From assembly GCF_013030265.1 (NCBI RefSeq), contig NZ_WPZQ01000003.1, forward strand, positions 372,001-436,000: a stretch of 64,000 nucleotides of DNA, read 5' to 3'. The position numbers and the translations under genes are program-made. Below are positions 1-64,000 of the stretch, piece by piece. Numbering within the stretch: position 1 is the first letter of the stretch; each line of letters starts with the position of its first letter. The DNA is from Ruegeria arenilitoris (lineage in GTDB: Bacteria; Pseudomonadota; Alphaproteobacteria; Rhodobacterales; Rhodobacteraceae). Below the pieces are notes generated by a model. That model saw only the letters and a program-made list of their open reading frames with translations. It had not been told where the DNA came from and did not search any database.

Positions 1-1229
1 TCGTCAAAGCTTGGCCGTTCACGAATTACTGCGAATTGATCGCCGTTTACCAGAACCTCTGGGATCAGCGGACGCGTATTGTATTCGCTGGCCATTACCG
101 CGCCATATGCGCCTGCGCTGCGAAAGGCGATCAGATCACCGGATTTCAACGGCGGCATGTTGCGCTGCTTGGCAAAGGTATCACCCGTTTCACAGACCGG
201 CCCCACGATGTCATAGGGTTGCCGTTCAACGCCCGGAGCAGGCTCCTGCACTGCCACAATATCGTGATGCGCCTCGTACATCGCTGGACGGATCAGATCG
301 TTCATTGCGCCATCGAGGATCAGGAAGTCGCGACCTTCTCCGGATTTCACATAAATCACTTTGCTGACCATCAAACCCGCATTCCCGGCGATCAAACGAC
401 CGGGTTCGATCTCGATCTCGCAGTCCAGATGACCGAGTGTCTTCTTGATCAGTGCACCATACTCCACCGGCAGCGGTGGCGCATCGTTGGAACGGGTGTA
501 GGGAATGCCCAACCCGCCCCCCAAATCAAGGCGGCGGATGTTGTGACCTTCGGCGCGCAGCTTTTCCGTCAGTTCAGCTACCTTGGTATAGGCCAGTTCA
601 AAGGGCTCCAGTTCGGTCAGCTGCGAGCCGATATGGACGTCGATGCCAATCACCTCGAGGCCGGGCAGGCTGGCGGCATGGGCATAGACCTCAGATGCTC
701 GTGCAATTGGAATGCCGAATTTGTTCTCGGATTTTCCCGTCGCGATCTTGGCATGGGTCTTGGCATCCACATCCGGATTCACCCGAACGGTGATCGGCGC
801 AACCACACCCAACTCCAAAGCAACGGCGTTGATCACTTCCATCTCAGGTTCGGATTCGACGTTGAACTGGCGGATGCCGCCGCTCAGCGCGGTGCGGATT
901 TCATCTGCCGTCTTGCCAACGCCTGAGAACACGATCCTGTCGCCGGGCACCCCGGCAGCTTTGGCGCGCAGATACTCACCGCCCGAAACCACATCCATTC
1001 CCGCACCCGCCTGTGCCAGCGTCTTCAGGATAGCCTGATTGCTGGCCGCCTTCATCGCGTAACAAACGAGGTGATCGGTACCGTCCAGCGCATCATCGAA
1101 CAGCTTGAAATGGCGCAGTAGCGTCGCAGTCGAGTAGACATAGAATGGCGTTCCGACCGCAGCAGCGATTTCGGAGATCGGTACATCCTCGGCGTAAAGC
1201 GCGCCGTCGCGGTAAAGAAAGTGATCCAT
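1..1229 (-). CDS. lysA: Diaminopimelate decarboxylase, C-terminus cut by window edge
   Basis: This PLP enzyme decarboxylates meso-diaminopimelate to L-lysine, the last step of bacterial lysine synthesis. The ATG at 1229 opens with MDHFLYRDGALYAED. About 409 residues are visible before the window edge; the last are ERPSFD, so only about a dozen are missing from a family length near 420. The PLP-binding lysine lies in CYAMKAASN (K60), and the fold-type III barrel motifs HIGSQ and GGGLG follow. No clear Shine-Dalgarno sequence precedes the ATG. A terminator at 1303-1339 separates it from the upstream small gene, so it probably has its own promoter despite the argH-lysA arrangement. Confidence 0.97.
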   Translation of the reverse strand, partial: MDHFLYRDGALYAEDVPISEIAAAVGTPFYVYSTATLLRHFKLFDDALDGTDHLVCYAMKAASNQAILKTLAQAGAGMDVVSGGEYLRAKAAGVPGDRIVFSGVGKTADEIRTALSGGIRQFNVESEPEMEVINAVALELGVVAPITVRVNPDVDAKTHAKIATGKSENKFGIPIARASEVYAHAASLPGLEVIGIDVHIGSQLTELEPFELAYTKVAELTEKLRAEGHNIRRLDLGGGLGIPYTRSNDAPPLPVEYGALIKKTLGHLDCEIEIEPGRLIAGNAGLMVSKVIYVKSGEGRDFLILDGAMNDLIRPAMYEAHHDIVAVQEPAPGVERQPYDIVGPVCETGDTFAKQRNMPPLKSGDLIAFRSAGAYGAVMASEYNTRPLIPEVLVNGDQFAVIRERPSFD

Positions 1230-1302
1230 GACAGCGCGCTTAGACTGAAATGCAAGCGTTGATCAATGGTTTTGAAGCGCCATGGCGCGCCTTTCAGGAA
1301 TC

Positions 1303-1339
1303 AAAAAAGGGCCCGAAACGAATTCGGACCCCTTTCAAA
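1303..1339 (-). terminator. Rho-independent terminator after the 88-residue exported protein
   Basis: Inverted repeat with arms AAAGGGCCCGAA and TTCGGACCCCTTT around a short loop. Read on the minus strand it is followed by a CTTTTTTGA tract. It ends the small gene at 1358-1624 and insulates lysA. Confidence 0.75.
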
Positions 1340-1357
1340 GAAACAATCAGTCAAACT

Positions 1358-1624
1358 TCAGGAGTTAACCTCGTCGATCAACTCATCGTAGTAAGCGCAC
1401 AAACCTGCCAGATCACCAGATGTCTGTGCTTCTGTAGCTTTGGCCTGCATTTCAGTTGCAATCTCCTGCATACGCGTAGGGTTCGTTGCAGCCAGCGTTT
1501 GCAGCGCAGTGGACAGTTCCAGCGCCTTGGACTGCGCATTCTCGGCAGTGCAGTCCTGATCCGCAGCAGACGCAATTCCTGCAGATGCAGCAATCATTGC
1601 CGCGGCAATAAAGATATTTTTCAT
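1358..1624 (-). CDS. Small exported protein of unknown function (88 aa)
   Basis: I do not recognise the family. Residues 1-20 form a typical Sec signal peptide (basic start, alanine-rich hydrophobic core, cleavage expected after GIASA). The mature part is about 68 residues, mainly helical in character and rich in Ala, Gln, Thr and Glu. It has one cysteine near each end (DQDC and GLCAYY), which could pair in the periplasm. A strong terminator lies just downstream. It sits between a tiny lipoprotein gene and lysA on the same strand. Codon use matches the neighbours and the signal peptide supports a real gene. Function unknown. Confidence 0.75.
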   Translation of the reverse strand: MKNIFIAAAMIAASAGIASAADQDCTAENAQSKALELSTALQTLAATNPTRMQEIATEMQAKATEAQTSGDLAGLCAYYDELIDEVNS

Positions 1625-1823
1625 TTTGTGCTCACATGTTTTTACCTGATGAATTTTCAGGCACGGCCCTTTTGCTCAGGAGCACCGACACCAACAAGGG
1701 GGAAGAATATGAAATTTAACCCATTGTAATAAAATATATTTTGCAGGCGTGCCAAATGGCCGAGCATTAGCGTACAGCTCCAGCTCGTAAACACAATTTG
1801 CGCAATGGTTGCTGATTGACGCG

Positions 1824-1973
1824 TTACTTTCTGGTGGAAACACCAACGCGACCGTAGCCGGAAATTGAGATGCCCGATTTCTTCGGCTCTGCCGCAGGTT
1901 CAGGGCGCGACTGATAAGACGGGTCGCAAGCTGCGAGCACAACAAGCGCGGTCAATACACCGATGAATTTCAT
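1824..1973 (-). CDS. Tiny lipoprotein (49 aa)
   Basis: A 49-residue reading frame starting at the ATG complementary to 1971-1973, with AGAGG upstream. It begins MKFIGVLTALVVLAAC, a signal peptide with a good lipobox (LAAC) that predicts a diacylglyceryl-cysteine at C16. The tail contains GISISGYGRVGVS, glycine- and valine-rich, resembling the tail of the neighbouring lipoprotein at 2059-2241. This suggests related roles or an old duplication (inference). It ends with a TAA at 1824-1826. No function can be assigned. Confidence 0.65.
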   Translation of the reverse strand: MKFIGVLTALVVLAACDPSYQSRPEPAAEPKKSGISISGYGRVGVSTRK

Positions 1974-2058
1974 TCTCTATTGCCTCTGAATTTCAGTCAT
2001 GAGGGCATGACCACCCAAAGGTGGGTGATCAGACCATGGTTTTCAATCGGGCGTCAGG

Positions 2059-2241
2059 TCAGAGCCCAAAAAAGACGCTGAGAGGGCCACGGTTTACACC
2101 CACGCCGCCACTGACATATGCACCGTTGTTTGAAACGCCGACATTTGCGTTCAGTGTCGGTTGAATGGGCTCGCCATCCGCCCCGCATCCCGACAGCATC
2201 GCAGTAGCGGCCACAAGAGCAATTGCGCGCAAAAGGGTCAT
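2059..2241 (-). CDS. Small lipoprotein with LptM-like N-terminus (60 aa)
   Basis: The start is the ATG at 2241, which overlaps the argH stop as TGATG and implies translational coupling. Residues 1-19 are a lipoprotein signal with lipobox LSGC. The mature N-terminus CGADGEP resembles the CGxxG start of LptM/YifL, the small lipoprotein that helps assemble the LPS translocon and is often encoded next to lysA. The glycine-rich end (GGVGVNRGPLSVFFGL) is not typical of LptM, so the match is tentative. Outer membrane anchoring is inferred because no Asp follows the lipid cysteine. Confidence 0.75.
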   Translation of the reverse strand: MTLLRAIALVAATAMLSGCGADGEPIQPTLNANVGVSNNGAYVSGGVGVNRGPLSVFFGL

Positions 2242-3629
2242 CACAGGTTCGCCTTCCATCTTTCAATCTGGATACGGACCTGATCCGGTGCCGTACCGCC
2301 GTAAGATTGTCGCGAGTTTACCGAATTTTGTACGCCAAGAACAGAATAGACATCCTGAGTGATGTCCGCGTGGACCGACTGCATGTCGTCAAGCGTCAGG
2401 TCGGGCAGATCGCAGCCCTTGCTTTCCGCCATCGCAACCAGAGATCCGGTAACGTGGTGTGCATCACGGAACGGCAGGCCCAATACGCGAACCAGCCAAT
2501 CGGCCAGGTCGGTCGCGGTCGAAAACCCCGAGCCCGCTGCCGCGGCAAGGCTCTCGCGGTTGGCGGTCATATCCTTGACCATGCCTTCCATTGCTGCCAG
2601 CGCCAGCATCCAGTTGTCGGCCGCATCAAAGACCTGTTCCTTGTCTTCCTGCATGTCCTTGGAATAGGTCAGGGGCAGGCCTTTCATGACCATCATAAGA
2701 CCGGTATTGGCTCCGTAAATCCGCCCCACCTTGGCGCGGATTAGTTCTGCAGCATCGGGGTTCTTCTTCTGCGGCATTATCGACGAGCCGGTCGAGAAGC
2801 GATCCGATAGAGATACAAAACGGAATTGGGCCGAAGACCAGATCACCAGTTCCTCTGCAAAGCGTGACAGGTGCATGGCACAGATCGATGCGGTCGACAG
2901 GAACTCCAACGCGAAGTCGCGGTCGCTGACGGCGTCCAGCGAGTTGGCAGCGGGGCGGTCAAAACCAAGAGCTTCGGCCGTCATGTGGCGGTCGATGGGG
3001 AATGAGGTGCCGGCCAGCGCAGCAGCGCCCAGCGGGGATTCGTTCATTCGGGTTCGGGCATCGCGGACACGAGACAGATCACGGCCAAACATCTCGACAT
3101 AGGCCATCATGTGATGGCCCCAAGTGACTGGCTGGGCGGTTTGAAGGTGGGTGAAGCCCGGCATGACCCAATCAGCACCGGCCTCGGCCTGCGCCAAAAG
3201 CGCGCGGATCAGCGCCAGCAAGCCGCTCTCAGCAGCGTCCAGCTGATCACGAACCCAGAGTTTGAAATCGGTCGCAACCTGGTCATTGCGGCTGCGGCCT
3301 GTATGCAAACGGCCTGCGGGCTCACCGATGATCTCTTTCAGGCGCGCTTCGACATTCATGTGGATGTCTTCCAGTGCGGTTGAGAACTGAAATTCTCCGC
3401 TCTGGATTTCTGACAAAACGGTGAGCAGCCCTTCCCGAATAGCCTCGGCATCACTATCACTTATGACGCCTGTGGCAGCCAACATGGCGGCATGGGCGCG
3501 CGAGCCTGCGATGTCCTGGGCTGCCATCCGCTGATCGAACCCGATCGAGGCATTGATCGCCTCCATGATCGCGTCTGGACCGGCGGCAAAGCGGCCGCCC
3601 CACATCTGGTTCGAGGATTGATCGGTCAT
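2241..3629 (-). CDS. argH: Argininosuccinate lyase
   Basis: Cleaves argininosuccinate into arginine and fumarate, the last step of arginine synthesis. The 462-residue protein has normal family length. The fumarase/aspartase superfamily signature [12 protein letters not shown] is intact, as are [13 protein letters not shown] and [11 protein letters not shown] with the catalytic His. It begins [14 protein letters not shown], the standard start. It is divergent from the TlpA-type gene with only 21 bp between start codons, so the two share a promoter region. It is followed on the same strand by a coupled lipoprotein gene. Confidence 0.97.
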
Positions 3630-3650
3630 GTAAGAAAACCCGGAGTTGAT

Positions 3651-4217
3651 ATGCGCCTATTTCGTCTGATCCCCCTTTATATGGCCCTTGCGCTGGGTGC
3701 AAACGCCGCTTTGGCGACAGATGCCGAGACTCTTGGCCCACTGCGCGAAGGAAGTCTGAAACGCCTGATCCTGCACAAAGAGCCCAAGCCGGTCGAAGCC
3801 GTTGAGTTTCAGCTGGAAGATGACGGTGGCACTGCGTCTCTTGAGGATTACAAGGGCAAGTATGTGCTGCTGAATTTCTGGGCCACCTGGTGCGCCCCTT
3901 GCCGCAAGGAGATGCCGCAGATTGCTGAGCTCCAGGACGAGTTTGGCGGTGACAGTTTCGAAGTTCTGACATTGGCCACCGGACGCAACTCTCCTGCCGG
4001 GATCAAGAAGTTCTTCGACGAGAACGGCATCGACAATCTGCCCCGCCATCAGGACCCAAAGCAGGCCGTCGCAAGCAAAATGGGTGTGATTGGCCTGCCG
4101 ATCACCGTGATCATCGACCCGGACGGCAATGAAATCGCCCGTCTGATCGGTGATGCAGAGTGGAATTCAGATAGCGCCAAAGCGATTGTGTCGACACTGA
4201 TTGGTGGTGAAAGCTAA
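3651..4217 (+). CDS. TlpA-family thiol:disulfide interchange protein
   Basis: A periplasmic thioredoxin-fold protein of 188 residues. The ATG at 3651 is chosen because CGGAG sits just upstream and a signal peptide follows at once ([19 protein letters not shown]). An in-frame upstream extension lies inside argH. The active site is FWATWCAPC (C81, C84) and the cis-proline loop is GLPIT. Proteins of this type reduce disulfides for cytochrome c or copper-site maturation in oxidase assembly. The partner cannot be read from the sequence. Its stop overlaps the convergent phosphatase stop by 3 bp. Confidence 0.9.
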
Positions 4218-4546
4218 TCCTGGACGTCCAAAATCGGACGCAGCTTTACCACTATGAGGTCGACCAAATCAGGCGCCATGTAATCAAATTGATCGGGGAT
4301 ACCAAGAATAATAACCTTGGTGTCCTTTATGAGATGACCGAATTTTTCAGACAGCCGCTTCTTCTGGCGGCGGTCCATCACAAATATCATATCTGCCCAC
4401 TCAACCTGTTCTGATGAGATCATTTCGTCTGCATCCCGGCTAATCCCTGCGAAATCAGTGCTATAGCCGGGCCATTCGCCCACTACATCGGCGGCTGTTG
4501 GGCTGCGCATGCGCGCTTTGCCGCAAATGAAAAGAACGTTCTTCAA
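4214..4546 (-). CDS. Low-molecular-weight protein tyrosine phosphatase-like protein (110 aa)
   Basis: It carries the P-loop C-x5-R-S signature of the LMW-PTP fold at residues 8-15 (CGKARMRS) straight after the first beta strand, as in the family. At 110 residues it is shorter than the usual 150 or so. The usual acidic DP loop is replaced by IPDQFDY, where an Asp may still act as general acid. It is probably a cytosolic phosphatase or a member of the short LMW-PTP-like group. Substrate unknown. Convergent with the TlpA-type gene. Confidence 0.75.
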   Translation of the reverse strand: MKNVLFICGKARMRSPTAADVVGEWPGYSTDFAGISRDADEMISSEQVEWADMIFVMDRRQKKRLSEKFGHLIKDTKVIILGIPDQFDYMAPDLVDLIVVKLRPILDVQD

Positions 4547-4666
4547 GATGCCCTTCCTGTTTTCGATGCTGGCGATTTAGAACAAGTCAACTTCGGCCTT
4601 CCCGTGCTATAGTTTTCTCATGCTTAGCAAAAACCCTCAAATAAACCAGTTTGAGAGGAAACAGCG

Positions 4667-4996
4667 ATGAAACCGGTAGTTCTGTTGATTGGACGTTTGC
4701 CGAACGTAATAGGCGATGTGGCACGGCAGTTGGATCATCTGCCGATCCAATGGCTGGGCGCTCATGATCAGGAAGAGGTCCGGCGGCAACTGGAGGCGGA
4801 ACCGCGGATTGTCTGTGCCATCATGGGCGCAGGTCTTGATGACAAGATTCGCGGCGAAATGGTGGGCATCATTGCAGCACGCAGGCCTGACATTTGCATC
4901 CACCTCAAGGATCGCGCGTCAGGTCCCGAAGGCTTGGTGCCCTTCGTCGAACGCGTTGTGCAGCACGAGATTCTGGAAACTCTGGAAAACAGCTGA
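4667..4996 (+). CDS. Hypothetical cytosolic protein (109 aa)
   Basis: I do not recognise this family. The predicted pattern alternates beta strands and helices (VVLLIG, VCAIMGAGL, DICIHLKD), like a small Rossmann or response-regulator receiver fold, but the receiver aspartates and lysine are not convincing. No signal peptide or membrane segment is present. A GAGAGGAAACAGCG stretch before the ATG gives a plausible ribosome binding site. It is first in a same-strand run with the membrane protein at 5056 and the sterol desaturase-like gene. Confidence 0.65.
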   Translation: MKPVVLLIGRLPNVIGDVARQLDHLPIQWLGAHDQEEVRRQLEAEPRIVCAIMGAGLDDKIRGEMVGIIAARRPDICIHLKDRASGPEGLVPFVERVVQHEILETLENS

Positions 4997-5055
4997 CGCA
5001 ACGCCACCTTTGACAGCCTTTCAACTCCTTTGCAGGTTGTCTGCAGGAGGATGGA

Positions 5056-5442
5056 ATGCCACTCGAAATACTATTGGTTCTGGTGGTCGGCGGGATCGCC
5101 GGGATCACACTGTTGCTGCACGTCACAGGCAGATCGCGGTTGCGCGTCCTGACCAAGGCCAGCGCACAAAAGGATTGGTTGCGTCACTTTCCCGATGATG
5201 ACGTGATCGATGTCACCATATCGCATGACTGCCATTCAGCGCTGATCAGAACCAATGTCGGCGCCGGTCTGCTCTGGTCATTTGGCGCAGACACTGTTGC
5301 GCGGCATCTGATGGATTTCGACTGGCTTGAGCACCCAAAGGGACTGGAGGTTCAGTTCCACGAGTTTGGCGTGCCGCGCGTGGTTATCCATCTTGACGAA
5401 AGCGAACGCCGCCACTGGCGACACCTGATGGAGCCCGCATGA
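5056..5442 (+). CDS. Hypothetical single-pass membrane protein (128 aa)
   Basis: Residues 3-23 form one hydrophobic membrane segment. The rest is a soluble domain of about 100 residues rich in His and Asp (DDDVIDVTISHDCH, HPKGLEVQFHEFG, HLDESERRHW). The ribosome binding site is CAGGAGGATGG. The stop overlaps the sterol desaturase-like start as ATGA, so the two are probably co-translated and may act together. No family recognised. Confidence 0.7.
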   Translation: MPLEILLVLVVGGIAGITLLLHVTGRSRLRVLTKASAQKDWLRHFPDDDVIDVTISHDCHSALIRTNVGAGLLWSFGADTVARHLMDFDWLEHPKGLEVQFHEFGVPRVVIHLDESERRHWRHLMEPA

Positions 5443-6410
5443 CTGATCAAGTGACATTTCCGGACGCCGTGCAATGGGCCGTTCCCTTCTTCATTGCTGC
5501 AATCCTTGCAGAATTCCTGTGGATCTCGATCAAGGGTCGGGGCGGGCGATATGAAACCCGTGATGCGGTGACGTCGCTGATCATGGGGGCTGGCAATATT
5601 GCGTCGGGCTTTCTGCTGGGCTTCATCGCCTACGCATTCTTCATGTGGCTGTGGCAGATCACACCCCTAAATCTGGGCACATCGATCCCTGTCATTATTC
5701 TGTGCTTTGTTCTGGATGATCTGCGGTACTACTGGGTGCACCGTTTGGGGCACCGTGTGCGCTGGGTTTGGGCCAGCCATGTCAATCACCACAGCTCACA
5801 GCACTATAATCTCACAACCGCGTTGCGTCAGACATGGACCTATACGTTCACCTTCATGATGGTCGTTCGGGCGCCGCTGATCCTGCTTGGCTTTCACCCT
5901 GCGATGGTTTTGTTCGTCGGCGGTATAAACCTGATCTATCAGTTCTGGATACATACCGAAGCGATCGGAAAGATGCCCCGTTGGTTTGAGGCCATCATGA
6001 ATACCCCCAGCCATCACCGCGCGCACCACGGTCGCAATGCGCGGTATCTGGATTGCAACTATGCCGGTGTCTTCATCATCTGGGACAAACTCTTTGGTAC
6101 CTTTGTACCCGAGCAGGACGATGACCGCGTCGACTACGGACTGGTGCACAATATCGGTACGTTCAATCCCTTGCGCGTAGCTTTCCACGAATGGGTGGGC
6201 ATCTGGCAGGATGTAAAACAGCCGGGCCTGAGCCTGCGTCAACGGCTGGCTTATTGCTTTGCACCCCCCGGTTACAGCCACGACGGAAGCCGCGACAACT
6301 CTGAACAGATCAAAGCCAAACACCTTGCCCGCCACCCAGAAGATCGTGGAACGCCCGGATTTGAGCAATTTGACGCGAAACCGCCTAATGCACAGGCAGA
6401 ACGGGCTTGA
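5439..6410 (+). CDS. Sterol desaturase / fatty acid hydroxylase superfamily membrane protein
   Basis: An integral membrane di-iron hydroxylase or desaturase of 323 residues. The three histidine clusters that bind the iron pair are present: HRLGH near residue 107, HVNHH near 120 and HHRAHH near 193. Several membrane segments surround them. The family hydroxylates or desaturates lipids, carotenoids or sterol-like compounds. The substrate here is not evident, since bacteria of this group generally lack sterols and use such enzymes on lipids. The ATGA overlap with the upstream membrane protein suggests a functional pair. Confidence 0.9.
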   Translation: MTDQVTFPDAVQWAVPFFIAAILAEFLWISIKGRGGRYETRDAVTSLIMGAGNIASGFLLGFIAYAFFMWLWQITPLNLGTSIPVIILCFVLDDLRYYWVHRLGHRVRWVWASHVNHHSSQHYNLTTALRQTWTYTFTFMMVVRAPLILLGFHPAMVLFVGGINLIYQFWIHTEAIGKMPRWFEAIMNTPSHHRAHHGRNARYLDCNYAGVFIIWDKLFGTFVPEQDDDRVDYGLVHNIGTFNPLRVAFHEWVGIWQDVKQPGLSLRQRLAYCFAPPGYSHDGSRDNSEQIKAKHLARHPEDRGTPGFEQFDAKPPNAQAERA

Positions 6411-6503
6411 TCTTGCCCGACTGACGGCCACGGCGACTTGAAATTCGGCCCAGCTACTCCATATCGACCAGATGTGCCGCGTATGAGTAGCTTGGAGGCC
6501 AGC

Positions 6504-6695
6504 ATGTCCCGTCTGACAACTGTTTCGACTGTTATTGGCCTTTTGGGTCTGGTGATGGCGATGGTATCTGCGCTGATAAGCAATGTACCCTCTGGCATTC
6601 TGGCGCTTAGCTTCGTCATGTTGGTCATGGGCATTCTGGGGGCTGTCATCGGCGCCGCCACTTCGCTGGGTCGTGCTTGGCAATCAGCCCGCTGA
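6504..6695 (+). CDS. Small two-helix membrane protein (63 aa)
   Basis: The ATG at 6504 is preferred because TTGGAGG lies at the proper distance and the product then starts directly with MSRLTTVSTVIGLLG. An upstream ATG at 6438 would add residues without a ribosome binding site. The protein is almost wholly two hydrophobic helices rich in Gly, Ala, Val and Met, joined by a short loop (SNVPSG). No family can be named. It lies between the hydroxylase-like gene and the EAL gene. Confidence 0.6.
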   Translation: MSRLTTVSTVIGLLGLVMAMVSALISNVPSGILALSFVMLVMGILGAVIGAATSLGRAWQSAR

Positions 6696-6812
6696 CGGAC
6701 CGCAAAGCATTAACCAATCTATTAATACATCTTACTTCTTAACCGCAGATTCACCTGTTTGCCCTGAGAATGAGGCCGAACCCCATTCGGCAACCCTCAG
6801 GGAACGGTATCC

Positions 6813-7646
6813 ATGCGGGACAAGAAACTTGCAGACCTGCCAGAAGGCGCGGACAGCCCTTTGAATTCAGCGGTTACGGCCCGGGATCGCTCGGTCGTGC
6901 AGATGGCAGCTGACGCAGTCAGGCACAAGCAATGCAAGCTGGCCTATCAGCCAGTCATGCAGGCCCATCCTCCGCAGGGTGTCGCCTTTTACGAAGGGTT
7001 CATCCGCGTCCTTGACGAAACCGGCCGTGTAATCCCCGCGCGCGAATTCATGCCGCAGGTCGAGAACACGCCGATTGGACGGGAACTGGATTGCATCGCA
7101 CTGGAAATGGGGCTGCGAACCTTGGTCAGAAACCCCGGAATCCGCCTGTCAATCAACATGTCGGCCCGCTCCATCGGATTTGCGCGCTGGTCCCGCGTAC
7201 TGGACCGGTTCCTGAAAAAGGACGCCAGCATCGGGGAAAGGTTGATTCTGGAAATCTCGGAAAGCTCGGCGATGCAGGTACCGGAGCTGGTCGTGGATTT
7301 CATGGATCGCCTGCAGGAACGTGGTGTCGCCTTCGCGTTGGACGACTTCGGGGCCAGTAATTTCAGCTTTCGCTATTTTCGCGAGTTCCTGTTTGATGCC
7401 GCCAAAATCGATGGCCAGTTCATACGCGGGATAAGTGAAAACTCAGACAATCAGGCGCTGGTTCGCGCGCTGATCGCTGTCGCCCGTGAGTTCGAGATTT
7501 TGGTAACCGCCGAATCGGTCGAGACCAGACAAGATGCCGAGTTTCTGGTGGCTAATGGAGTCGACTGCCTGCAGGGCTTCCTCTTCGGCGCTCCTTCGAT
7601 CACGCCGCCCTGGAAGACGAAAAGTGAAGCAAAGACAGGAAGTTAA
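6813..7646 (+). CDS. EAL-domain protein, probable c-di-GMP phosphodiesterase
   Basis: A 277-residue stand-alone EAL domain of the kind that hydrolyses cyclic di-GMP to pGpG. The signature Glu is in YEGFIR (E61), so the motif reads EGF instead of EAL. The other catalytic and metal-binding positions look present: INMSA, LEISES, ALDDFGAS, AAKIDGQFI, TAESVE and LQGFLFG. No GGDEF, PAS, sensory or membrane segment precedes it; only about 35 polar residues do. It could be an active phosphodiesterase or a c-di-GMP binder. It is monocistronic as far as can be seen. Confidence 0.88.
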   Translation: MRDKKLADLPEGADSPLNSAVTARDRSVVQMAADAVRHKQCKLAYQPVMQAHPPQGVAFYEGFIRVLDETGRVIPAREFMPQVENTPIGRELDCIALEMGLRTLVRNPGIRLSINMSARSIGFARWSRVLDRFLKKDASIGERLILEISESSAMQVPELVVDFMDRLQERGVAFALDDFGASNFSFRYFREFLFDAAKIDGQFIRGISENSDNQALVRALIAVAREFEILVTAESVETRQDAEFLVANGVDCLQGFLFGAPSITPPWKTKSEAKTGS

Positions 7647-7703
7647 CAAGCACCGCACTGTCGCAACTAATTGCCGATCATAACGCTGAGACAAGCTGTC
7701 CGT

Positions 7704-7719
7704 TGCTGCAACTGCAGCA
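7704..7719. promoter_or_regulatory. Candidate PhaR operator upstream of phaA
   Basis: A 16-bp inverted repeat, TGCTGCA-AC-TGCAGCA, containing CTGC-N4-GCAG. TGC-rich sites of the form CTGC-N3/4-GCAG are the reported binding sequence of PhaR, the PHB-sensing repressor of Rhodobacter and Paracoccus. It lies 123 bp before the phaA start. phaR is not in this window, so the assignment is inferred from motif and position. Confidence 0.55.
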
Positions 7720-7842
7720 TTACGCTATGGCAAGAGGTGCTTGAGCGGGGGATCACGAGGCGCTCTTGTATCCGGAGAGTGCCTCTCCACGACCTGCGCC
7801 GTCAGATTTCCCACAGGACCATGACGGTAAAGGATTGACTGT

Positions 7843-9018
7843 ATGACCAACGTAGTAATCGCATCCGCCGCACGTACAGGCGTCGGTAGCTTTGGCGGTT
7901 CGTTTGCGAACACCCCTGCACATGATTTGGGCGCTGCCGTCCTTGAAGCAGTCGTGGAACGCGCTGGAATCGATAAGGGCGAAGTAAGCGAAACCATCAT
8001 GGGTCAGGTCCTGACCGCTGCACAGGGCCAGAACCCGGCCCGTCAGGCGCATATCAATGCTGGCCTACCGCAGGAAAGCGCCGCGTGGGGCATCAACCAG
8101 GTTTGCGGCTCGGGCTTGCGCGCCGTGGCACTGGGCGCACAGCACATTCAGCTGGGCGACGCCGATATCGTTGCCGCAGGCGGACAAGAGAACATGACTC
8201 TGTCACCCCATGCCGCCGCTCTGCGCGCCGGTCACAAGATGGGTGACATGAAATACATCGACACGATGATCCGCGACGGTCTGTGGGATGCCTTCAACGG
8301 CTATCACATGGGTCAGACCGCTGAAAACGTCGCCGAGAAATGGCAGATCAGCCGTGACATGCAAGACGAGTTTGCAGTTGCGTCGCAGAACAAGGCTGAA
8401 GCCGCGCAAAAGGCCGGTAAGTTCGCTGACGAAATCACTCCCTTCACCATCAAAACCCGCAAGGGCGACATAGTGATGGACAGCGACGAATACATCCGTC
8501 ACGGCGCAACCATCGAAGCCATGGGCAAACTGCGCCCGGCCTTCGCCAAAGACGGTTCGGTCACCGCGGCAAACGCTTCGGGCCTGAACGACGGCGCGGC
8601 CGCCACCCTGTTGATGTCGGCCGAGAATGCAGAAAAGCGCGGCATTGAGCCCCTGGCCCGTATCGCATCCTACGCAACCGCTGGCCTGGATCCGTCGATC
8701 ATGGGCGTCGGTCCGATCTACGCCTCTCGCAAGGCGCTGGAGAAGGCAGGCTGGTCCGTAGATGATCTGGATCTGGTCGAAGCCAACGAAGCCTTTGCCG
8801 CTCAGGCCTGCGCCGTAAACAAGGACATGGGTTGGGACCCGTCGATCGTAAACGTCAACGGCGGCGCGATCGCCATCGGTCACCCGATCGGCGCATCCGG
8901 CTGCCGCGTACTGAACACCCTGCTCTTCGAAATGAAGCGCCGCGATGCCAAGAAAGGTCTCGCGACCCTCTGCATCGGTGGCGGCATGGGCGTCGCCCTC
9001 TGTGTGGAGCGCGACTAA
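7843..9018 (+). CDS. phaA: Acetyl-CoA C-acetyltransferase (beta-ketothiolase)
   Basis: Condenses two acetyl-CoA to acetoacetyl-CoA, the first step of polyhydroxybutyrate synthesis; it also works in reverse. The 391-residue length is exact for the family. The nucleophilic cysteine is in [10 protein letters not shown], the His-containing motif is [14 protein letters not shown], and the second active cysteine is in CIGGGMG. NEAFAAQ is also present. AAGGA precedes the ATG. It is followed by a strong terminator and then phaB, so the two genes can be transcribed separately. A PhaR-type site lies upstream. Confidence 0.97.
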
Positions 9019-9037
9019 GTGCTTTGACAACCAAATA

Positions 9038-9067
9038 AAAAAGGGCGCCGACCGGCGCCCTTTTTTG
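9038..9067 (+). terminator. Rho-independent terminator after phaA
   Basis: GGGCGCCG-ACC-GGCGCCC stem, preceded by an A run and followed by six T. The A and T runs make it usable in both directions. Confidence 0.9.
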
Positions 9068-9204
9068 TTACAATCAACCACTACCTATTGGATGCGACGA
9101 TATTGACACCTCGAAAGCGAAAATTCACGACGAAACAATATTGCGCATCTGCATCTCTCAGAGTAACAGCATTACCAAGGCGACTAAATTTGGAGGATTC
9201 CTAA

Positions 9205-9927
9205 ATGGCACGTACAGCACTCGTTACCGGCGGCTCCCGCGGCATCGGCGCAGCAATTTCCAAGGCGCTCAAGGCCGAAGGGTACAACGTTGCAGCCACC
9301 TATGCGGGGAATGACGAAGCCGCTGCGAAATTCACCGAAGAAACCGGCATCGCCACCTACAAATGGAACGTCGCCGACTATGATGAATCGAAAGCGGGCA
9401 TCGAAAAGGTTGAGGCCGAAGTTGGTCCGATCGACATCGTTGTCGCCAATGCGGGCATCACCCGCGACGCGCCATTCCACAAGATGACCCCGGAACAGTG
9501 GCATCAGGTGATCGACACCAACCTGACCGGCGTATTCAACACCGTCCACCCGGTCTGGAACGGCATGCGCGAGCGTAAGTTCGGTCGTGTCATCGTCATC
9601 AGCTCGATCAATGGCCAAAAGGGTCAGTTTGCGCAGGTGAACTATGCCGCCACCAAGGCCGGTGACCTGGGTATCGTCAAATCGCTGGCGCAAGAGGGCG
9701 CACGTGCAGGCATCACTGCAAACGCGATCTGCCCTGGCTATATCGCAACCGAGATGGTGATGGCGGTTCCGGAAAAAGTACGCGAATCGATCATCGGCCA
9801 GATCCCGGCCGGTCGTCTGGGTGAGCCTGAAGAAATCGCACGTTGTGTGGCGTTCCTGGCGTCTGACGATTCTCAGTTCATCAACGGCTCGACAATTTCG
9901 GCCAACGGTGCTCAGTTCTTCGTCTGA
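9205..9927 (+). CDS. phaB: Acetoacetyl-CoA reductase (NADPH)
   Basis: A short-chain dehydrogenase that reduces acetoacetyl-CoA to (R)-3-hydroxybutyryl-CoA for polyhydroxybutyrate synthesis. At 240 residues it matches the family. The cofactor loop is TGGSRGIGAAIS, the NAG motif is in VANAGITRDA, and the catalytic YxxxK is YAATK with the preceding Ser in VISSING. The ribosome binding site TTGGAGGATTCCTAA is strong. It follows phaA with a terminator between them and has its own terminator. Confidence 0.97.
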   Translation: MARTALVTGGSRGIGAAISKALKAEGYNVAATYAGNDEAAAKFTEETGIATYKWNVADYDESKAGIEKVEAEVGPIDIVVANAGITRDAPFHKMTPEQWHQVIDTNLTGVFNTVHPVWNGMRERKFGRVIVISSINGQKGQFAQVNYAATKAGDLGIVKSLAQEGARAGITANAICPGYIATEMVMAVPEKVRESIIGQIPAGRLGEPEEIARCVAFLASDDSQFINGSTISANGAQFFV

Positions 9928-9946
9928 TCCGATTGGACAGCATTAG

Positions 9947-9978
9947 ACGCCCGCCAGTTTGGCGGGCGTTCTCTTTTT
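9947..9978 (+). terminator. Rho-independent terminator after phaB
   Basis: Nine-base perfect stem ACGCCCGCC / GGCGGGCGT around loop AGTTT, followed by TCTCTTTTT. Confidence 0.9.
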
Positions 9979-10069
9979 GCGGTGGAGACTCGCCCACACT
10001 GCAACCCAAGCCAGAAAAACGTCGCGATTTGTGCTATCATGCTCCCATTCTTTTAAAGGAGCATTTGAT

Positions 10070-11563
10070 ATGAAATTCGTGATGTCCAATCGACGAGCCG
10101 GTAAGTTTCGCGAACAGGAAAAAATGGCTTCGCGCGATGCATTGAGCGCAGCTCTGGCCTTACCATCAAGCACAACACATATGCTGTCTGATCTGGCTCC
10201 GCCTGATGATCTGGCGCGCCGCAGCGTCGTCATGGAGGGCACAGAGGGCGAAATGCAGGCCCTCGCAGCCACCAGCACAAACGATGTCATTGTCGAGCCT
10301 CTGATCATGCACGAACGCGTTGGAGGCGCTCGCAGCCTGTTTGCAGGCACCAATGTGCCAGTCATCGACCTGTCCCATACTGCCGGATCCGGGCTTTTGT
10401 TCGAAATCGAGGTACGCGGTGGTGGCAGGGGCCTGCCTTTTGCCGGTGTCACACTTTTTCTGCGCGCCCTTGGTGGTGATGTCGCGCGCGTTGAAGGCAT
10501 GACTGACGCAAGCGGTATCGCAGTTTTTGACGTCGTCCCTTCGATGCAGCCGCTGGCATATATCGTCAGCCCATATGATGGTTTCTGGTCACGACAGGTC
10601 ATGGTTGCAGGTCCAAAGACGACGGTGGTTTGCGACAAGCTGCCGGGCAATCGCAGAATCGACTGGTGGCACCGGGCAGTTGGAGTAAACTCATTTGAGG
10701 CCGATGCGGGGGATGGAATCGCCGTTGGTGTGATCGATACAGGGTTCGGCCCCCACCCCCATCTGATAGGTACCGATCACGGGGCTTTCATCGACAATCA
10801 ACACGATCCGGTCGCCGGGGCAGATGTCGACATTCATGGCTCGCATGTTGCCGGCAGCATTGGTGGTCGGCCCGGGGGCCAGATGGTACAGGCCGGTGTT
10901 GCGCCGGGTGTTGATCTGCACTCCGCGCGCGTATTCCCGCCCGATTCTGGGGCTTCGAACGTCGATATCGCCAACGCGATTGACCATCTGAGCAAGGCCG
11001 GAGCAGACCTGATCAACATGAGCCTCGGTTCTCCGGTAAAATCCGAACTGGTGGAGGATGCGGTTCAGGACGCAGCGGAACGAGGAACGCTGTGCCTGTG
11101 TGCAGCCGCCAATGACGGTGGTCCACCGGTCAAATTCCCGGCCGCCTTGTCGGAAACCGTCGCAATCTCAGCCGCGGGGAAAATCGGGACAGCTCCGGAT
11201 ACCTCGACCTCGGGAAATCAACTGCCGCAGGAGCCATGGAAATTCGGGCTGGATGGGTTCTTTCTGGCACGATTCTCGAATTTCGGCCCCGAGATTGATG
11301 CAATTGCTCCCGGCGTCGGCATCATCGCTACGGTTCCCGAGCGCCACGGCTTTGTCGCCCCGTATTCCGCGCTGGATGGTACTTCGATGGCGACACCTGT
11401 TGCTTGCGCGACGCTTGCCCGGGTTCTGGCAAAGGATGCCGCATATCTGTCGTTGCCCCGGAACATTCACCGCTCGAACATGGCGCGACATATCCTGACG
11501 CAAATCTGTGTTACTATCGGCCTCGCACCTGAGTTTCAGGGGCACGGAATGCCGCGCGATTGA
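10070..11563 (+). CDS. S8 subtilisin-family serine protease with N-terminal beta-sandwich-like region
   Basis: The ATG at 10070 is chosen for its AAAGGA ribosome binding site; the frame is open further upstream but overlaps the phaB terminator. The 497-residue protein has no signal peptide, so its location is unclear. The catalytic triad is D223 (VIDTGFG), H256 (DIHGSHVAG) and S439 (DGTSMATP), with oxyanion Asn in AAANDGG (N348). About 200 residues precede the protease domain; residues 108-187 look like a carboxypeptidase-regulatory or Ig-like sandwich (GVTLFLRALGG, TDASGIAVFDVVP). A 76-residue gene follows after 24 bp and may encode its inhibitor or propeptide. Confidence 0.9.
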   Translation: MKFVMSNRRAGKFREQEKMASRDALSAALALPSSTTHMLSDLAPPDDLARRSVVMEGTEGEMQALAATSTNDVIVEPLIMHERVGGARSLFAGTNVPVIDLSHTAGSGLLFEIEVRGGGRGLPFAGVTLFLRALGGDVARVEGMTDASGIAVFDVVPSMQPLAYIVSPYDGFWSRQVMVAGPKTTVVCDKLPGNRRIDWWHRAVGVNSFEADAGDGIAVGVIDTGFGPHPHLIGTDHGAFIDNQHDPVAGADVDIHGSHVAGSIGGRPGGQMVQAGVAPGVDLHSARVFPPDSGASNVDIANAIDHLSKAGADLINMSLGSPVKSELVEDAVQDAAERGTLCLCAAANDGGPPVKFPAALSETVAISAAGKIGTAPDTSTSGNQLPQEPWKFGLDGFFLARFSNFGPEIDAIAPGVGIIATVPERHGFVAPYSALDGTSMATPVACATLARVLAKDAAYLSLPRNIHRSNMARHILTQICVTIGLAPEFQGHGMPRD

Positions 11564-11587
11564 TCGGATTTATATGCAGGAGCGGGA

Positions 11588-11818
11588 ATGACGGACTATG
11601 TGATGGCCATACGCCGCGAGCGGCGCGGCTCGGAACCTGCAGACCTGACACAGCAGATCACCAATGTACCTGGGGTCATGAATGTAACGCCGGGACCATC
11701 TGGCCGGATTGTGATTTCGGCAAGCCCCGCAGGCATTGCCGAAGTGAAGAACCGGTTTGGTGAACTGTGCCGGATCGAACCGATCATACTGCACGACCTG
11801 TCGAAAAAAGGTCGGTAG
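11588..11818 (+). CDS. Small protein paired with the subtilase, possible I9-type inhibitor (76 aa)
   Basis: A soluble 76-residue protein with ribosome binding site CAGGAGCGGG. Its pattern is strand-helix-strand-strand-helix-strand: DYVMAIRRE, a helix over LTQQITNV, GVMNVTPG, RIVISASPAGIAEVKNRFG, and a last strand CRIEPIILH. This resembles the beta-alpha-beta propeptides and I9 inhibitors that fold and inhibit subtilisins. With the protease gene 24 bp upstream and a terminator just downstream, the two form a closed transcription unit. The fold and role are inferred; no family was recognised from primary sequence alone. Confidence 0.65.
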   Translation: MTDYVMAIRRERRGSEPADLTQQITNVPGVMNVTPGPSGRIVISASPAGIAEVKNRFGELCRIEPIILHDLSKKGR

Positions 11819-11825
11819 ATTCGAA

Positions 11826-11861
11826 AAAGGCCGATCCCAAAGGGATCGGCCCCTCTTTTTA
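11826..11861 (+). terminator. Rho-independent terminator after the subtilase operon
   Basis: Perfect ten-base stem GGCCGATCCC / GGGATCGGCC around AAA, preceded by an A run and followed by CCTCTTTTT. It can also serve the convergent 36-residue gene. Confidence 0.9.
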
Positions 11862-11886
11862 TCCCGTAAGAACGCGCGCGCTGCGT

Positions 11887-11997
11887 TCAGCGGGAACCAA
11901 AGAACCAGTTCCAGATCTGCCTGATGGCTTTGCCGCGCTCGGCATGCGCGCGCAGAATTGCGCGGTGCGCAGCTGGGTTTGTGGTCATCTCGATCAT
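11887..11997 (-). CDS. Very small basic protein (36 aa)
   Basis: A short frame with a clear ribosome binding site (AAAAGGGGAAGTGCA before the ATG at 11997). It encodes a helix-forming, basic peptide: N-terminal MIEMTTNPAAHRAI, then RAHAERGKAI, then the aromatic tail RQIWNWFFGSR. The basic helix followed by an aromatic end recalls the DUF1127/YjiS small proteins and other short Rhodobacter proteins, some of which bind RNA. It is divergent from the LysR regulator and convergent with the subtilase operon. Function unknown; small size limits certainty. Confidence 0.6.
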   Translation of the reverse strand: MIEMTTNPAAHRAILRAHAERGKAIRQIWNWFFGSR

Positions 11998-12067
11998 TGC
12001 ACTTCCCCTTTTGTAAAGGTGAACTTGACTTGTCTCTAAGATGCCTGTTGTTTTTAAAAGCTACAAA

Positions 12068-12085
12068 CGAGAGTTTTCGAGAGTT
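12068..12085. repeat. 10-bp tandem repeat in the LysR gene leader
   Basis: CGAGAGTTTT is followed directly by CGAGAGTT, about one helical turn apart and 23 bp before the LysR start codon. It could be part of a regulator-binding site, but no inverted repeat accompanies it. Confidence 0.35.
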
Positions 12086-12108
12086 CAGTTTAGAAATTCT
12101 TACCCGAT

Positions 12109-13059
12109 ATGACCGATCGCCTTCCCCCTTTGACTGCCCTGCGCGCGTTCGATGCCGCTGCCCGGCACATGTCCTTTGCAAAAGCAGCGGACGAGTTGAA
12201 CGTGACGCCCGCCGCCCTGTCCTTTCAGATCAAATCGCTTGAAGAGCATCTGGGCCAACCGCTGTTTCGCCGCCTGAACCGTGCCGTTGAACTGACAGAA
12301 GCAGGACGCTCGCTTGCTCCGGGCGCCGCTGAAGGGTTTGCAACGTTGCAATCAGCATGGGCCGCGACACGCAGATTGCAGGACAACACCACGCTGACCA
12401 TCACTGCGGGACCGGCGTTGACCGCAAAATGGCTGGCGCCTCGCCTGTATGAATTTGCCCGTGCACATCCGGAAATTGACCTTCGGTTTTCTGCCACGCT
12501 GCGCAGCATGGATCTGGAGCGGGACGACGTGGATGTCGCGATCCGGTTTGGGTACGGACAGGATGACGGTTTGTATTCTGTACCTGTGCGGAAGGAATGG
12601 CTGACGCCTGTGATGACGCCCGAATTGGCAGAGCAATTCACGACACCTCAGAGTTTGAAAGACGCACCCCTGATACACGACGATTCCATCGGGTTCTTAA
12701 AACCTGCGGTCGATTGGCCCGCTTGGTTCAGGGCGGTTGGCGTGAATTTTGTGCCCGAACATGGCGCCCATTTCTCTAACGCTGATCATGCAATTGACGC
12801 AGCTGTGGCCGGGCTGGGTGTTGCCCTTGGCCGCCGACCGATGATTATCAAGGATGTGCTGGAGGGGCGCCTAGTTGCGCCATTCAAAACCGCCATCGAA
12901 ACCAATGCCCGTTTTCGGTTTTTGTGCCTGCCCGGCGCTGAAGATCGCCCCCAGATCAAGGCGTTTCGTGATTGGTTTCTGGCAGAAATTGAAAAAACCG
13001 CGCATATCTCGGATGGATTCGAAATCATTCCGGTCGAGGATATCCCGCAACATGACTAA
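12109..13059 (+). CDS. LysR-family transcriptional regulator, GcvA-like
   Basis: A 316-residue LysR-type regulator. The N-terminal winged helix-turn-helix (residues 6-65) reads LPPLTALRAFDAAARH then SFAKAADELNVTPAALSFQI, characteristic of the GcvA subgroup. The rest is a substrate-binding-like effector domain with TLTITAGPALTAKWLAPRL. There is no good Shine-Dalgarno sequence before the ATG, and the leader carries a 10-bp tandem repeat. The last codons overlap the start of the EamA transporter by 8 bp, so this regulator probably travels with, and may control, that exporter. Confidence 0.92.
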   Translation: MTDRLPPLTALRAFDAAARHMSFAKAADELNVTPAALSFQIKSLEEHLGQPLFRRLNRAVELTEAGRSLAPGAAEGFATLQSAWAATRRLQDNTTLTITAGPALTAKWLAPRLYEFARAHPEIDLRFSATLRSMDLERDDVDVAIRFGYGQDDGLYSVPVRKEWLTPVMTPELAEQFTTPQSLKDAPLIHDDSIGFLKPAVDWPAWFRAVGVNFVPEHGAHFSNADHAIDAAVAGLGVALGRRPMIIKDVLEGRLVAPFKTAIETNARFRFLCLPGAEDRPQIKAFRDWFLAEIEKTAHISDGFEIIPVEDIPQHD

Positions 13060-13918
13060 GACCCGTGCGACAGCAATTGGATTTGTGGCCGTTCTGCTGT
13101 GGTCACTGCTTGCGCTTTTTACAGTTGGCTCCGCTCCGACCCCACCCCTGCTGCTGAATGCGATTTGCTTCAGTATTGGCGGTACACTGGGAATGATCTG
13201 GACATACGCATCGGGCGGACTGCGCCAGTTGCGCGATATCAACTGGAAAATCTATCTCTTCGGCGCTGTCGGGCTGTTCGGATATCACGCATTGTATTTT
13301 TCGGCCTTGCGCATGGCCCCTGCGGCCGAGGCGGGGCTGATTGCCTATCTCTGGCCTCTGCTGATTGTTTTGCTGTCAGGTCTGCTGCCGGGAGAGAGCT
13401 TGCGCCTTGGACATCTGATCGGTGCCTGTCTTGGTTTTTCCGGCGCGGCGCTGATCATAACCGGAGGCGGCAGTGCAGGGTTCCAGCTTGATCACCTGCC
13501 AGGATACGCCCTGGCCCTGCTTTGCGCTCTGACATGGTCTGGGTATTCGGTTCTGTCGCGACGTTTGGGCGAGACACCGACCAGCTCGGTCGCTGTTTTC
13601 TGTGTCCTGACGGCAATCGCGTCATGGATGCTGCATTTCGCACTGGAAGAAACCATTTGGCCGGAAACGCCAATCGCATGGGCGTCTACACTGGCACTTG
13701 GGCTCGGGCCTGTTGGTCTTGCTTTTTATGTCTGGGATATCGGGGTCAAGCGTGGTGACATTCAGATGCTTGGAACCAGCTCATACGCGGCACCGCTTCT
13801 GTCTACGCTTGTTCTGGTTTTGGCCGGGATCGCTATGCCGTCTTGGTCATTGGCGATCGCGGCGCTGCTTATCACTGGCGGTGCCATCATTGCGGCACGC
13901 GCCAGCTTCCATTCTTAA
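13052..13918 (+). CDS. EamA-family (DMT) transporter
   Basis: A 288-residue membrane protein with about ten hydrophobic segments in two EamA repeats, the second beginning near GYALALLCALTWSGYSVLSR. Members export amino acids, metabolites or drugs. The ATG at 13052 lies inside the end of the LysR gene; the open frame continues upstream but only as an overlap. AYLWPLLIVLLSG and TSSYAAPLLSTLVLV are typical DMT motifs. The stop overlaps the stop of the convergent YdcH-like gene in a shared TTAA. Confidence 0.9.
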   Translation: MTKTRATAIGFVAVLLWSLLALFTVGSAPTPPLLLNAICFSIGGTLGMIWTYASGGLRQLRDINWKIYLFGAVGLFGYHALYFSALRMAPAAEAGLIAYLWPLLIVLLSGLLPGESLRLGHLIGACLGFSGAALIITGGGSAGFQLDHLPGYALALLCALTWSGYSVLSRRLGETPTSSVAVFCVLTAIASWMLHFALEETIWPETPIAWASTLALGLGPVGLAFYVWDIGVKRGDIQMLGTSSYAAPLLSTLVLVLAGIAMPSWSLAIAALLITGGAIIAARASFHS

Positions 13919-14079
13919 GTAGAAAGGCGTTCGATCTCTTCTTTTAGCCTGAGCTTTTGTTTTTTCAGCTGAGCTATGTGGAGATCGTCAATGCCGGGCG
14001 AGCGCTGGGCTTGTTCTACTTCGAGACTGAGGTGTTCGTGCTTCTTCTTCAGTTCGGTCAGATGTGCGCTCACGCTCAT
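13915..14079 (-). CDS. YdcH-family (DUF465) small coiled-coil protein (54 aa)
   Basis: The frame begins at the ATG complementary to 14077-14079 with GAAGGAGGATCGCC upstream, a strong ribosome binding site. It is a charged helical protein: HLTELKKKHEHLSLEVEQAQ, a break at RSPGIDDL, then IAQLKKQKLRLKEEIERL. This helix-turn-helix layout with the conserved LKKxKLxLKDEI-type second helix is the DUF465/YdcH family, usually 50-75 residues. Biochemical role unknown. Confidence 0.85.
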   Translation of the reverse strand: MSVSAHLTELKKKHEHLSLEVEQAQRSPGIDDLHIAQLKKQKLRLKEEIERLST

Positions 14080-14198
14080 GGCGATCCTCCTTCTCTCGTA
14101 TAAGTGTCACGTAAGAAGTTGATCACATCGTTTCCACCCTGTCACGCTGCAGACGCACAGAATCTGTTATAAATCCGACAATTTCGGCTGGTCATTGC

Positions 14199-14972
14199 CT
14201 ATCGCGCGGCTGGCCAGGGCAATTCAGCCCCTTCGCGCAGGATTTTCATCACTTCGGGCGTGTAACTTTCACCATCGCGAATATGTCTTTCACCGACGTG
14301 CAAAACCAATGGTGCGTGAAGTTTGAAATCAGCCCGACCACCCTTGCGCGCGCGCAGTATCAACAGCTCGGCCGCCCTGCCAATCCGTGGGCCAAGAGGC
14401 AGGATTTCGACCGACCCCAGTCGCCCCGAACAAGCAGACAACATGTCCGGCAGCCGTTCGACACGCTGGATCATGTGCAGATAACCGCGCGGGGCAAGAC
14501 GTCGGGCGGCTACTTCGATCCAATTGGCCAATGGTGTTTGTTCACCGAGTGCGATTTGGCGACCGTTATCGGCGGCAGGGCTGTGCGCTCCGAGGCGATA
14601 ATACGGTGGATTGGCAATAACGTGATCGAACTGCCGCTGCCTGAGTTCAGACGGTAAAGCGGACAGATCTGCCTGAACAACTTCGAAATTCGCGCCGTTT
14701 TCTACAGCGTTTTTGCGCGCCAGCTCAGCGTATTCAGCCTGCAATTCAACTCCTGACAGGTGAAGTCCCGGAACGCGCGCAGCAAGGCATAGCGCCGCAG
14801 CCCCTGCCCCGCAGCCCAGCTCGAGTACAGACTGGCCGGATATTGCCGGAACAGATGCCGCCAGAAAAACAGGATCTACACCAGCCCGGTATCCGTCAAC
14901 GGGCTGCCAAAGCCGGACACGGCCGCCCAGAAAATCGTTACAGGTCAGTTCGTTGTCGGCAAACCCGCTCAT
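14199..14972 (-). CDS. tRNA1(Val) (adenine37-N6)-methyltransferase-like enzyme
   Basis: A SAM-dependent methyltransferase of 257 residues. Motif I is VLELGCGAGAAAL near residue 50, the acidic loop is SGVELQAEYAELA, and the catalytic NPPY is in VIANPPYYR near residue 120. This combination is typical of the YfiC/TrmN6 group that methylates N6 of A37 in tRNA-Val. A related N6-adenine or N5-glutamine methyltransferase is possible. Its start overlaps the stop of the DUF2007 gene as ATGA, a pairing seen in related genomes. Confidence 0.88.
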   Translation of the reverse strand: MSGFADNELTCNDFLGGRVRLWQPVDGYRAGVDPVFLAASVPAISGQSVLELGCGAGAAALCLAARVPGLHLSGVELQAEYAELARKNAVENGANFEVVQADLSALPSELRQRQFDHVIANPPYYRLGAHSPAADNGRQIALGEQTPLANWIEVAARRLAPRGYLHMIQRVERLPDMLSACSGRLGSVEILPLGPRIGRAAELLILRARKGGRADFKLHAPLVLHVGERHIRDGESYTPEVMKILREGAELPWPAAR

Positions 14973-15184
14973 CTGCCCAGCGGGATCTCATTGTCACGCA
15001 TCACCCGCTCGGCCCGATCAAGATCATCCGCCCGAACCATCAGCCGTCGCGGAAAAATTCCAATGCCACCTTCGAGGATGCTCATATTTACGTCCATCTG
15101 AAAGCAGTCTATATCCTCGCCCTCAAGGAGAGCGGATGCAAAGGCCAGAATGGTGGGATCGGTGCTGCGCAGAAGTTCTTTCAT
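14969..15184 (-). CDS. DUF2007 domain protein (71 aa)
   Basis: A small cytosolic protein of the DUF2007 family, called putative signal-transducing proteins. Features that fit are the N-terminal MKELLRSTDPTILAFASALL, the middle GIGIFPRRLMVRADDL and the final helix AERVMRDNEI. It is co-translated with the methyltransferase through a 4-bp overlap. It is divergent from the polyprenyl synthase gene with 56 bp between starts. Molecular role unknown. Confidence 0.88.
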   Translation of the reverse strand: MKELLRSTDPTILAFASALLEGEDIDCFQMDVNMSILEGGIGIFPRRLMVRADDLDRAERVMRDNEIPLGR

Positions 15185-15240
15185 GGGGATGGATGTAAGG
15201 GCAAGGCGGGACGGAAGTCGAGCCTTGTATCAGGAGTGTG

Positions 15241-16239
15241 ATGAATATCAGCACGATCTCGAAACCGCATGAGCGACTGGCGGACATTCTGGCACCGGAA
15301 ATGGAGGCCGTGAATGAACTGATCCGGACGCGCATGGCGTCGGAACATGCACCACGTATCCCCGAAGTGACGGCCCATCTGGTCGAAGCTGGCGGCAAAC
15401 GCCTGCGCCCGATGCTGACCCTCGCTGCAGCCCGGCTGTTTGGCTATCCAGGGGATCACCACGTGCGTCTCGCAGCCACAGTCGAATTCATTCATACAGC
15501 TACGTTGCTGCATGACGATGTTGTGGATGAAAGCGCCCAGCGTCGCGGACGCCCCACAGCGAACCTGCTTTGGGACAATAAATCCAGTGTTCTGGTAGGT
15601 GACTACCTGTTTTCCCGCAGTTTCCAACTGATGGTTGAAACCGGTTCGCTGCGCGTGCTGGACATCCTTGCAAATGCATCCGCGACGATCGCAGAAGGCG
15701 AAGTCCTGCAAATGACCGCCGCCACCGATCTGCGCACGGATGAAAGCGTGTATCTGCAGGTGGTTCGCGGCAAAACCGCCGCGCTGTTTTCCGCAGCCAC
15801 TGAAGTTGGCGGCGTGATCGCGGGCGCGACCGAAGAACAGGTCAAGGCCCTGTTCGATTACGGCGACGCCTTGGGTATTGCATTCCAGATTGCAGACGAT
15901 CTGCTGGATTATCAAGGTGATAGCAAGGCGACCGGCAAGAATGTCGGCGACGATTTCCGCGAGCGCAAGCTGACTCTGCCGGTGATCAAGGCAGTCGCTC
16001 AGGCAACGCCGGAGGAGCGCGCCTTTTGGGAGCGCACAATCGAGAAAGGCCGTCAGGAAGACGCCGATCTGGATCACGCCCTGAGCCTGATGAACAAATA
16101 CGGCACGCTGGATGAAACGCGCTCTGACGCATATGGCTGGGCCGCCAAGGCAAAGACCGCGCTGGATGTGCTGCCCGATCATGAAATACGCAATCTGTTG
16201 CGTGATCTGGCCGACTACGTGGTCTCGCGCCTCAACTAA
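15241..16239 (+). CDS. Polyprenyl (octa-/decaprenyl) diphosphate synthase
   Basis: A trans-prenyltransferase that elongates farnesyl or geranylgeranyl diphosphate to the side chain of ubiquinone. Both Asp-rich motifs are present: LLHDDVVDE (first) and IADDLLDY (second), along with GGKRLRPML near residue 52. Alpha-proteobacteria of this group usually make the C50 (decaprenyl) chain, so that product is inferred. CAGGAG precedes the ATG at 15241; a GTG directly before it is an alternative start. ispE, an earlier isoprenoid step, lies convergent at its 3' end with an 8-bp overlap. Confidence 0.93.
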   Translation: MNISTISKPHERLADILAPEMEAVNELIRTRMASEHAPRIPEVTAHLVEAGGKRLRPMLTLAAARLFGYPGDHHVRLAATVEFIHTATLLHDDVVDESAQRRGRPTANLLWDNKSSVLVGDYLFSRSFQLMVETGSLRVLDILANASATIAEGEVLQMTAATDLRTDESVYLQVVRGKTAALFSAATEVGGVIAGATEEQVKALFDYGDALGIAFQIADDLLDYQGDSKATGKNVGDDFRERKLTLPVIKAVAQATPEERAFWERTIEKGRQEDADLDHALSLMNKYGTLDETRSDAYGWAAKAKTALDVLPDHEIRNLLRDLADYVVSRLN

Positions 16240-17053
16240 GCTGCGTGGCGCGGCACCACCAGTTGGGAAAGGCCGCGCCAATTTCATAAGCTGCGAAATG
16301 GGCCGCTTTCATCGACGGATAGAGCGCAAAGCAGGTAGACCCTGATCCAGACATCCGCGCGAGCAGGGCGTTTCGGGTTGCGCGCAACTCATCAAGTGTC
16401 CGTTCGATTTCAGGCGCCAACGCCTTGGCAGGCGCTTCCAGATCATTGCGTTGTTCACCCAGCCACTCCGCCCAGTCTTCGGAGGTTTCAAGCGCAGGAA
16501 TATTTTCTGGCATTGGCGGGTTGAGCCGTGATGCGAGTGCTTTGAATATCGGTCTCGTCGGCACCTCCACACCCGGATTAACCAGCAGCGCTGCCAGTGG
16601 TGGCAGAACAATCGGGGTTATCTCTTCACCAATGCCCCGCATTCGGGAGGCCTGGCCTGCCACACAAACGGGAACGTCTGCCCCCAGGGACAACGCCACA
16701 TCGGGTGAGACATCAAACCCCTGCTCGGACAGCACCTTCAACGTAGCCGCAGCATCTGATGAACCGCCTCCTATCCCAGCACCATGCGGAAGAACCTTGT
16801 TGAGGCTGACATGCCCTGACCAACCTGCAGCCTCGGCCGCTTGCCATACGAGATTGCGGCTATCCGTCGGAACACCCTCGGCAAACTCGCCCGCCACCTC
16901 CATTGACAAGTTGGGCGCAGGCGCAAATATCAGATCATCACCGACATCCGCAAAGGCAACCAGCGAATCCAGCAAGTGATAGCCATCCGTGCGCTGGCCG
17001 GTCACATGCAGGGTCAGGTTGATCTTGGCAGGCGCAAAAGCCTTAATTGCCAT
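16232..17053 (-). CDS. ispE: 4-diphosphocytidyl-2-C-methyl-D-erythritol kinase
   Basis: GHMP-family kinase of the non-mevalonate isoprenoid pathway, phosphorylating CDP-methylerythritol. At 273 residues it fits the family. The ATP-binding GHMP motif is LPHGAGIGGGSSDAA near residue 95, the N-terminal substrate motif is AFAPAKINLTLHV, and the C-terminal motif is ARMSGSGSTCFALY. Its start lies 11 bp inside the end of the TPR gene, indicating co-transcription. Confidence 0.96.
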   Translation of the reverse strand: MAIKAFAPAKINLTLHVTGQRTDGYHLLDSLVAFADVGDDLIFAPAPNLSMEVAGEFAEGVPTDSRNLVWQAAEAAGWSGHVSLNKVLPHGAGIGGGSSDAAATLKVLSEQGFDVSPDVALSLGADVPVCVAGQASRMRGIGEEITPIVLPPLAALLVNPGVEVPTRPIFKALASRLNPPMPENIPALETSEDWAEWLGEQRNDLEAPAKALAPEIERTLDELRATRNALLARMSGSGSTCFALYPSMKAAHFAAYEIGAAFPNWWCRATQLS

Positions 17054-18758
17054 TGGCGACCTTCAATGGTTCAGCACCTTCCTCGGAAAGCACCAGATCC
17101 AGGCCCACATCCAGCTTGCGACGGATACGTTCCGGATCTGCTTCGCCATCGGTATCCTCGGGGTCGATGAACGACAGCGCTCGCTTCCACTGGAACTCAG
17201 CCTCACGTTCCCTGCCTACAGCCCAGTACACATCGCCCAAATGATCATTCACGACCGGATCAACCGGCATCAACTCGACGGCGCGTTCCATATGATCAAC
17301 GGCCTCATCGTAGCGGCCAAGGCGGAAAAGGACCCAGCCAAGGCTGTCAACGATATAGCCGCTGTCAGGGCGCGCTGCGACGGCGCGTTCGATCATGTCC
17401 AGCGCCTCATCCAGTTTCTCGCGGCGTTCTACCAATGAGTATCCAAGGTAGTTGAGGACCTGAGGTTGATCCGGGTTCAACTCCAGCGCCCGCCGGAAAT
17501 CAGCCTCGGCATTTTCCCAGTTTTTCAGGCGCTCGTGCGAGATACCACGGGCATAATGCAGGAACCAATTTCCACCCGAGTCGGTTTCGGTCAGTTCGAT
17601 GGCTGTGTTGTAGGACTTGATCGCCGCCTCGTAATTCTCCTGCTGGCGCTCAAGGTCCGCAAGCGCAACATGGACGCTGGGCAGACCCGGTTGGCGGGCA
17701 GCCAGATTCTGCAGCACTTCTACGGCGGCATCATTTTTTCCTGAACGGCCCAGAACTTCGGCACGACCCAGTTCAGCAGCGTGGTAATCCGCACTATCCG
17801 CTGGAACTGACCGATAAGCAGCCACGGCCAAATCATACTGTTTCAGCGCATCCAGCAATTCCGCGCTCAGCAATATTGCATCTATGTGATCGGGCCGCAG
17901 GAACGCAGCGATACGTGCATAAAGCAGGACATAATCGGGGGCAGCTTCTGTATTCAGCGCGGCGCCAACCGAGAAAAAGACCTCGGCCATGCCATCCTGC
18001 GCAGAACCCACATGGGTGAATGGCAGCGTTTCCCCCGCTTTCAAACGGTTCACATAGCCATCAATGGACGGATCGTTTCCGGCTGCGAATACCTCGTCCA
18101 GAAACTGCAACGCGTCTTCGTTGCGGTCGAGTTGCGATAGCACCTCGACCCGTGCCAGCACAGCGCGACGCGAGAAACGGGATACGGCACCACCATTTGC
18201 CTGGAAAACCTCTTCGGCCCCTTCGAAATCACCAACTGAAGCCAGCGCCATCGCCTTGTGATACAAAGCAAAGTCCCGCAACCCTTCCTGAGTTGCGACT
18301 TCGTCAAACTGCTCCATAGCCTTGGTCATTTCGCCCTGACCGATATAGGTCCAGGCAATCATCAGCCCGTCAACTAGTGGCCCTACGCCCTGTGTTTCGG
18401 GGTCCCGCGCGAGAAACTCATCCAGTTTTCCTTCGGACACCAGGCTGGCTGAAATGACCATTTTCGCGGCCTGGCTCGCCAGATCGCTTTCTTCCATCCT
18501 TTGCGCAATGGGCAATGCGCCCTCGACCTCGCCCAGCGCAAGACGGGCAACGAGAACACTCTCAAGCAACTGTTCATTTTGCGGATCGAATTTCAGCGCC
18601 TGCGCATAGTATTTCTCAGCGGCAGTATAATCGCTTTCGTAAACGGCCTGGCGCCCAGCCAGATAAGACCCCGAACCGGTATCTGAAAGAGCCGGCAACG
18701 CGAATGTCGAGGTAATAAGCACGGTCAGAGCCGCGCGACGAACCAGGGAAACCACCAA
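17043..18758 (-). CDS. Exported tetratricopeptide-repeat protein (571 aa)
   Basis: Starts with a signal peptide (VRRAALTVLITSTFALPALS), so it is periplasmic or membrane-associated. Many 34-residue TPR units cover the length, clearest at the end: YNTAIELTETDSGGNWF, NAEADFRRALELNPDQPQVL, ALDMIERAVAARPDSGYIVD and AVDHMERAVELMPVDPVVND. TPR scaffolds mediate protein-protein contacts; the partner is unknown. It overlaps ispE by 11 bp, an arrangement common in Rhodobacteraceae. Confidence 0.9.
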   Translation of the reverse strand: MVVSLVRRAALTVLITSTFALPALSDTGSGSYLAGRQAVYESDYTAAEKYYAQALKFDPQNEQLLESVLVARLALGEVEGALPIAQRMEESDLASQAAKMVISASLVSEGKLDEFLARDPETQGVGPLVDGLMIAWTYIGQGEMTKAMEQFDEVATQEGLRDFALYHKAMALASVGDFEGAEEVFQANGGAVSRFSRRAVLARVEVLSQLDRNEDALQFLDEVFAAGNDPSIDGYVNRLKAGETLPFTHVGSAQDGMAEVFFSVGAALNTEAAPDYVLLYARIAAFLRPDHIDAILLSAELLDALKQYDLAVAAYRSVPADSADYHAAELGRAEVLGRSGKNDAAVEVLQNLAARQPGLPSVHVALADLERQQENYEAAIKSYNTAIELTETDSGGNWFLHYARGISHERLKNWENAEADFRRALELNPDQPQVLNYLGYSLVERREKLDEALDMIERAVAARPDSGYIVDSLGWVLFRLGRYDEAVDHMERAVELMPVDPVVNDHLGDVYWAVGREREAEFQWKRALSFIDPEDTDGEADPERIRRKLDVGLDLVLSEEGAEPLKVANGN

Positions 18759-18859
18759 AATCCTGCCTTATTGTCATTGACTGACCGTAAAGCTAGGGCT
18801 TTGGCCTGAAAGAGGCAATGGCAGAGCCTTCACGACCCTGCCAGTGCCCGTGTTTTTGC

Positions 18860-20506
18860 CTACATGTTCGGATAGTTCGGTCCGTCACCACCCTGCGGCG
18901 TCGTCCAGGTGATATTCTGGCTCGGATCCTTGATGTCGCAGGTTTTGCAGTGGACGCAGTTCTGGAAGTTGATGACGAATCGCGGACCGTCTTCATCTTC
19001 GACCATTTCGTATACGCCAGCCGGGCAATAGCGCTGCGCCGGTTCATCGAACTTGGGCAGGTTGACCTTTACCGGGATTTCCGGGTCGGTCAGCTTCAGG
19101 TGGCAGGGCTGGCTTTCCTCGTGGTTGGTCATCGCGAAGGACACGTTGGTCAAGCGGTCAAAGGACAGCGTGCCATCGGGTTTTGGATAGTCGATCGGCT
19201 TGTGCTTGCTGGCCTCTTCGGTCGCCTCGGCATCGTTCTTGCCGTGGCCCAGCGTACCCAGAAGCGAGAAGCCCAGCGTGTTGGTCCACATGTCCATACC
19301 GCCCAGCACCAGCGAAGCGGTCAGGCCATATTTCGACCACAGCGGCTTGACGTTCCGCACCTTCTTCAGGTCTGCGCCGATGGCTCCATCGCGAACATCA
19401 GCTTCATAGGCGGTCAGTTCATCGCCCGAACGCTCGGCCTTGATGGCATCATACGCAGCCTCGGCCGCAGCTTTACCCGACAGCATGGCGTTGTGGTTGC
19501 CCTTGATGCGAGGCACGTTGACCATGCCCGCCGAACAACCCAGCAGCGCCACACCCGGAGCCACAAGTTTCGGCATCGACTGATAGCCGCCCTCGGTGAT
19601 AGCGCGGGCGCCGTAAGCGACGCGCTTGCCGCCTTTCAGCAGCTCGGCAACCATAGGGTGGTGCTTGAAGCGCTGGAATTCCATGTAGGGGTACAGGTGC
19701 GGGTTCTTGTAGTTCAGGTGAACCACAAAACCGACATAGACCTGATTGTTTTCAAGGTGATAGATGAACGACCCGCCACCTGCGTTGCTGCCCAGAGGCC
19801 AGCCCATGGTGTGCGTGACCGAACCTTCCTTGTGCTTGGCCGGGTCGATCTCCCAGATCTCTTTCATGCCAACGCCGTATTTCTGCGGCTCTTTGCCAGC
19901 AGACAGGTCGTACTTGGCGATGACTTCTTTCGACAGCGAGCCGCGGACACCTTCCGACAGGAAGACATATTTGCCGTGCAGCTCCATGCCCGGCTCGGTG
20001 TTCGGACCGTAGGACCCATCGGGTTCCAGACCGAACACACCAGCCACGACGCCTTTGACCTCGCCATTGTCGCCGTAAACCAGCTCAGAACAGGCCATAC
20101 CCGGGAAGATTTCAACGCCCAGCTCTTCGGCTTGTTCAGCCATCCAGCGGCAGACATTGCCCATCGACACGATGTAGTTGCCGTGGTTGTTCATCAACGG
20201 CGGCATCGGGAAGTTGGGGATGCGGATCTTGCCAGCCTCACCCAGCATGTAGAAATTGTCTTCGTGCACAGGCACGTTCAGCGGTGCACCTTTCTCTTTC
20301 CAATCCGGAATCAGTGCATCCAGACCGCAAGGATCAAGGACCGCACCGGACAGGATATGCGCGCCTACTTCGGAACCCTTTTCAAGCACCACGACGTTCA
20401 GGTCAGCGTCCAGCTGTTTCAGACGGATGGCGGCCGACAGACCCGCAGGGCCTGCACCCACGATCACCACGTCATATTCCATCGCTTCGCGTTCAATTTC
20501 GGCCAT
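18860..20506 (-). CDS. Electron-transfer flavoprotein-ubiquinone oxidoreductase
   Basis: Inner-membrane-associated iron-sulfur flavoenzyme that passes electrons from ETF, reduced by acyl-CoA and other dehydrogenases, to ubiquinone. The ATG at 20506 (MAEIEREAMEYDVVIVGAG) is preferred because GGAGCC sits upstream; further upstream codons lack the conserved start. The 548 residues include the FAD loop GAGPAGLSAAIRL and the C-terminal 4Fe-4S cluster motif CPAGVYE plus NCVHCKTCDIKDP. It would serve the acyl-CoA dehydrogenase at 34202-35905. Confidence 0.96.
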   Translation of the reverse strand: MAEIEREAMEYDVVIVGAGPAGLSAAIRLKQLDADLNVVVLEKGSEVGAHILSGAVLDPCGLDALIPDWKEKGAPLNVPVHEDNFYMLGEAGKIRIPNFPMPPLMNNHGNYIVSMGNVCRWMAEQAEELGVEIFPGMACSELVYGDNGEVKGVVAGVFGLEPDGSYGPNTEPGMELHGKYVFLSEGVRGSLSKEVIAKYDLSAGKEPQKYGVGMKEIWEIDPAKHKEGSVTHTMGWPLGSNAGGGSFIYHLENNQVYVGFVVHLNYKNPHLYPYMEFQRFKHHPMVAELLKGGKRVAYGARAITEGGYQSMPKLVAPGVALLGCSAGMVNVPRIKGNHNAMLSGKAAAEAAYDAIKAERSGDELTAYEADVRDGAIGADLKKVRNVKPLWSKYGLTASLVLGGMDMWTNTLGFSLLGTLGHGKNDAEATEEASKHKPIDYPKPDGTLSFDRLTNVSFAMTNHEESQPCHLKLTDPEIPVKVNLPKFDEPAQRYCPAGVYEMVEDEDGPRFVINFQNCVHCKTCDIKDPSQNITWTTPQGGDGPNYPNM

Positions 20507-20643
20507 CGCGGGCTCCTTAGCTAACTTTTCCGAATTGGCGCTCTCATTGCATGGTTCGCGCAATTTTGTTTCACGGCTGATTACCCGTTGTGAAAGACCT
20601 TGGTCAATCAAAACACGGCGTAACATCGCTGCAATGCGGCAGT

Positions 20644-21099
20644 TCACCCCTCTGGAGCGTCACCCATGAGGTATCTGGGACCGCTACCATGCGATTTTGC
20701 CCGGTCATCGGGGTTATATAGGGCACATTTCGGCAAACTCAGGCACCCACACCCGATACACCCGTCCAGATTATCCCTTAGTCGGATCAGGGTATCGATT
20801 CGCTGGTCCAGATGAGAACGCAGGCCCTTGCTGATTTCCTTCCAATCCTTGGGGGTCGGCGTACGGTTCCCCGGCAGACCGGACAATACCTCTCGGATTT
20901 CAGGCAGGGTCAGTCCGAATTGCTGGGCGATCATGACAAAACTCAGCCGCCGGATATCTGCCCTCTGATAACGTCGTTGTCCGCCCGGGTTTCGCCAGGG
21001 CGAGATCAAACCCTGTGCTTCGTAGTACCGGATCGCAGAAACTGCCAATCCGGTTCTGCGTGCCAATGCCCCTATCGACAACCCATCTGATACGGCCAT
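20644..21099 (-). CDS. soxR: Redox-sensitive transcriptional activator SoxR
   Basis: MerR-family regulator with a [2Fe-2S] sensor, activated by redox-cycling compounds. The start at 21099 (MAVSDGLSIGALARRTGL) is chosen because the longer frame runs through its own operator. Residues 8-76 are the MerR winged helix (SAIRYYEAQGLISPWRNPGGQRRY). The cluster ligands C114, C117, C119 and C125 lie in CIGCGCLSLPKC, the diagnostic SoxR C-x2-C-x-C-x5-C. It is divergent from a VOC protein gene with a sox box between, so it likely activates that gene and may control itself. Confidence 0.95.
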   Translation of the reverse strand: MAVSDGLSIGALARRTGLAVSAIRYYEAQGLISPWRNPGGQRRYQRADIRRLSFVMIAQQFGLTLPEIREVLSGLPGNRTPTPKDWKEISKGLRSHLDQRIDTLIRLRDNLDGCIGCGCLSLPKCALYNPDDRAKSHGSGPRYLMGDAPEG

Positions 21100-21119
21100 C
21101 TGAATCTCCAAATAATACC

Positions 21120-21150
21120 TTGACCTTAAGTTAGGTTTAGAAATTACGGT
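21120..21150 (+). promoter_or_regulatory. SoxR-type promoter with 19-bp spacer
   Basis: A -35 element TTGACC (21120-21125), a spacer of exactly 19 bp, then TACGGT (21145-21150). The over-long spacer is typical of promoters activated by MerR-family proteins. The stretch from 21123 reads ACCTTAAGTTAGG and aligns well with the enteric soxS operator core ACCTCAAGTTAACTTGAGG. It would drive the VOC gene, whose start is at 21186. Confidence 0.7.
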
Positions 21151-21185
21151 GAGTCGGGACAAGCCAAATCTGAAAAGGAGATCCC

Positions 21186-21566
21186 ATGATGGCAACTTTG
21201 GAACATACCAACTTCACCGTTCGCGACCCCAAAGCCTCGGCTGAATGGATGCACAAGGTGTTTGACTGGAAAACCCGCTGGGAAGGCCCCGCAATCGCTG
21301 GTGGGTACACCGTGCATGTGGGCAGCGCCCATACTTACCTTGCGCTCTACGCACCCGGTAATCCAAAGCCGTCGGGCGAAAGCAGCTATGACATCGTCGG
21401 CGGGCTGAACCATGTCGGTGTTCTGGTCGAAGATATAGACGCCACCGAGGCAAAGGTACGCGAGGCGGGCTTTGAGCCCCACAATCACGCCGACTACGAG
21501 CCAGGGAAAAGGTTCTACTTCGAAGATGATAATGGCATCGAATTTGAAGTTATCAGCTACGACTAG
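21186..21566 (+). CDS. VOC-family (glyoxalase/bleomycin resistance-like) protein
   Basis: A 126-residue vicinal oxygen chelate protein. Its two beta-alpha-beta-beta-beta halves start at LEHTNFTVRDPKASAEWM and LNHVGVLVEDIDATEAKV. Candidate metal ligands are His7 and, in the second half, LNHVGVLV and the C-terminal Glu of GIEFEVISYD. AAAAGGAG lies upstream; ATGATG offers two start codons. Given the SoxR promoter, a role in detoxifying or binding a redox-active or electrophilic compound is plausible (inference). Confidence 0.88.
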   Translation: MMATLEHTNFTVRDPKASAEWMHKVFDWKTRWEGPAIAGGYTVHVGSAHTYLALYAPGNPKPSGESSYDIVGGLNHVGVLVEDIDATEAKVREAGFEPHNHADYEPGKRFYFEDDNGIEFEVISYD

Positions 21567-21703
21567 GCCGTATTCCGCGCGTTGGTGAGCATAGCCCTCT
21601 TGCAATCCCCGCCCTGATTGGTTCAGGTAATGGCTAACCCCATCTGTCGCCCCGACGCTTTAGTGCGGCGGGGCGACTCAATTTCTGCGTGGACGACAAG
21701 AGA

Positions 21704-22174
21704 ATGGAAAAAATTCCAATGACGCCTGCTGGCAACGCCGCGCTCGAGGCGGAACTGAAAAACCTCAAATCCGTCGAGCGCCCGGCGATCATCGAAGCCA
21801 TCGCTTCGGCGCGTGAGCTTGGCGATCTGAAAGAAAATGCCGAGTATCACTCGGCCCGAGAAAAGCAGGGCTTTATCGAAGGCCGCATCAAAGAGCTGGA
21901 AGGCATTCTGTCTCTGGCCGATGTCATCGACCCCAAAAAACTGGCAGGCGCCATCAAATTCGGTGCCAAGGTCACGCTGGTGGACGAAGACACCGATGAA
22001 GAAAAAACCTGGCAGATCGTTGGTGAGTACGAAGCCAACATCGAAAACGGTCTGCTGAACATCAAATCCCCCATCGCCCGTGCCCTGATCGGCAAGGACG
22101 AAGGTGACAGTGTAGAGGTTCGCACACCCGGTGGTGTGCGGTCCTATGAGATTCTGAGTATCCAGTACTCCTGA
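21704..22174 (+). CDS. greA: Transcript cleavage factor GreA
   Basis: Enters the secondary channel of RNA polymerase and stimulates cleavage of backtracked RNA. The 156-residue protein from the ATG at 21704 ([18 protein letters not shown]) matches family length; an earlier in-frame ATG adds five residues. The N-terminal coiled coil carries the acidic tip [18 protein letters not shown], and the C-terminal FKBP-like domain ends [15 protein letters not shown] 9-bp-arm hairpin at 21646-21677 lies in the leader. Confidence 0.97.
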
Positions 22175-22188
22175 CCGGAGCGTGTAAC

Positions 22189-23184
22189 ATGTCGGGGTCA
22201 ACACCTGACCAGGAAACCGAGCGTCCGACGTCGCTGGGCATCTATGATCGCCCGGGGCGTCCTTCGGTGACAATTATCGAGATCGTAGCCATCGCGCTGA
22301 GCGTATTATGGCTGATCGTGGCGGTGGTCTTTCTGGTCATGCCCGGTCCGAATCAAACCGGTGGGTTTGTGGTGACCCTACTGGCAGTGTTCATGCCTGT
22401 CGCGATGATCTGGGTTGCGGCCACCGCGATGCGCGCCAGTCGGATCATGCGCGAAGAAAGTGCCCGGCTACAAACCGCGATCGATGCCATTCGCAACGCC
22501 TATGTCATACAGCAGCAACGAGCAGCCAGCACCTATGAGCCAACAGTCAGCAAGAAGCTGGATGAAATAGCTGAGACCGCCAAAAACACCGAAACCGCAC
22601 TGGCAACCTTTTCGTCCCAGCGTACCGAGCTGGCAAGGATTACCCCGTCGACAAACGGAACTGGTGATCAGACCTCGCTGGAGCTCGGGACTTCGGCCGA
22701 AGACATTGCGCCGCCCCTGACCACAGATATCTTCATTCGCGCGCTGAACTTCCCCGAAACTGCGGAAGACACCGTTGGGTTCGATGCATTGCGACTGGCG
22801 CTGAAGGACCGAAAGACCGCGCAATTGGTACAAGCGTCGCAGGATGTTCTGACATTGCTGAGCCAAGAAGGCATCTACATGGATGACCTGCGGCCCGACA
22901 TGGCCCGCCCTGAGGTTTGGCGTCAGTTTGCCCAAGGCGCGCGAGGGCGCGCCGTCGCAGCGCTCGGCGGCATCCGGGATCGCTCCTCGCTGGCGCTGAC
23001 ATCGGCCCGGATGAAGCAGGATCCGATATTCCGGGATGCAGCCCATCATTTTTTGCGTCGCTTCGACAACATGATCGTGGAGTTCGAACCCGCAGCCAGC
23101 GATGCCGATCTGACCGCGCTGGGTGAGACCCGAACCGCGCGGGCGTTCATGCTGCTGGGTCGAGTCGCCGGAACCTTCGACTAG
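22189..23184 (+). CDS. Membrane protein of unknown function with coiled coil (331 aa)
   Basis: Two closely spaced membrane helices occupy residues 28-78 (IIEIVAIALSVLWLIVAVVF and VVTLLAVFMPVAMIWVAAT). They are followed by a predicted coiled coil (RIMREESARLQTAIDAI onward) and an alpha-helical C-terminal domain from about residue 165. No family recognised; proteins like this follow greA in related genomes. The stop overlaps the convergent acetyltransferase stop by 4 bp. It may be an inner-membrane structural or chromosome-linked protein, but nothing in the sequence decides this. Confidence 0.8.
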   Translation: MSGSTPDQETERPTSLGIYDRPGRPSVTIIEIVAIALSVLWLIVAVVFLVMPGPNQTGGFVVTLLAVFMPVAMIWVAATAMRASRIMREESARLQTAIDAIRNAYVIQQQRAASTYEPTVSKKLDEIAETAKNTETALATFSSQRTELARITPSTNGTGDQTSLELGTSAEDIAPPLTTDIFIRALNFPETAEDTVGFDALRLALKDRKTAQLVQASQDVLTLLSQEGIYMDDLRPDMARPEVWRQFAQGARGRAVAALGGIRDRSSLALTSARMKQDPIFRDAAHHFLRRFDNMIVEFEPAASDADLTALGETRTARAFMLLGRVAGTFD

Positions 23185-23774
23185 TCTTTCGGGACAGGCC
23201 AGCTCATCCGCGTTGAAATGCTAAAGCCGAACAAGTGACGAAAAGGTCCGGTTTCTTCCTGTCCCACGACCCTGAAGCCCTCGCGCGCATACAGTTCGCG
23301 TGCACGAGGGTTGGTGTCGATAACGTCCAGCTGGACTTCGGTCATTCCGGTTCGCAGCGCCTCCGCCTTGATGGCAGATAGCAGCTTCGTCCCGACCCCT
23401 TGCCCGCGTGCTTCGGCAGCCACAAAAATTCCATCCATCTGAAATACACTGGGCTGCGTTTTGCGTTCGAGCACACTCAGGATCAGACCGCGCCACGTGC
23501 CGCCAAGCCAACCATAGACCTGGGCTAGATCTGTAATCGAGCCTTCAGTCAGCCCGCCGGATGATGTTTTGAACCCGGCCAGTCCCAGCATCTGCCCATC
23601 TTTATCCCGCGCAACCAGTGCATAGTCGGGGTTCAGGACGCGCTCGAAGAACGCGATCCCGCGTTCCTCAGGACCCATGACCTTGTTGAGCTTGCCCGAA
23701 AACGCCTGCCAGAACAGGTGCGCTGCCAGACCACGCTCAGCTTCACTGAAACCGCGCGAGACCGAAACTGTCAC
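23181..23774 (-). CDS. GNAT-family N-acetyltransferase
   Basis: A 197-residue acetyltransferase. The acetyl-CoA-binding motif A is VAAEARGQGVGTKLLSAI near residue 115, followed by VQLDVIDTNPRARELYAREGF, the usual motif B. The N-terminal part (AAHLFWQAFSGKLNKVMGPEERG) is typical of a group of Rhodobacteraceae GNAT proteins. Substrate unknown. Its start overlaps the end of moeA by 4 bp (ATGA), placing it last in the molybdenum cofactor operon, possibly by chance. Confidence 0.9.
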   Translation of the reverse strand: MTVSVSRGFSEAERGLAAHLFWQAFSGKLNKVMGPEERGIAFFERVLNPDYALVARDKDGQMLGLAGFKTSSGGLTEGSITDLAQVYGWLGGTWRGLILSVLERKTQPSVFQMDGIFVAAEARGQGVGTKLLSAIKAEALRTGMTEVQLDVIDTNPRARELYAREGFRVVGQEETGPFRHLFGFSISTRMSWPVPKD

Positions 23775-25054
23775 AACCCAAAGCTTCCATAGGGAATGAA
23801 CCGAACCGGATCACCCGGTTTGATATGGCGCTCACCATCTTCGATCTCGACCAGTCCTTCGGCCCAGCTGAGGCCGCTGATACGTCCCGAACCTTCTGAA
23901 TGGAACACTTCAACGTGACCGTCCCTAACCCGGGCTCTCTGGTATTCGCGGCGACCCGGTTTTTTTCGTTTTTCGAAACCTGCAGGCAGCTCAAACCCCT
24001 GAGGTTCAGACCAGCCTGCCCCCGCCATGAGGCAAAGCGCAGGGCGTGCGAAAATCAGGCTACATACCATTGCTGCCACGGGGTTGCCCGGCAATCCGAA
24101 TACGGGCGTTTCATTCCACATGCCCAATGCCAGCGGGCGTCCGGGTTTCAGTGCTATGCGCCATTCCTGCATTGCTCCAGCATCGCGCAGCAGGGCTGAA
24201 ACGTGATCTTCATCCCCCGCCGAGGCGCCACCGCTGCTCAGGATCACATCCACATTCTGCGCTGCCTCATCCAGACAAGTACGCAGGGCCTCGCGGCTAT
24301 CAGAGACACGCCCCAGATCGACCGGCACAAATCCCATCCGTTCGATCAGCGACAACAGCATGGGGCGGTTGGCATCATAAATCTGCCCCGGACCTGCGGC
24401 AGCGCCCGGCTCAACCAATTCATCCCCGGTCGACAAGACCGCCACACGCAATTGCTGACGAACAGGCACTTCAGACACTCCGACCGCCGACAGAAGCGCC
24501 AGATCCGCTGGGTTCAAGCTGCGGCCTGCAGACAGGGCCAGCTCTCCTGCCGCCACATCCTCGCCCGCACGACGCGTATTGGCACCTCGCTTCAAGGGGC
24601 CACGAAAGGCGATATGGCCGTCCTGAACCGTGACATCTTCCTCAAGTATGACCGTATCGACACCATCGGGTAACGCTGCGCCAGTAAGAACCCTGAGCGC
24701 AGAACCTTCGGTCACCTGACCATCGAATGGGATACCCGCTGCCGCCCGTCCTTCGATCAAAGGCAAAACATAGGTTCCGTCTGTAATTTCCACCGCAAAT
24801 CCATAGCCATCAACAGCGGTGTTGCGCTGCGGCGGGTTGGATCGTTGTGCGATCATGTCTTCCGCAAGAATACGGCCAGACGCCTGCATCAGCGGCAGCG
24901 TCTCTACCCCCGTCACGGGCCTCAGCCTGTCGCGTAGCAACGCCAGCGCATCATCAACCGGCGTCCAGTTCACCCCTGCGGGCAGAGCGAAGCAATCGTT
25001 CTGCAAAGGCGGCGGCGCAATGTCGGGTTTGTTTTGCGAACTGGTCAATTTCAA
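23771..25054 (-). CDS. moeA: Molybdopterin molybdotransferase
   Basis: Inserts molybdate into adenylylated molybdopterin, the last step of Mo-cofactor synthesis. Domain motifs: NPPQRNTAVDGYGFAV (substrate site), AGEDVAAGELAL, VGVSEVPV, VLSTGDELVEPG, SGGASAGDEDHV and FGLPGNPVAAMV. The start is a TTG at 25054 with AAAGGA nearby; no ATG is available before the conserved NDCFALPAGVNWTPVD block, so the exact start is uncertain. At 427 residues it is slightly long. It follows mobA and mobB with a 93-bp gap. Confidence 0.95.
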   Translation of the reverse strand: MKLTSSQNKPDIAPPPLQNDCFALPAGVNWTPVDDALALLRDRLRPVTGVETLPLMQASGRILAEDMIAQRSNPPQRNTAVDGYGFAVEITDGTYVLPLIEGRAAAGIPFDGQVTEGSALRVLTGAALPDGVDTVILEEDVTVQDGHIAFRGPLKRGANTRRAGEDVAAGELALSAGRSLNPADLALLSAVGVSEVPVRQQLRVAVLSTGDELVEPGAAAGPGQIYDANRPMLLSLIERMGFVPVDLGRVSDSREALRTCLDEAAQNVDVILSSGGASAGDEDHVSALLRDAGAMQEWRIALKPGRPLALGMWNETPVFGLPGNPVAAMVCSLIFARPALCLMAGAGWSEPQGFELPAGFEKRKKPGRREYQRARVRDGHVEVFHSEGSGRISGLSWAEGLVEIEDGERHIKPGDPVRFIPYGSFGL

Positions 25055-25147
25055 CGTTCCTTTTGTTCGCCGCCACTCAGGTCTCTGATCCGCTGGACGT
25101 GTCTGGAATACCTTGATCCTTAGACTTTGATATTTGGGGGATTGGCC

Positions 25148-25639
25148 TCACAATCCAACCTCCTGGAGCACAAAGTCAGCGATCGCTTGCGTGTCGTTCA
25201 GATCAAAAACCGGACGATCCAGAGTAAGTTCCGTGTCACTGGCGACTGCGCGAACAGTCTCGTCATTGGCCGCGATCAGGGGATTTCCGGGTTCTTTTCG
25301 AAAAGCCTCGATCTTGGGGTGCCGCTCGCGTTTATAGCCCTCGATCAAAATCAGATCGACAGGCGACAGGCGGCCAAGCAATTTCTCCAGTGACGGTTCC
25401 GGAGCGCCGCGAAGTTCCTGCATTAGCGCCACGCGCTTGCCTGAGGCTAACAGAACCTCACTGGCGCCAGCCGTCCGGTGGCGATAGCTGTCACGCCCCG
25501 GCTGATCGACATCAAAGGCGTGATGGGCGTGCTTTACGGTTGAAACGGAAAAACCACGCCGTGTAATTTCAGCCACCAACCGTTCCATCAATCCGGTTTT
25601 GCCCGCGTCTTTCCAACCGGTGACTCCGTATATCCTCAT
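25148..25639 (-). CDS. mobB: Molybdopterin-guanine dinucleotide biosynthesis adaptor
   Basis: GTP-binding protein that assists MobA in making the MGD form of the molybdenum cofactor. The Walker A motif is GWKDAGKTGLMERL at residues 8-21, followed by VSTVKHAHHAFDVDQPGRDS and LILIEGYKRERHPKIE, all typical of MobB. 163 residues. Its start overlaps the mobA stop as ATGA. The MGD product is needed by formate dehydrogenases and DMSO reductase-family enzymes. Confidence 0.95.
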   Translation of the reverse strand: MRIYGVTGWKDAGKTGLMERLVAEITRRGFSVSTVKHAHHAFDVDQPGRDSYRHRTAGASEVLLASGKRVALMQELRGAPEPSLEKLLGRLSPVDLILIEGYKRERHPKIEAFRKEPGNPLIAANDETVRAVASDTELTLDRPVFDLNDTQAIADFVLQEVGL

Positions 25640-26280
25640 GCGCGCTCCAGCATGTCTTGCGCCAGTTGCAAATCATCGGGCGTGTTAACGTTAAAAAACG
25701 GATCGAATGGGTCAGCTGAAAACAGCGCCTCACGCCCGTCATGCTTGTCGGTCCACAGAACCACCTTGCGCAGCCCGTCATTCAAAGCCGCCCGCAGATC
25801 GTCCCGCAGGCCCACCGGCCAAAGCCCAAAGGTGGGGTGCCGATTGACCCGCTTTCCACCTCCGGATTTCAGCGCCTCCTCTCCGGTACGTGGTGTCGTT
25901 GCCATGACCAGAGGATGTTTCTGATCCTCAGCCGCATTCATCAACCGCATAACCAGATCGTGCGGGAAAAATGGCGTGTCGGCGGCAGCGGTCACGATGC
26001 TGTCCGCACCCTGTTCCGAAGCCCAATCCAGACCGGCCAGAACACCGGCCAGTGGTCCGGCAAACCCTTCGATCGTGTCTGCAATCACCGGTAAATCAAA
26101 ATCGGCAAAGCGCGCAGGATCACCATTGGCATTCAGCGCAAGCCTGTCCACCTGCGGAGCGAGACGGTTGATCACATGGCTCAATAGGCTCTGCCCGCCA
26201 AGTTGCAGCAAACCCTTGTCTCCGCCGCCCATTCGGGTGGCGAGACCACCAGCGAGGATAACCCCCAAAGGTCGCTTCAT
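25636..26280 (-). CDS. mobA: Molybdenum cofactor guanylyltransferase
   Basis: Transfers GMP from GTP to Mo-molybdopterin. The nucleotide-binding signature VILAGGLATRMGGGDKGLL is at residues 8-26, with GPLAGVLAGLDWA and TAAADTPFFP further on (the Asp binds Mg). The C-terminal NVNTPDDLQLA is typical of the family. 214 residues, normal. First gene of mobA-mobB-moeA, supporting molybdoenzymes such as a formate dehydrogenase consistent with nearby fdhD. Confidence 0.95.
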   Translation of the reverse strand: MKRPLGVILAGGLATRMGGGDKGLLQLGGQSLLSHVINRLAPQVDRLALNANGDPARFADFDLPVIADTIEGFAGPLAGVLAGLDWASEQGADSIVTAAADTPFFPHDLVMRLMNAAEDQKHPLVMATTPRTGEEALKSGGGKRVNRHPTFGLWPVGLRDDLRAALNDGLRKVVLWTDKHDGREALFSADPFDPFFNVNTPDDLQLAQDMLERA

Positions 26281-26328
26281 TCTCTAACCTCGTTCTACGC
26301 CCAATGCCGCTGCCACCCTACAGTTCCT

Positions 26329-27282
26329 TCAGCCTAGCTGAAATGCCGATGGATAAAGTTGATGCAGGACAAACAGCCACATGATCAGCGTTCCGACCGC
26401 CAGAAACGAAGTTGCCGAGACAATATGTGCCGCTAGCTGAGGTTCCTGATCATAGTGTTTTGCCAACAGAAAGATATTCTTTGCAGTCGGCACCGCCGCC
26501 GAGACCGTCGCCGCAATCGTCCAGAGCGGATCAAGCCCCACAAGATGCGCAGCAATCAGCACAAGGCCGGGGGCGACAATCAGTTTCGTCAGGGTCAGAA
26601 ACAAGATCAGAGGGCCGGTCTGCAGGATCGTACGGACGCTGGTCGTATACCCGATTGCAAACAGTGCAACTGCGGCCAGTGCCTGGCTCAGCAGTGCGAG
26701 GTAATCTGAAACAGCGTCTGCGAAACCGATCCCGGTGAAGGAATAGATGACGCCGGCCAGCGTCGCGGCGATGATCGGGTTTTTCAGGATGTTCAGGATA
26801 ATCGTCGGCACAGGCGTTTTTGTCGCCGCCGATTGCCTCGAGCTGCTTTCCAGAATGGTGGTCAGCAACAACAGCAGCATCGCCACCACCAGATTTGCCA
26901 GCACGGCAGGCAGCGCCCCGCTTGCACCAAAGATCGCATGCAGCACAGGCAGAGCGACAAGCGCGGTGTTGGAGGCAACGGCCGCGAATGCCGCAACGGT
27001 GGCGGAACCAACTTGCTTTCCCAGTACCAGCCGGAAGCCGATGAACAGCACCACAAAAAGCGCCAGAAGAGTTCCCCCATAGGCAAGGTAGAAGCCGTAG
27101 TTGAGGAGGTTTTCAAACTTTTCCTGCCCGATCAGATAGAACATGATCGCTGGGATCAGGACATAAACCGCAAACTGCACCAACGACTCTGAGGTGTCCT
27201 TGGCCAACAGGTTGGTCCAGGAAAAGACGTACCCGGTAAGGATGACCGCAAAAACCGGTGCGATGAGATTAATGAGTTCCAT
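26329..27282 (-). CDS. AEC-family transporter (auxin efflux carrier superfamily)
   Basis: A 317-residue membrane protein with ten hydrophobic segments in two five-helix halves, starting MELINLIAPVFAVILTGYVFSW. Members move dicarboxylates such as malate or other organic acids. Second-half helices include LAAVALFAIGYTTSV, and AATVSAAVPTAKNIFLLAKHY is the usual conserved segment. It lies between mobA and fdhD on the same strand; a role in formate or organic acid transport is possible but not shown. Confidence 0.88.
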   Translation of the reverse strand: MELINLIAPVFAVILTGYVFSWTNLLAKDTSESLVQFAVYVLIPAIMFYLIGQEKFENLLNYGFYLAYGGTLLALFVVLFIGFRLVLGKQVGSATVAAFAAVASNTALVALPVLHAIFGASGALPAVLANLVVAMLLLLLTTILESSSRQSAATKTPVPTIILNILKNPIIAATLAGVIYSFTGIGFADAVSDYLALLSQALAAVALFAIGYTTSVRTILQTGPLILFLTLTKLIVAPGLVLIAAHLVGLDPLWTIAATVSAAVPTAKNIFLLAKHYDQEPQLAAHIVSATSFLAVGTLIMWLFVLHQLYPSAFQLG

Positions 27283-27405
27283 GCAAACCCCAATCTAAAA
27301 TATGGCCGGCGCTTTGGCCCGGGAAACGGGCCGCACATTGCGACACCCTAGGACATATCTTCAGGATTTTGCAGTGTTTTTTGGATCAGGACGATCCGAG
27401 CATAC

Positions 27406-28362
27406 TCAGTCGGGGGCCGGTAAGTCTGCAGCGCTCTTCCGGCGATGCTTCTTGTCTTCTACCGCCACGGTTGCGGGGTCGACGTCTCGGACCAGTCGGT
27501 CTTCGCCAGACAGGCAGACAAACCGCTGACCACGCATGCGGCCGATCAGGGTCAGGCCAACTTCGCGCGCGATTTCGACGCCCCATGCGGTGAAGCCTGA
27601 TCGTGAGGCCAGAACGGGGATGCCCATCATCGCCGTCTTGATTACCATCTCCGAGGTCAGCCGTCCCGTCGTATAGAGTATCTTGTCTTCGGCTGCCGCC
27701 CCTTCGGACAGCATCCAGCCTGCAATCTTGTCCACGGCATTGTGGCGTCCGACATCTTCCATATAGACCAGTGGACGATCCTCGCGACACAGGACAGTGC
27801 CATGGATCGCCCCCGCTTCGAGATAAAGAGAAGGGGTGCGATTGATCTTGGCCGCCAGATCATAAAGCCATGACGTCCGGACCTGGACCTGTGGCAGGCG
27901 CACATCCTCGAGCCCTTCCATCATGTCTCCGAATACCGTGCCCACGGCGCATCCGCTGGTGCGGGTCTTTTTCTTCAGCTTGTCTTCGTAAGAGGTTTCA
28001 CGCGCGGTACGCACAACGACAGTTTCCAGATCGTCGTCATAATCAACCCGCGTGATCTGATCATCGGGCAGCAACATGCCCTGATTGCGCAGAAAGCCCA
28101 GCGCCAGATACTCCGGATAGTCTCCGATCGTCATTGCCGTCACGATTTCCTGTGAATTCAGGAATATCGTCAGCGGGCGCTCCTCGACCACGGAAATGTT
28201 GCTGACATCACCATTCTGATCCACGCCCTCAACTGCGCGTGTCAGGCGCGCGGCACTTGGGTCTGGCGCGATGATGTATTCCGACAGATCTGTTTCGACG
28301 GCCAATTGCAACCCTTTCACAAGCCAGCTACTGCTTTGTCCAACACCATAGGATTTAGCCAT
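27406..28362 (-). CDS. fdhD: Formate dehydrogenase accessory sulfurtransferase FdhD
   Basis: Passes sulfur from the cysteine desulfurase IscS to the molybdenum centre of formate dehydrogenases. Motifs: VVEERPLTIFLNSQEIVTAM, GDYPEYLALGFLRNQGML, GAIHGTVLC, VYMEDVGRHNAVDKI and ILASRSGFTAWGVE-like text. The usual CGVC pair appears as SGCAVG, so only the first Cys is kept. The ATG at 28362 shares CATG with the divergent azlC start; no ribosome binding site is obvious, and a GTG at 28320 is an alternative. Confidence 0.92.
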   Translation of the reverse strand: MAKSYGVGQSSSWLVKGLQLAVETDLSEYIIAPDPSAARLTRAVEGVDQNGDVSNISVVEERPLTIFLNSQEIVTAMTIGDYPEYLALGFLRNQGMLLPDDQITRVDYDDDLETVVVRTARETSYEDKLKKKTRTSGCAVGTVFGDMMEGLEDVRLPQVQVRTSWLYDLAAKINRTPSLYLEAGAIHGTVLCREDRPLVYMEDVGRHNAVDKIAGWMLSEGAAAEDKILYTTGRLTSEMVIKTAMMGIPVLASRSGFTAWGVEIAREVGLTLIGRMRGQRFVCLSGEDRLVRDVDPATVAVEDKKHRRKSAADLPAPD

Positions 28363-29077
28363 GGCATTCACCACATCCAAGTCATACTTCTGGAAGGGTT
28401 TTCGCGATGGAACCCCGTTCATTTTCGTAGCGATCCCATTTGGCACCCTGTTTGGCGTCTTCGCGACCGAAGCAGGGCTGAATATCGTGCAGACGATGGC
28501 CTTTACCGCGACGGTGTTTGCCGGGGCCGCGCAGTTTGCAGCGCTGCAATTGCTTCAGGAAAACACACCAACAGCGATCATCCTGGTTTCGGCTTTGGCG
28601 GTCAATCTGCGGATGGCGATGTATTCAGCCTCGCTGACCCCCTATCTGGGGGCCGCTCCGATGTGGCAGCGCGCTATCGCAGCCTATCTGACGGTCGATC
28701 AATCCTATGCCTGCTCGATCGTGCAGTTCGAGAAAGAACCCGATCTGACTATCCCGCAGCGCATGGCCTACTTCTTTGGTTCTGTGGCACCGATCACGCC
28801 GCTCTGGATTCTGGCCACTTACATGGGTGCCGTGCTTGGCACGCGTATTCCCGAAAGCTGGGCGCTGGATTTTGCGCTGCCAATTACGTTTCTGGCGATG
28901 ATTGGCCCAATGATGCGAACGCTGCCCCATGTTGTCGCCGCGATGGTCGCAATAGTCGTTTCGCTGCTGACGGTGGCCATCCCTTACAATCTTGGTCTGC
29001 TGATCGCGGGGTGTGCCGGAATGATGGCTGGTGCGCAGGCTGAACTGATGATGGAACGCAGAAAGGCCAACGCATGA
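28361..29077 (+). CDS. azlC: Branched-chain amino acid exporter, large subunit AzlC
   Basis: A membrane protein of 238 residues that with AzlD exports branched-chain amino acids or analogues. The start MAFTTSKSYFWKGFRDGTPF, followed by IPFGTLFGVFATEAGL, is the typical AzlC opening, with TAGGA upstream at about 28349. Other family text: AAQFAALQLL and RMAMYSASLTPYLG. It is divergent from fdhD and the start codons overlap. The stop overlaps the azlD start as ATGA. Confidence 0.95.
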   Translation: MAFTTSKSYFWKGFRDGTPFIFVAIPFGTLFGVFATEAGLNIVQTMAFTATVFAGAAQFAALQLLQENTPTAIILVSALAVNLRMAMYSASLTPYLGAAPMWQRAIAAYLTVDQSYACSIVQFEKEPDLTIPQRMAYFFGSVAPITPLWILATYMGAVLGTRIPESWALDFALPITFLAMIGPMMRTLPHVVAAMVAIVVSLLTVAIPYNLGLLIAGCAGMMAGAQAELMMERRKANA

Positions 29078-29406
29078 ACCAGGTCGATCCAGTAACCATG
29101 TGGACCATCATCGTAGGGCTGGCTGTCGGCAGCTATACCCTGCGCTTTGTCTTCATCGGATTTGTCGGGGATCGCCCGATGCCACCATGGCTGCTGCGCC
29201 ATCTGCGCTACACGGCGGTTGCGATCCTGCCTGCATTGATTGCGCCACTGGTTGTCTGGCCATCCGCAACTGCGGGGCAGCCTGATGCACCACGCATGGC
29301 TGCAGCGGCAGTTGCCCTGACCGTTGGTCTTGTCACCAAGAATGTGCTGGCGGCCATCTTTACCGGGGCCGCCACACTTTATGGTCTGCTGTATTTACTG
29401 GGATAA
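29074..29406 (+). CDS. azlD: Branched-chain amino acid exporter, small subunit AzlD
   Basis: A 110-residue membrane protein with about four hydrophobic segments. The opening WTIIVGLAVGSYTLRFVFIG and RHLRYTAVAILPALIAP are typical of AzlD. It is translationally coupled to azlC. Its 3' end overlaps the convergent lipoprotein gene by 12 bp. Confidence 0.94.
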   Translation: MNQVDPVTMWTIIVGLAVGSYTLRFVFIGFVGDRPMPPWLLRHLRYTAVAILPALIAPLVVWPSATAGQPDAPRMAAAAVALTVGLVTKNVLAAIFTGAATLYGLLYLLG

Positions 29407-30027
29407 ACCCGCTGCCTGCTGATTGAGGCGCGCATTGTTTGCTGCAAGACCTTTCTGAAGGTCCGCATCGTCATATTCCCGGTATTCCGTGGTCACGACG
29501 CCCGGGATTTGCCCGAATTGCTCTGCCAATTTGACCGGGAAAAAGGTCACATCGATCTGCTCGAACCCGGGAACCTGCTGTAGAATCCGAGAGGTGGAAT
29601 TGGCGCAATAGGCCCCCGCCACCGGTCCGGATTGCTTGGCAAGCTGATAGGCAACCTCGGCCTGCTGTGGGCTGACCTCGATCGTCTGAACGAGGGCATA
29701 GTGCGTCTCGCGTGCATGCGAGCTGCGATAGGCCCGTTCAACAGCTGGGGTTATTCCATACAGGACGTCATCCTTGACTGGCACAATATCTGCCCGGAAA
29801 GAACCCGCCGGATCAAAAATTACCCGCTCGCTGGCGCCGATCATCAAGGATGTGTGCGCGCCAGACCCTGTACGGGTGTTGATCATGGTATAGAGCGTGA
29901 GTGTGGAGGGACCCGGATCCTGATAGGATCGCGCAACAATCTCAGCCTGATCGGCTTGCGGACGCTTGGATACTGCGCAGCCAGCCACGGTCACTGCCAG
30001 AAGGCAGGCAATCAAAATCCTGATCAC
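29395..30027 (-). CDS. Lipoprotein with a possible papain-like (YiiX/LRAT-type) domain (210 aa)
   Basis: Residues 1-17 are a lipoprotein signal with lipobox VAGC. The mature domain has a His after a strand (SGAHTSLMIGASERVIFDP, H58) and later a Cys at the head of a helix (GAYCANSTSRILQQV, C141). His before Cys, followed by a small polar run, is the order of circularly permuted NlpC/P60 proteins such as YiiX and LRAT, which include lipid acyltransferases and amidases. This fold is inferred from motif order only. It heads downstream from the oxidase subunit IV gene and the phospholipase-like gene. Confidence 0.7.
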   Translation of the reverse strand: MIRILIACLLAVTVAGCAVSKRPQADQAEIVARSYQDPGPSTLTLYTMINTRTGSGAHTSLMIGASERVIFDPAGSFRADIVPVKDDVLYGITPAVERAYRSSHARETHYALVQTIEVSPQQAEVAYQLAKQSGPVAGAYCANSTSRILQQVPGFEQIDVTFFPVKLAEQFGQIPGVVTTEYREYDDADLQKGLAANNARLNQQAAGLSQ

Positions 30028-30045
30028 GGATGCACTCGCCCAGAT

Positions 30046-30180
30046 TTACGCAGCGAACACTGCCAGGAACAGGCACAGAAGGACGATCGCCACAACGCAC
30101 CATGTGGTGAATTTGATGAAACCGTCAAAGGTTTTGGTTTGAACGGTGATGTCCATCTCGCCGTGCTTGTATTCAGCCAT
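30046..30180 (-). CDS. aa3-type cytochrome c oxidase subunit IV (44 aa)
   Basis: A frame starting at the ATG at 30180. It reads MAEYKHGEMDITVQTKTFDG, then FIKFTTWCVVAIVLLCLFLA and a short end. The N-terminal HGEMDI with KTFxGFIKF and one membrane helix is the signature of the small bacterial aa3 oxidase subunit IV of Rhodobacter and Paracoccus. It has one transmembrane helix beside subunits I-III. No other oxidase gene is in the window, which is usual for this subunit. Confidence 0.88.
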   Translation of the reverse strand: MAEYKHGEMDITVQTKTFDGFIKFTTWCVVAIVLLCLFLAVFAA

Positions 30181-30246
30181 GTCTCTAGAATCCCAATTCG
30201 CGTGTTTATCGGTTGAATAATGGAAAACTCAGGGCCTGTCACCACG

Positions 30247-30807
30247 TCATTCCCGCGCAGGGGTGGGCAGAGCAAAGACTGAGCAGTTTGGGTAACCAAA
30301 CCCCCAGCGCCATGGCAGGCCGGTGCAGGGACCCCCGCCAAAACGGACCGCCATGTACATGCCTTCTGCAGTAATGGAATGTGCCGATCGGACCTGATCT
30401 GGTGTCATGTCGTAACGGATCGCGTATTCTTCGGCATGGGCATTCCCGTGCTCTTTGACACAGGACCGCAGTGTCTGATCTGCGGATAGTCTGGCGTCAA
30501 AGCTATCTTCTGCACGTAATGCACCGCCAGCGTTGTGATAGGCTCGATCGTGAATGACGCAACAGTCTTCCCAAGGGGGGCGCTCTTCGTAAAGCCTTGC
30601 GAATTCCGGAAAGGTGTCCGCCACCAGCCGCCAGCTTGCCGACATACCGCCCGAGCATCCGTCGGTTTCAAACTCTGTCAGTTCAGCAGTACCGCGTTGT
30701 TCAATCAATGCGCGGTGGCCCGGCATTTCTACACCGCGCATCAATTCTTGCGCCTGAACGGGAACTGCCAGACAAGCCAGAACTAACGACAGTTCAGGGG
30801 CTTTCAT
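30247..30807 (-). CDS. Exported phospholipase A2-like protein (186 aa)
   Basis: The ATG at 30807 gives a signal peptide (LSLVLACLAVPVQAQ). The mature protein has DGCSGG (C51) and then PWEDCCVIHDRAYHNAGG (C82, C83, H86, D87, Y90), closely matching the CC-x2-HD-x2-Y catalytic helix of secreted phospholipases A2. The calcium-loop glycine pattern is only partly recognisable, so activity is not certain. It overlaps the end of the membrane glycerophosphodiesterase gene by 14 bp, hinting at a shared role in phospholipid breakdown. It is sometimes given unrelated names in databases. Confidence 0.75.
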   Translation of the reverse strand: MKAPELSLVLACLAVPVQAQELMRGVEMPGHRALIEQRGTAELTEFETDGCSGGMSASWRLVADTFPEFARLYEERPPWEDCCVIHDRAYHNAGGALRAEDSFDARLSADQTLRSCVKEHGNAHAEEYAIRYDMTPDQVRSAHSITAEGMYMAVRFGGGPCTGLPWRWGFGYPNCSVFALPTPARE

Positions 30808-32632
30808 CGCGCATTGCCTCAGTATCCACCGAAAGACCAAAGGTTGTTGCAAGCCACAGCAGCAACCGCTCACCCGGCCCCATTTCAGCGCGAACCCTCA
30901 GCACTTCGTTGGCCATCGCAGGCCGATCGGTGATCAGGCCATCCACACCCATCGAAGCCATTGCAGACATCTGCAACGGGTCATTCACGGTCCAGACGTA
31001 GATATCCTTGCCTGCATCATGAACCGACCGGATAAGGCCCGGAGTGACCATCGCAGCGTTGACGGCGACAAAATCCCCTTCCAGGCCGGACAGGTCTCCA
31101 ATGGCTGTCGCGGCCAAAACACCGGAACGCCAATCGGGGCGCAGAGATTTCATCTTTTGGACAGCTGGGTATTTCAGCGACATTGTCGCAATGTCATCCT
31201 GCATTCCCAGTTCTTCAACGATCTGAATCACACGGTTTTCCAGATCGACATCATGGCCATAGTACTTCAGCTCTATGATGACCTTGGACTTTCCCTTCGC
31301 CGCACTCAGAACATGCCGCAGAGTCGGGGTGCGTTCTGTGGCATACTCCGGACCAAACCAACTGCCGATATCAATTTCAGCCACATCCTCCATCGTGGCG
31401 TCCCAGACCTTCAGATTCACGCCAGCAAGCTTCATGAAGTCACTGTCATGGGCGACGATAACCACGTCGTCTGCGGTCTCCTGAACGTCAATCTCGACCC
31501 AATCCGCGCCATCCTCAATCGCCTTCAGGACCGAGGCCATGGTGTTTTCCGGGCGCAGCGCAGCAGCACCGCGATGACCGATAACCTCGGCATGATCAGG
31601 GGCCTGAACCCGCTCGAGCAGGCCCTGCCCCATCCACAATCCAAACAGCAACGCCGCTATTGCAGCGCCAACCGTCAAAAACATGGGTGTGCGTATGTTT
31701 GCGGGTTCGGGATGCGGGATTTCACCGGTTTTGGTTTCAAAGAACCCGTCCAACAGCACCGCCAACGCACCCAGTGCAGTCGCTGCCAAAACCAGCCCGG
31801 CCAGAGACCACAGTCCAGCCACCAGCAAACTCAGGGTCAAAGCAAATCTCAGATTTACCCCATCCTGCAAAGGCACCAACGCGAATAATATGCCTGCAAC
31901 AGCTGCAATCAGTGCCGCGATGACGAAACGCAGAGCCAGCCACAACACAAGCTCAACCTTCAGGCGGCCACGCTTGCCTTCCATCCGTTCAGCGCTCTGA
32001 TCAAACGCGGCAGAGGGTGCACAATCTTCAAAAAGAACCAGATGCAAGGACAAAGCCCAGGCCGAGAGCTTGCGGATCAGGACCCATGCCAGTGCCAGCA
32101 CGACAATCCCGATCAGAACAACGGCAACCTTAAAGGCAGGCGGGTGAAAGGTCAGATAATAGTTGATGTCATACTCGGTCAGCGTCCACCACGCGATTAT
32201 TCCGGCGACCGCCACGAATGGCAGGGCCAGCAACAGAACCCGTAATATGAAGCGCACTGCAAAGCCAAACAGCGCAGGTAGACGTGACAGGATCAGACGG
32301 ATGGCGGCACTGCCTGCGCGCCATGGATCACGCTCACCCATGCGCAGTGAGCCTGCCATGACAGAAAACACGAAGACTTCTGCCAGCAGAAACAGGCTCA
32401 AAACCACGATCGCAGCGATAAATCCTGCTGGGGAAAGGATGAACATTGCGATGTCCTGATCCGTCAGCGCTGTTTGATTGGACAGCGAAACGGCCAGATT
32501 TACAGCGATGGCAACACCCGGCGCGATCAGGGCCACCAAGAGCAACCGCACGGCAATATAGATCGGCACAAAGACCCGCCGCCGGGCCCAGGCACCGGCA
32601 TAGGCATTTGTAACAGCTGAGAAATATGTCAC
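30794..32632 (-). CDS. Membrane-anchored glycerophosphodiester phosphodiesterase
   Basis: The GTG at 32632 is chosen because GGAGG lies seven bases upstream; an in-frame ATG eight codons earlier lacks such a site. The first half (about 330 residues) has multiple membrane helices, like the glycerophosphoryl diester phosphodiesterase membrane domain. The second half is a TIM-barrel GDPD domain with GHRGAAALRPENT, WVEIDVQETAD, VVIVAHD and a final GVDGLITDRP. It releases glycerol-3-phosphate from glycerophosphodiesters. The overlapping phospholipase A2-like gene fits upstream in the same pathway. Confidence 0.92.
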   Translation of the reverse strand: MTYFSAVTNAYAGAWARRRVFVPIYIAVRLLLVALIAPGVAIAVNLAVSLSNQTALTDQDIAMFILSPAGFIAAIVVLSLFLLAEVFVFSVMAGSLRMGERDPWRAGSAAIRLILSRLPALFGFAVRFILRVLLLALPFVAVAGIIAWWTLTEYDINYYLTFHPPAFKVAVVLIGIVVLALAWVLIRKLSAWALSLHLVLFEDCAPSAAFDQSAERMEGKRGRLKVELVLWLALRFVIAALIAAVAGILFALVPLQDGVNLRFALTLSLLVAGLWSLAGLVLAATALGALAVLLDGFFETKTGEIPHPEPANIRTPMFLTVGAAIAALLFGLWMGQGLLERVQAPDHAEVIGHRGAAALRPENTMASVLKAIEDGADWVEIDVQETADDVVIVAHDSDFMKLAGVNLKVWDATMEDVAEIDIGSWFGPEYATERTPTLRHVLSAAKGKSKVIIELKYYGHDVDLENRVIQIVEELGMQDDIATMSLKYPAVQKMKSLRPDWRSGVLAATAIGDLSGLEGDFVAVNAAMVTPGLIRSVHDAGKDIYVWTVNDPLQMSAMASMGVDGLITDRPAMANEVLRVRAEMGPGERLLLWLATTFGLSVDTEAMRDESP

Positions 32633-32696
32633 GCGGCGCCCTCCTGAGTATCGCACTCATTCAAGGCTGCGAAAGCGTGAATTGCAAGTCAGGTTG

Positions 32697-33155
32697 TCAG
32701 GTTTCTTCCAGATCTGCCGCCAGTCGGAAACCGATACGGTTGGCAGGCTTATCCTCAACGGACTTGGGCAAGGCACGCAGCATCACGTTCAGCTGGCTGA
32801 CATGTTGCACCAGTTGCGTACGTGCGCCGGCGCCATCTGAACCATAGAAGGTGATGATATCGGGATCGAAATACCCCATCCCTTCGATCCGCATCACGCC
32901 CGCGTCGCCTCCGGTAAAGCCCATGGCAACTTCATGATCGCCATCCAGCGTCTTTTCAAAGTTCTGAATGTACAGGATCAGTCGCTCATATGCCCATTGG
33001 GCGGGGCTTTTGGTTGCAACGGGCTTTTGCAGGGGCTCGGGCAGAGCTTTGGTGCCGGATTCAGCATTCGGGTTGGCATGCACTTCATAGCAGCGTGGCA
33101 ACGCTGCTGCCTCGGCAGCCTCGGCCGATGTTTCGATCTTGTCCTGCATACGCAT
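32697..33155 (-). CDS. DUF6173-like protein (152 aa)
   Basis: A soluble protein without signal peptide. About 45 alanine-, proline- and glutamate-rich residues are followed by a domain reading AYERLILYIQNFEKTLDGDH, then EVAMGF, MRIEGMGYFDPDIITFYG and TQLVQHVSQLNVMLRALPK. This last region matches my recollection of DUF6173, small proteins common in Rhodobacterales. The start ATG follows the metallo-beta-lactamase stop directly (TAGATG), with AAAGGG just upstream. Function unknown. Confidence 0.75.
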   Translation of the reverse strand: MRMQDKIETSAEAAEAAALPRCYEVHANPNAESGTKALPEPLQKPVATKSPAQWAYERLILYIQNFEKTLDGDHEVAMGFTGGDAGVMRIEGMGYFDPDIITFYGSDGAGARTQLVQHVSQLNVMLRALPKSVEDKPANRIGFRLAADLEET

Positions 33156-34205
33156 CTACCCTTTGCGCTGGTATTCCCATGCCCCGTCCACGCGACGCGA
33201 CCGGCTCACAGACCCAATGTGGTAGAGATGGTTCAGGTGTGCAACCGCTTCGACCAGTGCGAGGCCATATTCACCTTCGCGAATTGGTCGCTTGAACAAG
33301 GGAGCAAAGCAATCGGCGGCGGCCTTTGGCGTATCCAGTTCGTCAATCAAACGCGCCAGCGCGCCATGGTGGTTTTCGATCAGTTGCCGCATCCGTACAG
33401 GCAATCCGGTAAACGGCAGCTTGTGACCGCCCAACACCAGTTGATCCGGATGCGCCAGCGATTGCAGACGCTCACAAGCCTCAAGCCAGTCCGAGACCGG
33501 ATCGGCCATGGGTTCCGTCGCATAGACGCCCAGGTTGGGGCTGATCGAACTGATGATCTGATCACCAGTCAGCACCAGATTGTCGTCCCGACTCCAGAAC
33601 GTGGCATGTTCGGGGGCATGGCCATTGCCCATATGCACATCCCAGTCGCGCCCGCCCATATGGATCACGTCGCCCTGCTTGATCCGGGTAAAGCCCAGCG
33701 GCATCGGATAAACAGTGTCCGAGAAATTGAACGGCCGCTCGGCCATACGCTTTTCAAGAACGTCCGCAGCCATACCTGCGCTGCGATAGAAATCTAGCGT
33801 TTCCTGAGGCCAGTTCTCCTGAACGTCCAGCGTCAGCATCCGGGCGAACAGCCAGGCTGTACGGCTGGTGATCAGTTCGGCACCGTGTTCTGACTGAAAC
33901 CAACCCGCATTCCCGACATGATCGGGGTGGTGATGTGTCACCACGATGCGTTTGACCGGTTTCCCAGACAAGGGGCCGGACATCAGTTGCTCCCAGATGC
34001 CACGCGTCTTTTTCGATGACATGCCGGTGTCGATGACAGTCCAGCTGTCACCGTCATCCAGCGCATAGACGTTTACGTGATCCAGCGCCATCGGCAACGG
34101 AAGACGCATCCACAGAACACCATCGGCGACTTCAATGGCCTCACCCGGTGCCGGTGGTTCGGACCAGGGGTATCGGATCGCCGGAGGCTGCACGCCGTCC
34201 ATCAC
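33156..34205 (-). CDS. MBL-fold metallohydrolase (LACTB2-like)
   Basis: A 349-residue metallo-beta-lactamase-fold hydrolase. Zinc-binding motif HHHPDHVGN, preceded by WTVIDTGMSS, then VHMGNGHAPEHATFW and LTGDQIISSISPNLG carry the remaining His and Asp ligands. A C-terminal region of about 90 residues resembles the winged-helix tail of the LACTB2-like hydrolases. Its start overlaps the acyl-CoA dehydrogenase stop by 4 bp, so a thioesterase-like role in the same pathway is possible, but this is inference. Confidence 0.9.
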   Translation of the reverse strand: MMDGVQPPAIRYPWSEPPAPGEAIEVADGVLWMRLPLPMALDHVNVYALDDGDSWTVIDTGMSSKKTRGIWEQLMSGPLSGKPVKRIVVTHHHPDHVGNAGWFQSEHGAELITSRTAWLFARMLTLDVQENWPQETLDFYRSAGMAADVLEKRMAERPFNFSDTVYPMPLGFTRIKQGDVIHMGGRDWDVHMGNGHAPEHATFWSRDDNLVLTGDQIISSISPNLGVYATEPMADPVSDWLEACERLQSLAHPDQLVLGGHKLPFTGLPVRMRQLIENHHGALARLIDELDTPKAAADCFAPLFKRPIREGEYGLALVEAVAHLNHLYHIGSVSRSRRVDGAWEYQRKG

Positions 34206-35905
34206 GCGGCCAACTCATCGGCGCTGAGCGCAAAGAGGTCTTCGGCACCGTTCTGCGCCTGTGCCAGAAGGCCTGCATGTTCAGGAAGCAGAGCGTTGAT
34301 GTAGTAGCGAGCCAGTTTCGCCCGCGGACCGTCCGGATCAGCCAGCGCTGCAGACAGGTGGTAGTGCCCGCCCAGCACCCGCGCGAAAGCGTTGAGATAG
34401 GCAACCGCCCCGGCGAAGCGGTTATTGAGGTCATCCTGCGACACTAGCCATTCGGTGGCTTCGCGCAGGGATTCGGTTGCTTCCCAGACCGGACCAGCCA
34501 GTTCGGGCACGGTCGCCCGGGCTTTTTCAGCCTGATCCTCGATCTCGTCCAGAAGGCGCGAGGCTGCCTCACCACCATCCATCATCTTGCGGGCAACAAG
34601 GTCCATTGCCTGAATGCCATTGGTACCTTCGTAGATCGCTGTCACGCGGACATCGCGGTAGTACTGCGCGGCCCCGGTTTCTTCGATGAAGCCCATGCCA
34701 CCGTGCACCTGCACACCTGTTTCGGCGACCCGCATCCCGGTCTGGGTACCAAAGGCCTTGCCGATCGGCGTCAGCAGCGCGGCACGAGCCGCCCATTCTG
34801 CATCACCGGTCGCCTGCGCCATATCGATGGCTTGGGCGTTGGCCAGCATGATCGCTCGCGCTGCAAAGACATCAGCGCGCATTTCGGTCAGCATACGACG
34901 CACATCCGCATGATCGATGATTGTGCCGGAAGGTGTCTTGCCCTGTTTCCGCTCCAACGCATAGGCCAGTGCATGCTGGTAGGCTCCTTCGGCGGAGCCG
35001 ACGCCTTGCCCGCCAACACCCAGACGCGCATTGTTCATCATGGTAAACATGGCCGCCATACCGCCATGTTCCTTGCCGACCAGCCAACCAGTCGCTCCGT
35101 CATACTGCATCACGCAGGTCGGAGAGCCGTGCAAACCCATCTTGTGCTCGAGCGAGACGACCTTGAGATCGTTCGCGACGCCGGGCTTGCCGTTTTCATC
35201 CGGAATGTACTTAGGCACCAGGAACAGCGAAATGCCCTTGGTGCCCGAAACGCCATCGGGCAGGCGTGCCAGCACCAGATGACAGATGTTTTCGCAAAAG
35301 TCGTTGTCACCCCACGAGATGTAGATCTTCTGCCCGGTCACAGCGTAGGTACCGTCACCATTAGGCACAGCCTTTGAGGACAACGCCCCGACATCCGATC
35401 CGGCCTGCGGTTCAGTCAGGTTCATCGTTCCCGACCATTCACCTGACATCAGCTTGGGCAGATACAGCTCTTTCAGCTCATCGCTCGCGTGATGTTCCAG
35501 CGCCTCGATCTGTCCCTGGCTCATTAACGGAGCCAGCTGCAGCGACAGGCAAGCCGCACTCATCATTTCGTTTACGGCGGTGGTCACGGTCATCGGCAGC
35601 CCCATGCCGCCATATTCGGGATCGCCACTCATCCCGATCCATCCGCCTTCGGCGATCGCTTTCCAGCCATCGGCATAACCAGTTGACGTACGCAAAACAC
35701 CGTTTTCCAGCCGGGCTGGTTCCAGATCGCCGGGACGCTGAAGCGGAGCCAAGACCTCTTCGCACATCTTGCCCGCCTCGGACAGGATCGCGCTGACCAC
35801 GTCCGCGCTGGCCTCGGAAAACTTGTCGGTGGCGGCGACCTGGTCAAACCCCACAACATTGCTGAGCAGGAACTCGTAATCGGAGATTGGAGCGCGATAT
35901 GGCAT
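34202..35905 (-). CDS. Acyl-CoA dehydrogenase, DmdC-like group
   Basis: FAD-dependent dehydrogenase of 567 residues, longer than the classic 380-residue enzymes and with the extra C-terminal domain of the DmdC/FadE group. Conserved text: MNLTEPQAGSDVGAL, KIYISWGDND, LEHKMGLHGSPTCVM, VHGGMGFIEETG and AIYEGTNGIQAMDL (catalytic Glu). DmdC oxidises methylmercaptopropionyl-CoA in DMSP breakdown. Roseobacters carry several such paralogs, some acting on fatty acyl-CoA, so the substrate stays open. Electrons would go through ETF to the oxidoreductase at 18860-20506. Followed by coupled hydrolase and DUF6173 genes. Confidence 0.9.
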   Translation of the reverse strand: MPYRAPISDYEFLLSNVVGFDQVAATDKFSEASADVVSAILSEAGKMCEEVLAPLQRPGDLEPARLENGVLRTSTGYADGWKAIAEGGWIGMSGDPEYGGMGLPMTVTTAVNEMMSAACLSLQLAPLMSQGQIEALEHHASDELKELYLPKLMSGEWSGTMNLTEPQAGSDVGALSSKAVPNGDGTYAVTGQKIYISWGDNDFCENICHLVLARLPDGVSGTKGISLFLVPKYIPDENGKPGVANDLKVVSLEHKMGLHGSPTCVMQYDGATGWLVGKEHGGMAAMFTMMNNARLGVGGQGVGSAEGAYQHALAYALERKQGKTPSGTIIDHADVRRMLTEMRADVFAARAIMLANAQAIDMAQATGDAEWAARAALLTPIGKAFGTQTGMRVAETGVQVHGGMGFIEETGAAQYYRDVRVTAIYEGTNGIQAMDLVARKMMDGGEAASRLLDEIEDQAEKARATVPELAGPVWEATESLREATEWLVSQDDLNNRFAGAVAYLNAFARVLGGHYHLSAALADPDGPRAKLARYYINALLPEHAGLLAQAQNGAEDLFALSADELAA

Positions 35906-36041
35906 GGCTTCCCTCGGAGTTTATCTGGCGCCTTGTACACATGGGCTTGGATTCCACAAGCCACGCCGTTAATCATCTGGGCTGGGACGATTACCTACGC
36001 TTCCCTATGTTGCAAGCAACCAAAACGCGGCGTCACCATAC

Positions 36042-36992
36042 ATGATCCCTAACGGCACTGAATACTTATCCGCCGATCCATCCGGTATCGCTCAGGCTGC
36101 TGACCTGCTGCGTCAGGGCTTGCTGGTCGCCTTCCCGACCGAAACCGTCTACGGCCTAGGTGGTGACGCCCGAAACGGTGAGGCGGTCGCCTCTATCTAC
36201 GCAGCTAAAGGACGGCCAAGCTTCAATCCGCTGATCGCGCATGTCGCCTCGGCCGAAGCTGCCAAGCGTTTCGTGCAGTGGTCCGATCAGGCGGAAAAAC
36301 TGGCGGATGCTTTCTGGCCCGGCCCCCTTTCACTGGTTCTGCCCTTGCGTGATGGTCATGGAGTGTCTTCGCTGGTAACGGCGGGTCTGGACACTTTGGC
36401 TGTCCGCGTTCCCGCACATCCGACGGCACGCGCGCTTCTCGAGGCGGTTGACGGTCCGGTCGCGGCACCCTCGGCCAACCCATCCGGCCGGATTAGCCCC
36501 ACCACCGCGGAGCATGTTCGCGAAGGTCTGGATGGGCGTATTGCGGCCATTCTGGATGACGGTCCTTGTGGTGTCGGTCTTGAGTCCACCATCGTCGGCC
36601 TTGCGGGCGAGCCGGCTCTGCTACGGCCCGGAGGTGTGGCATTGGAAGACATCGAAGCCGTTCTTGGTACCGAGTTACACCACCACAAGTCCGGAGATTT
36701 GCTGACGGCACCCGGGCAGCTGCAATCCCACTATGCGCCGGATGCATCCGTACGCCTGAATGCGCAATCGCGTCAGGGGGACGAGGTTTTGTTAGGTTTC
36801 GGGACAGTAGAGTGCGACGAAAACCTGTCTGCTGAAGGAAATCTGATTGAAGCGGCAGCCAATCTGTTTGCAGCATTACATAAGCTCGACGGCTCAGGGC
36901 GCCCGATAGCTGTCACCCCGATCCCCGATAATGGGCTGGGTGCAGCAATCAATGACCGTCTGCGGCGTGCAGCGGCCCCGCGCGACAGCTGA
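36042..36992 (+). CDS. L-threonylcarbamoyladenylate synthase (Sua5/TsaC family)
   Basis: Makes threonylcarbamoyl-AMP from threonine, bicarbonate and ATP for the t6A37 modification of ANN-decoding tRNAs. At 316 residues it is the longer Sua5 form: the YrdC domain (FPTETVYGLGGDARN, KGRPSFNPLIAHVAS, VRVPAHPTARALLEAV, APSANPSGRISPTTAEHV) plus a C-terminal Sua5 domain reached through APGQLQSHYAP. It stands alone on the plus strand, with its stop abutting that of the convergent YqgE gene. Confidence 0.95.
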   Translation: MIPNGTEYLSADPSGIAQAADLLRQGLLVAFPTETVYGLGGDARNGEAVASIYAAKGRPSFNPLIAHVASAEAAKRFVQWSDQAEKLADAFWPGPLSLVLPLRDGHGVSSLVTAGLDTLAVRVPAHPTARALLEAVDGPVAAPSANPSGRISPTTAEHVREGLDGRIAAILDDGPCGVGLESTIVGLAGEPALLRPGGVALEDIEAVLGTELHHHKSGDLLTAPGQLQSHYAPDASVRLNAQSRQGDEVLLGFGTVECDENLSAEGNLIEAAANLFAALHKLDGSGRPIAVTPIPDNGLGAAINDRLRRAAAPRDS

Positions 36993-37547
36993 TCAGGCGC
37001 GACCGGCGCTGGCTGACAGGGTCAGAGGATCGACACCAAGCGAGGCAAGCGCCGCCGCCCATTTTTCATCGTCGGGGACATCAAAGACCAGCTTTGGTGT
37101 GGCTTCAGTCGTGAGCCAGCCATTCATTGCAATCTCATCTTCAAGCTGATCCGGCCCCCAGCCGGAATAGCCAAGCATGAGCATCGAATTCAGCGGGCCA
37201 CGCCCTGCGGCCACATCTTCCAGAACATCCAGTGTGGCCGTCATGCTGAAGTCATCCGTAATCTGCATCGAATGCAGGTTGGCTTCATAATCCGAGCTGT
37301 GCAGTACAAAACCGCGGGACATTTCGACCGGCCCGCCAAAATGAACCAGACGCTCACCAACTACCGGGATCTGACATGGAATATTGAGCTGCCCCAACAG
37401 GGTTTTGACCCGCAGATCAGAGGGTTTGTTGATGATCAGACCCATCGCCCCGTCATCGCCATGACTACACATATAGACCACCGAATGATCAAAGCGCGGA
37501 TCGCCCATGCCGGGCATCGCAATCAACAGTTTTCCGGTAAGTTCCAT
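36993..37547 (-). CDS. YqgE/AlgH family protein
   Basis: The ATG at 37547 gives MELTGKLLIAMPGMGDPRFD, the canonical family opening. The total of 184 residues is normal. Other conserved text: SVVYMCSHGDDGAMGLIINKP, VHFGGPVEMSRGFVLHSSD, and SMLMLGYSGWGPDQLEDEI. The family is widespread and of unclear function; AlgH was first linked to alginate regulation in Pseudomonas. Divergent from the DsbD-alpha gene, convergent with the Sua5 gene. Confidence 0.94.
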   Translation of the reverse strand: MELTGKLLIAMPGMGDPRFDHSVVYMCSHGDDGAMGLIINKPSDLRVKTLLGQLNIPCQIPVVGERLVHFGGPVEMSRGFVLHSSDYEANLHSMQITDDFSMTATLDVLEDVAAGRGPLNSMLMLGYSGWGPDQLEDEIAMNGWLTTEATPKLVFDVPDDEKWAAALASLGVDPLTLSASAGRA

Positions 37548-37693
37548 AGGTAGAAATCTCTTGGCACTGACTGGTTCAACAATGGCCCCGTGCAATGGGC
37601 ATTGGCAAGGGACCAACGGCGAATTCCCCCGATTTCATCGTGGTGACCGGAACGTGACTTGGCAATCCGGGCCGTAACACGCATGTATGTAGC

Positions 37694-38506
37694 ATGAAGT
37701 CATTTCGCAAACCCATCGCGGCTGCTTTGTCAGCAAGTCTCTGTTTTGCCGCCCCCGCCATCGCGCAGGGGGTCGACAACCTTGTTCAGCTCGAGATTCT
37801 GGATGGTGGGAAGACTGCCAAGGGCACCTATCTGGGCGCGCTTCGGCTGGATTTGAAAGATGGCTGGAAAACCTATTGGCGCGCACCCGGCGATGCGGGG
37901 ATTCCACCTCAGTTTGACTGGAGCGGATCGGCCAATATCGAGGATATCTCGATCACCTGGCCCGCACCTCATGTCTTTGACCAGAATGGGTTGCGTTCAA
38001 TCGGCTACGAAGACCAGCTGGTTCTGCCGATTGAGATCACGCCGAGGAATGCAAAGAAACCCGTGCGACTGCGCGGCGAGATGGATCTGGGCGTCTGCAA
38101 AGATGTCTGCGTTCCCGGGCGTCTGGATTTCGACCACACCGTAGATGCGAATGCCGGGCGTAATCCAGCGATTGCCGCTGCACTGGCGCAACGCCCATAT
38201 TCGGCCCGCGAAGCAGGTGTCGCCAAAGCCGCGTGCCATCTCACGCCAACAGCAGACGGTATGCAGATCGAAGCGCATATCACCATGCCCTCAAGCGGCG
38301 GTGAGGAAATCGCTGTCATTGAACCGGGCAATCCAACGCTTTGGGCGTCACCGCCCGAAACATCACGGAACGGAAATACTCTGGTTGCAAGATCCGAGGT
38401 CATCAGCGCGTCGGGCGGTCCGTTCGCATTGGACCGTTCCGAAGTTCGGATTACTGTGCTGGGTGCGAAACACTCGGTCGATATCCAGGGATGCAGCGCG
38501 GGCTGA
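37694..38506 (+). CDS. Periplasmic DsbD N-terminal (alpha) domain protein
   Basis: A 270-residue exported protein with signal peptide ([17 protein letters not shown]). The body matches the DsbD-alpha/ScsB N-terminal domain: [39 protein letters not shown] and [17 protein letters not shown], whose C-x3-C pair is the likely redox site. No membrane domain or C-terminal thioredoxin domain follows, so it would work with separate partners. It is upstream of a NUDIX gene by 4 bp. Confidence 0.88.
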
Positions 38507-38510
38507 TAGA

Positions 38511-38960
38511 ATGACACCATCGCCAAAGATCGGCGCCCTTGCCGTTGTCCTGCATCAGGAACAGGTGTTGCTAGTCCAGCGCAGTAAGCAACCTGACGCT
38601 GGATTGTGGGGATTTCCCGGCGGGCACGTGGAATGGGGCGAAACCGTTCTGCAAGCCGCCGAGCGTGAACTACTTGAGGAAACGGGGATCACAGCAGAAC
38701 CCCTGCATTATCTCGACAACCTCGACCTTTTGAAACGGGATAATGAGGGGCAGGTCAGCGTACACTACCTGCTTGTCGGGGTCGCCTGCCAATATATCTC
38801 GGGCGAACCCGAGGCGGGTGACGATGCAAAAGCCGCAAGTTGGTTTCCAATTGATCAGATCCGTCAGGGCAAACTGCCAATGAGCGATCGCGTTCCCGAT
38901 CTGCTCGAGCAAGCATTGAAGGCGGATCAGGCCTTTGCCCGCCCCGACAGCCGCGCATAA
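38511..38960 (+). CDS. NUDIX hydrolase (149 aa)
   Basis: The Nudix box is [24 protein letters not shown] by pattern (GX5EX7REUXEEXGU), at about residues 38-61, and is intact. Starting text is [20 protein letters not shown]. Such enzymes cleave nucleoside diphosphates linked to another group; this version resembles the small MutT-like ADP-sugar or dNTP pyrophosphatases. Translation may be coupled to the DsbD-alpha gene four bases upstream. The last 34 bp overlap the convergent RND permease gene. Confidence 0.93.
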
Positions 38961-41900
38961 AGCAACCCGCATGCGATTGCGCTGATGGTCAGGATCAGAA
39001 CAGCGCCAGTCAGGAAAACGCCCAACCCCATGCGCAGGACGGCAACCCCATCTTCGGCGGGATAGAAGCCTGAAAGCATGTTGAGGGGCGCGCCAGTAAC
39101 GGCAGGCCAGATCATCGATACGCCAAACCAAGCCAGCAAAATCGCACCGGTCATCGCAACTGCACCGCGCACAACATGGTCCGGCGCCCGAACAGCACGT
39201 CGCATCGCGGTCATTGGTCGGGACATATCCTGTAGGATCGCCAGCAGCGCTGGCACCAAAAGCAGCACCAGCAACATTCCGAAACCCAGCCCGTAAACCA
39301 GCGTGATGACCGTTGGCTTCAGGAACTGAGCCTGCTGAGATCCCTCATACAGCAATGGCGTGAGGCCCAGAACTGTGGTCAGAGTTGTCAGCATTACGGG
39401 TCGCAATCGGTCGGCGGTGCCCTCAACAATCGAAGGCACAAGGCCACGGTCCTTTTGATAGCCGTCTATTGTGGTCACCAGAACGATAGAATCGTTGATG
39501 ATGATGCCGGTCATCCCAAGCAAGCCCACGACCGTGAACATGCTCAGCGGTACATCCCAGACATAGTGTCCCCAGATTGCACCGACCAAACCAAACGGAA
39601 TGATCGCCATAACCACCAACGGCCGTGTCCAGCTGGCAAAAACCCAGGCCAGAACAAGGTAGATGCCAGTCAGGCAAAGGATCAGCCCCGAGCGTGCCTC
39701 GGACAGGAATTCATCCTCCTGCTCACTCAGACCGGCCATACGCCATTCAACTTGACGCTCAGCAGCAATGTTGGGAAGGATTTCTTCGCGCATGGCACGG
39801 CCAATTTCAGCAGCCTGAGCCGGGTCATCCTCGGAAATGTCGCCATTCACCGATATCACTCTCAGACCATTTTCACGCCGCACGGTCGAGAAACCGGATT
39901 TGCGTTCAACTGAAACGATGTCGGCCAAAGGTACATAGACGCCATCCGGGGTACGCATCAGGGTTCGTTCAAGAAAATCAGCGGTCAGCTCACCCTCGGG
40001 CAGTTCCACCCGGATTTCGGCACTGCGCGGACCATCCGGGAATGTTGCTGCCTCGATCCCGTTCAGGCGGTCACGCAGGACGCGACCCAGCGTTTCAATC
40101 CGGAAGCCCAGCGCCTCGCCCTGAGCCGTCAGATCAAGGATGTACTCTTCTTTGTCATAGGCAAGGTTGTCCTCAAGCGCCGACACCTCAGGGTATTTGG
40201 AGAGCTCGGTCTGCAAATCCTCAGAGGCTGATTTAAGCGTGTTCACATCAGCGCCGTAGAACTGAACGTCAATGGCATCGCCACCGGGCCCCGATCGCCA
40301 GCCTCGGAAGCTGAGCAATTCAACCTTGGGATGGCGCGGAACAAAATCCTGCAGCTCACCTACAAACTCAAAGCTGGAATAGGGCCTCAGATCGGCATCG
40401 ATCAATTCAATTGAAATGCCGCCCAACAGGTCTTCGTCTTTGCCTTCGGCAGCAGACAAGCCAAATCCGGCGCTGCCGCCAACCTCGGCGAGAACATAGT
40501 CAATCGGATTTCGTCCGTGACGCTCTTCGTAAATCTGCCCAAGCTCGTCGGTGGCTTGCTGCAGCATCCGCATCATTTCCAGCGTATCAGCACGTGTCGC
40601 ACCTTCCGCCATGATGAAGTTGCCGGTCACCGAACCGCGTTCGGGTGCATTGAAGAAGCGCCAGTTCACATCGCCTCGGATGAACAGCGCAATCTGACTG
40701 GCGAGTATCGCGATCATCAGTGCGACAACCACATATCGCGCCCAGACCACCCAGGCTACCAAGGGACGGAACAGGTGATCCCGCACCCAGCGGAAGCCCC
40801 TGTTCACGATCCGGTTTGGCCAGTCATACCAATGTTCCTTGGCCGAATGCGCGATGGCGTGTGCCATGTGGTTGGGTAGAATCAGGAAACACTCGATCAG
40901 CGAGGCAATAAGAACCGCGATCACCGTGAAGGGTATGTCCCGGATCAACTCTCCAAACCGCCCTCCCACCAGAGTCAGGCCAAAAAAGGCGATTACTGTG
41001 GTCACGGTTGCCGCAAAGACCGGCATCGCCATGCGGCGAGCGGCACGTTCGGCTGCGACTATCGGGGCCTCACCCAATCGGCGGGCACGGAAATCAGCGT
41101 GTTCTCCCACCACGATGGCATCATCAACCACGATACCCAGCGTGATGATCAGACCAAAGAGCGAGACCATATTGATCGACAACCCGCCGATATACATGAA
41201 TGCGATGGCTGCCGACATCGCAACGGGAATACCCGCAGCCACCCAGAACGCGATGCGCGCATTGAGAAACAGGAACAGCAGACAGACCACGAGGCCAAGC
41301 CCCACCAGCCCGTTGTCGACCAGAATATCCAGACGATCAGTGATGGCCTGCGCCCGCGTGCGGATCAGTTCGGCCGTGATACCTTCGGGCAGGCTGGCCT
41401 GCATTTCGGCCACCACGTCTTCGACCGTATGCTGAATGCCAATCGCATCCCCAAGATTGGAGCGGTCCACGCGAATGGACATGGCCGGGTTGTCCCCGAC
41501 GTAATAGCTGCGATTACGAGTTACGCCTTCGACACGGATCTCGGCCACGTCGCCGACCACAAGCTTGGAGCCATCCTCGAAGGTCCGCAGCGCAATCGCT
41601 TCGATTTCTTCAGGCGTGCGCTTTTCAACGCCGGTACGAATGCGGGCATTTGCACCTGTGACATCACCTGCCGGATTCGTCGTGACTTCGGCCGCGACCG
41701 CCGAGGCGATCTCGGACATCGTGATATCGTTGGCGATCAATTGGGCTGTAGGCACCTCGACCACGATGCGAGGCGCAGCGACACCGCGGATCGTGGTGCG
41801 CGTGACCCCTGCTGCGAACAGCCGATTGATCAGTTCATCGGTGAACTTTGCCAGTTGTTCAGCTTCTATCGGGCCAGTAATAACCACATCGGTAACCCGG

Positions 41901-42328
41901 TCCCGCCACGCACCACGCCGGATTGAAGGTTCCTCGGAATCCTCGGGCAGATTGGTCACGCTATCAACGGCTGTGCGCACTTCTTCCACAGCGCGCGACA
42001 TGTCCCAGTTGGGCTCAAACTCTAACCGAATCCGAGCCGACCCTTCGCGAGAGGTGGCTTCGGTGCTTGCCACGCCTTCAACGGCCAGCAGCGCAGGCTC
42101 GAGGATTTGAACAATTCCGTTGTCGACGTCTTCCGGTCCTGCACCATCCCAGACGACGTTAACGTCAACGCGTTCCAGAATGACATCAGGAAAGAACTGC
42201 GCCCGCATATTGGGGATTGCCGCAGCCCCCAGTACCAGCATCACCAGTAACAGCAGGTTCGCAACGGTCCTGTGACGCGTAAAGTAGCTTAGAATGCCAC
42301 CTGCCGCTCCGGGAATCTCGCGGACCAT
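38927..42328 (-). CDS. RND-family efflux pump permease subunit
   Basis: An inner-membrane proton-driven exporter of 1133 residues, slightly longer than AcrB. Twelve membrane helices lie in the standard places, two large periplasmic loops separate helices 1-2 and 7-8, and a hydrophobic stretch near [17 protein letters not shown] carries the proton-relay acidic pair in helix 4. Other RND text: [20 protein letters not shown] and [18 protein letters not shown]. Substrates unknown. The adaptor gene ends 5 bp upstream. No outer membrane factor or regulator is adjacent. Confidence 0.95.
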
Positions 42329-42333
42329 ACCCG

Positions 42334-43788
42334 TCAGCCCCCGGCCCGGTTTTCAAGGCGACGCAGAAGCGAGGCAGGAATCTTCGCCTCGTTCAGCTGC
42401 CCCAGTACCTGGGCTTTCACATCTTTCGGCATCCGGTCACTTGCCTCGACCTGCGCGACAAAACGGGCGCGTTGTTCATCGGTCAGTTCAACCATATCCG
42501 GTTCGGCTTCGACGCTTGCCTCGACCCGCAGGGGGCGCACCCGGACCCCCGTTCCCAACAGGGGTGTCCGCCCGACTACAACCTCGCGGCCTTCGAGACC
42601 CGTACCGCGTAGCAAGACCTCGTCCCCCTGACGGCGAACCAGTTGCACGGGCAGGGTTTCCAGCCGGTCATCCACGCCCAGCACCAGAACCGATCCATTT
42701 GCATCCAGAACCGAAGACGGCAGTCGAACAACACGCTCAAGCGGCTGTTCTTCGACCGAAACCGTGACGAAATCACCGGGTTTGAACCCGGGCGCATCAT
42801 CAAGGCGTGCATAGATCAACCGTCCTGTCTGACCTTCGCCAGCCGAGCCACTGTCACGGCTGATGCGACCACTGGCCGACAGATCCGTGCCGGTAACCTC
42901 AAGCGATACGGTGACCGGAGCATCGATCAGATCGCCCTCGGGATCCAGCAGGCGAACATATTGTGCTGTTGAGACACGAAAGGCGACTTCAAGCGCGTTC
43001 GGGTCGACAAGTTCCGCCAGCTTCTCATTCGCCGCGACCAACCGACCTTCAACCAGCGTGACACCGGTAAGGGTCCCGTCGAACCGTGCACGAATGGTCA
43101 TATCGTCCAAATCACGTTCGGCAGCCTCAAGCGCGATACGAGCCCGGGCCAAAAGGGTTGTCGCCTGATCCACCCGGGATTCAGCTTGTGCCAGCGCAAT
43201 CCTGCGCGCAAGCACCGCCTGCTGGGCGGAAGTCGCAGCCAGTTCTGCCTCTTCCACGCTGGCAGTTGCACCAACCCCCCGGGATTCCAGATCGCGCTGC
43301 CGCTGCAGCGCACGTTCGCGTAACTCTGCCTGTGCTTCGGCAGCTTTCAGTTCGTCCTGCGCCAGCAACAATGAGCGTTCCGCGTCCCGCTCTTCAAACT
43401 GTGCATCCAGCAAATCGGATTTGGCCCGATCCAGCGCCGACTGGGCGTCAGCAGGATCAAGCTCTACCAGTAGTTCACCAGCGGTTACGGTCCCGCCATC
43501 CTCGAAATCTTCGGCCAGTGACATCACCCGCCCGCCCAGCGCAGCCCGCAATTCCAGTCGGCGGCGGCTTTGTACCTGTCCAAATGCCTCCAGCTGCGGG
43601 GTCACGGTATCCAGTTCAGCGGTCTGCACGGTCACGGCAAATATCCGTTCGCGAGCCTGCGGCGGCTGATTGTCCCGTGTCAGAACTTCCTGCACCGCGC
43701 CTGTGATCAACTGAACGGCAACAAACAGCAGTGCCAGCGTCAGAGACGCCAGAAAAACGCCAACAAGGCTCTGCCGCAAAAATCGCAT
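42334..43788 (-). CDS. RND efflux periplasmic adaptor (membrane fusion protein)
   Basis: Connects the RND permease to an outer membrane channel. The N-terminal membrane anchor (residues 8-30) is followed by a biotinyl-lipoyl-like domain (RRLELRAALGGRVMSLAEDF), a long coiled coil rich in Ala, Glu and Arg (AKSDLLDAQFEERDAERSLL onward) and a beta-barrel domain (ARFDGTLTGVTLVEGRLVAA). 484 residues; the extra C-terminal part (TDEQRARFVAQVEAS) is unusual and helical. Co-transcribed with the permease. Confidence 0.93.
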   Translation of the reverse strand: MRFLRQSLVGVFLASLTLALLFVAVQLITGAVQEVLTRDNQPPQARERIFAVTVQTAELDTVTPQLEAFGQVQSRRRLELRAALGGRVMSLAEDFEDGGTVTAGELLVELDPADAQSALDRAKSDLLDAQFEERDAERSLLLAQDELKAAEAQAELRERALQRQRDLESRGVGATASVEEAELAATSAQQAVLARRIALAQAESRVDQATTLLARARIALEAAERDLDDMTIRARFDGTLTGVTLVEGRLVAANEKLAELVDPNALEVAFRVSTAQYVRLLDPEGDLIDAPVTVSLEVTGTDLSASGRISRDSGSAGEGQTGRLIYARLDDAPGFKPGDFVTVSVEEQPLERVVRLPSSVLDANGSVLVLGVDDRLETLPVQLVRRQGDEVLLRGTGLEGREVVVGRTPLLGTGVRVRPLRVEASVEAEPDMVELTDEQRARFVAQVEASDRMPKDVKAQVLGQLNEAKIPASLLRRLENRAGG

Positions 43789-43894
43789 CGATCACTCACT
43801 CCGGTTGCATCGGGCTGCCATCCGCAAAAGGTAGCCGGACGTAGAAAAATGCCAAGCCACAAAGCGGTTATGAGACGTTAAACGTACGACCAGT

Positions 43895-44437
43895 CTACTT
43901 CCGTCGCAGATGTTCGTCCAATCTGGGCATTATTTCCACGAAATTGCAGGGGCGGTGCCGATAATCGAACTGTTTTTCCAGAATTCCGTCCCAAGCGTCT
44001 TTGCATGCCCCCGGGCTGCCAGGCAGGGCGAACAGGTAAGTTCCCCCCGCAACGCCACCCGTCGCACGCGACTGAACAGCCGATGTGCCAATCTTTTCCA
44101 TTGAAATGATTGTAAAAACCGTACCGAACGCCTCGATTTCCTTTTCGTAGACATCGCGATGGGCCTCAACCGTCACATCGCGCCCTGTCAGCCCGGTGCC
44201 CCCGGTTGATAGCACCACGTCGATATCTGGATCGGCCACCCAGGCGCGCAACTGATCTGCAATCTCCCCACGCTCATCCCGCAGGATTATGCGATCGGCG
44301 ACTGTATGACCAGCGCGCTCAATACGATCAACCAGTGTTTGGCCCGAGCGGTCTTCCTCAAGCGAGCGGCTATCCGAAACTGTCAGAACAGCAATCCGGA
44401 CCGGGATGAAGTCCATGGTTTCATCGATGCGAGTCAT
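43895..44437 (-). CDS. moaB: Molybdenum cofactor biosynthesis protein B
   Basis: MoaB/MogA fold protein that adenylylates molybdopterin or stands in for MogA. Motifs: LTVSDSRSLEEDRSGQTLVD, DVVLSTGGTGLTGRDVTVEA (nucleotide/MPT site), SAVQSRATGGVAGGTYLFAL and PGSPGACKDAW. 180 residues; the second Met (44416) is an alternative start. It is downstream of the LysE gene and may support the moeA/mobAB system elsewhere in the window. Confidence 0.95.
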   Translation of the reverse strand: MTRIDETMDFIPVRIAVLTVSDSRSLEEDRSGQTLVDRIERAGHTVADRIILRDERGEIADQLRAWVADPDIDVVLSTGGTGLTGRDVTVEAHRDVYEKEIEAFGTVFTIISMEKIGTSAVQSRATGGVAGGTYLFALPGSPGACKDAWDGILEKQFDYRHRPCNFVEIMPRLDEHLRRK

Positions 44438-44443
44438 ACTGTG

Positions 44444-45064
44444 TCAGGCCCTTTCCATGATGGCGAGCCGGATAGCCAATGCGGTGAAAATACCACCACT
44501 GACCCAGCCCAGAATACGGGACGCTCGTGGATTGTTGATCAGGACCTTTCCTGCGCCACCTGCGAAAACCCCGACCAGGCCGTTTATGACAAAGCCGCCG
44601 ATTGAGATGATCAATCCGAAGATCAAAAACTGCAGCAGAACAGACCCGGCCGCCGGATTCACGAATTGCGGGATAAATGCGAGAACGAACAGGATGACCT
44701 TGGGATTGGTGAGGTTGACCAGAAACCCGTCGCGAAACGCAAATCGGGTAGGTCTGGCAGAGCCATCTGCAGATATCGCACCATGACGAATTGCACCCCA
44801 AGCCAGATACAGCAGGTATGCGACCCCAAGCCACCGGATGGCGTCAAACATCCAAGGTAAGGCCGCAACTGCAGCCCCCAATCCCAGACCAGCCAGAATG
44901 ACGTGAATCATCGAGCCCAATGATATCCCAGCGCTAGCAGCAATTGCAGGCTTTGCACCAGATCGCAGCCCCTGCCCGAAACAGAACATCATATCCGCCC
45001 CGGGTGTCAGGTTCAGGGCGATGGCTGCCGGAATGAAAGCCAGCAACGTTACTGTTTCAATCAT
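44444..45064 (-). CDS. LysE/RhtB-family amino acid exporter
   Basis: An inner-membrane exporter of 206 residues from the ATG at 45064 (MIETVTLLAFIPAAIALN). The family signature is LTPGADMMFCFGQGLRSG near residue 20, followed by GVAYLLYLAWGA and GFLVNLTNPKVILFVLAFIPQF. Six hydrophobic segments. Substrate likely an amino acid or homoserine-type compound. Its start overlaps the phosphoesterase stop as ATGA. Confidence 0.93.
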   Translation of the reverse strand: MIETVTLLAFIPAAIALNLTPGADMMFCFGQGLRSGAKPAIAASAGISLGSMIHVILAGLGLGAAVAALPWMFDAIRWLGVAYLLYLAWGAIRHGAISADGSARPTRFAFRDGFLVNLTNPKVILFVLAFIPQFVNPAAGSVLLQFLIFGLIISIGGFVINGLVGVFAGGAGKVLINNPRASRILGWVSGGIFTALAIRLAIMERA

Positions 45065-45660
45065 GCGTCGACCTCGAACCAATTCACGCGCGGACCAAGA
45101 TTGGCGATATTAGTTTGGCCAATCGAACCGCGATATCCCCAACTGTCATGGATATGGCCACATAGCGTCAGCGCTGGTTGAATCCGCTCAACAGCATCCC
45201 GAATGGCGGATGAACCGACGGACACACCTTGTGATGTCTTGTCCCCGTATCCTTTGGGCGGTGAATGTACGATGAGGATATCGGCACTGTCGCACCGCAT
45301 CAGCAACTCGGCCGCGGCCCCTTCGGACAGATCGCAGGACCAGTCACCAAAGGGGGTGACAGGTACACCATAGCCCAACCCGAACAGGTGTATGCCATCC
45401 AAGGTCATCCCAGACCCGTGCAAAACATGAACACCATCAGGGACTGCATCAGCAAGCTCTTCGGCACTTTCGGCATTGCCCGGCACCAGAATCATGGGGG
45501 CCGCGATGCCCGAGAGCATGACCATGGCCTCATCCAGACCGTGTCGCATGTTGCAATAGTCACCTGCGCCGATCACCAGATCGGCCTCGGAGCTGGCCGC
45601 GACCAGCTCTGCTGCCCGATTCCGGGCCAGGTGCAGATCGGAGAAAGCCAGAACTTTCAT
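45061..45660 (-). CDS. Metallophosphoesterase
   Basis: Calcineurin-like phosphoesterase of 199 residues. Metal-binding motifs in order: FSDLHLARN (DxH), VIGAGDYCNMRHG (GD), LVPGNAES (GN plus a missing His/Asp, since the usual is GNHD), ILIVHSPPKGYG and LCGHIHDSWG (GHxH). Substrate unknown. The start overlaps the uracil-DNA glycosylase stop as TGATG, so the two are co-translated and also coupled to the exporter. Confidence 0.92.
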   Translation of the reverse strand: MKVLAFSDLHLARNRAAELVAASSEADLVIGAGDYCNMRHGLDEAMVMLSGIAAPMILVPGNAESAEELADAVPDGVHVLHGSGMTLDGIHLFGLGYGVPVTPFGDWSCDLSEGAAAELLMRCDSADILIVHSPPKGYGDKTSQGVSVGSSAIRDAVERIQPALTLCGHIHDSWGYRGSIGQTNIANLGPRVNWFEVDA

Positions 45661-46424
45661 CACCCATTCTCCAGCCGTGCCTTGAGCTCCAACAGATCGG
45701 CCCAGGCCTGCCGCTTCATCTGCGGCTGGCGCAACAAATAGGCGGGGTGAAACATTGGAATGACGGGCAGGTTCAGTGCCTGATCCCACTTGCCGCGCAA
45801 CCGCGTGATACCCCGTTTGCCCAGCACCGCCTGACAACTGATGTTGCCCATCACCACCAGCACTTCGGGTTTCGCCAGCGCGATATGGCGTTCGAGAAAC
45901 GGCTTCATCATGCCAATTTCTTCTGGCTTAGGATCCCGGTTCTGTGGTGGACGCCATGGCAGAACATTGGTGATATAAACGCTTTCGGCGCGGTTCAGCT
46001 CGATGGCCGCCAGCATCCGGTCCAGCAACTGCCCGGCCCGACCGACAAAGGGCTTTCCTTCGCGATCTTCGTCCCGGCCCGGCGCTTCGCCTACAATCAT
46101 CACGCGAGCCCCAGGTGTGCCATCTGCAAACACCAGTTGCCGCGCGCCGCGCTTCAGATCGCAAAGATCAAACGCTTCCATCGTCGCGCGCAGTTCGGGC
46201 AATGATCCTGCCGCTCGCGCTGCCTTTTCGGCCACGGCAGTCGGATCGACTTGCTTTGGTTTCTCCGGCGTTTTCTGAACCGCGGCAGGCTTTTTCGCTT
46301 TGGGTGCAGTATCCGGCAGCGCATATCTGTCAACCGGGGTGTCACCGATCGCATCAGTCACGCCCAGTTCAGCCTGCCATTCCAGCAAGGCACGCGCCGT
46401 ATGATAGTCCAAAGCCGATTCCAT
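45660..46424 (-). CDS. Uracil-DNA glycosylase, family 4-like without Fe-S cysteines
   Basis: Removes uracil from DNA. The ATG at 46424 ([17 protein letters not shown]) is the usual start in this group. After a Lys/Pro/Ala-rich linker (residues 40-70) the core has [34 protein letters not shown] and [12 protein letters not shown] (catalytic His region). Family 4 enzymes bind a 4Fe-4S cluster through four cysteines. Here only C88 fits such a site; the ones after ITNV (usually KCRPP) and in the EEI helix are Trp/Met. It is probably a cluster-free variant. Confidence 0.9.
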
Positions 46425-46497
46425 GCTTCTCAATCTAACCACCTTTTGACCGAGGGAAAGCGAATAGACCTTGCCATGGCGCTCAGTCGCACCGACG

Positions 46498-47139
46498 ATG
46501 CGGATATTCATGCTGTTTGCCTTACGATTCCTTCTGATTGGATTGCTGTTTGCCGTCTTTAGCGGCGAACCTGCCTCAGCGACTTTTCACGACCAGCATA
46601 ACCAATGCCGCGCCGGTCAGTTCCAATGTGGCAGCAACTGCTGTTCGGTCGGACAAAGGTGCAGCTTTGACGGGCACTGCATCCGGGCTGGCGGCACCTA
46701 TTGCGGCGGTGGACGATCCTGCGGACCGTTCGAGCGTTGCGTTGCTGGCGGCACCCGATGTGCGCCAGCTGGGGCGAACAAATGCGCCTCCAGCCTTGAT
46801 TGTCCAAGTGGTTCACGTTGCAACGGGCGCGGAGAATGCGAGAAGATCACGCCCAACTTCGATCCCAGCCCCCGCCCAAAGCCGATCAATCAATGCGACG
46901 ATGGATTGGTCTGTGCACCGGGTTCCGTTTGTTTACCGGGGGGCGGATGCAGTCGCCCCGGCTGGTACTTGTGTGAAGAAACCGGTTCCCAATGCCGTCA
47001 GGGGTTCAAATGTTCTGCCGGTCGGGGATGTGTACCACTCAAGGCCATCGACTGCGGAAACGGCAAGTGGTGCAAACCCGGCGAGCAGTGCCTGCCCGAA
47101 GGCGGTTGCGAGAAACTGCCCGAAGGAACGGAACCTTAG
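46498..47139 (+). CDS. Exported cysteine-rich repeat protein (213 aa)
   Basis: No known family recognised. The start at 46498 precedes a signal peptide ([20 protein letters not shown]); a Met four codons on is possible and no good ribosome binding site marks either. The mature part holds 26 cysteines in about 190 residues. It has one six-Cys unit (QCRAGQFQC to DGHC) and five four-Cys units of pattern C-x5/6-C-x5-C-x5/6-C, for example [14 protein letters not shown] and [14 protein letters not shown]. It is probably a disulfide-stabilised secreted binding or structural protein. Divergent from the glycosylase gene, 73 bp apart. Confidence 0.8.
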
Positions 47140-47198
47140 GTTGCCTCGGGCCGCGCAGCTTTCTATAAGCGGCCCGATTGTCAGACAGGAGCCCGCCA

Positions 47199-48134
47199 AT
47201 GCGTTTCGCCCATCGTCACCTTCTTGGCATCGAGCATCTGTCGCAATCCGATATCACTGCCATTCTGGATCTGGCCGAGAAATATGTCGACCTGAACCGC
47301 CAGTCGACTAAGCATTCGGACGTGTTGGCAGGGCTGACCCAGATCAACATGTTCTTTGAAAACTCGACCCGGACACAGGCCAGCTTTGAACTTGCCGGCA
47401 AACGTCTGGGTGCGGATGTGATGAACATGGCGATGCAGGCTAGCTCGATCAAAAAGGGTGAGACCCTGATCGACACCGCGATGACGCTGAACGCGATGCA
47501 TCCCGATCTGCTGGTGGTACGCCATCCACATTCCGGCGCGGTCGATCTGCTGGCGCAGAAAGTGAACTGCGCCGTGCTGAACGCGGGCGATGGTCGGCAC
47601 GAGCACCCGACCCAGGCCTTGTTGGACGCGCTGACCATCCGCCGTGCCAAGGGTCGCCTCCACCGCCTGAACATTGCAATCTGCGGGGACGTGGCACACA
47701 GCCGCGTTGCCCGGTCGAACCTGATCCTTCTGGGCAAGATGGAAAACCGCATTCGCCTGATCGGCCCTCCGACGCTGGTGCCCGCTCAGTTCTCGGAATT
47801 CGGCGCCGAAATCTACGACGACATGCGCGAAGGTTTGAAAGACGTCGACGTCGTGATGATGCTGCGCCTTCAGAAAGAACGCATGGATGGCGGCTTTATT
47901 CCATCCGAGCGGGAATACTATCACCGTTACGGTCTGGACGCCGCCAAACTTGCACTGGCGAAACCGGATGCGATCGTGATGCACCCCGGTCCGATGAACC
48001 GCGGCGTCGAAATCGACGGTACACTGGCCGATGACATCAACCGCTCGGTGATTCAGGAACAGGTCGAAATGGGCGTGGCTGTCCGCATGGCCGCGATGGA
48101 GTTACTTGCCCGCAACCTGAGCGAGGCCGCATGA
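47199..48134 (+). CDS. pyrB: Aspartate carbamoyltransferase catalytic subunit
   Basis: Condenses carbamoyl phosphate and aspartate, the committed step of pyrimidine synthesis. 311 residues from the ATG at 47199, with CAGGAG upstream. Carbamoyl phosphate loop [15 protein letters not shown]; also [24 protein letters not shown], and [13 protein letters not shown]. The stop overlaps the next gene as ATGA. It heads an operon that ends in a dihydroorotase-like subunit lacking its metal ligands. Confidence 0.97.
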
Positions 48135-48649
48135 ATAAACTGGTCGTCGCCCCACATGAACATGGTGTCCTGCGTCTGTTTTCGCTGAACATGCGCCCGG
48201 AAGAGGCGAAGTTCCTGCGTGAACCGGGCGCCGTTGATCAAGTGCTTGGTGTTCAGGGTCTTGATCCCAAGCAAATCGATGTCTTTCCCGTCTCCGACCT
48301 CGAAGAGCTAGGCCTGTTTGGCTACCTGAACGAAGGGTGCGGCGTTTCAGAGGATCAACTGGATCGCAATGCACTGGATGCCGTTGAAGGTTGGGTTCTT
48401 GTCCTGCGTAGCGCTGCCTTTGCAGGAAAGGGCGCAACGCTGAAACCTGATCCCCGGGTTCGTCTGATCGGCCTTTACACCGAAGAGGCCACCAACTGGA
48501 CAGGTGGTCCGATTGAGACAGAAAGCGCGAAACCATTTTCAGCACCTCAAGGCGCAGCGCAGGATGACAGGCCACGTCGCATCGGGTCAGCTGCGCTGGC
48601 CCTTCTGATCCTTCTGATCATAGGAGGCGTTCTGTGGCTGATTCTGTGA
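48131..48649 (+). CDS. Tail-anchored protein of unknown function in the pyrB operon (172 aa)
   Basis: Residues 1-145 are soluble ([60 protein letters not shown]). One hydrophobic C-terminal helix ([20 protein letters not shown]) would anchor it in the inner membrane with the domain in the cytosol. No family recognised. Its start overlaps pyrB and its end overlaps the next gene by 16 bp, so it is part of the operon. Possible role: localisation or control of the pyrimidine enzymes (speculative). Confidence 0.8.
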
Positions 48650-49023
48650 CCCGTTTCGCCCCTGACAAACAGGCCTACATTCGCACAAACGCGTGGCTGG
48701 CTGCTTTTGCCATGGCTGGTGCGATGCTTGTTCTGTGGCTTATCGGAAACCCATATGTCTGGACCGGCGCGCCCGCTGGACTTGCCGCTATCGGTATACG
48801 TGCCTGGTATCTGGCCTCAGAAGAAATGACCGCCGCCTGGGAAATGACCGAAACAACTCTGACCGGCCCCGGGCCCCGCACAGTGCCGCTGAACCAGATC
48901 ACCGCCGTCAACACGATGGGCAGTTTCGTCCAGATCGTCACCAAGGGCGGTGACAAGCATCTGATCAAGTACCAGGCCGACCCCGCTGCCACCAAAGCCG
49001 CCATCGAAAGGGCGTTGCCATGA
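48634..49023 (+). CDS. Membrane protein with PH-like domain (129 aa)
   Basis: Two hydrophobic helices (residues 20-65) are followed by a short beta-rich segment, AWEMTETTLTGPGPRTVPLNQITAVNT and VQIVTKGGDKHLIKYQADP by pattern. This layout resembles small bacterial PH-domain (bPH2/YdbT-like) membrane proteins. The helix near the end (PAATKAAIERALP) fits as well. It overlaps the tail-anchored gene before it and the dihydroorotase-like gene after it (ATGA). Exact role unknown. Confidence 0.75.
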   Translation: MADSVTRFAPDKQAYIRTNAWLAAFAMAGAMLVLWLIGNPYVWTGAPAGLAAIGIRAWYLASEEMTAAWEMTETTLTGPGPRTVPLNQITAVNTMGSFVQIVTKGGDKHLIKYQADPAATKAAIERALP

Positions 49024-50300
49024 GCAATATTATTTTCACCAATGCCCGCCTGATCGACCCTGAAACCGGAACAGACGGCACTGGCTGGCTGCACGTGACT
49101 GATGGGCAAATCGTGGCGCGTGGCGAAGGAAGTGCCCCTTCGACCGAAGCGCAGGTCATCGACTGCAACGGACAATGTCTGGCCCCTGGCATTGTCGATA
49201 TCGGCGTCAAAGTTTGCGAGCCGGGTGAACGGCACAAGGAAAGCTATAAATCCGCAGGTCTTGCCGCGGCGGCGGGAGGTGTGACCACCATTGTCACCCG
49301 TCCCGATACCAACCCGGCCATCGACACCCCGGAAACGCTGGAGTTCATCACGCGCCGGGCGCAAGCTGACACACCCGTCAACATGTTGCCGATGGCCGCC
49401 CTGACCAAGGGGCGCGAAGGGCGCGAAATGACCGAGATCGGATTCCTGCTGGATGCAGGTGCCGTTGCCTTTACCGATTGCGATCACGTCATCGCGGACA
49501 CCAAGGTGTTTTCCCGCGCACTGACCTATGCCCGGTCCTGCGGCGCACTGGTCATCGCGCATCCGCAAGAACCGGGGCTCAGCTCCGGCGCTGCAGCGAC
49601 CAGTGGCAAGTTTGCCGCGCTGCGTGGGTTGCCTGCTGTTTCCCCCATGGCTGAACGCATGGGTCTTGATCGCGATATCGCTTTGCTCGAGATGACCGGC
49701 GCGGCTTATCACGCTGATCAGATCACCACCGCCCGCGCCCTGCCCGCCTTGGAACGGGCCAAACGCAACGGGCTGGACATCACCGCCGGAACCTCGATCC
49801 ATCACCTGACGCTGAATGAGCTGGACGTGGCCGACTATCGCACCTTCTTCAAGGTAAAGCCGCCGCTGCGATCCGAGGACGATCGGCAAGCCGTGATCGA
49901 AGCGGTGCGAACCGGCCTGATCGACACGATCAGTTCGATGCACACGCCGCAGGATGAAGAAAGCAAACGCCTGCCGTTTGAAGAGGCCGCCTCGGGTGCG
50001 GTCGCCCTCGAAACGCTGCTGCCTGCTGCATTGCGCCTCTATCATGCAGGCCAGCTGGACCTTCCCACTCTGTTCCGCGCCATGACACTGAATCCCGCGA
50101 AACGGCTGGGTCTGGACTGTGGCCGACTGTCCGAAGGGGCACCTGCTGATCTGGTCCTGTTTGACCCGGATGTACCCTTTGTGCTGGACCGCTTTACGCT
50201 CAAATCAAAATCGCAAAATACTCCGTTTGACGGCCAGCGCATGCAGGGTAAGGTCACCGCGACTTTTGTCGCTGGAAAAGAAGTTTACCGGAGATCCTAA
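49020..50300 (+). CDS. pyrC: Dihydroorotase-like protein lacking metal ligands (pseudo-DHOase)
   Basis: It aligns well with class I dihydroorotase over 426 residues: GIVDIGVKVCEPGERHKES, GGVTTIVTRPDTNPA, GTSIHHLTLNE, GALVIAHPQEPG and TLNPAKRLGL. However, the DxHxH metal site reads DIGVK (62 Gly, 64 Lys), the HVST strand reads DQITT, and the TDHAPH motif reads SSMHTPQ. It is therefore probably not a dihydroorotase. It likely works like the inactive PyrC-prime/PyrX subunit of Pseudomonas, which holds pyrB aspartate carbamoyltransferase in its holoenzyme. A functional dihydroorotase should exist elsewhere. Confidence 0.9.
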   Translation: MSNIIFTNARLIDPETGTDGTGWLHVTDGQIVARGEGSAPSTEAQVIDCNGQCLAPGIVDIGVKVCEPGERHKESYKSAGLAAAAGGVTTIVTRPDTNPAIDTPETLEFITRRAQADTPVNMLPMAALTKGREGREMTEIGFLLDAGAVAFTDCDHVIADTKVFSRALTYARSCGALVIAHPQEPGLSSGAAATSGKFAALRGLPAVSPMAERMGLDRDIALLEMTGAAYHADQITTARALPALERAKRNGLDITAGTSIHHLTLNELDVADYRTFFKVKPPLRSEDDRQAVIEAVRTGLIDTISSMHTPQDEESKRLPFEEAASGAVALETLLPAALRLYHAGQLDLPTLFRAMTLNPAKRLGLDCGRLSEGAPADLVLFDPDVPFVLDRFTLKSKSQNTPFDGQRMQGKVTATFVAGKEVYRRS

Positions 50301-50905
50301 TGCCCTTTTTCGACAGTACCACGACCCAACTAATTCTTTGGGCCGCACTTGGGTATCTGATGGGTTCGATCCCGTTTGGCATGATCGTTGCTCGGGTGAT
50401 GGGGCTGGGGAACCTGCGCAATATCGGGTCTGGCAATATCGGCGCCACCAATGTTCTGAGAACCGGCAACAAGGCCGCCGCCGCGCTGACTTTGCTGTTT
50501 GACGCGGCAAAAGGGGCGGTGGTTGTTCTGCTGGCCCGGGTTCTGGCTGGTGAGGATGCCGCGCAAATCGCGGCGCTTGCCGCGTTTCTGGGGCACTGCT
50601 TCCCAGTCTGGCTGGGCTTCAAGGGTGGCAAAGGCGTCGCGACTTTTCTGGGTCTTTGGCTGGCGCTGGACTGGCGAGTTGGGGTTGCCTGCTGCCTGAC
50701 TTGGCTTGTGGCGGCTGCAATCTGGCGAATATCCTCGGTCGGCGCGCTGGCTGCAGCGGCGTTGTCGACAACCTGGATCATGGTACTGACCGACGGTTCG
50801 ACCTTTATCCTCGGGATCATTCTTACCCTGTTGGTCTACTGGCGCCACAGCACCAACATCGCCCGCATCAAGGCCGGTACCGAACCTAAAATCGGAAAGT
50901 CGTGA
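50300..50905 (+). CDS. plsY: Glycerol-3-phosphate acyltransferase PlsY
   Basis: Membrane acyltransferase that uses acyl-phosphate to acylate glycerol-3-phosphate at the start of phospholipid synthesis. Three loops are conserved: SIPFGMIVAR, SGNIGATNVLRTGNK and HCFPVWLGFKGGKGVATFLG. Five or so membrane helices; 201 residues, normal. The start overlaps the preceding stop by one base (TAATG). It ends with GTGA overlapping the next gene. Confidence 0.96.
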   Translation: MPFFDSTTTQLILWAALGYLMGSIPFGMIVARVMGLGNLRNIGSGNIGATNVLRTGNKAAAALTLLFDAAKGAVVVLLARVLAGEDAAQIAALAAFLGHCFPVWLGFKGGKGVATFLGLWLALDWRVGVACCLTWLVAAAIWRISSVGALAAAALSTTWIMVLTDGSTFILGIILTLLVYWRHSTNIARIKAGTEPKIGKS

Positions 50906-51174
50906 ACGCATCTGATGCGTTCCTGAATGCGTTCTTCGCCCTGCCATCCGGTACATTCACCGGACAGGCAGGAGCACGCAGATATGTCGTGACGCGACAG
51001 GCCATGGCAGGCGGTAAATCCCACAAGCTGGTTGCGCATGAACTGGGCGGAACTGACTATATCAGCCTGAACCTCTATCTCACACAGAACAGCGGTGCAT
51101 TGCTGCGACCTTGCGAAATGTCCGCAGAAAAGGTTTCAAGCTTTGTATTGATGCTTGTTCCTGATCAGCCCTGA
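50902..51174 (+). CDS. Hypothetical protein coupled to plsY (90 aa)
   Basis: A GTG start at 50902 overlaps the plsY stop (GTGA). The protein is soluble, with RRYVVTRQAMAGGKSHKLVAHELGGTDYISLNLYL and RPCEMSAEKVSSFVLMLVP by order. It has a Lys/His-containing loop and ends with a hydrophobic helix. No family recognised. It is the last gene of the pyr-plsY run; no terminator is clear behind it. Confidence 0.7.
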   Translation: MNASDAFLNAFFALPSGTFTGQAGARRYVVTRQAMAGGKSHKLVAHELGGTDYISLNLYLTQNSGALLRPCEMSAEKVSSFVLMLVPDQP

Positions 51175-51362
51175 CTCAGCATTTCTGAACACTCGTTATT
51201 CACCTCTGCACAATCACGATTGATTGCTTTGAACGTGATCACGGCGCTGCCCAATTGGGTTTTGTGACGGCCAATTACCGACCGCACAGGACAAAAAACT
51301 CAGGGTTGCCGCGCCATGTTTTCAGATGGTTCAACGCAGCCCAATTCACGAAAGGTGAAGTT

Positions 51363-51836
51363 ATGAACAAGATCAAATCCGTACTGGGTGGCGTTGCGCT
51401 GTCCGTAGCAATCGCAAGCTCGGCACTGGCCGCAGGCGTCGAAATCAACGCATCCTCAACCGGCCTGGCCATGCAGGGTTATGACCCGGTCGCCTATTTC
51501 ACCGAAGGCGAAGCGACCAAAGGCAGCTACAAGATCACCACGCTGCATGACGACGCGATGTACCGCTTTGCCTCCGAAGAGAACAAAGCCGCTTTCGAAG
51601 CCAATCCTGCGGCCTACCTGCCCGCATATGGTGGCTACTGCGCATTCGGTGCTGCAATGGGTTTCAAGTTTGACGGTGACCCGAACCACTGGAAAATCGT
51701 CGATAACAAACTGTACCTGAACCTGTCGCAGGACATTCAGGAACGCTGGGAAGGCGACATCCCGGGCTTCATCGAAAAAGCAAGCGCCAACTGGACAGAC
51801 ATTGCCGACAAGGATCCGGCAGAACTGCAGCAATAA
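51363..51836 (+). CDS. Periplasmic YHS-domain protein
   Basis: A 157-residue exported protein with signal peptide (VLGGVALSVAIASSALAAG) and an AAAGGTGAAG ribosome binding site. The YHS domain reads GYDPVAYFTEGEATKGSY, YRFASEENKAAFEANPAAY and YGGYCAFGAAMGFKF. The family is thought to bind metals, often copper; the single Cys and His residues are the usual candidates. It probably acts in the periplasm. Followed by its own hairpin terminator. Confidence 0.9.
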   Translation: MNKIKSVLGGVALSVAIASSALAAGVEINASSTGLAMQGYDPVAYFTEGEATKGSYKITTLHDDAMYRFASEENKAAFEANPAAYLPAYGGYCAFGAAMGFKFDGDPNHWKIVDNKLYLNLSQDIQERWEGDIPGFIEKASANWTDIADKDPAELQQ

Positions 51837-51859
51837 TCCGCTGATAAAAAACTGCATTT

Positions 51860-51892
51860 CGGCGGCGGATGTATCCGCCGCCGTTCTTCATT
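51860..51892 (+). terminator. Rho-independent terminator after the YHS gene
   Basis: Perfect ten-base stem CGGCGGCGGA / TCCGCCGCCG around TGTA, then TTCTTCATTT. Confidence 0.8.
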
Positions 51893-52011
51893 TGGATACT
51901 GAATTTCCCGAACCTATCTGCTGATCATAAACGCCCGGAAACACGGGTGCGCGTGCTTCAACACGGCAAAGGCGCAAATAATCGGGTTGGAATAGGTGAA
52001 ACATGGGTGAT

Positions 52012-52027
52012 CCGGCCTCCGGGCCGG
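52012..52027 (+). promoter_or_regulatory. Hairpin in the leader of the outer membrane protein gene
   Basis: CCGGCC-TCCG-GGCCGG, a perfect six-base stem 75 bp before the start codon. It lacks a T run, so it is probably a stability or translation element, not a terminator. Confidence 0.35.
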
Positions 52028-52101
52028 GACGTAATGATCAGTACAGGTTCGTGATTGGCGATGCCGTCACGAGCTCAATTTCCGAATGGAAGGATAAAAA
52101 G

Positions 52102-52635
52102 ATGACAGGAAAATTGGCAATCGTCACCACTGTCGCGACTTTGGCGGCAGGAACGGCCATGGCTCAATCCTCAGGTGATTTCACCGGGTTTTATGGTGGT
52201 GCTCAGTTTGGTTATGCCGACATTGACACCAGCCTTTCAGGCGTCGACGGTGACGGCGCCATCGGTGGTATCATCCTCGGTTATGATTACGACATGGGTG
52301 ACTGGGTCTTCGGTGGCGGCTTTGACTATGACTGGAGCGACGTAGACCTGTCTGGCGCAGCCAAGGTAGAAGACGTGTGGCGCCTGAAGGTTCGCGCCGG
52401 TTACAAGGTCAACCCACAGGGGCTGCTCTATGGAACCACCGGCTATGCCGAAGCGAGCACCAACACGCTGGGAAGCGATGACGGCTGGTTCATCGGTGCA
52501 GGTTACGAACAGATCGTGGCACCGAATGTCAGCATCGGTGGTGAAGTGCTCTACCACCAGTTCGACAACTTCAATTCAAGCGGCATCGATGTCGATGCGA
52601 CGACGATTCAGGTCCGGGCAGCGTACCGCTTCTGA
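52102..52635 (+). CDS. Outer membrane beta-barrel protein, OmpA-like/OmpW-sized
   Basis: The ATG at 52102 has GGAAGGATAAAAAG upstream and starts a signal peptide (MTGKLAIVTTVATLAAGTAMA). The mature 156 residues show alternating beta strands typical of an eight-stranded barrel: FYGGAQFGYADID, GGIILGYDYDMGDWVFGGGFDYDWS by order, LKVRAGYKV, GWFIGAGYEQIV, SIGGEVLYHQF and a final AYRF ending in Phe, the BAM targeting residue. An earlier in-frame ATG at 52003 lacks a proper site. Function unknown. Confidence 0.88.
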   Translation: MTGKLAIVTTVATLAAGTAMAQSSGDFTGFYGGAQFGYADIDTSLSGVDGDGAIGGIILGYDYDMGDWVFGGGFDYDWSDVDLSGAAKVEDVWRLKVRAGYKVNPQGLLYGTTGYAEASTNTLGSDDGWFIGAGYEQIVAPNVSIGGEVLYHQFDNFNSSGIDVDATTIQVRAAYRF

Positions 52636-52655
52636 ATTCATTCACTTGAATGCAG

Positions 52656-52686
52656 AGACCCGGCTAACGCAGCCGGGTCTTTTTTG
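52656..52686. terminator. Bidirectional terminator between omp and quinone oxidoreductase genes
   Basis: Ten-base stem AGACCCGGCT / AGCCGGGTCT around AACGC, followed by five T on the plus strand. It ends the omp transcript and lies at the end of the convergent gene. Confidence 0.85.
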
Positions 52687-52687
52687 T

Positions 52688-53671
52688 TCAGAGTTCCAGG
52701 ATCGTGCTGCCGGTGGTCTGCCGCGCCTCAAGCGCGCGATGCGCGTCAGCGACCTGATCCAGCGGAAACCGCTGATCGATGTGAATTTTAACTTCACCAC
52801 CCTCGACCTTGCCGAACAGGCGGCGTGCCATTGCCTGACAAACCGCATGATCCGAGATATGCGTGAACAATGTTGGTCGCGTGATTTTGAGAGATCCCTT
52901 CTGCCCCAGTATGCCGATATTGAACGGCGGAACCGGGCCGGATGCGTTGCCGAAAGAAATCATCATTCCCAGTGGTTTGAGCGAATCCAGCGATCCTTCG
53001 AACGTATCCGCACCAACAGAATCCATAACTGCGTCTACGCCTTTGCCATTGGTGATTTCAGCCACCCGTTCGGCAAAATTCTCGGTCCGGTAGTTGATGC
53101 AATGTGCGGCCCCATTGAACTGCGCCAACCGGCATTTGTCATCCGTTCCGGCGGTTCCGATCAGAGTGATCCCCTCGGACTTGGCCCACTGACACGCGAT
53201 CAGCCCCACCCCCCCGGCAGCCGCGTGAAACAGGACGGTATCGCCTCGTTTCAACGGCGTAGTGCGGTGAAAGAGATATTCAACAGTCATCCCTTTGAGC
53301 ATCATGGCGGCCGCCGCATCGAACGAGATGCCTTCAGGCAAAGGACAGACCTGAGATGCAGGCATCACCCTGGCTTCGCAATATGCCCCGGACGGGGTGG
53401 CAGCATAGGCGGCACGCTGGCCGGGTTCCAGATGAGTTACGCCTTCACCAACTTCTTCAATGATACCAGCGGCTTCCATACCCAATGCATGCGGCAGTTC
53501 CAGCGGATAAAGACCCGTTCGCTGATACACGTCGATAAAGTTCAGACCGCAGGCATGATGACGAATACGCACTTCGCCAGGTCCCGGACTGCCCAGTTGC
53601 CTGTCTTCAATCTTCAGAACCTCGGGTCCGCCGGTTTCGTGAATGACTACGGTTCGTGCCGTTTGCTGCAT
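52688..53671 (-). CDS. NADPH:quinone oxidoreductase (zeta-crystallin type)
   Basis: A 327-residue medium-chain dehydrogenase without zinc ligands. The N-terminal GroES-like domain has GPGEVRIRHHACGLNFIDVY and ALGMEAAGIIEEVG. The NADPH-binding Rossmann fold has LFHAAAGGVGLIACQWAKSE. It reduces quinones by one electron in the family prototype; here the physiological substrate is unknown. Starts MQQTARTVVIHETGGPEV with GGAGG upstream. A second related gene lies at 54761. Confidence 0.93.
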   Translation of the reverse strand: MQQTARTVVIHETGGPEVLKIEDRQLGSPGPGEVRIRHHACGLNFIDVYQRTGLYPLELPHALGMEAAGIIEEVGEGVTHLEPGQRAAYAATPSGAYCEARVMPASQVCPLPEGISFDAAAAMMLKGMTVEYLFHRTTPLKRGDTVLFHAAAGGVGLIACQWAKSEGITLIGTAGTDDKCRLAQFNGAAHCINYRTENFAERVAEITNGKGVDAVMDSVGADTFEGSLDSLKPLGMMISFGNASGPVPPFNIGILGQKGSLKITRPTLFTHISDHAVCQAMARRLFGKVEGGEVKIHIDQRFPLDQVADAHRALEARQTTGSTILEL

Positions 53672-53863
53672 GCTGACCTCCTGTTGCCTGCTGCAAGGCT
53701 AGCACGCCTGCGCATCAGAGCAATCCGTGTGATCGCGAGGCAGTGATCCGGTTTCGGCAAAAATATGCTATACTGGGTCAAGGCGTTGCCGGCTGATCCG
53801 GCCACGGGCAACCTTATGCCGGATACATTCCGCGGCGCGAACCCGCCAAGGAAGGGAATGAAG

Positions 53864-54721
53864 ATGGCAAAAACAATCGGTAACCCGATCAGCTGGGCCG
53901 CCCAAAATCTTGGAGCGACCAGCGATCATATTGCGGAAAGCGTAACCCGGATTGGCAGTTCGGACACCCGGCATCTGCCAACCGTGCAAACTCTGACATT
54001 ACAGGATCTGCGCGACAGCCTGAGGGCGGGATATCATGATTTCCTCGAAACACGCGCAGACGCGATCTTTGTGGTGTTGATCTACCCCATTGCGGGATTG
54101 CTCATGTTCGGGATCGGGCTGAACATGAATATGGTGCCTTTGCTGGCCCCGCTGATTGCAGGTTTCGCCCTGATCGGCCCGGTGGCAGCGGTTGGATTGT
54201 ATGAAATCAGCCGCAAACGCGAACAAGGGGGGGCAGTGCACTGGCTGGATGCCTTTGGCGTTTTCCGATCACCTTCTTTCGGAGCCATTCTGGCGCTTGG
54301 ATTTTATCTGGTCATGCTGCTGCTGGTTTGGCTCATGGTGGCGCAAGCTGTCTATGTGCTGACGCTTGGCCCCGAACCGCCAACATCCATCAGCGCCTTC
54401 GCCGCCGAGGTATTCACCACAGGCGCAGGTTGGAGCATGATCATTTTCGGCACAGCAATCGGGTTCCTGTTCGCGTTGGTCGCATTGGCCGTTAGCGTCG
54501 TCAGCTTTCCACTGCTGCTGGACAAAAAAGTGGGGCTGCCGGTGGCGGTGGTTACATCAGTCCGCGTGCTGCGGCACAATCCAGGCGTCATCCTGACCTG
54601 GGGCTTCATCGTCGCCGCATTGTTGGTGATCGGTACCATACCGATGTTATTGGGCCTGATTGTCGTCATGCCTGTATTGGGCCACGCAACATGGCACTTG
54701 TACCGCAGAGCTGTGTCTTGA
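53864..54721 (+). CDS. DUF2189 membrane protein
   Basis: The ATG at 53864 is preferred since GAAGGGA sits six to seven bases upstream; two earlier in-frame ATGs are less well placed. The 285-residue protein has a polar N-terminus of about 55 residues, then LTLQDLRDSLRAGYHDFLETRADAIF, and about six hydrophobic helices (FVVLIYPIAGLLMFGIGL, LLAPLIAGFALIGPVAAVGLYE). This matches DUF2189, a family of probable inner-membrane proteins. Transport or structural function unknown. Confidence 0.85.
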   Translation: MAKTIGNPISWAAQNLGATSDHIAESVTRIGSSDTRHLPTVQTLTLQDLRDSLRAGYHDFLETRADAIFVVLIYPIAGLLMFGIGLNMNMVPLLAPLIAGFALIGPVAAVGLYEISRKREQGGAVHWLDAFGVFRSPSFGAILALGFYLVMLLLVWLMVAQAVYVLTLGPEPPTSISAFAAEVFTTGAGWSMIIFGTAIGFLFALVALAVSVVSFPLLLDKKVGLPVAVVTSVRVLRHNPGVILTWGFIVAALLVIGTIPMLLGLIVVMPVLGHATWHLYRRAVS

Positions 54722-54760
54722 CCGGAATGGTACGCGCGGGGCGGGCCCGCGCGTTGAAAT

Positions 54761-55747
54761 TCAGTCAGCCACTTTCAAGACGATCTTGCCGATATGGCCC
54801 GAGCTTTCCATGCGTGCATGGGCGGCTGCCGCGTCTGCCAGATCAAACTCGCTGTCCATGACCGGCGCAACTTTTCCAGCCTCCAGCAGTGGCCAAACAG
54901 CCTCGCGCAAATCCTGAGCAATCTTTGCCTTTGCCAGATCGCTTTGCGGGCGCAGTGTGCTTCCGGTCAGAGTCAGGCGTTTCACCATCATCAGCGCAAA
55001 GTTCAACTCGACGACGGGACCTTGCAGAAAGGCAATCTGAACAAGTCGCCCATCCTCGGCCAGGGCCTTGACGTTGCGCGGGATGTAGTCGCCGCCAACC
55101 ATGTCCAGAATCAGGTTTGCACCTCCCTCGGCGCGCATGGCCGCGACGAAATCCTCATCCCGGTAGTTGATCGCTTTCTCGGCCCCAAGATTGACACAGG
55201 CTTCGCATTTCTCGGCCGATCCGGCCGTGGCAAACACCCGAGCACCAAAAGCGTTGGCCAATTGAATGGCTGTCGTGCCGATTCCGCTGGAGCCACCATG
55301 GACCAGAAAACGCTCTCCTGCCTTCAAACCACCACGCGTGAAGACATTGGACCAGACTGTAAAGAATGTCTCGGGCAGGCAGGCCGCTTCCTTCAGACCC
55401 ATGCCTGTGGGGACTGGCAGACAATGAGCGGCAGGTGTTGCAACATATTCAGCGTATCCGCCACCAGGCAGCAACGCACAGACCTGATCCCCAATCGCAA
55501 TCCCTTCGACCCCTGTGCCTATGGCCACGATTTCGCCCGAAGCCTCAAGCCCTGGCAAATCGCTGGCACCCGGAGGCGGATCATATGCCCCGGCCCGTTG
55601 CAATGCGTCCGGACGGTTCACACCGGCATAGGCGACCTTGATGATCACCTGACCTCCGCCCGGTTCCGGCATCGGACGCTCGGTCAGCTGCAGAACATCG
55701 GGGCCGCCCGGCGAAGTGATTTCAACGGCGCGCATCATCTGAGTCAT
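54761..55747 (-). CDS. NAD(P)H-quinone oxidoreductase (PIG3-like)
   Basis: A 328-residue zinc-independent medium-chain dehydrogenase. The start at 55747 (MTQMMRAVEITSPGGPDVLQ) has AAAGGAG eight bases upstream. NADPH fold: LVHGGSSGIGTTAIQLANAFG. Substrate-domain text: GVNRPDALQRAGAYDPPPGA, the PIG3/TP53I3-type motif. Function: reduction of quinones or other electrophiles with NADPH. Different subgroup from the enzyme at 52688-53671. Confidence 0.93.
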   Translation of the reverse strand: MTQMMRAVEITSPGGPDVLQLTERPMPEPGGGQVIIKVAYAGVNRPDALQRAGAYDPPPGASDLPGLEASGEIVAIGTGVEGIAIGDQVCALLPGGGYAEYVATPAAHCLPVPTGMGLKEAACLPETFFTVWSNVFTRGGLKAGERFLVHGGSSGIGTTAIQLANAFGARVFATAGSAEKCEACVNLGAEKAINYRDEDFVAAMRAEGGANLILDMVGGDYIPRNVKALAEDGRLVQIAFLQGPVVELNFALMMVKRLTLTGSTLRPQSDLAKAKIAQDLREAVWPLLEAGKVAPVMDSEFDLADAAAAHARMESSGHIGKIVLKVAD

Positions 55748-55819
55748 GGGCAATTCTCCTTTGCCCCTTGCCTAGCAGCCAGACATGCAGACGCCTAGCG
55801 ACAAGTTGCAGTCCCACCG

Positions 55820-56512
55820 TTATTTCCGGAACGATACCGAACCCGGTAGATCGGTGCGCATTTTGACAGGTGCCTTCACCTGGCCTGCCAGCCAGTTTGG
55901 GACAGCGAGGAACGGTTTGAACAACGGGTTCTCATTCACCTGCGCCTTGAGCTTTTCGAACTGCATCACACCCTCGATGCGACGATCCAGAAACTCCCAT
56001 GTGGCCTGATAACCGGGCGTCTCGTCCCCCAGCCAGAACAACAACGTCGAGGAATAGACCCCCGACAGGGTGGCCCGTTTGGTGTACCAGTTCACGTCAT
56101 CTGATGTATCGCCCAACGCGTCCCAGATAAGATCACATGTGCCCCAGATCGCCTTGGCGCCATCGGCGGCATAAACAGGCAGTGCAAAAAGCGTCACACC
56201 ACGGCGCACCGCCTCTTTGTCCTCAACCGCCTGCAGGCGGAACCGGACCGCAGCCGCGATTTTCTCGCGAAACTTCAGGCCGCTCAGGTCTTCGGTCTTC
56301 AGCCGTTCCAGCATGGCCGCGTCGCCCCGCGCGTGAAACGCCAGCGCCAGATCAGCCGCCCCGCGCGGACAGATGGCGCGCGCCAGCCCATCGTCGATAT
56401 CACTGTCTTCTATCGCCGCGCGAAAGCTTGTCTCGGACCAGCCATCAAAGGGGACGTGGTCAAGAATTGCGTTCAACAGCTGCTCTTTTGCGTCTTCGTA
56501 AGTCACGGTCAT
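55820..56512 (-). CDS. COQ9 family protein, ubiquinone biosynthesis
   Basis: Lipid-binding helper of ubiquinone biosynthesis, TetR-like fold with a COQ9 domain. 230 residues from the ATG at 56512, with GGAGAACCGCC upstream. Typical text: LLNAILDHVPFDGWSETSF near the start, RFRLQAVEDKEAVRRGVTLF in the middle and NWYTKRATLSGVYSSTLLFW toward the end. It would assist the di-iron hydroxylase Coq7, which is not in the window. Divergent from rpsU. Confidence 0.93.
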   Translation of the reverse strand: MTVTYEDAKEQLLNAILDHVPFDGWSETSFRAAIEDSDIDDGLARAICPRGAADLALAFHARGDAAMLERLKTEDLSGLKFREKIAAAVRFRLQAVEDKEAVRRGVTLFALPVYAADGAKAIWGTCDLIWDALGDTSDDVNWYTKRATLSGVYSSTLLFWLGDETPGYQATWEFLDRRIEGVMQFEKLKAQVNENPLFKPFLAVPNWLAGQVKAPVKMRTDLPGSVSFRK

Positions 56513-56624
56513 GGCGGTTCTCCGGTGTTCGGGCCCAGTACTAGACAAGTTAGGTGCGCTTTGCTATACGGCCAACTCCTGCAATTTCCTTGCAACTCGA
56601 ATCTAGAAAGGTGGTGACAACCAC

Positions 56625-56831
56625 ATGCAGGTTAGTGTTCGCGACAACAATGTCGATCAGGCGCTTCGTGCCCTGAAGAAAAAGCTGCAGCGCGAAGGCG
56701 TGTTCCGTGAAATGAAGCTCAAGCAACATTTCGAGAAGCCGTCCGAGAAAAAAGCGCGCGAGAAAGCTGAAGCGATCCGCCGTGCCCGTAAACTGGCACG
56801 CAAGAAAGCCCAGCGCGAAGGTCTGCTCTAA
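56625..56831 (+). CDS. rpsU: 30S ribosomal protein S21
   Basis: A 68-residue basic protein of the small subunit head/platform near the anti-Shine-Dalgarno helix, bS21. [20 protein letters not shown], then [20 protein letters not shown] and [14 protein letters not shown] fit the family over the whole length. AGAAAGGTGG precedes the ATG. A GC-rich terminator follows. Confidence 0.97.
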
Positions 56832-56865
56832 GACTTTCCTCGTCCAGCTTTGGATGACACTATTT

Positions 56866-56899
56866 GACGACCCCCGAGGCATCGCCCGGGGGTTTGTCG
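56866..56899 (+). terminator. Terminator hairpin after rpsU
   Basis: CCCCCG / CGGGGG stem around AGGCATCGCC, followed by TTTGT. Confidence 0.7.
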
Positions 56900-57125
56900 T
56901 TTCCGGGGTCGGATACATTTCGCCGACTCGGCTCGTGCGCCAAGCGACAACCAGCCATTTGCCCCTCAGCAACATTTTGCCCGGCATCTTACAGCGCAGC
57001 GAATCTCGCGCTGGTAGCACCGCCTCGCCAAAACTCGCCTTCTGGAAATCCCTGTCTATGAACCCGGCACCGGGCCTTTGTAACTGGCGGCGTCTGCAAA
57101 GACACAACACCAAACGGAGGCAAAA

Positions 57126-58217
57126 ATGTCGACTGCAAGTAGTATCGAACGAGAAATGCTGGCGCTGATCAATCAGGAGCGCACATCCCGCGGACTGGAG
57201 CCGCTGCAACTGGAAACACGCCTGAATGAATCATCTGAGGATCACAGCGAATGGATGCTGGCCACGGACACGTTCAGCCACACTGGTTCGGGTGGTTCCA
57301 CCGCAACCCAGCGGATGGAAATGGCTGGCTTCGATTTTTCAGGCAGCTGGAGATCGGGCGAGAACATCGCGTGGCAATCCGAGCGTGGTGCACCCGGCAT
57401 CAGTGATGATGTCCAACAGCTTCACCAGAACCTGATGAACAGCCCCGGTCACCGGGCCAATATCCTGAACCCGGATTTCAAATACATCGGTATCGGCGTT
57501 GAAACCGGTGACATGCAAGGATTTGACGCTGTAATGGTCACCCAGAACTTTGCCACAACCGATGCAGCGGTCATGCTGGACAATGGTGGGACCACCCCAC
57601 CTGCCCCTACACCGCCAGTTGAAGAAACCCCGCAGCCAGAAGAACCGGTGGCCGAAGTACCTCAGCCCGAAGAACCCGTAACCGAAACGCCGGATACTGA
57701 TGTCACCGAGACCGAAGAGCCGGAAACCGAAACTCCGGGAACCGACGTGACTGAAACCGAGGAACCGGAAGTCGAAACGCCGGATACCGACGTCACCGAA
57801 ACCGAGGAACCGGAAGCTGAAACACCGGATACCGACGTGACCGAAACTGAGGAACCAGAAACCGAAACCCCAGGAACAGACGTCACGGAAACCGAAGAGC
57901 CGGAGACCGAAACGCCGGTGACTGAGACACCTGAACCAGAACAACCCGAATATGCATGCTTTGATGTTCAGGCCTTCCTTGCTGAGATCGAAGCATTCGT
58001 CCAATCCCTAAGAGCTCAGCTGGACCAATTCGACTGGAACGAAACCGAGCTGGCGGATTCAGAGCCCGAAACGGACGATTTCGAACTGGTCATGGCTGGT
58101 GAGAACAATCCTGCGTCCGAGTTGGAGACCACAAATTCGGATGTGGCGGAAGACACCTGCGGGGACGTCTTTGTGTTCAACTACTATGATGTTGATTTCA
58201 TGATGGACGCCGCCTAA
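57126..58217 (+). CDS. CAP (SCP/PR1) domain protein with acidic repeats
   Basis: GGAGG lies before the ATG at 57126. Residues 8-150 are a CAP domain: ALINQERTSRGLEPL, SEWMLATDTFSHTG, GENIAW and NSPGHRANILNPDFKYIGIGV. A Pro/Glu linker leads to five 15-residue acidic repeats (residues 191-265). The C-terminal 100 residues include two Cys and end VFVFNYYDVDFMMDAA. There is no signal peptide. An acidic, low-Cys protein with a hydrophobic/aspartate C-terminus looks like a type I secretion substrate (inference). No secretion genes are adjacent. Confidence 0.87.
   Translation: MSTASSIEREMLALINQERTSRGLEPLQLETRLNESSEDHSEWMLATDTFSHTGSGGSTATQRMEMAGFDFSGSWRSGENIAWQSERGAPGISDDVQQLHQNLMNSPGHRANILNPDFKYIGIGVETGDMQGFDAVMVTQNFATTDAAVMLDNGGTTPPAPTPPVEETPQPEEPVAEVPQPEEPVTETPDTDVTETEEPETETPGTDVTETEEPEVETPDTDVTETEEPEAETPDTDVTETEEPETETPGTDVTETEEPETETPVTETPEPEQPEYACFDVQAFLAEIEAFVQSLRAQLDQFDWNETELADSEPETDDFELVMAGENNPASELETTNSDVAEDTCGDVFVFNYYDVDFMMDAA
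57696..57920 (+). repeat. Five 45-bp in-frame tandem repeats in the CAP gene
   Basis: Each unit encodes TDVTETEEPExETPx (x varies T, V or A, then G, D or V). The copies are degenerate at DNA level. They form an acidic, unstructured stalk. Confidence 0.9.
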
Positions 58218-58226
58218 CGGCTATCC

Positions 58227-58258
58227 GGTGCGGGGCTGGAATTTCCCGGCCTCGCACC
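58227..58258. terminator. Terminator between CAP and ppk2 genes
   Basis: GGTGCGGGGCTGG / CCGGCCTCGCACC stem with two mismatches, followed by ATTCTTACTTT. It lies between convergent genes and could serve both. Confidence 0.6.
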
Positions 58259-58276
58259 ATTCTTACTTTCGAGCCG

Positions 58277-59215
58277 TCAGTAAACCTTGGGAACATAGAG
58301 TTCATCAGGAAGTATGCGGCGCTCATACTCGGGATTGTAACGACGATCCGGGAGCGTGACCTTTTCCTGCGGTACGTCGTCATACGGAATTCTGGTCAGC
58401 AGGTGCTCGATACAGTTCAGGCGTTCGCGCTTCTTGTCATTGCCCTCAACGATGTACCACGGTGCTTCTGGAATGTTGGTGCGGAAGAACATGTCTTCTT
58501 TGGCCTTGGTGTAGGACTCCCAGCGAATTCGGGATTCCAGATCCATCGGTGAAAGTTTCCACTGTTTCATCGGATCATGAATACGCATCAGGAATCGCAA
58601 CTGCTGTTCTTCATCCGTGATCGAGAACCAGTATTTCAGCAGAATGATGCCCGAACGGACGAGCATACGTTCGAATTCGGGAACGTCCTGAAAAAACTGC
58701 TCGACCTGATCTTCGGTTGCAAAGCCCATAACGCGTTCGACACCCGCCCGGTTGTACCATGACCGGTCGAACAGCACGATTTCTCCGGCAGCAGGCAAAT
58801 GCGGAACATAGCGCTGAAAATACCACTGGCTTTGCTCACGGCGGCTGGGTGCGGGCAACGCGACTACGCGCGCAACCCGCGGGTTCAGGCGTTGCGTGAT
58901 CCGCTTGATCACCCCCCCCTTGCCCGCACTGTCACGGCCTTCGAACAAAATACATACCTTGGCACCGGTGTGCTGAACCCAATCCTGAACCTTGATCAGT
59001 TCAGCCTGCAGACGCAGCAGATTGCGGAAATACACCTTGCGGTTCAGCATTTCGGGATGCTGGTCGCGATAGATCTTGCGGACTTCCATCGAGAGCATCG
59101 GCTCGCTGAACTCGATCTCAAAATCTTCGTCCAGCGTATCTTCCAGCTCAGCTTCCAGCCAGTCTTTGGGCTCGTAGTTGTTTTCGTAAGCCAAGGTCTG
59201 CTCCTTATCTTTCAT
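58277..59215 (-). CDS. ppk2: Polyphosphate kinase 2
   Basis: Uses polyphosphate to phosphorylate GDP or ADP (class I PPK2). 312 residues. Walker A is FEGRDSAGKGGVIKRIT, followed by RVVALPAPSRREQSQWYFQRY, VLFDRSWYNRAGVERVMGF and the lid WKLSPMDLESRIRWESYTKAKE by order. All catalytic positions seem intact. The start has no good ribosome binding site. Role: energy or nucleotide pools from polyphosphate, perhaps under nutrient change. Confidence 0.95.
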   Translation of the reverse strand: MKDKEQTLAYENNYEPKDWLEAELEDTLDEDFEIEFSEPMLSMEVRKIYRDQHPEMLNRKVYFRNLLRLQAELIKVQDWVQHTGAKVCILFEGRDSAGKGGVIKRITQRLNPRVARVVALPAPSRREQSQWYFQRYVPHLPAAGEIVLFDRSWYNRAGVERVMGFATEDQVEQFFQDVPEFERMLVRSGIILLKYWFSITDEEQQLRFLMRIHDPMKQWKLSPMDLESRIRWESYTKAKEDMFFRTNIPEAPWYIVEGNDKKRERLNCIEHLLTRIPYDDVPQEKVTLPDRRYNPEYERRILPDELYVPKVY

Positions 59216-59397
59216 CGGGTTCGGACCGTAACGGGCGTGTGTAAACAGCGGATGTCATAAAAACGGTCATGCGCGTTCCGAGACATGAATGTGAACCTGT
59301 CGGGGGCGGGATACAAGCGTCTGGATTGACGCAATGACAAGCAGTTGACGTCATACGCAATTCTGAGTCCAAGTTGGTCCACAACCCGGAGGTACCT

Positions 59398-60237
59398 TTG
59401 GCGCTCTTTCTTGCTCTTCTCCCAACGATCTGGCCCTGGCTCATTCTGGTGCTTAGTCAGATTTTCGCACTATCTGGCCAGCGTCTTCTGAGTTTGGTGA
59501 TGCTGCTGCTGTTTGGCTTTGTGACTACTACGTTAGGTCTGATCACACTTCCGGGTTTGCTGATTGCCACCCTTGGATTGATAGGTGCCTCCTATTTGCC
59601 CCGCCTGAAGGGTTTGGCAGCTATACTCGGACATCTTGCGCTGATCATATGGAGCCTCGCTCTGGGCGCTCACCTGATGCCGGGTTTCAATAATCTTCTG
59701 GTTCTGGATCAGGTGAATGCCGGACCGGACAGTGGGCCATTCACGATGTACCTGAACCTGGATAAACCCATCGTGTTCTTTGCTGTCCTGTTGGCCTGCC
59801 CCATGATCATCAACGGTGCGATACCCACCCGCCGACTGCCACTGATTATCGGTATATTACTCCTTCCGGCGCTGTTCCTTTTGGGTGCCACGTCCGGGGC
59901 AGTCCGGCCTGAACTCGGTCTGCCTGCCTGGTGGATGATCTTTGCCTTCTCAAATCTGTTTCTGACCAGCCTGACAGAAGAGGCCTTCTTTCGCGGTTAT
60001 CTGCAGTCCGTTTTGACAACAAAAACCGGTCCTGCCATCGGGATCACCCTTGCCAGCATTCTGTTCGGCTTGGTTCATTTTGGCGGAGGGCCAGCGCTGG
60101 TTCTCTTTGCCTCAATCCTGGGGCTCGCTTGTGGATTGGGCTATTATGCGACCGGCAGACTGTGGGTACCGACGCTGATGCATTTCGGGTTCAACTTCAC
60201 ACATCTGGCCCTGTTCACCTATCCCGGTCCGGCCTGA
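59398..60237 (+). CDS. CPBP-family intramembrane metalloprotease
   Basis: A TTG at 59398 is preferred, five bases after CGGAGG. The 279-residue protein has about eight membrane helices. The abortive infection/CAAX protease motifs are SLTEEAFFRGYLQ (EExxxR) and FGLVHFGGGPALVL, with PTLMHFGFNFTHL as the last His motif. It cleaves or binds prenylated or membrane peptides in other organisms; substrate unknown here. It is convergent with the Lrp-type gene. Confidence 0.88.
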   Translation: MALFLALLPTIWPWLILVLSQIFALSGQRLLSLVMLLLFGFVTTTLGLITLPGLLIATLGLIGASYLPRLKGLAAILGHLALIIWSLALGAHLMPGFNNLLVLDQVNAGPDSGPFTMYLNLDKPIVFFAVLLACPMIINGAIPTRRLPLIIGILLLPALFLLGATSGAVRPELGLPAWWMIFAFSNLFLTSLTEEAFFRGYLQSVLTTKTGPAIGITLASILFGLVHFGGGPALVLFASILGLACGLGYYATGRLWVPTLMHFGFNFTHLALFTYPGPA

Positions 60238-60244
60238 GGATAAC

Positions 60245-60703
60245 CTAGACGGGCAATGCGGTCGTTTTGAACACCGTACGCAGGGCAAAAGAACTTTGCA
60301 TCTGTGCTACGCCCGGCAAGCGCGACAGATACTGACGGTGAATGCGTGCGAAGTCCTCGGTGTTTTCGGCAACGACCTTGAGGATGTAGTCAGCCGTCCC
60401 TGCCATAAGATGGCATTCCAGCACGTCGGGAATGCGCCGAACCGCCTTCTCAAAAGCCTCAAGCAACTCTTCAGCTTGCCCTTGCAACGTAATCTCAACG
60501 AAAACTGTCGTCGGCACGCCCATTTTGCGCGCATCAAGCAGCGCAACGTAATCGCGGATAAAACCCTCAGCCTCCAGACGCTGAACGCGACGATGACACG
60601 CCGACGGTGACAGGTTCACCTGCTCGGACAGTTCCGAGTTCGACATTCTGCCTTTGCGCTGCAGTGCAGCTAAGATCTTTTTGTCGGTTGTATCAAGGCT
60701 CAT
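60245..60703 (-). CDS. Lrp/AsnC-family transcriptional regulator
   Basis: 152 residues. The N-terminal helix-turn-helix is ILAALQRKGRMSNSELSEQVNLSPSACHRRVQRLEAEG by order (residues 9-46). The C-terminal RAM domain binds an amino acid effector (VFVEITLQ, ECHLMAGTADYILKVVAEN). It is divergent from alanine dehydrogenase, as in AldR systems of other bacteria, so it probably controls ald in response to alanine or another amino acid. Confidence 0.93.
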   Translation of the reverse strand: MSLDTTDKKILAALQRKGRMSNSELSEQVNLSPSACHRRVQRLEAEGFIRDYVALLDARKMGVPTTVFVEITLQGQAEELLEAFEKAVRRIPDVLECHLMAGTADYILKVVAENTEDFARIHRQYLSRLPGVAQMQSSFALRTVFKTTALPV

Positions 60704-60785
60704 TCACGCACATCCGTCGCAAGAAACTGGTATTTCTTCGAATATTCTCCCATACCTTTACTTGTCAATGCATCGAGTTTCACAA

Positions 60786-60806
60786 AAATTGCACCCGAAT
60801 TTGCAC
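60786..60806. promoter_or_regulatory. Direct repeat in the lrp-ald intergenic region
   Basis: AAATTGCAC at 60786-60794 and AATTTGCAC at 60798-60806, about one helical turn apart, in the AT-rich stretch 34 bp before ald. It is a candidate site for the Lrp-type regulator or part of the ald promoter. Only position and repetition support this. Confidence 0.45.
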
Positions 60807-60839
60807 ATAATTTAAGCAGTTTATGAACGGAGAGCCCTA

Positions 60840-61958
60840 ATGAAAATCGGTTGCCCCAAGGAAATCAAACCCCAGGAATTCCGCGTCGGCATGACCCCGA
60901 ACGCCGCTCAGGAAGCGGTTGCCCGAGGACATGAAGTAATCATCGAAACCGGAGCCGGCATGGGTTCGGGCTTTGACAATGACGCCTATATCGCTGCCGG
61001 TGCCCGCATCGTTGACACGGCGGCAGAGGTCTTTGCCACAGCCGACATGATCGTGAAGGTCAAGGAACCGCAGGCCGGTGAGCGCAAGATGCTGCGCGAA
61101 GGTCAGCTGCTGTTCACCTACCTGCACCTGGCACCGGATCCGGATCAAACGCACGATCTGTTGGAATCTGGCTGTACTGCCATCGCTTATGAAACCGTGA
61201 CGGACGCGAATGGCGGCCTGCCCCTGCTGGCCCCGATGTCCGAGGTTGCGGGGCGTCTGGCACCTCAGGTCGGATCGTGGACTTTGCAGAAAGCCAATGG
61301 TGGTCGCGGTGTTCTGATGGGCGGCGTTCCCGGTGTCAGCCCGGCCAAGGTGGTTGTGATCGGTGGCGGCGTCGTGGGTACTCATGCCGCGCAGGTTGCT
61401 GCCGGAATGGGCGCAGACGTTACTGTTCTGGACCGCTCGCTGCCGCGTCTTCGCTATCTGGACGATGTATTCGGTGGCCGGTTCAAGAACCAGTACTCGA
61501 CTGCTGGTGCCACCGCAGAGCTGATTCAGGAAGCCGACATGGTGATCGGCGCTGTTCTGATCCCGGGTGCAGCGGCGCCCAAGTTGGTCACCCGCGCACA
61601 GCTTTCAACCATGAAGCCCGGCGCAGTTCTGGTAGACGTCGCCATCGACCAGGGCGGCTGTTTTGAAACGTCCAAAGCGACCACCCATGCGGATCCGATC
61701 TATGAGGTGGATGGCATCATGCACTACTGCGTCGCCAACATGCCGGGCGCAGTTGCACGGACATCCACCATCGCGCTGGGTAACGCGACGATGCCGTTCA
61801 TGCTGGCGCTGGCCGATAAGGGCTGGAAGCAGGCATGTCAGGATGATCCGCATCTTTTGGCCGGCCTCAATGTGCACGCAGGTCAGCTGACCTATTATGC
61901 CGTCGGCAAGGCGTTGGGCATCGACGTCGTATCACCCAATGTCGTGATCAAAAGCTGA
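60840..61958 (+). CDS. ald: Alanine dehydrogenase
   Basis: NAD-dependent interconversion of alanine with pyruvate and ammonia. 372 residues with the expected start MKIGCPKEIKPQEFRVGM. Substrate loop: VKVKEPQAGERKML. NAD site: VVVIGGGVVGTHAAQVAAGMG. Conserved C-terminal text: LVDVAIDQGGCFETSKAT and VANMPGAVARTSTIALGNAT. CGGAGAG precedes the start. Divergent from an Lrp-type regulator; followed by a GC-rich terminator. Confidence 0.97.
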   Translation: MKIGCPKEIKPQEFRVGMTPNAAQEAVARGHEVIIETGAGMGSGFDNDAYIAAGARIVDTAAEVFATADMIVKVKEPQAGERKMLREGQLLFTYLHLAPDPDQTHDLLESGCTAIAYETVTDANGGLPLLAPMSEVAGRLAPQVGSWTLQKANGGRGVLMGGVPGVSPAKVVVIGGGVVGTHAAQVAAGMGADVTVLDRSLPRLRYLDDVFGGRFKNQYSTAGATAELIQEADMVIGAVLIPGAAAPKLVTRAQLSTMKPGAVLVDVAIDQGGCFETSKATTHADPIYEVDGIMHYCVANMPGAVARTSTIALGNATMPFMLALADKGWKQACQDDPHLLAGLNVHAGQLTYYAVGKALGIDVVSPNVVIKS

Positions 61959-61989
61959 TCGTGGCGACCGATTGATTGTCTAAAGAAAC

Positions 61990-62018
61990 AGCGCCGCGCA
62001 ATTGCGCGGCGCTTTGCC
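61990..62018 (+). terminator. Terminator after ald
   Basis: Perfect 24-bp palindrome AGCGCCGCGCAA / TTGCGCGGCGCT with only a weak T tract. A second hairpin TGGGCATT-TGT-AATGCCCA at 62029-62047 lies toward the convergent gene. Confidence 0.65.
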
Positions 62019-62065
62019 CAACGGGAAGTGGGCATTTGTAATGCCCAATTGACGGGCGGGAGGGC

Positions 62066-62878
62066 TCAGCCCTTTTTCTGGATTTCCACCGAATGCGGAT
62101 AGGGAATCGAAACACCTTTGGCATCAAAGGCTTCTTTCACCGCTTTGGTCGTCTCAAATTTGACGTCCCAAAAATCCGGCGCGTTACACCACAGACGTGC
62201 GGTCAGATCGACAGAGCTATCCCCCAGATTGGTCACCCGTACCCATGGTTCCGGATCGCTCAGGATGCGGCTATCGGCTTTGGCGACATCAAGAATGATG
62301 TTCATCGCTTCATCGGCATTGTCACCGTAGTCGATCCCAAACACCAGATCGACGCGGCGCGTATCATGCGCGGAGAAGTTTGTGATGATCGATCCCCAGG
62401 CCTGACCATTGGGAACAATGATCTGCACATTGTCCGGAGTTACAAGCTCGGTCGTGAACAGGTTCAGATCCTTGACCGTACCAGAGGTGCCCCCGATGTC
62501 GACATATTGGCCCAGTTTGTAGGGCCGGAACACGACCAGCATGACGCCCGCAGCCAAGTCGCTGAGCGTGCCCTGCAGCGCCAGACCGATGGCAAGCGAA
62601 GCTGCACCAAGAATAGCGACGATACTGGTGGCCTGAATTCCGAAGATCCCCAGAACGGCGACCAGCACTATGGCAAGGATCACCCATTTCACCATGCTCG
62701 CGGCGAAATTCCCCAATGTGGGGTCGATCTGCGGAGTTTTGTTTATCCGACGCCGCACCATTCCAGCAATCGCTCCGGCCACAATCCAACCCAGGATTAT
62801 GACGATCAGCGCTTTGACCGCATTCATGATCAGCGGGGCAAACGCGCCCATCTGTGTTACGACCTCGTCCACGCGCAT
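62066..62878 (-). CDS. MscS-family mechanosensitive ion channel
   Basis: A 270-residue channel that opens under membrane tension after hypo-osmotic shock. Three N-terminal membrane helices are followed by the pore helix (GAASLAIGLALQGTLSDLAA) and the beta domain (FRPYKLGQYVDIGGTSGTVKDL, NVQIIVPNGQAWGSIITNFS by order). The C-terminal cytosolic cage is complete and ends IPYPHSVEIQKK. No unusual extra domain. Confidence 0.94.
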   Translation of the reverse strand: MRVDEVVTQMGAFAPLIMNAVKALIVIILGWIVAGAIAGMVRRRINKTPQIDPTLGNFAASMVKWVILAIVLVAVLGIFGIQATSIVAILGAASLAIGLALQGTLSDLAAGVMLVVFRPYKLGQYVDIGGTSGTVKDLNLFTTELVTPDNVQIIVPNGQAWGSIITNFSAHDTRRVDLVFGIDYGDNADEAMNIILDVAKADSRILSDPEPWVRVTNLGDSSVDLTARLWCNAPDFWDVKFETTKAVKEAFDAKGVSIPYPHSVEIQKKG

Positions 62879-63087
62879 CTCCTTTCAAGTAACAACAAAC
62901 CCGCGTCTTTTGCGCGGGATCATGCAAATATTGTGCGAAAATAGCATTTTGGTCTAGGTGCGAGTTGTTCCGGTTTTCCCCGTTGTTCCTCAACACACAT
63001 CCGCTGACCAACCACGCACATGACAGATACTGGCAAGATCGCGATCCCATGCCTAGCTTCTGAGAGCAGCCCGAAAAGGAGCGTCTC

Positions 63088-64000
<913 letters not shown>

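Follow-up and report, generated by a model that had tools for sequence, protein, structure and literature searches.

On the minus strand of the window, a stretch of 64,000 nucleotides from Ruegeria arenilitoris, the genes of a lipoprotein, of an exported protein and of a membrane glycerophosphodiester phosphodiesterase (GDPD) lie close together, and the question arises whether they serve one common route of phospholipid turnover. The original prediction proposed this from a His-then-Cys order in the lipoprotein, a phospholipase A2 (PLA2) type CC-x2-HD-x2-Y helix in the exported protein and a 14-bp overlap of the latter gene with that of the GDPD, all on one strand. All of these features were found to be present (Table 1) and, since the motifs are conserved among orthologues, they are not due to chance. 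Two of the three proteins, the GDPD and the PLA2-like protein, probably act together in the breakdown of membrane phospholipids. The reading favoured here, with a probability of about 0.6, is that they constitute a relocating module, calcium-dependent in its PLA2-like part, by which envelope phospholipids would be deacylated and then deprived of their headgroups.

Table 1. Genes and features of the locus, listed from high to low coordinates of the window.
Feature	Coordinates	Strand	Evidence or position
Acyl-CoA dehydrogenase	34202-35905	(-)	Older-block gene
MBL-fold protein	33156-34205	(-)	Older-block gene
DUF6173 protein	32697-33155	(-)	Pfam DUF6173 1.7e-9; core neighbour, upstream of insertion point
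Membrane GDPD	30794-32632	(-)	Pfam GDPD 1e-38 and GPDPase_memb 1.2e-7; module gene 1
Exported PLA2-like protein	30247-30807	(-)	Sec-type signal peptide, PLA2 motifs; module gene 2
Overlap of GDPD 3' end and PLA2-like start, 14 bp	30794-30807	(-)	ORF coordinates
aa3-type cytochrome c oxidase subunit IV-like small protein (COX4), 44 aa	~30047-30181	(-)	Pfam COX4_pro_2 3.7e-14
Lipoprotein	29395-30027	(-)	Lipobox VAGC; H58 before C141; older-core gene

The GDPD and PLA2-like genes are a true two-gene module, the position of which has changed between genomes. Among 197 sampled genomes of the order, a search with the membrane/N-terminal domain detected the GDPD in 24, and 22 of these also carried the PLA2-like gene; the Fisher probability of this co-occurrence was 2e-19 at the genome level, a value which ignores relatedness, and at the genus level seven of eight genera were shared (hypergeometric p 8.7e-7). 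One genome (G169) carried the two genes on separate contigs. The loci most similar to this one belong to Ruegeria. The 80 PLA2-like loci comprised 65 with the GDPD-PLA2 pair at the same site as here (the core site), nine pairs without the core genes in the examined stretch, three of them on contigs shorter than 10 kb whose context is limited, and six with no GDPD in the examined stretch (L161, L164, L171, L173, L175 and L177). A start codon allowing a short overlap, mostly of 4, 14 or 17 bp, was found in nearly all pairs, at the core and at other sites, with L069, L070, L116 and L157 as exceptions or unclear cases; the overlapping pairs at non-core sites were those of L062, L066-L068, L160, L162, L166, L167, L172 and L179. 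Such an arrangement suggests translational coupling of the two genes. Several genera (g4, g5, g21, g52 and g79) have the PLA2-like gene but lack this type of GDPD, which counts against the pairing. The proposed link between the PLA2 and the GDPD was nevertheless borne out, the two genes co-occurring, overlapping and standing together at several genomic sites, and no report of such a gene pair was found among the papers searched.

The identity of the exported protein was approached through its conserved residues. It carries a Sec-type signal peptide ending in VQA before Q, a calcium loop DGCSGG (residues 49-54), the element CCVIHDRAY (82-90) conforming to CC-x2-HD-x2-Y, a second aspartate, D110, and a C-terminal motif VR-GG-PC-GLPWRWG. 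D49-G50-C51, C82-C83, H86-D87, Y90 and D110 were invariant in 40 orthologues; the DGC of the calcium loop was thus retained in 40 of 40, and was aligned with the DGCS of the phospholipases 8k1w and 4aup. No Pfam or NCBIfam model was matched above threshold. In a permissive Pfam scan of 21 members, two matched PF00068 (phospholipase A2), with a best E of 0.064, and no other family was matched more than once: PF05826, a second PLA2 family, was matched by one member, and nine unrelated families once each. A phylum-wide profile search brought out shorter relatives in other families of Pseudomonadota, which have the skeleton F-x-S/T-D-x-C ... CC-x2-HD-x2-Y ... R-x2-A-D ... VR-x-GG in common with the PLA2-like family; two of five of them weakly matched PF09056 (prokaryotic PLA2).

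When an extended profile (A5), built from the PLA2-like family and more distant relatives, was compared with 177,635 PDB sequences, exactly two matches were obtained, both to phospholipases A2 (8k1w, E 0.025, and 4aup of group XIII, E 0.44), and both in register at the calcium loop (DGC), the HD helix, the second Asp and the next helix. The CC-x2-HD-x2-Y assignment, already sustained by invariant residues, thereby gained independent profile support. D110 was aligned with an Asp of both structures and may be the Asp of the catalytic dyad. The strict threshold was passed by no single PLA2 match, the best PDB E value being 0.025, and nothing relevant was obtained from the PDB with the unextended profiles. 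In hhalign the register between A5 and bacterial PF00068-like proteins was kept at CxxHD, with a score not reached in any of 300 column shuffles; searches of the protein's own genome with PF09056 and PF00068 gave no match. The AlphaFold model (pLDDT 78) has two long consecutive helices which carry HD and D110, and Foldseek found no match to it in the PDB. Membership of the PLA2 superfamily is therefore to be regarded as probable, not proven.

A non-enzymatic secreted or structural protein built on a PLA2-like scaffold, its pairing with the GDPD being incidental, would agree with the absence of a strict family match and with the C-terminal VR-GG-P-RWG motif, an addition absent from the PLA2s aligned here. 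This is quite improbable, since the residues of catalytic type are all invariant, not only across the 40 orthologues but also in remote relatives belonging to other families, and the overlap with the GDPD gene is kept at different sites.

The partner protein consists of about seven predicted transmembrane segments followed by a C-terminal glycerophosphodiester phosphodiesterase domain (residues 353-572), in which H353, R354, E362, E380, D382, H395, E454 and K456 were identical in 12 of 12 full-length sequences. Of the loops, the N-terminal, the second and the fourth carry positive charges, and the sixth does so more weakly. This positive-inside pattern, together with the seven hydrophobic segments, leads to the prediction that the catalytic domain faces the periplasm, for which the charge bias is the sole basis; the orientation would be consistent with an exported PLA2-like protein.

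The topology, the activities and the order of the steps, as they may be read from the two sequences, would be as follows. The PLA2-like protein, exported by Sec, would bind Ca2+ through its DGC loop together with the Asp of HD, and would cleave an acyl chain off envelope phospholipids by means of the pair His86-Asp110. The GDPD would sit in the inner membrane, its catalytic domain on the periplasmic side, and would next cut the phosphodiester of the headgroup. Its substrate would be either the lysophospholipid itself, in which case it would be a lysophospholipase D, or the product of a further deacylation; the headgroup alcohol would be released along with lysophosphatidate or glycerol-3-phosphate. 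The product of a PLA2 is a 1-acyl lysophospholipid, which is a substrate of the type used by LpgD of Staphylococcus aureus, and classical GDPDs require substrates that have lost both acyl chains, which a PLA2 alone does not produce; for these reasons we think that the path would be completed either by a lysophospholipase D role of the GDPD or by an unlinked lysophospholipase. LpgD, a GDPD-family protein, acts on 1-acyl lysophospholipids (PMC10404611).

It was also considered whether the PLA2-like protein and the GDPD serve phosphate scavenging as part of the Pho regulon under phosphate limitation, a condition named as an example in the original prediction. By analogy this could be argued from the relative Phaeobacter MED193, whose extracellular GDPDs GlpQ-1 and GlpQ-2 become more abundant under P stress (PMC10132767). 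A two-repeat Pho-box scan of the 300 bp upstream of the GDPD gene in 21 loci revealed no consistent site, the best single locus being equalled in 4 of 100 shuffles, and no promoter pattern stood out upstream of the pair. As no Pho box stands out, a role in phosphate starvation is unsupported and this explanation is an unlikely one.

The relation of the pair to the lipoprotein was judged from gene order: the three genes fall into two distinct units on one strand. The older block, lipoprotein–COX4–DUF6173–MBL–acyl-CoA dehydrogenase, is order-wide. The lipoprotein occurred in 194 of the 197 genomes, mostly without the GDPD-PLA2 pair, and the PLA2-like gene in 32 of the 197, representing 12 of 89 genera. 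At all 20 examined loci without a PLA2-like gene at the core site the lipoprotein gene adjoined COX4, usually flanked by DUF6173, MBL and acyl-CoA dehydrogenase at one end and by AzlD/AzlC, FdhD and mobA at the opposite end, and in most loci without the pair DUF6173 adjoined COX4-lipoprotein. Four of the 20 (L096-L099) belong to genomes which carry the PLA2-like gene elsewhere, with the core intact and free of it. Since the lipoprotein-COX4 core is intact without the pair, also in these genomes, GDPD-PLA2 was added between COX4 and DUF6173 or else, with lower likelihood, belonged to the ancestral block and was lost repeatedly. In genera g5 and g52 the core site carries the PLA2-like gene alone, with no GDPD. 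The tree of the PLA2-like proteins, which is poorly supported, required several changes of the site label and did not resolve a single origin of the core-site insertion.

The COX4 gene, placed between the PLA2-like and the lipoprotein genes, is thus the lipoprotein's neighbour in the older core and stands outside the GDPD-PLA2 module, and the caution of the original prediction that this oxidase subunit IV gene speaks against the grouping was right. GDPD and PLA2 keep together at several sites, and the lipoprotein keeps with the COX4 block independently. A three-gene operon is rejected on gene order, and the counts (lipoprotein in 194 of 197 genomes, PLA2-like gene in 32 of 197) likewise speak against it. 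The fuller proposal of a single three-enzyme operon recycling envelope phospholipids, in which the lipoprotein would move or remove the second acyl chain, draws on the common strand and short gaps, on the 65 of 80 PLA2-like loci (mostly of Ruegeria) with the pair at the core site and COX4-lipoprotein next to it in nearly all, and on an acyl chemistry compatible with the fold assignment of the lipoprotein given below. It is already largely refuted by synteny and has become very improbable, as the near-universal lipoprotein remains beside COX4 and DUF6173 where the pair is absent or the PLA2-like gene sits elsewhere, and COX4 intervenes. That the pair serves in competition, with a secreted phospholipase directed against other cells, is hardly credible in spite of the patchy distribution, the different sites and the existence of bacterial permuted NlpC/P60 and other phospholipase effectors (PMC12994826), because the signal peptide is of the Sec type only, an unsystematic look at the neighbourhood noticed no secretion-system marker or immunity gene beside the pair, and throughout the Ruegeria loci examined the pair occupies one chromosomal site.

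The lipoprotein was considered in its own right. H58 and C141, in this order, were invariant in 21 diverse orthologues; a sample spanning the class yielded no such protein outside the family, and the lipoprotein matched no Pfam family and no PDB sequence. Alignments built here from members of C92/YiiX, LRAT and Lnb_N served as hhalign targets, and among the three Lnb_N alone gave a match of domain length, collinear over 122-123 columns (P ~0.05) and placing H58 and C141 on the conserved His and Cys; in 400 column shuffles its score was reached three times, and 100 columns were never aligned. YiiX/C92 and LRAT gave no match. The YiiX/LRAT-like character proposed earlier is thus plausible in its His-then-Cys order, and the best profile match is to Lnb_N/DUF4105 instead. 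The structure predicted for 29395-30027 was confident (pLDDT 87.5), and Foldseek found no significant match to it in the PDB or BFVD. The weak but in-register alignment makes a divergent permuted NlpC/P60 protein the probable identity of the lipoprotein, with Lnb_N/DUF4105 as the nearest of these targets. Among the permuted NlpC/P60 enzymes several have acyl chains as their target, and the lipoprotein N-acyltransferase of Bacteroides is DUF4105 (PMC12994826); by analogy, our best guess is that the lipoprotein would be an envelope acyl-chain enzyme. Replacement of Lnt by it is excluded, since canonical Lnt was found in every one of 101 genomes of the order.

It is tempting to combine these parts into one proposal, in which an undescribed PLA2 family and a translationally coupled periplasmic GDPD acting as lysophospholipase D would convert envelope phospholipids to lysophosphatidate and headgroup in two steps, and the lipoprotein would be a new permuted NlpC/P60 acyl-chain enzyme; that all of this holds together is rather doubtful. 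If the favoured reading of the pair is true, marine Ruegeria that can be cultured, R. pomeroyi among them, couple a GDPD with a PLA2-like family that has no Pfam entry, and the pair would give easy genetic access to the turnover of phospholipids in the periplasm of bacteria relevant to marine phosphorus cycling. The near-universal Rhodobacterales lipoprotein of unknown function, for its part, gains a testable catalytic hypothesis.

Compared with known systems, the PLA2-like protein resembles the secreted PLA2s (PF09056, group XIII and relatives; 8k1w, 4aup) in being secreted and in the DGC(S) calcium loop, the C-x2-HD-x2-Y helix and the second Asp on the next helix, and differs from them in an insert of about 15 residues between the calcium loop and the CC-HD helix, present in the Rhodobacterales branch, and in the additional C-terminal GG-PC-GLPWRWG region and extra cysteines. 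The GDPD agrees with membrane-anchored enzymes of the PF10110 and PF03009 architecture in having both Pfam domains above the cut-off and the full catalytic set, whereas the Ruegeria gene overlaps that of a PLA2-like protein. With the lysophosphatidylglycerol phospholipase D LpgD of S. aureus it shares a membrane-tethered GDPD domain and the canonical active-site set (PMC10404611); LpgD, however, has a single transmembrane anchor, and its model is matched only partially, over 77 residues, with 41 bits against a cut-off of 450. The lipoprotein shares its His-then-Cys order with the permuted NlpC/P60 proteins YiiX and LRAT, and with Lnb_N/DUF4105 of Bacteroides both this order and a collinear profile alignment, at an identity of about 20% and with no family cut-off exceeded.

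The lipoprotein belongs to a block conserved throughout the order (window region and comparison loci L081-L100), which comprises the lipoprotein, the COX4-like oxidase subunit IV, DUF6173, an MBL-fold protein and an acyl-CoA dehydrogenase, and is flanked by AzlC/AzlD, FdhD, mobA and Moe. The genome that the window comes from (G000) also has, at another locus, a gene for a separate LRAT-family protein (PF04970, E 3.5e-10). Among the other products of the window, the cysteine-repeat protein looks unusual for this group.

Coordinates of the features (window positions unless a contig is named)
Feature	Position
Order-wide conserved block	29395-35905
Protein with a very high content of cysteine repeats, predicted to be secreted	46471-47139
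CAP-domain-like protein with long tandem acidic repeat (ETPDTDVTETEEPE)	57126-58217
LRAT-family protein (L234)	G000:C25:121835-122125

The GDPD-PLA2 pair also occurs at L179, whose contig is assigned to a MAG of the Oceanospirillaceae; the poorly supported PLA2 tree placed L179 with a Rhodobacterales branch, and this placement may reflect either transfer or mis-binning. Short relatives of the PLA2-like protein, of about 100-150 aa and, like it, without a Pfam family, occur in other Pseudomonadota families (L248-L256) and share the motif string FxSDGCSxFPDG...CCxxHDxAYWxGG...VRxGGSP...RWGYGW. In other Alphaproteobacteria (L181-L184, L192-L193, L197), proteins whose PF00068 scores lie mostly below the cut-off combine CxxHDxC with a PLA2 Ca-loop of the animal type (GNYCGPG or a similar sequence).
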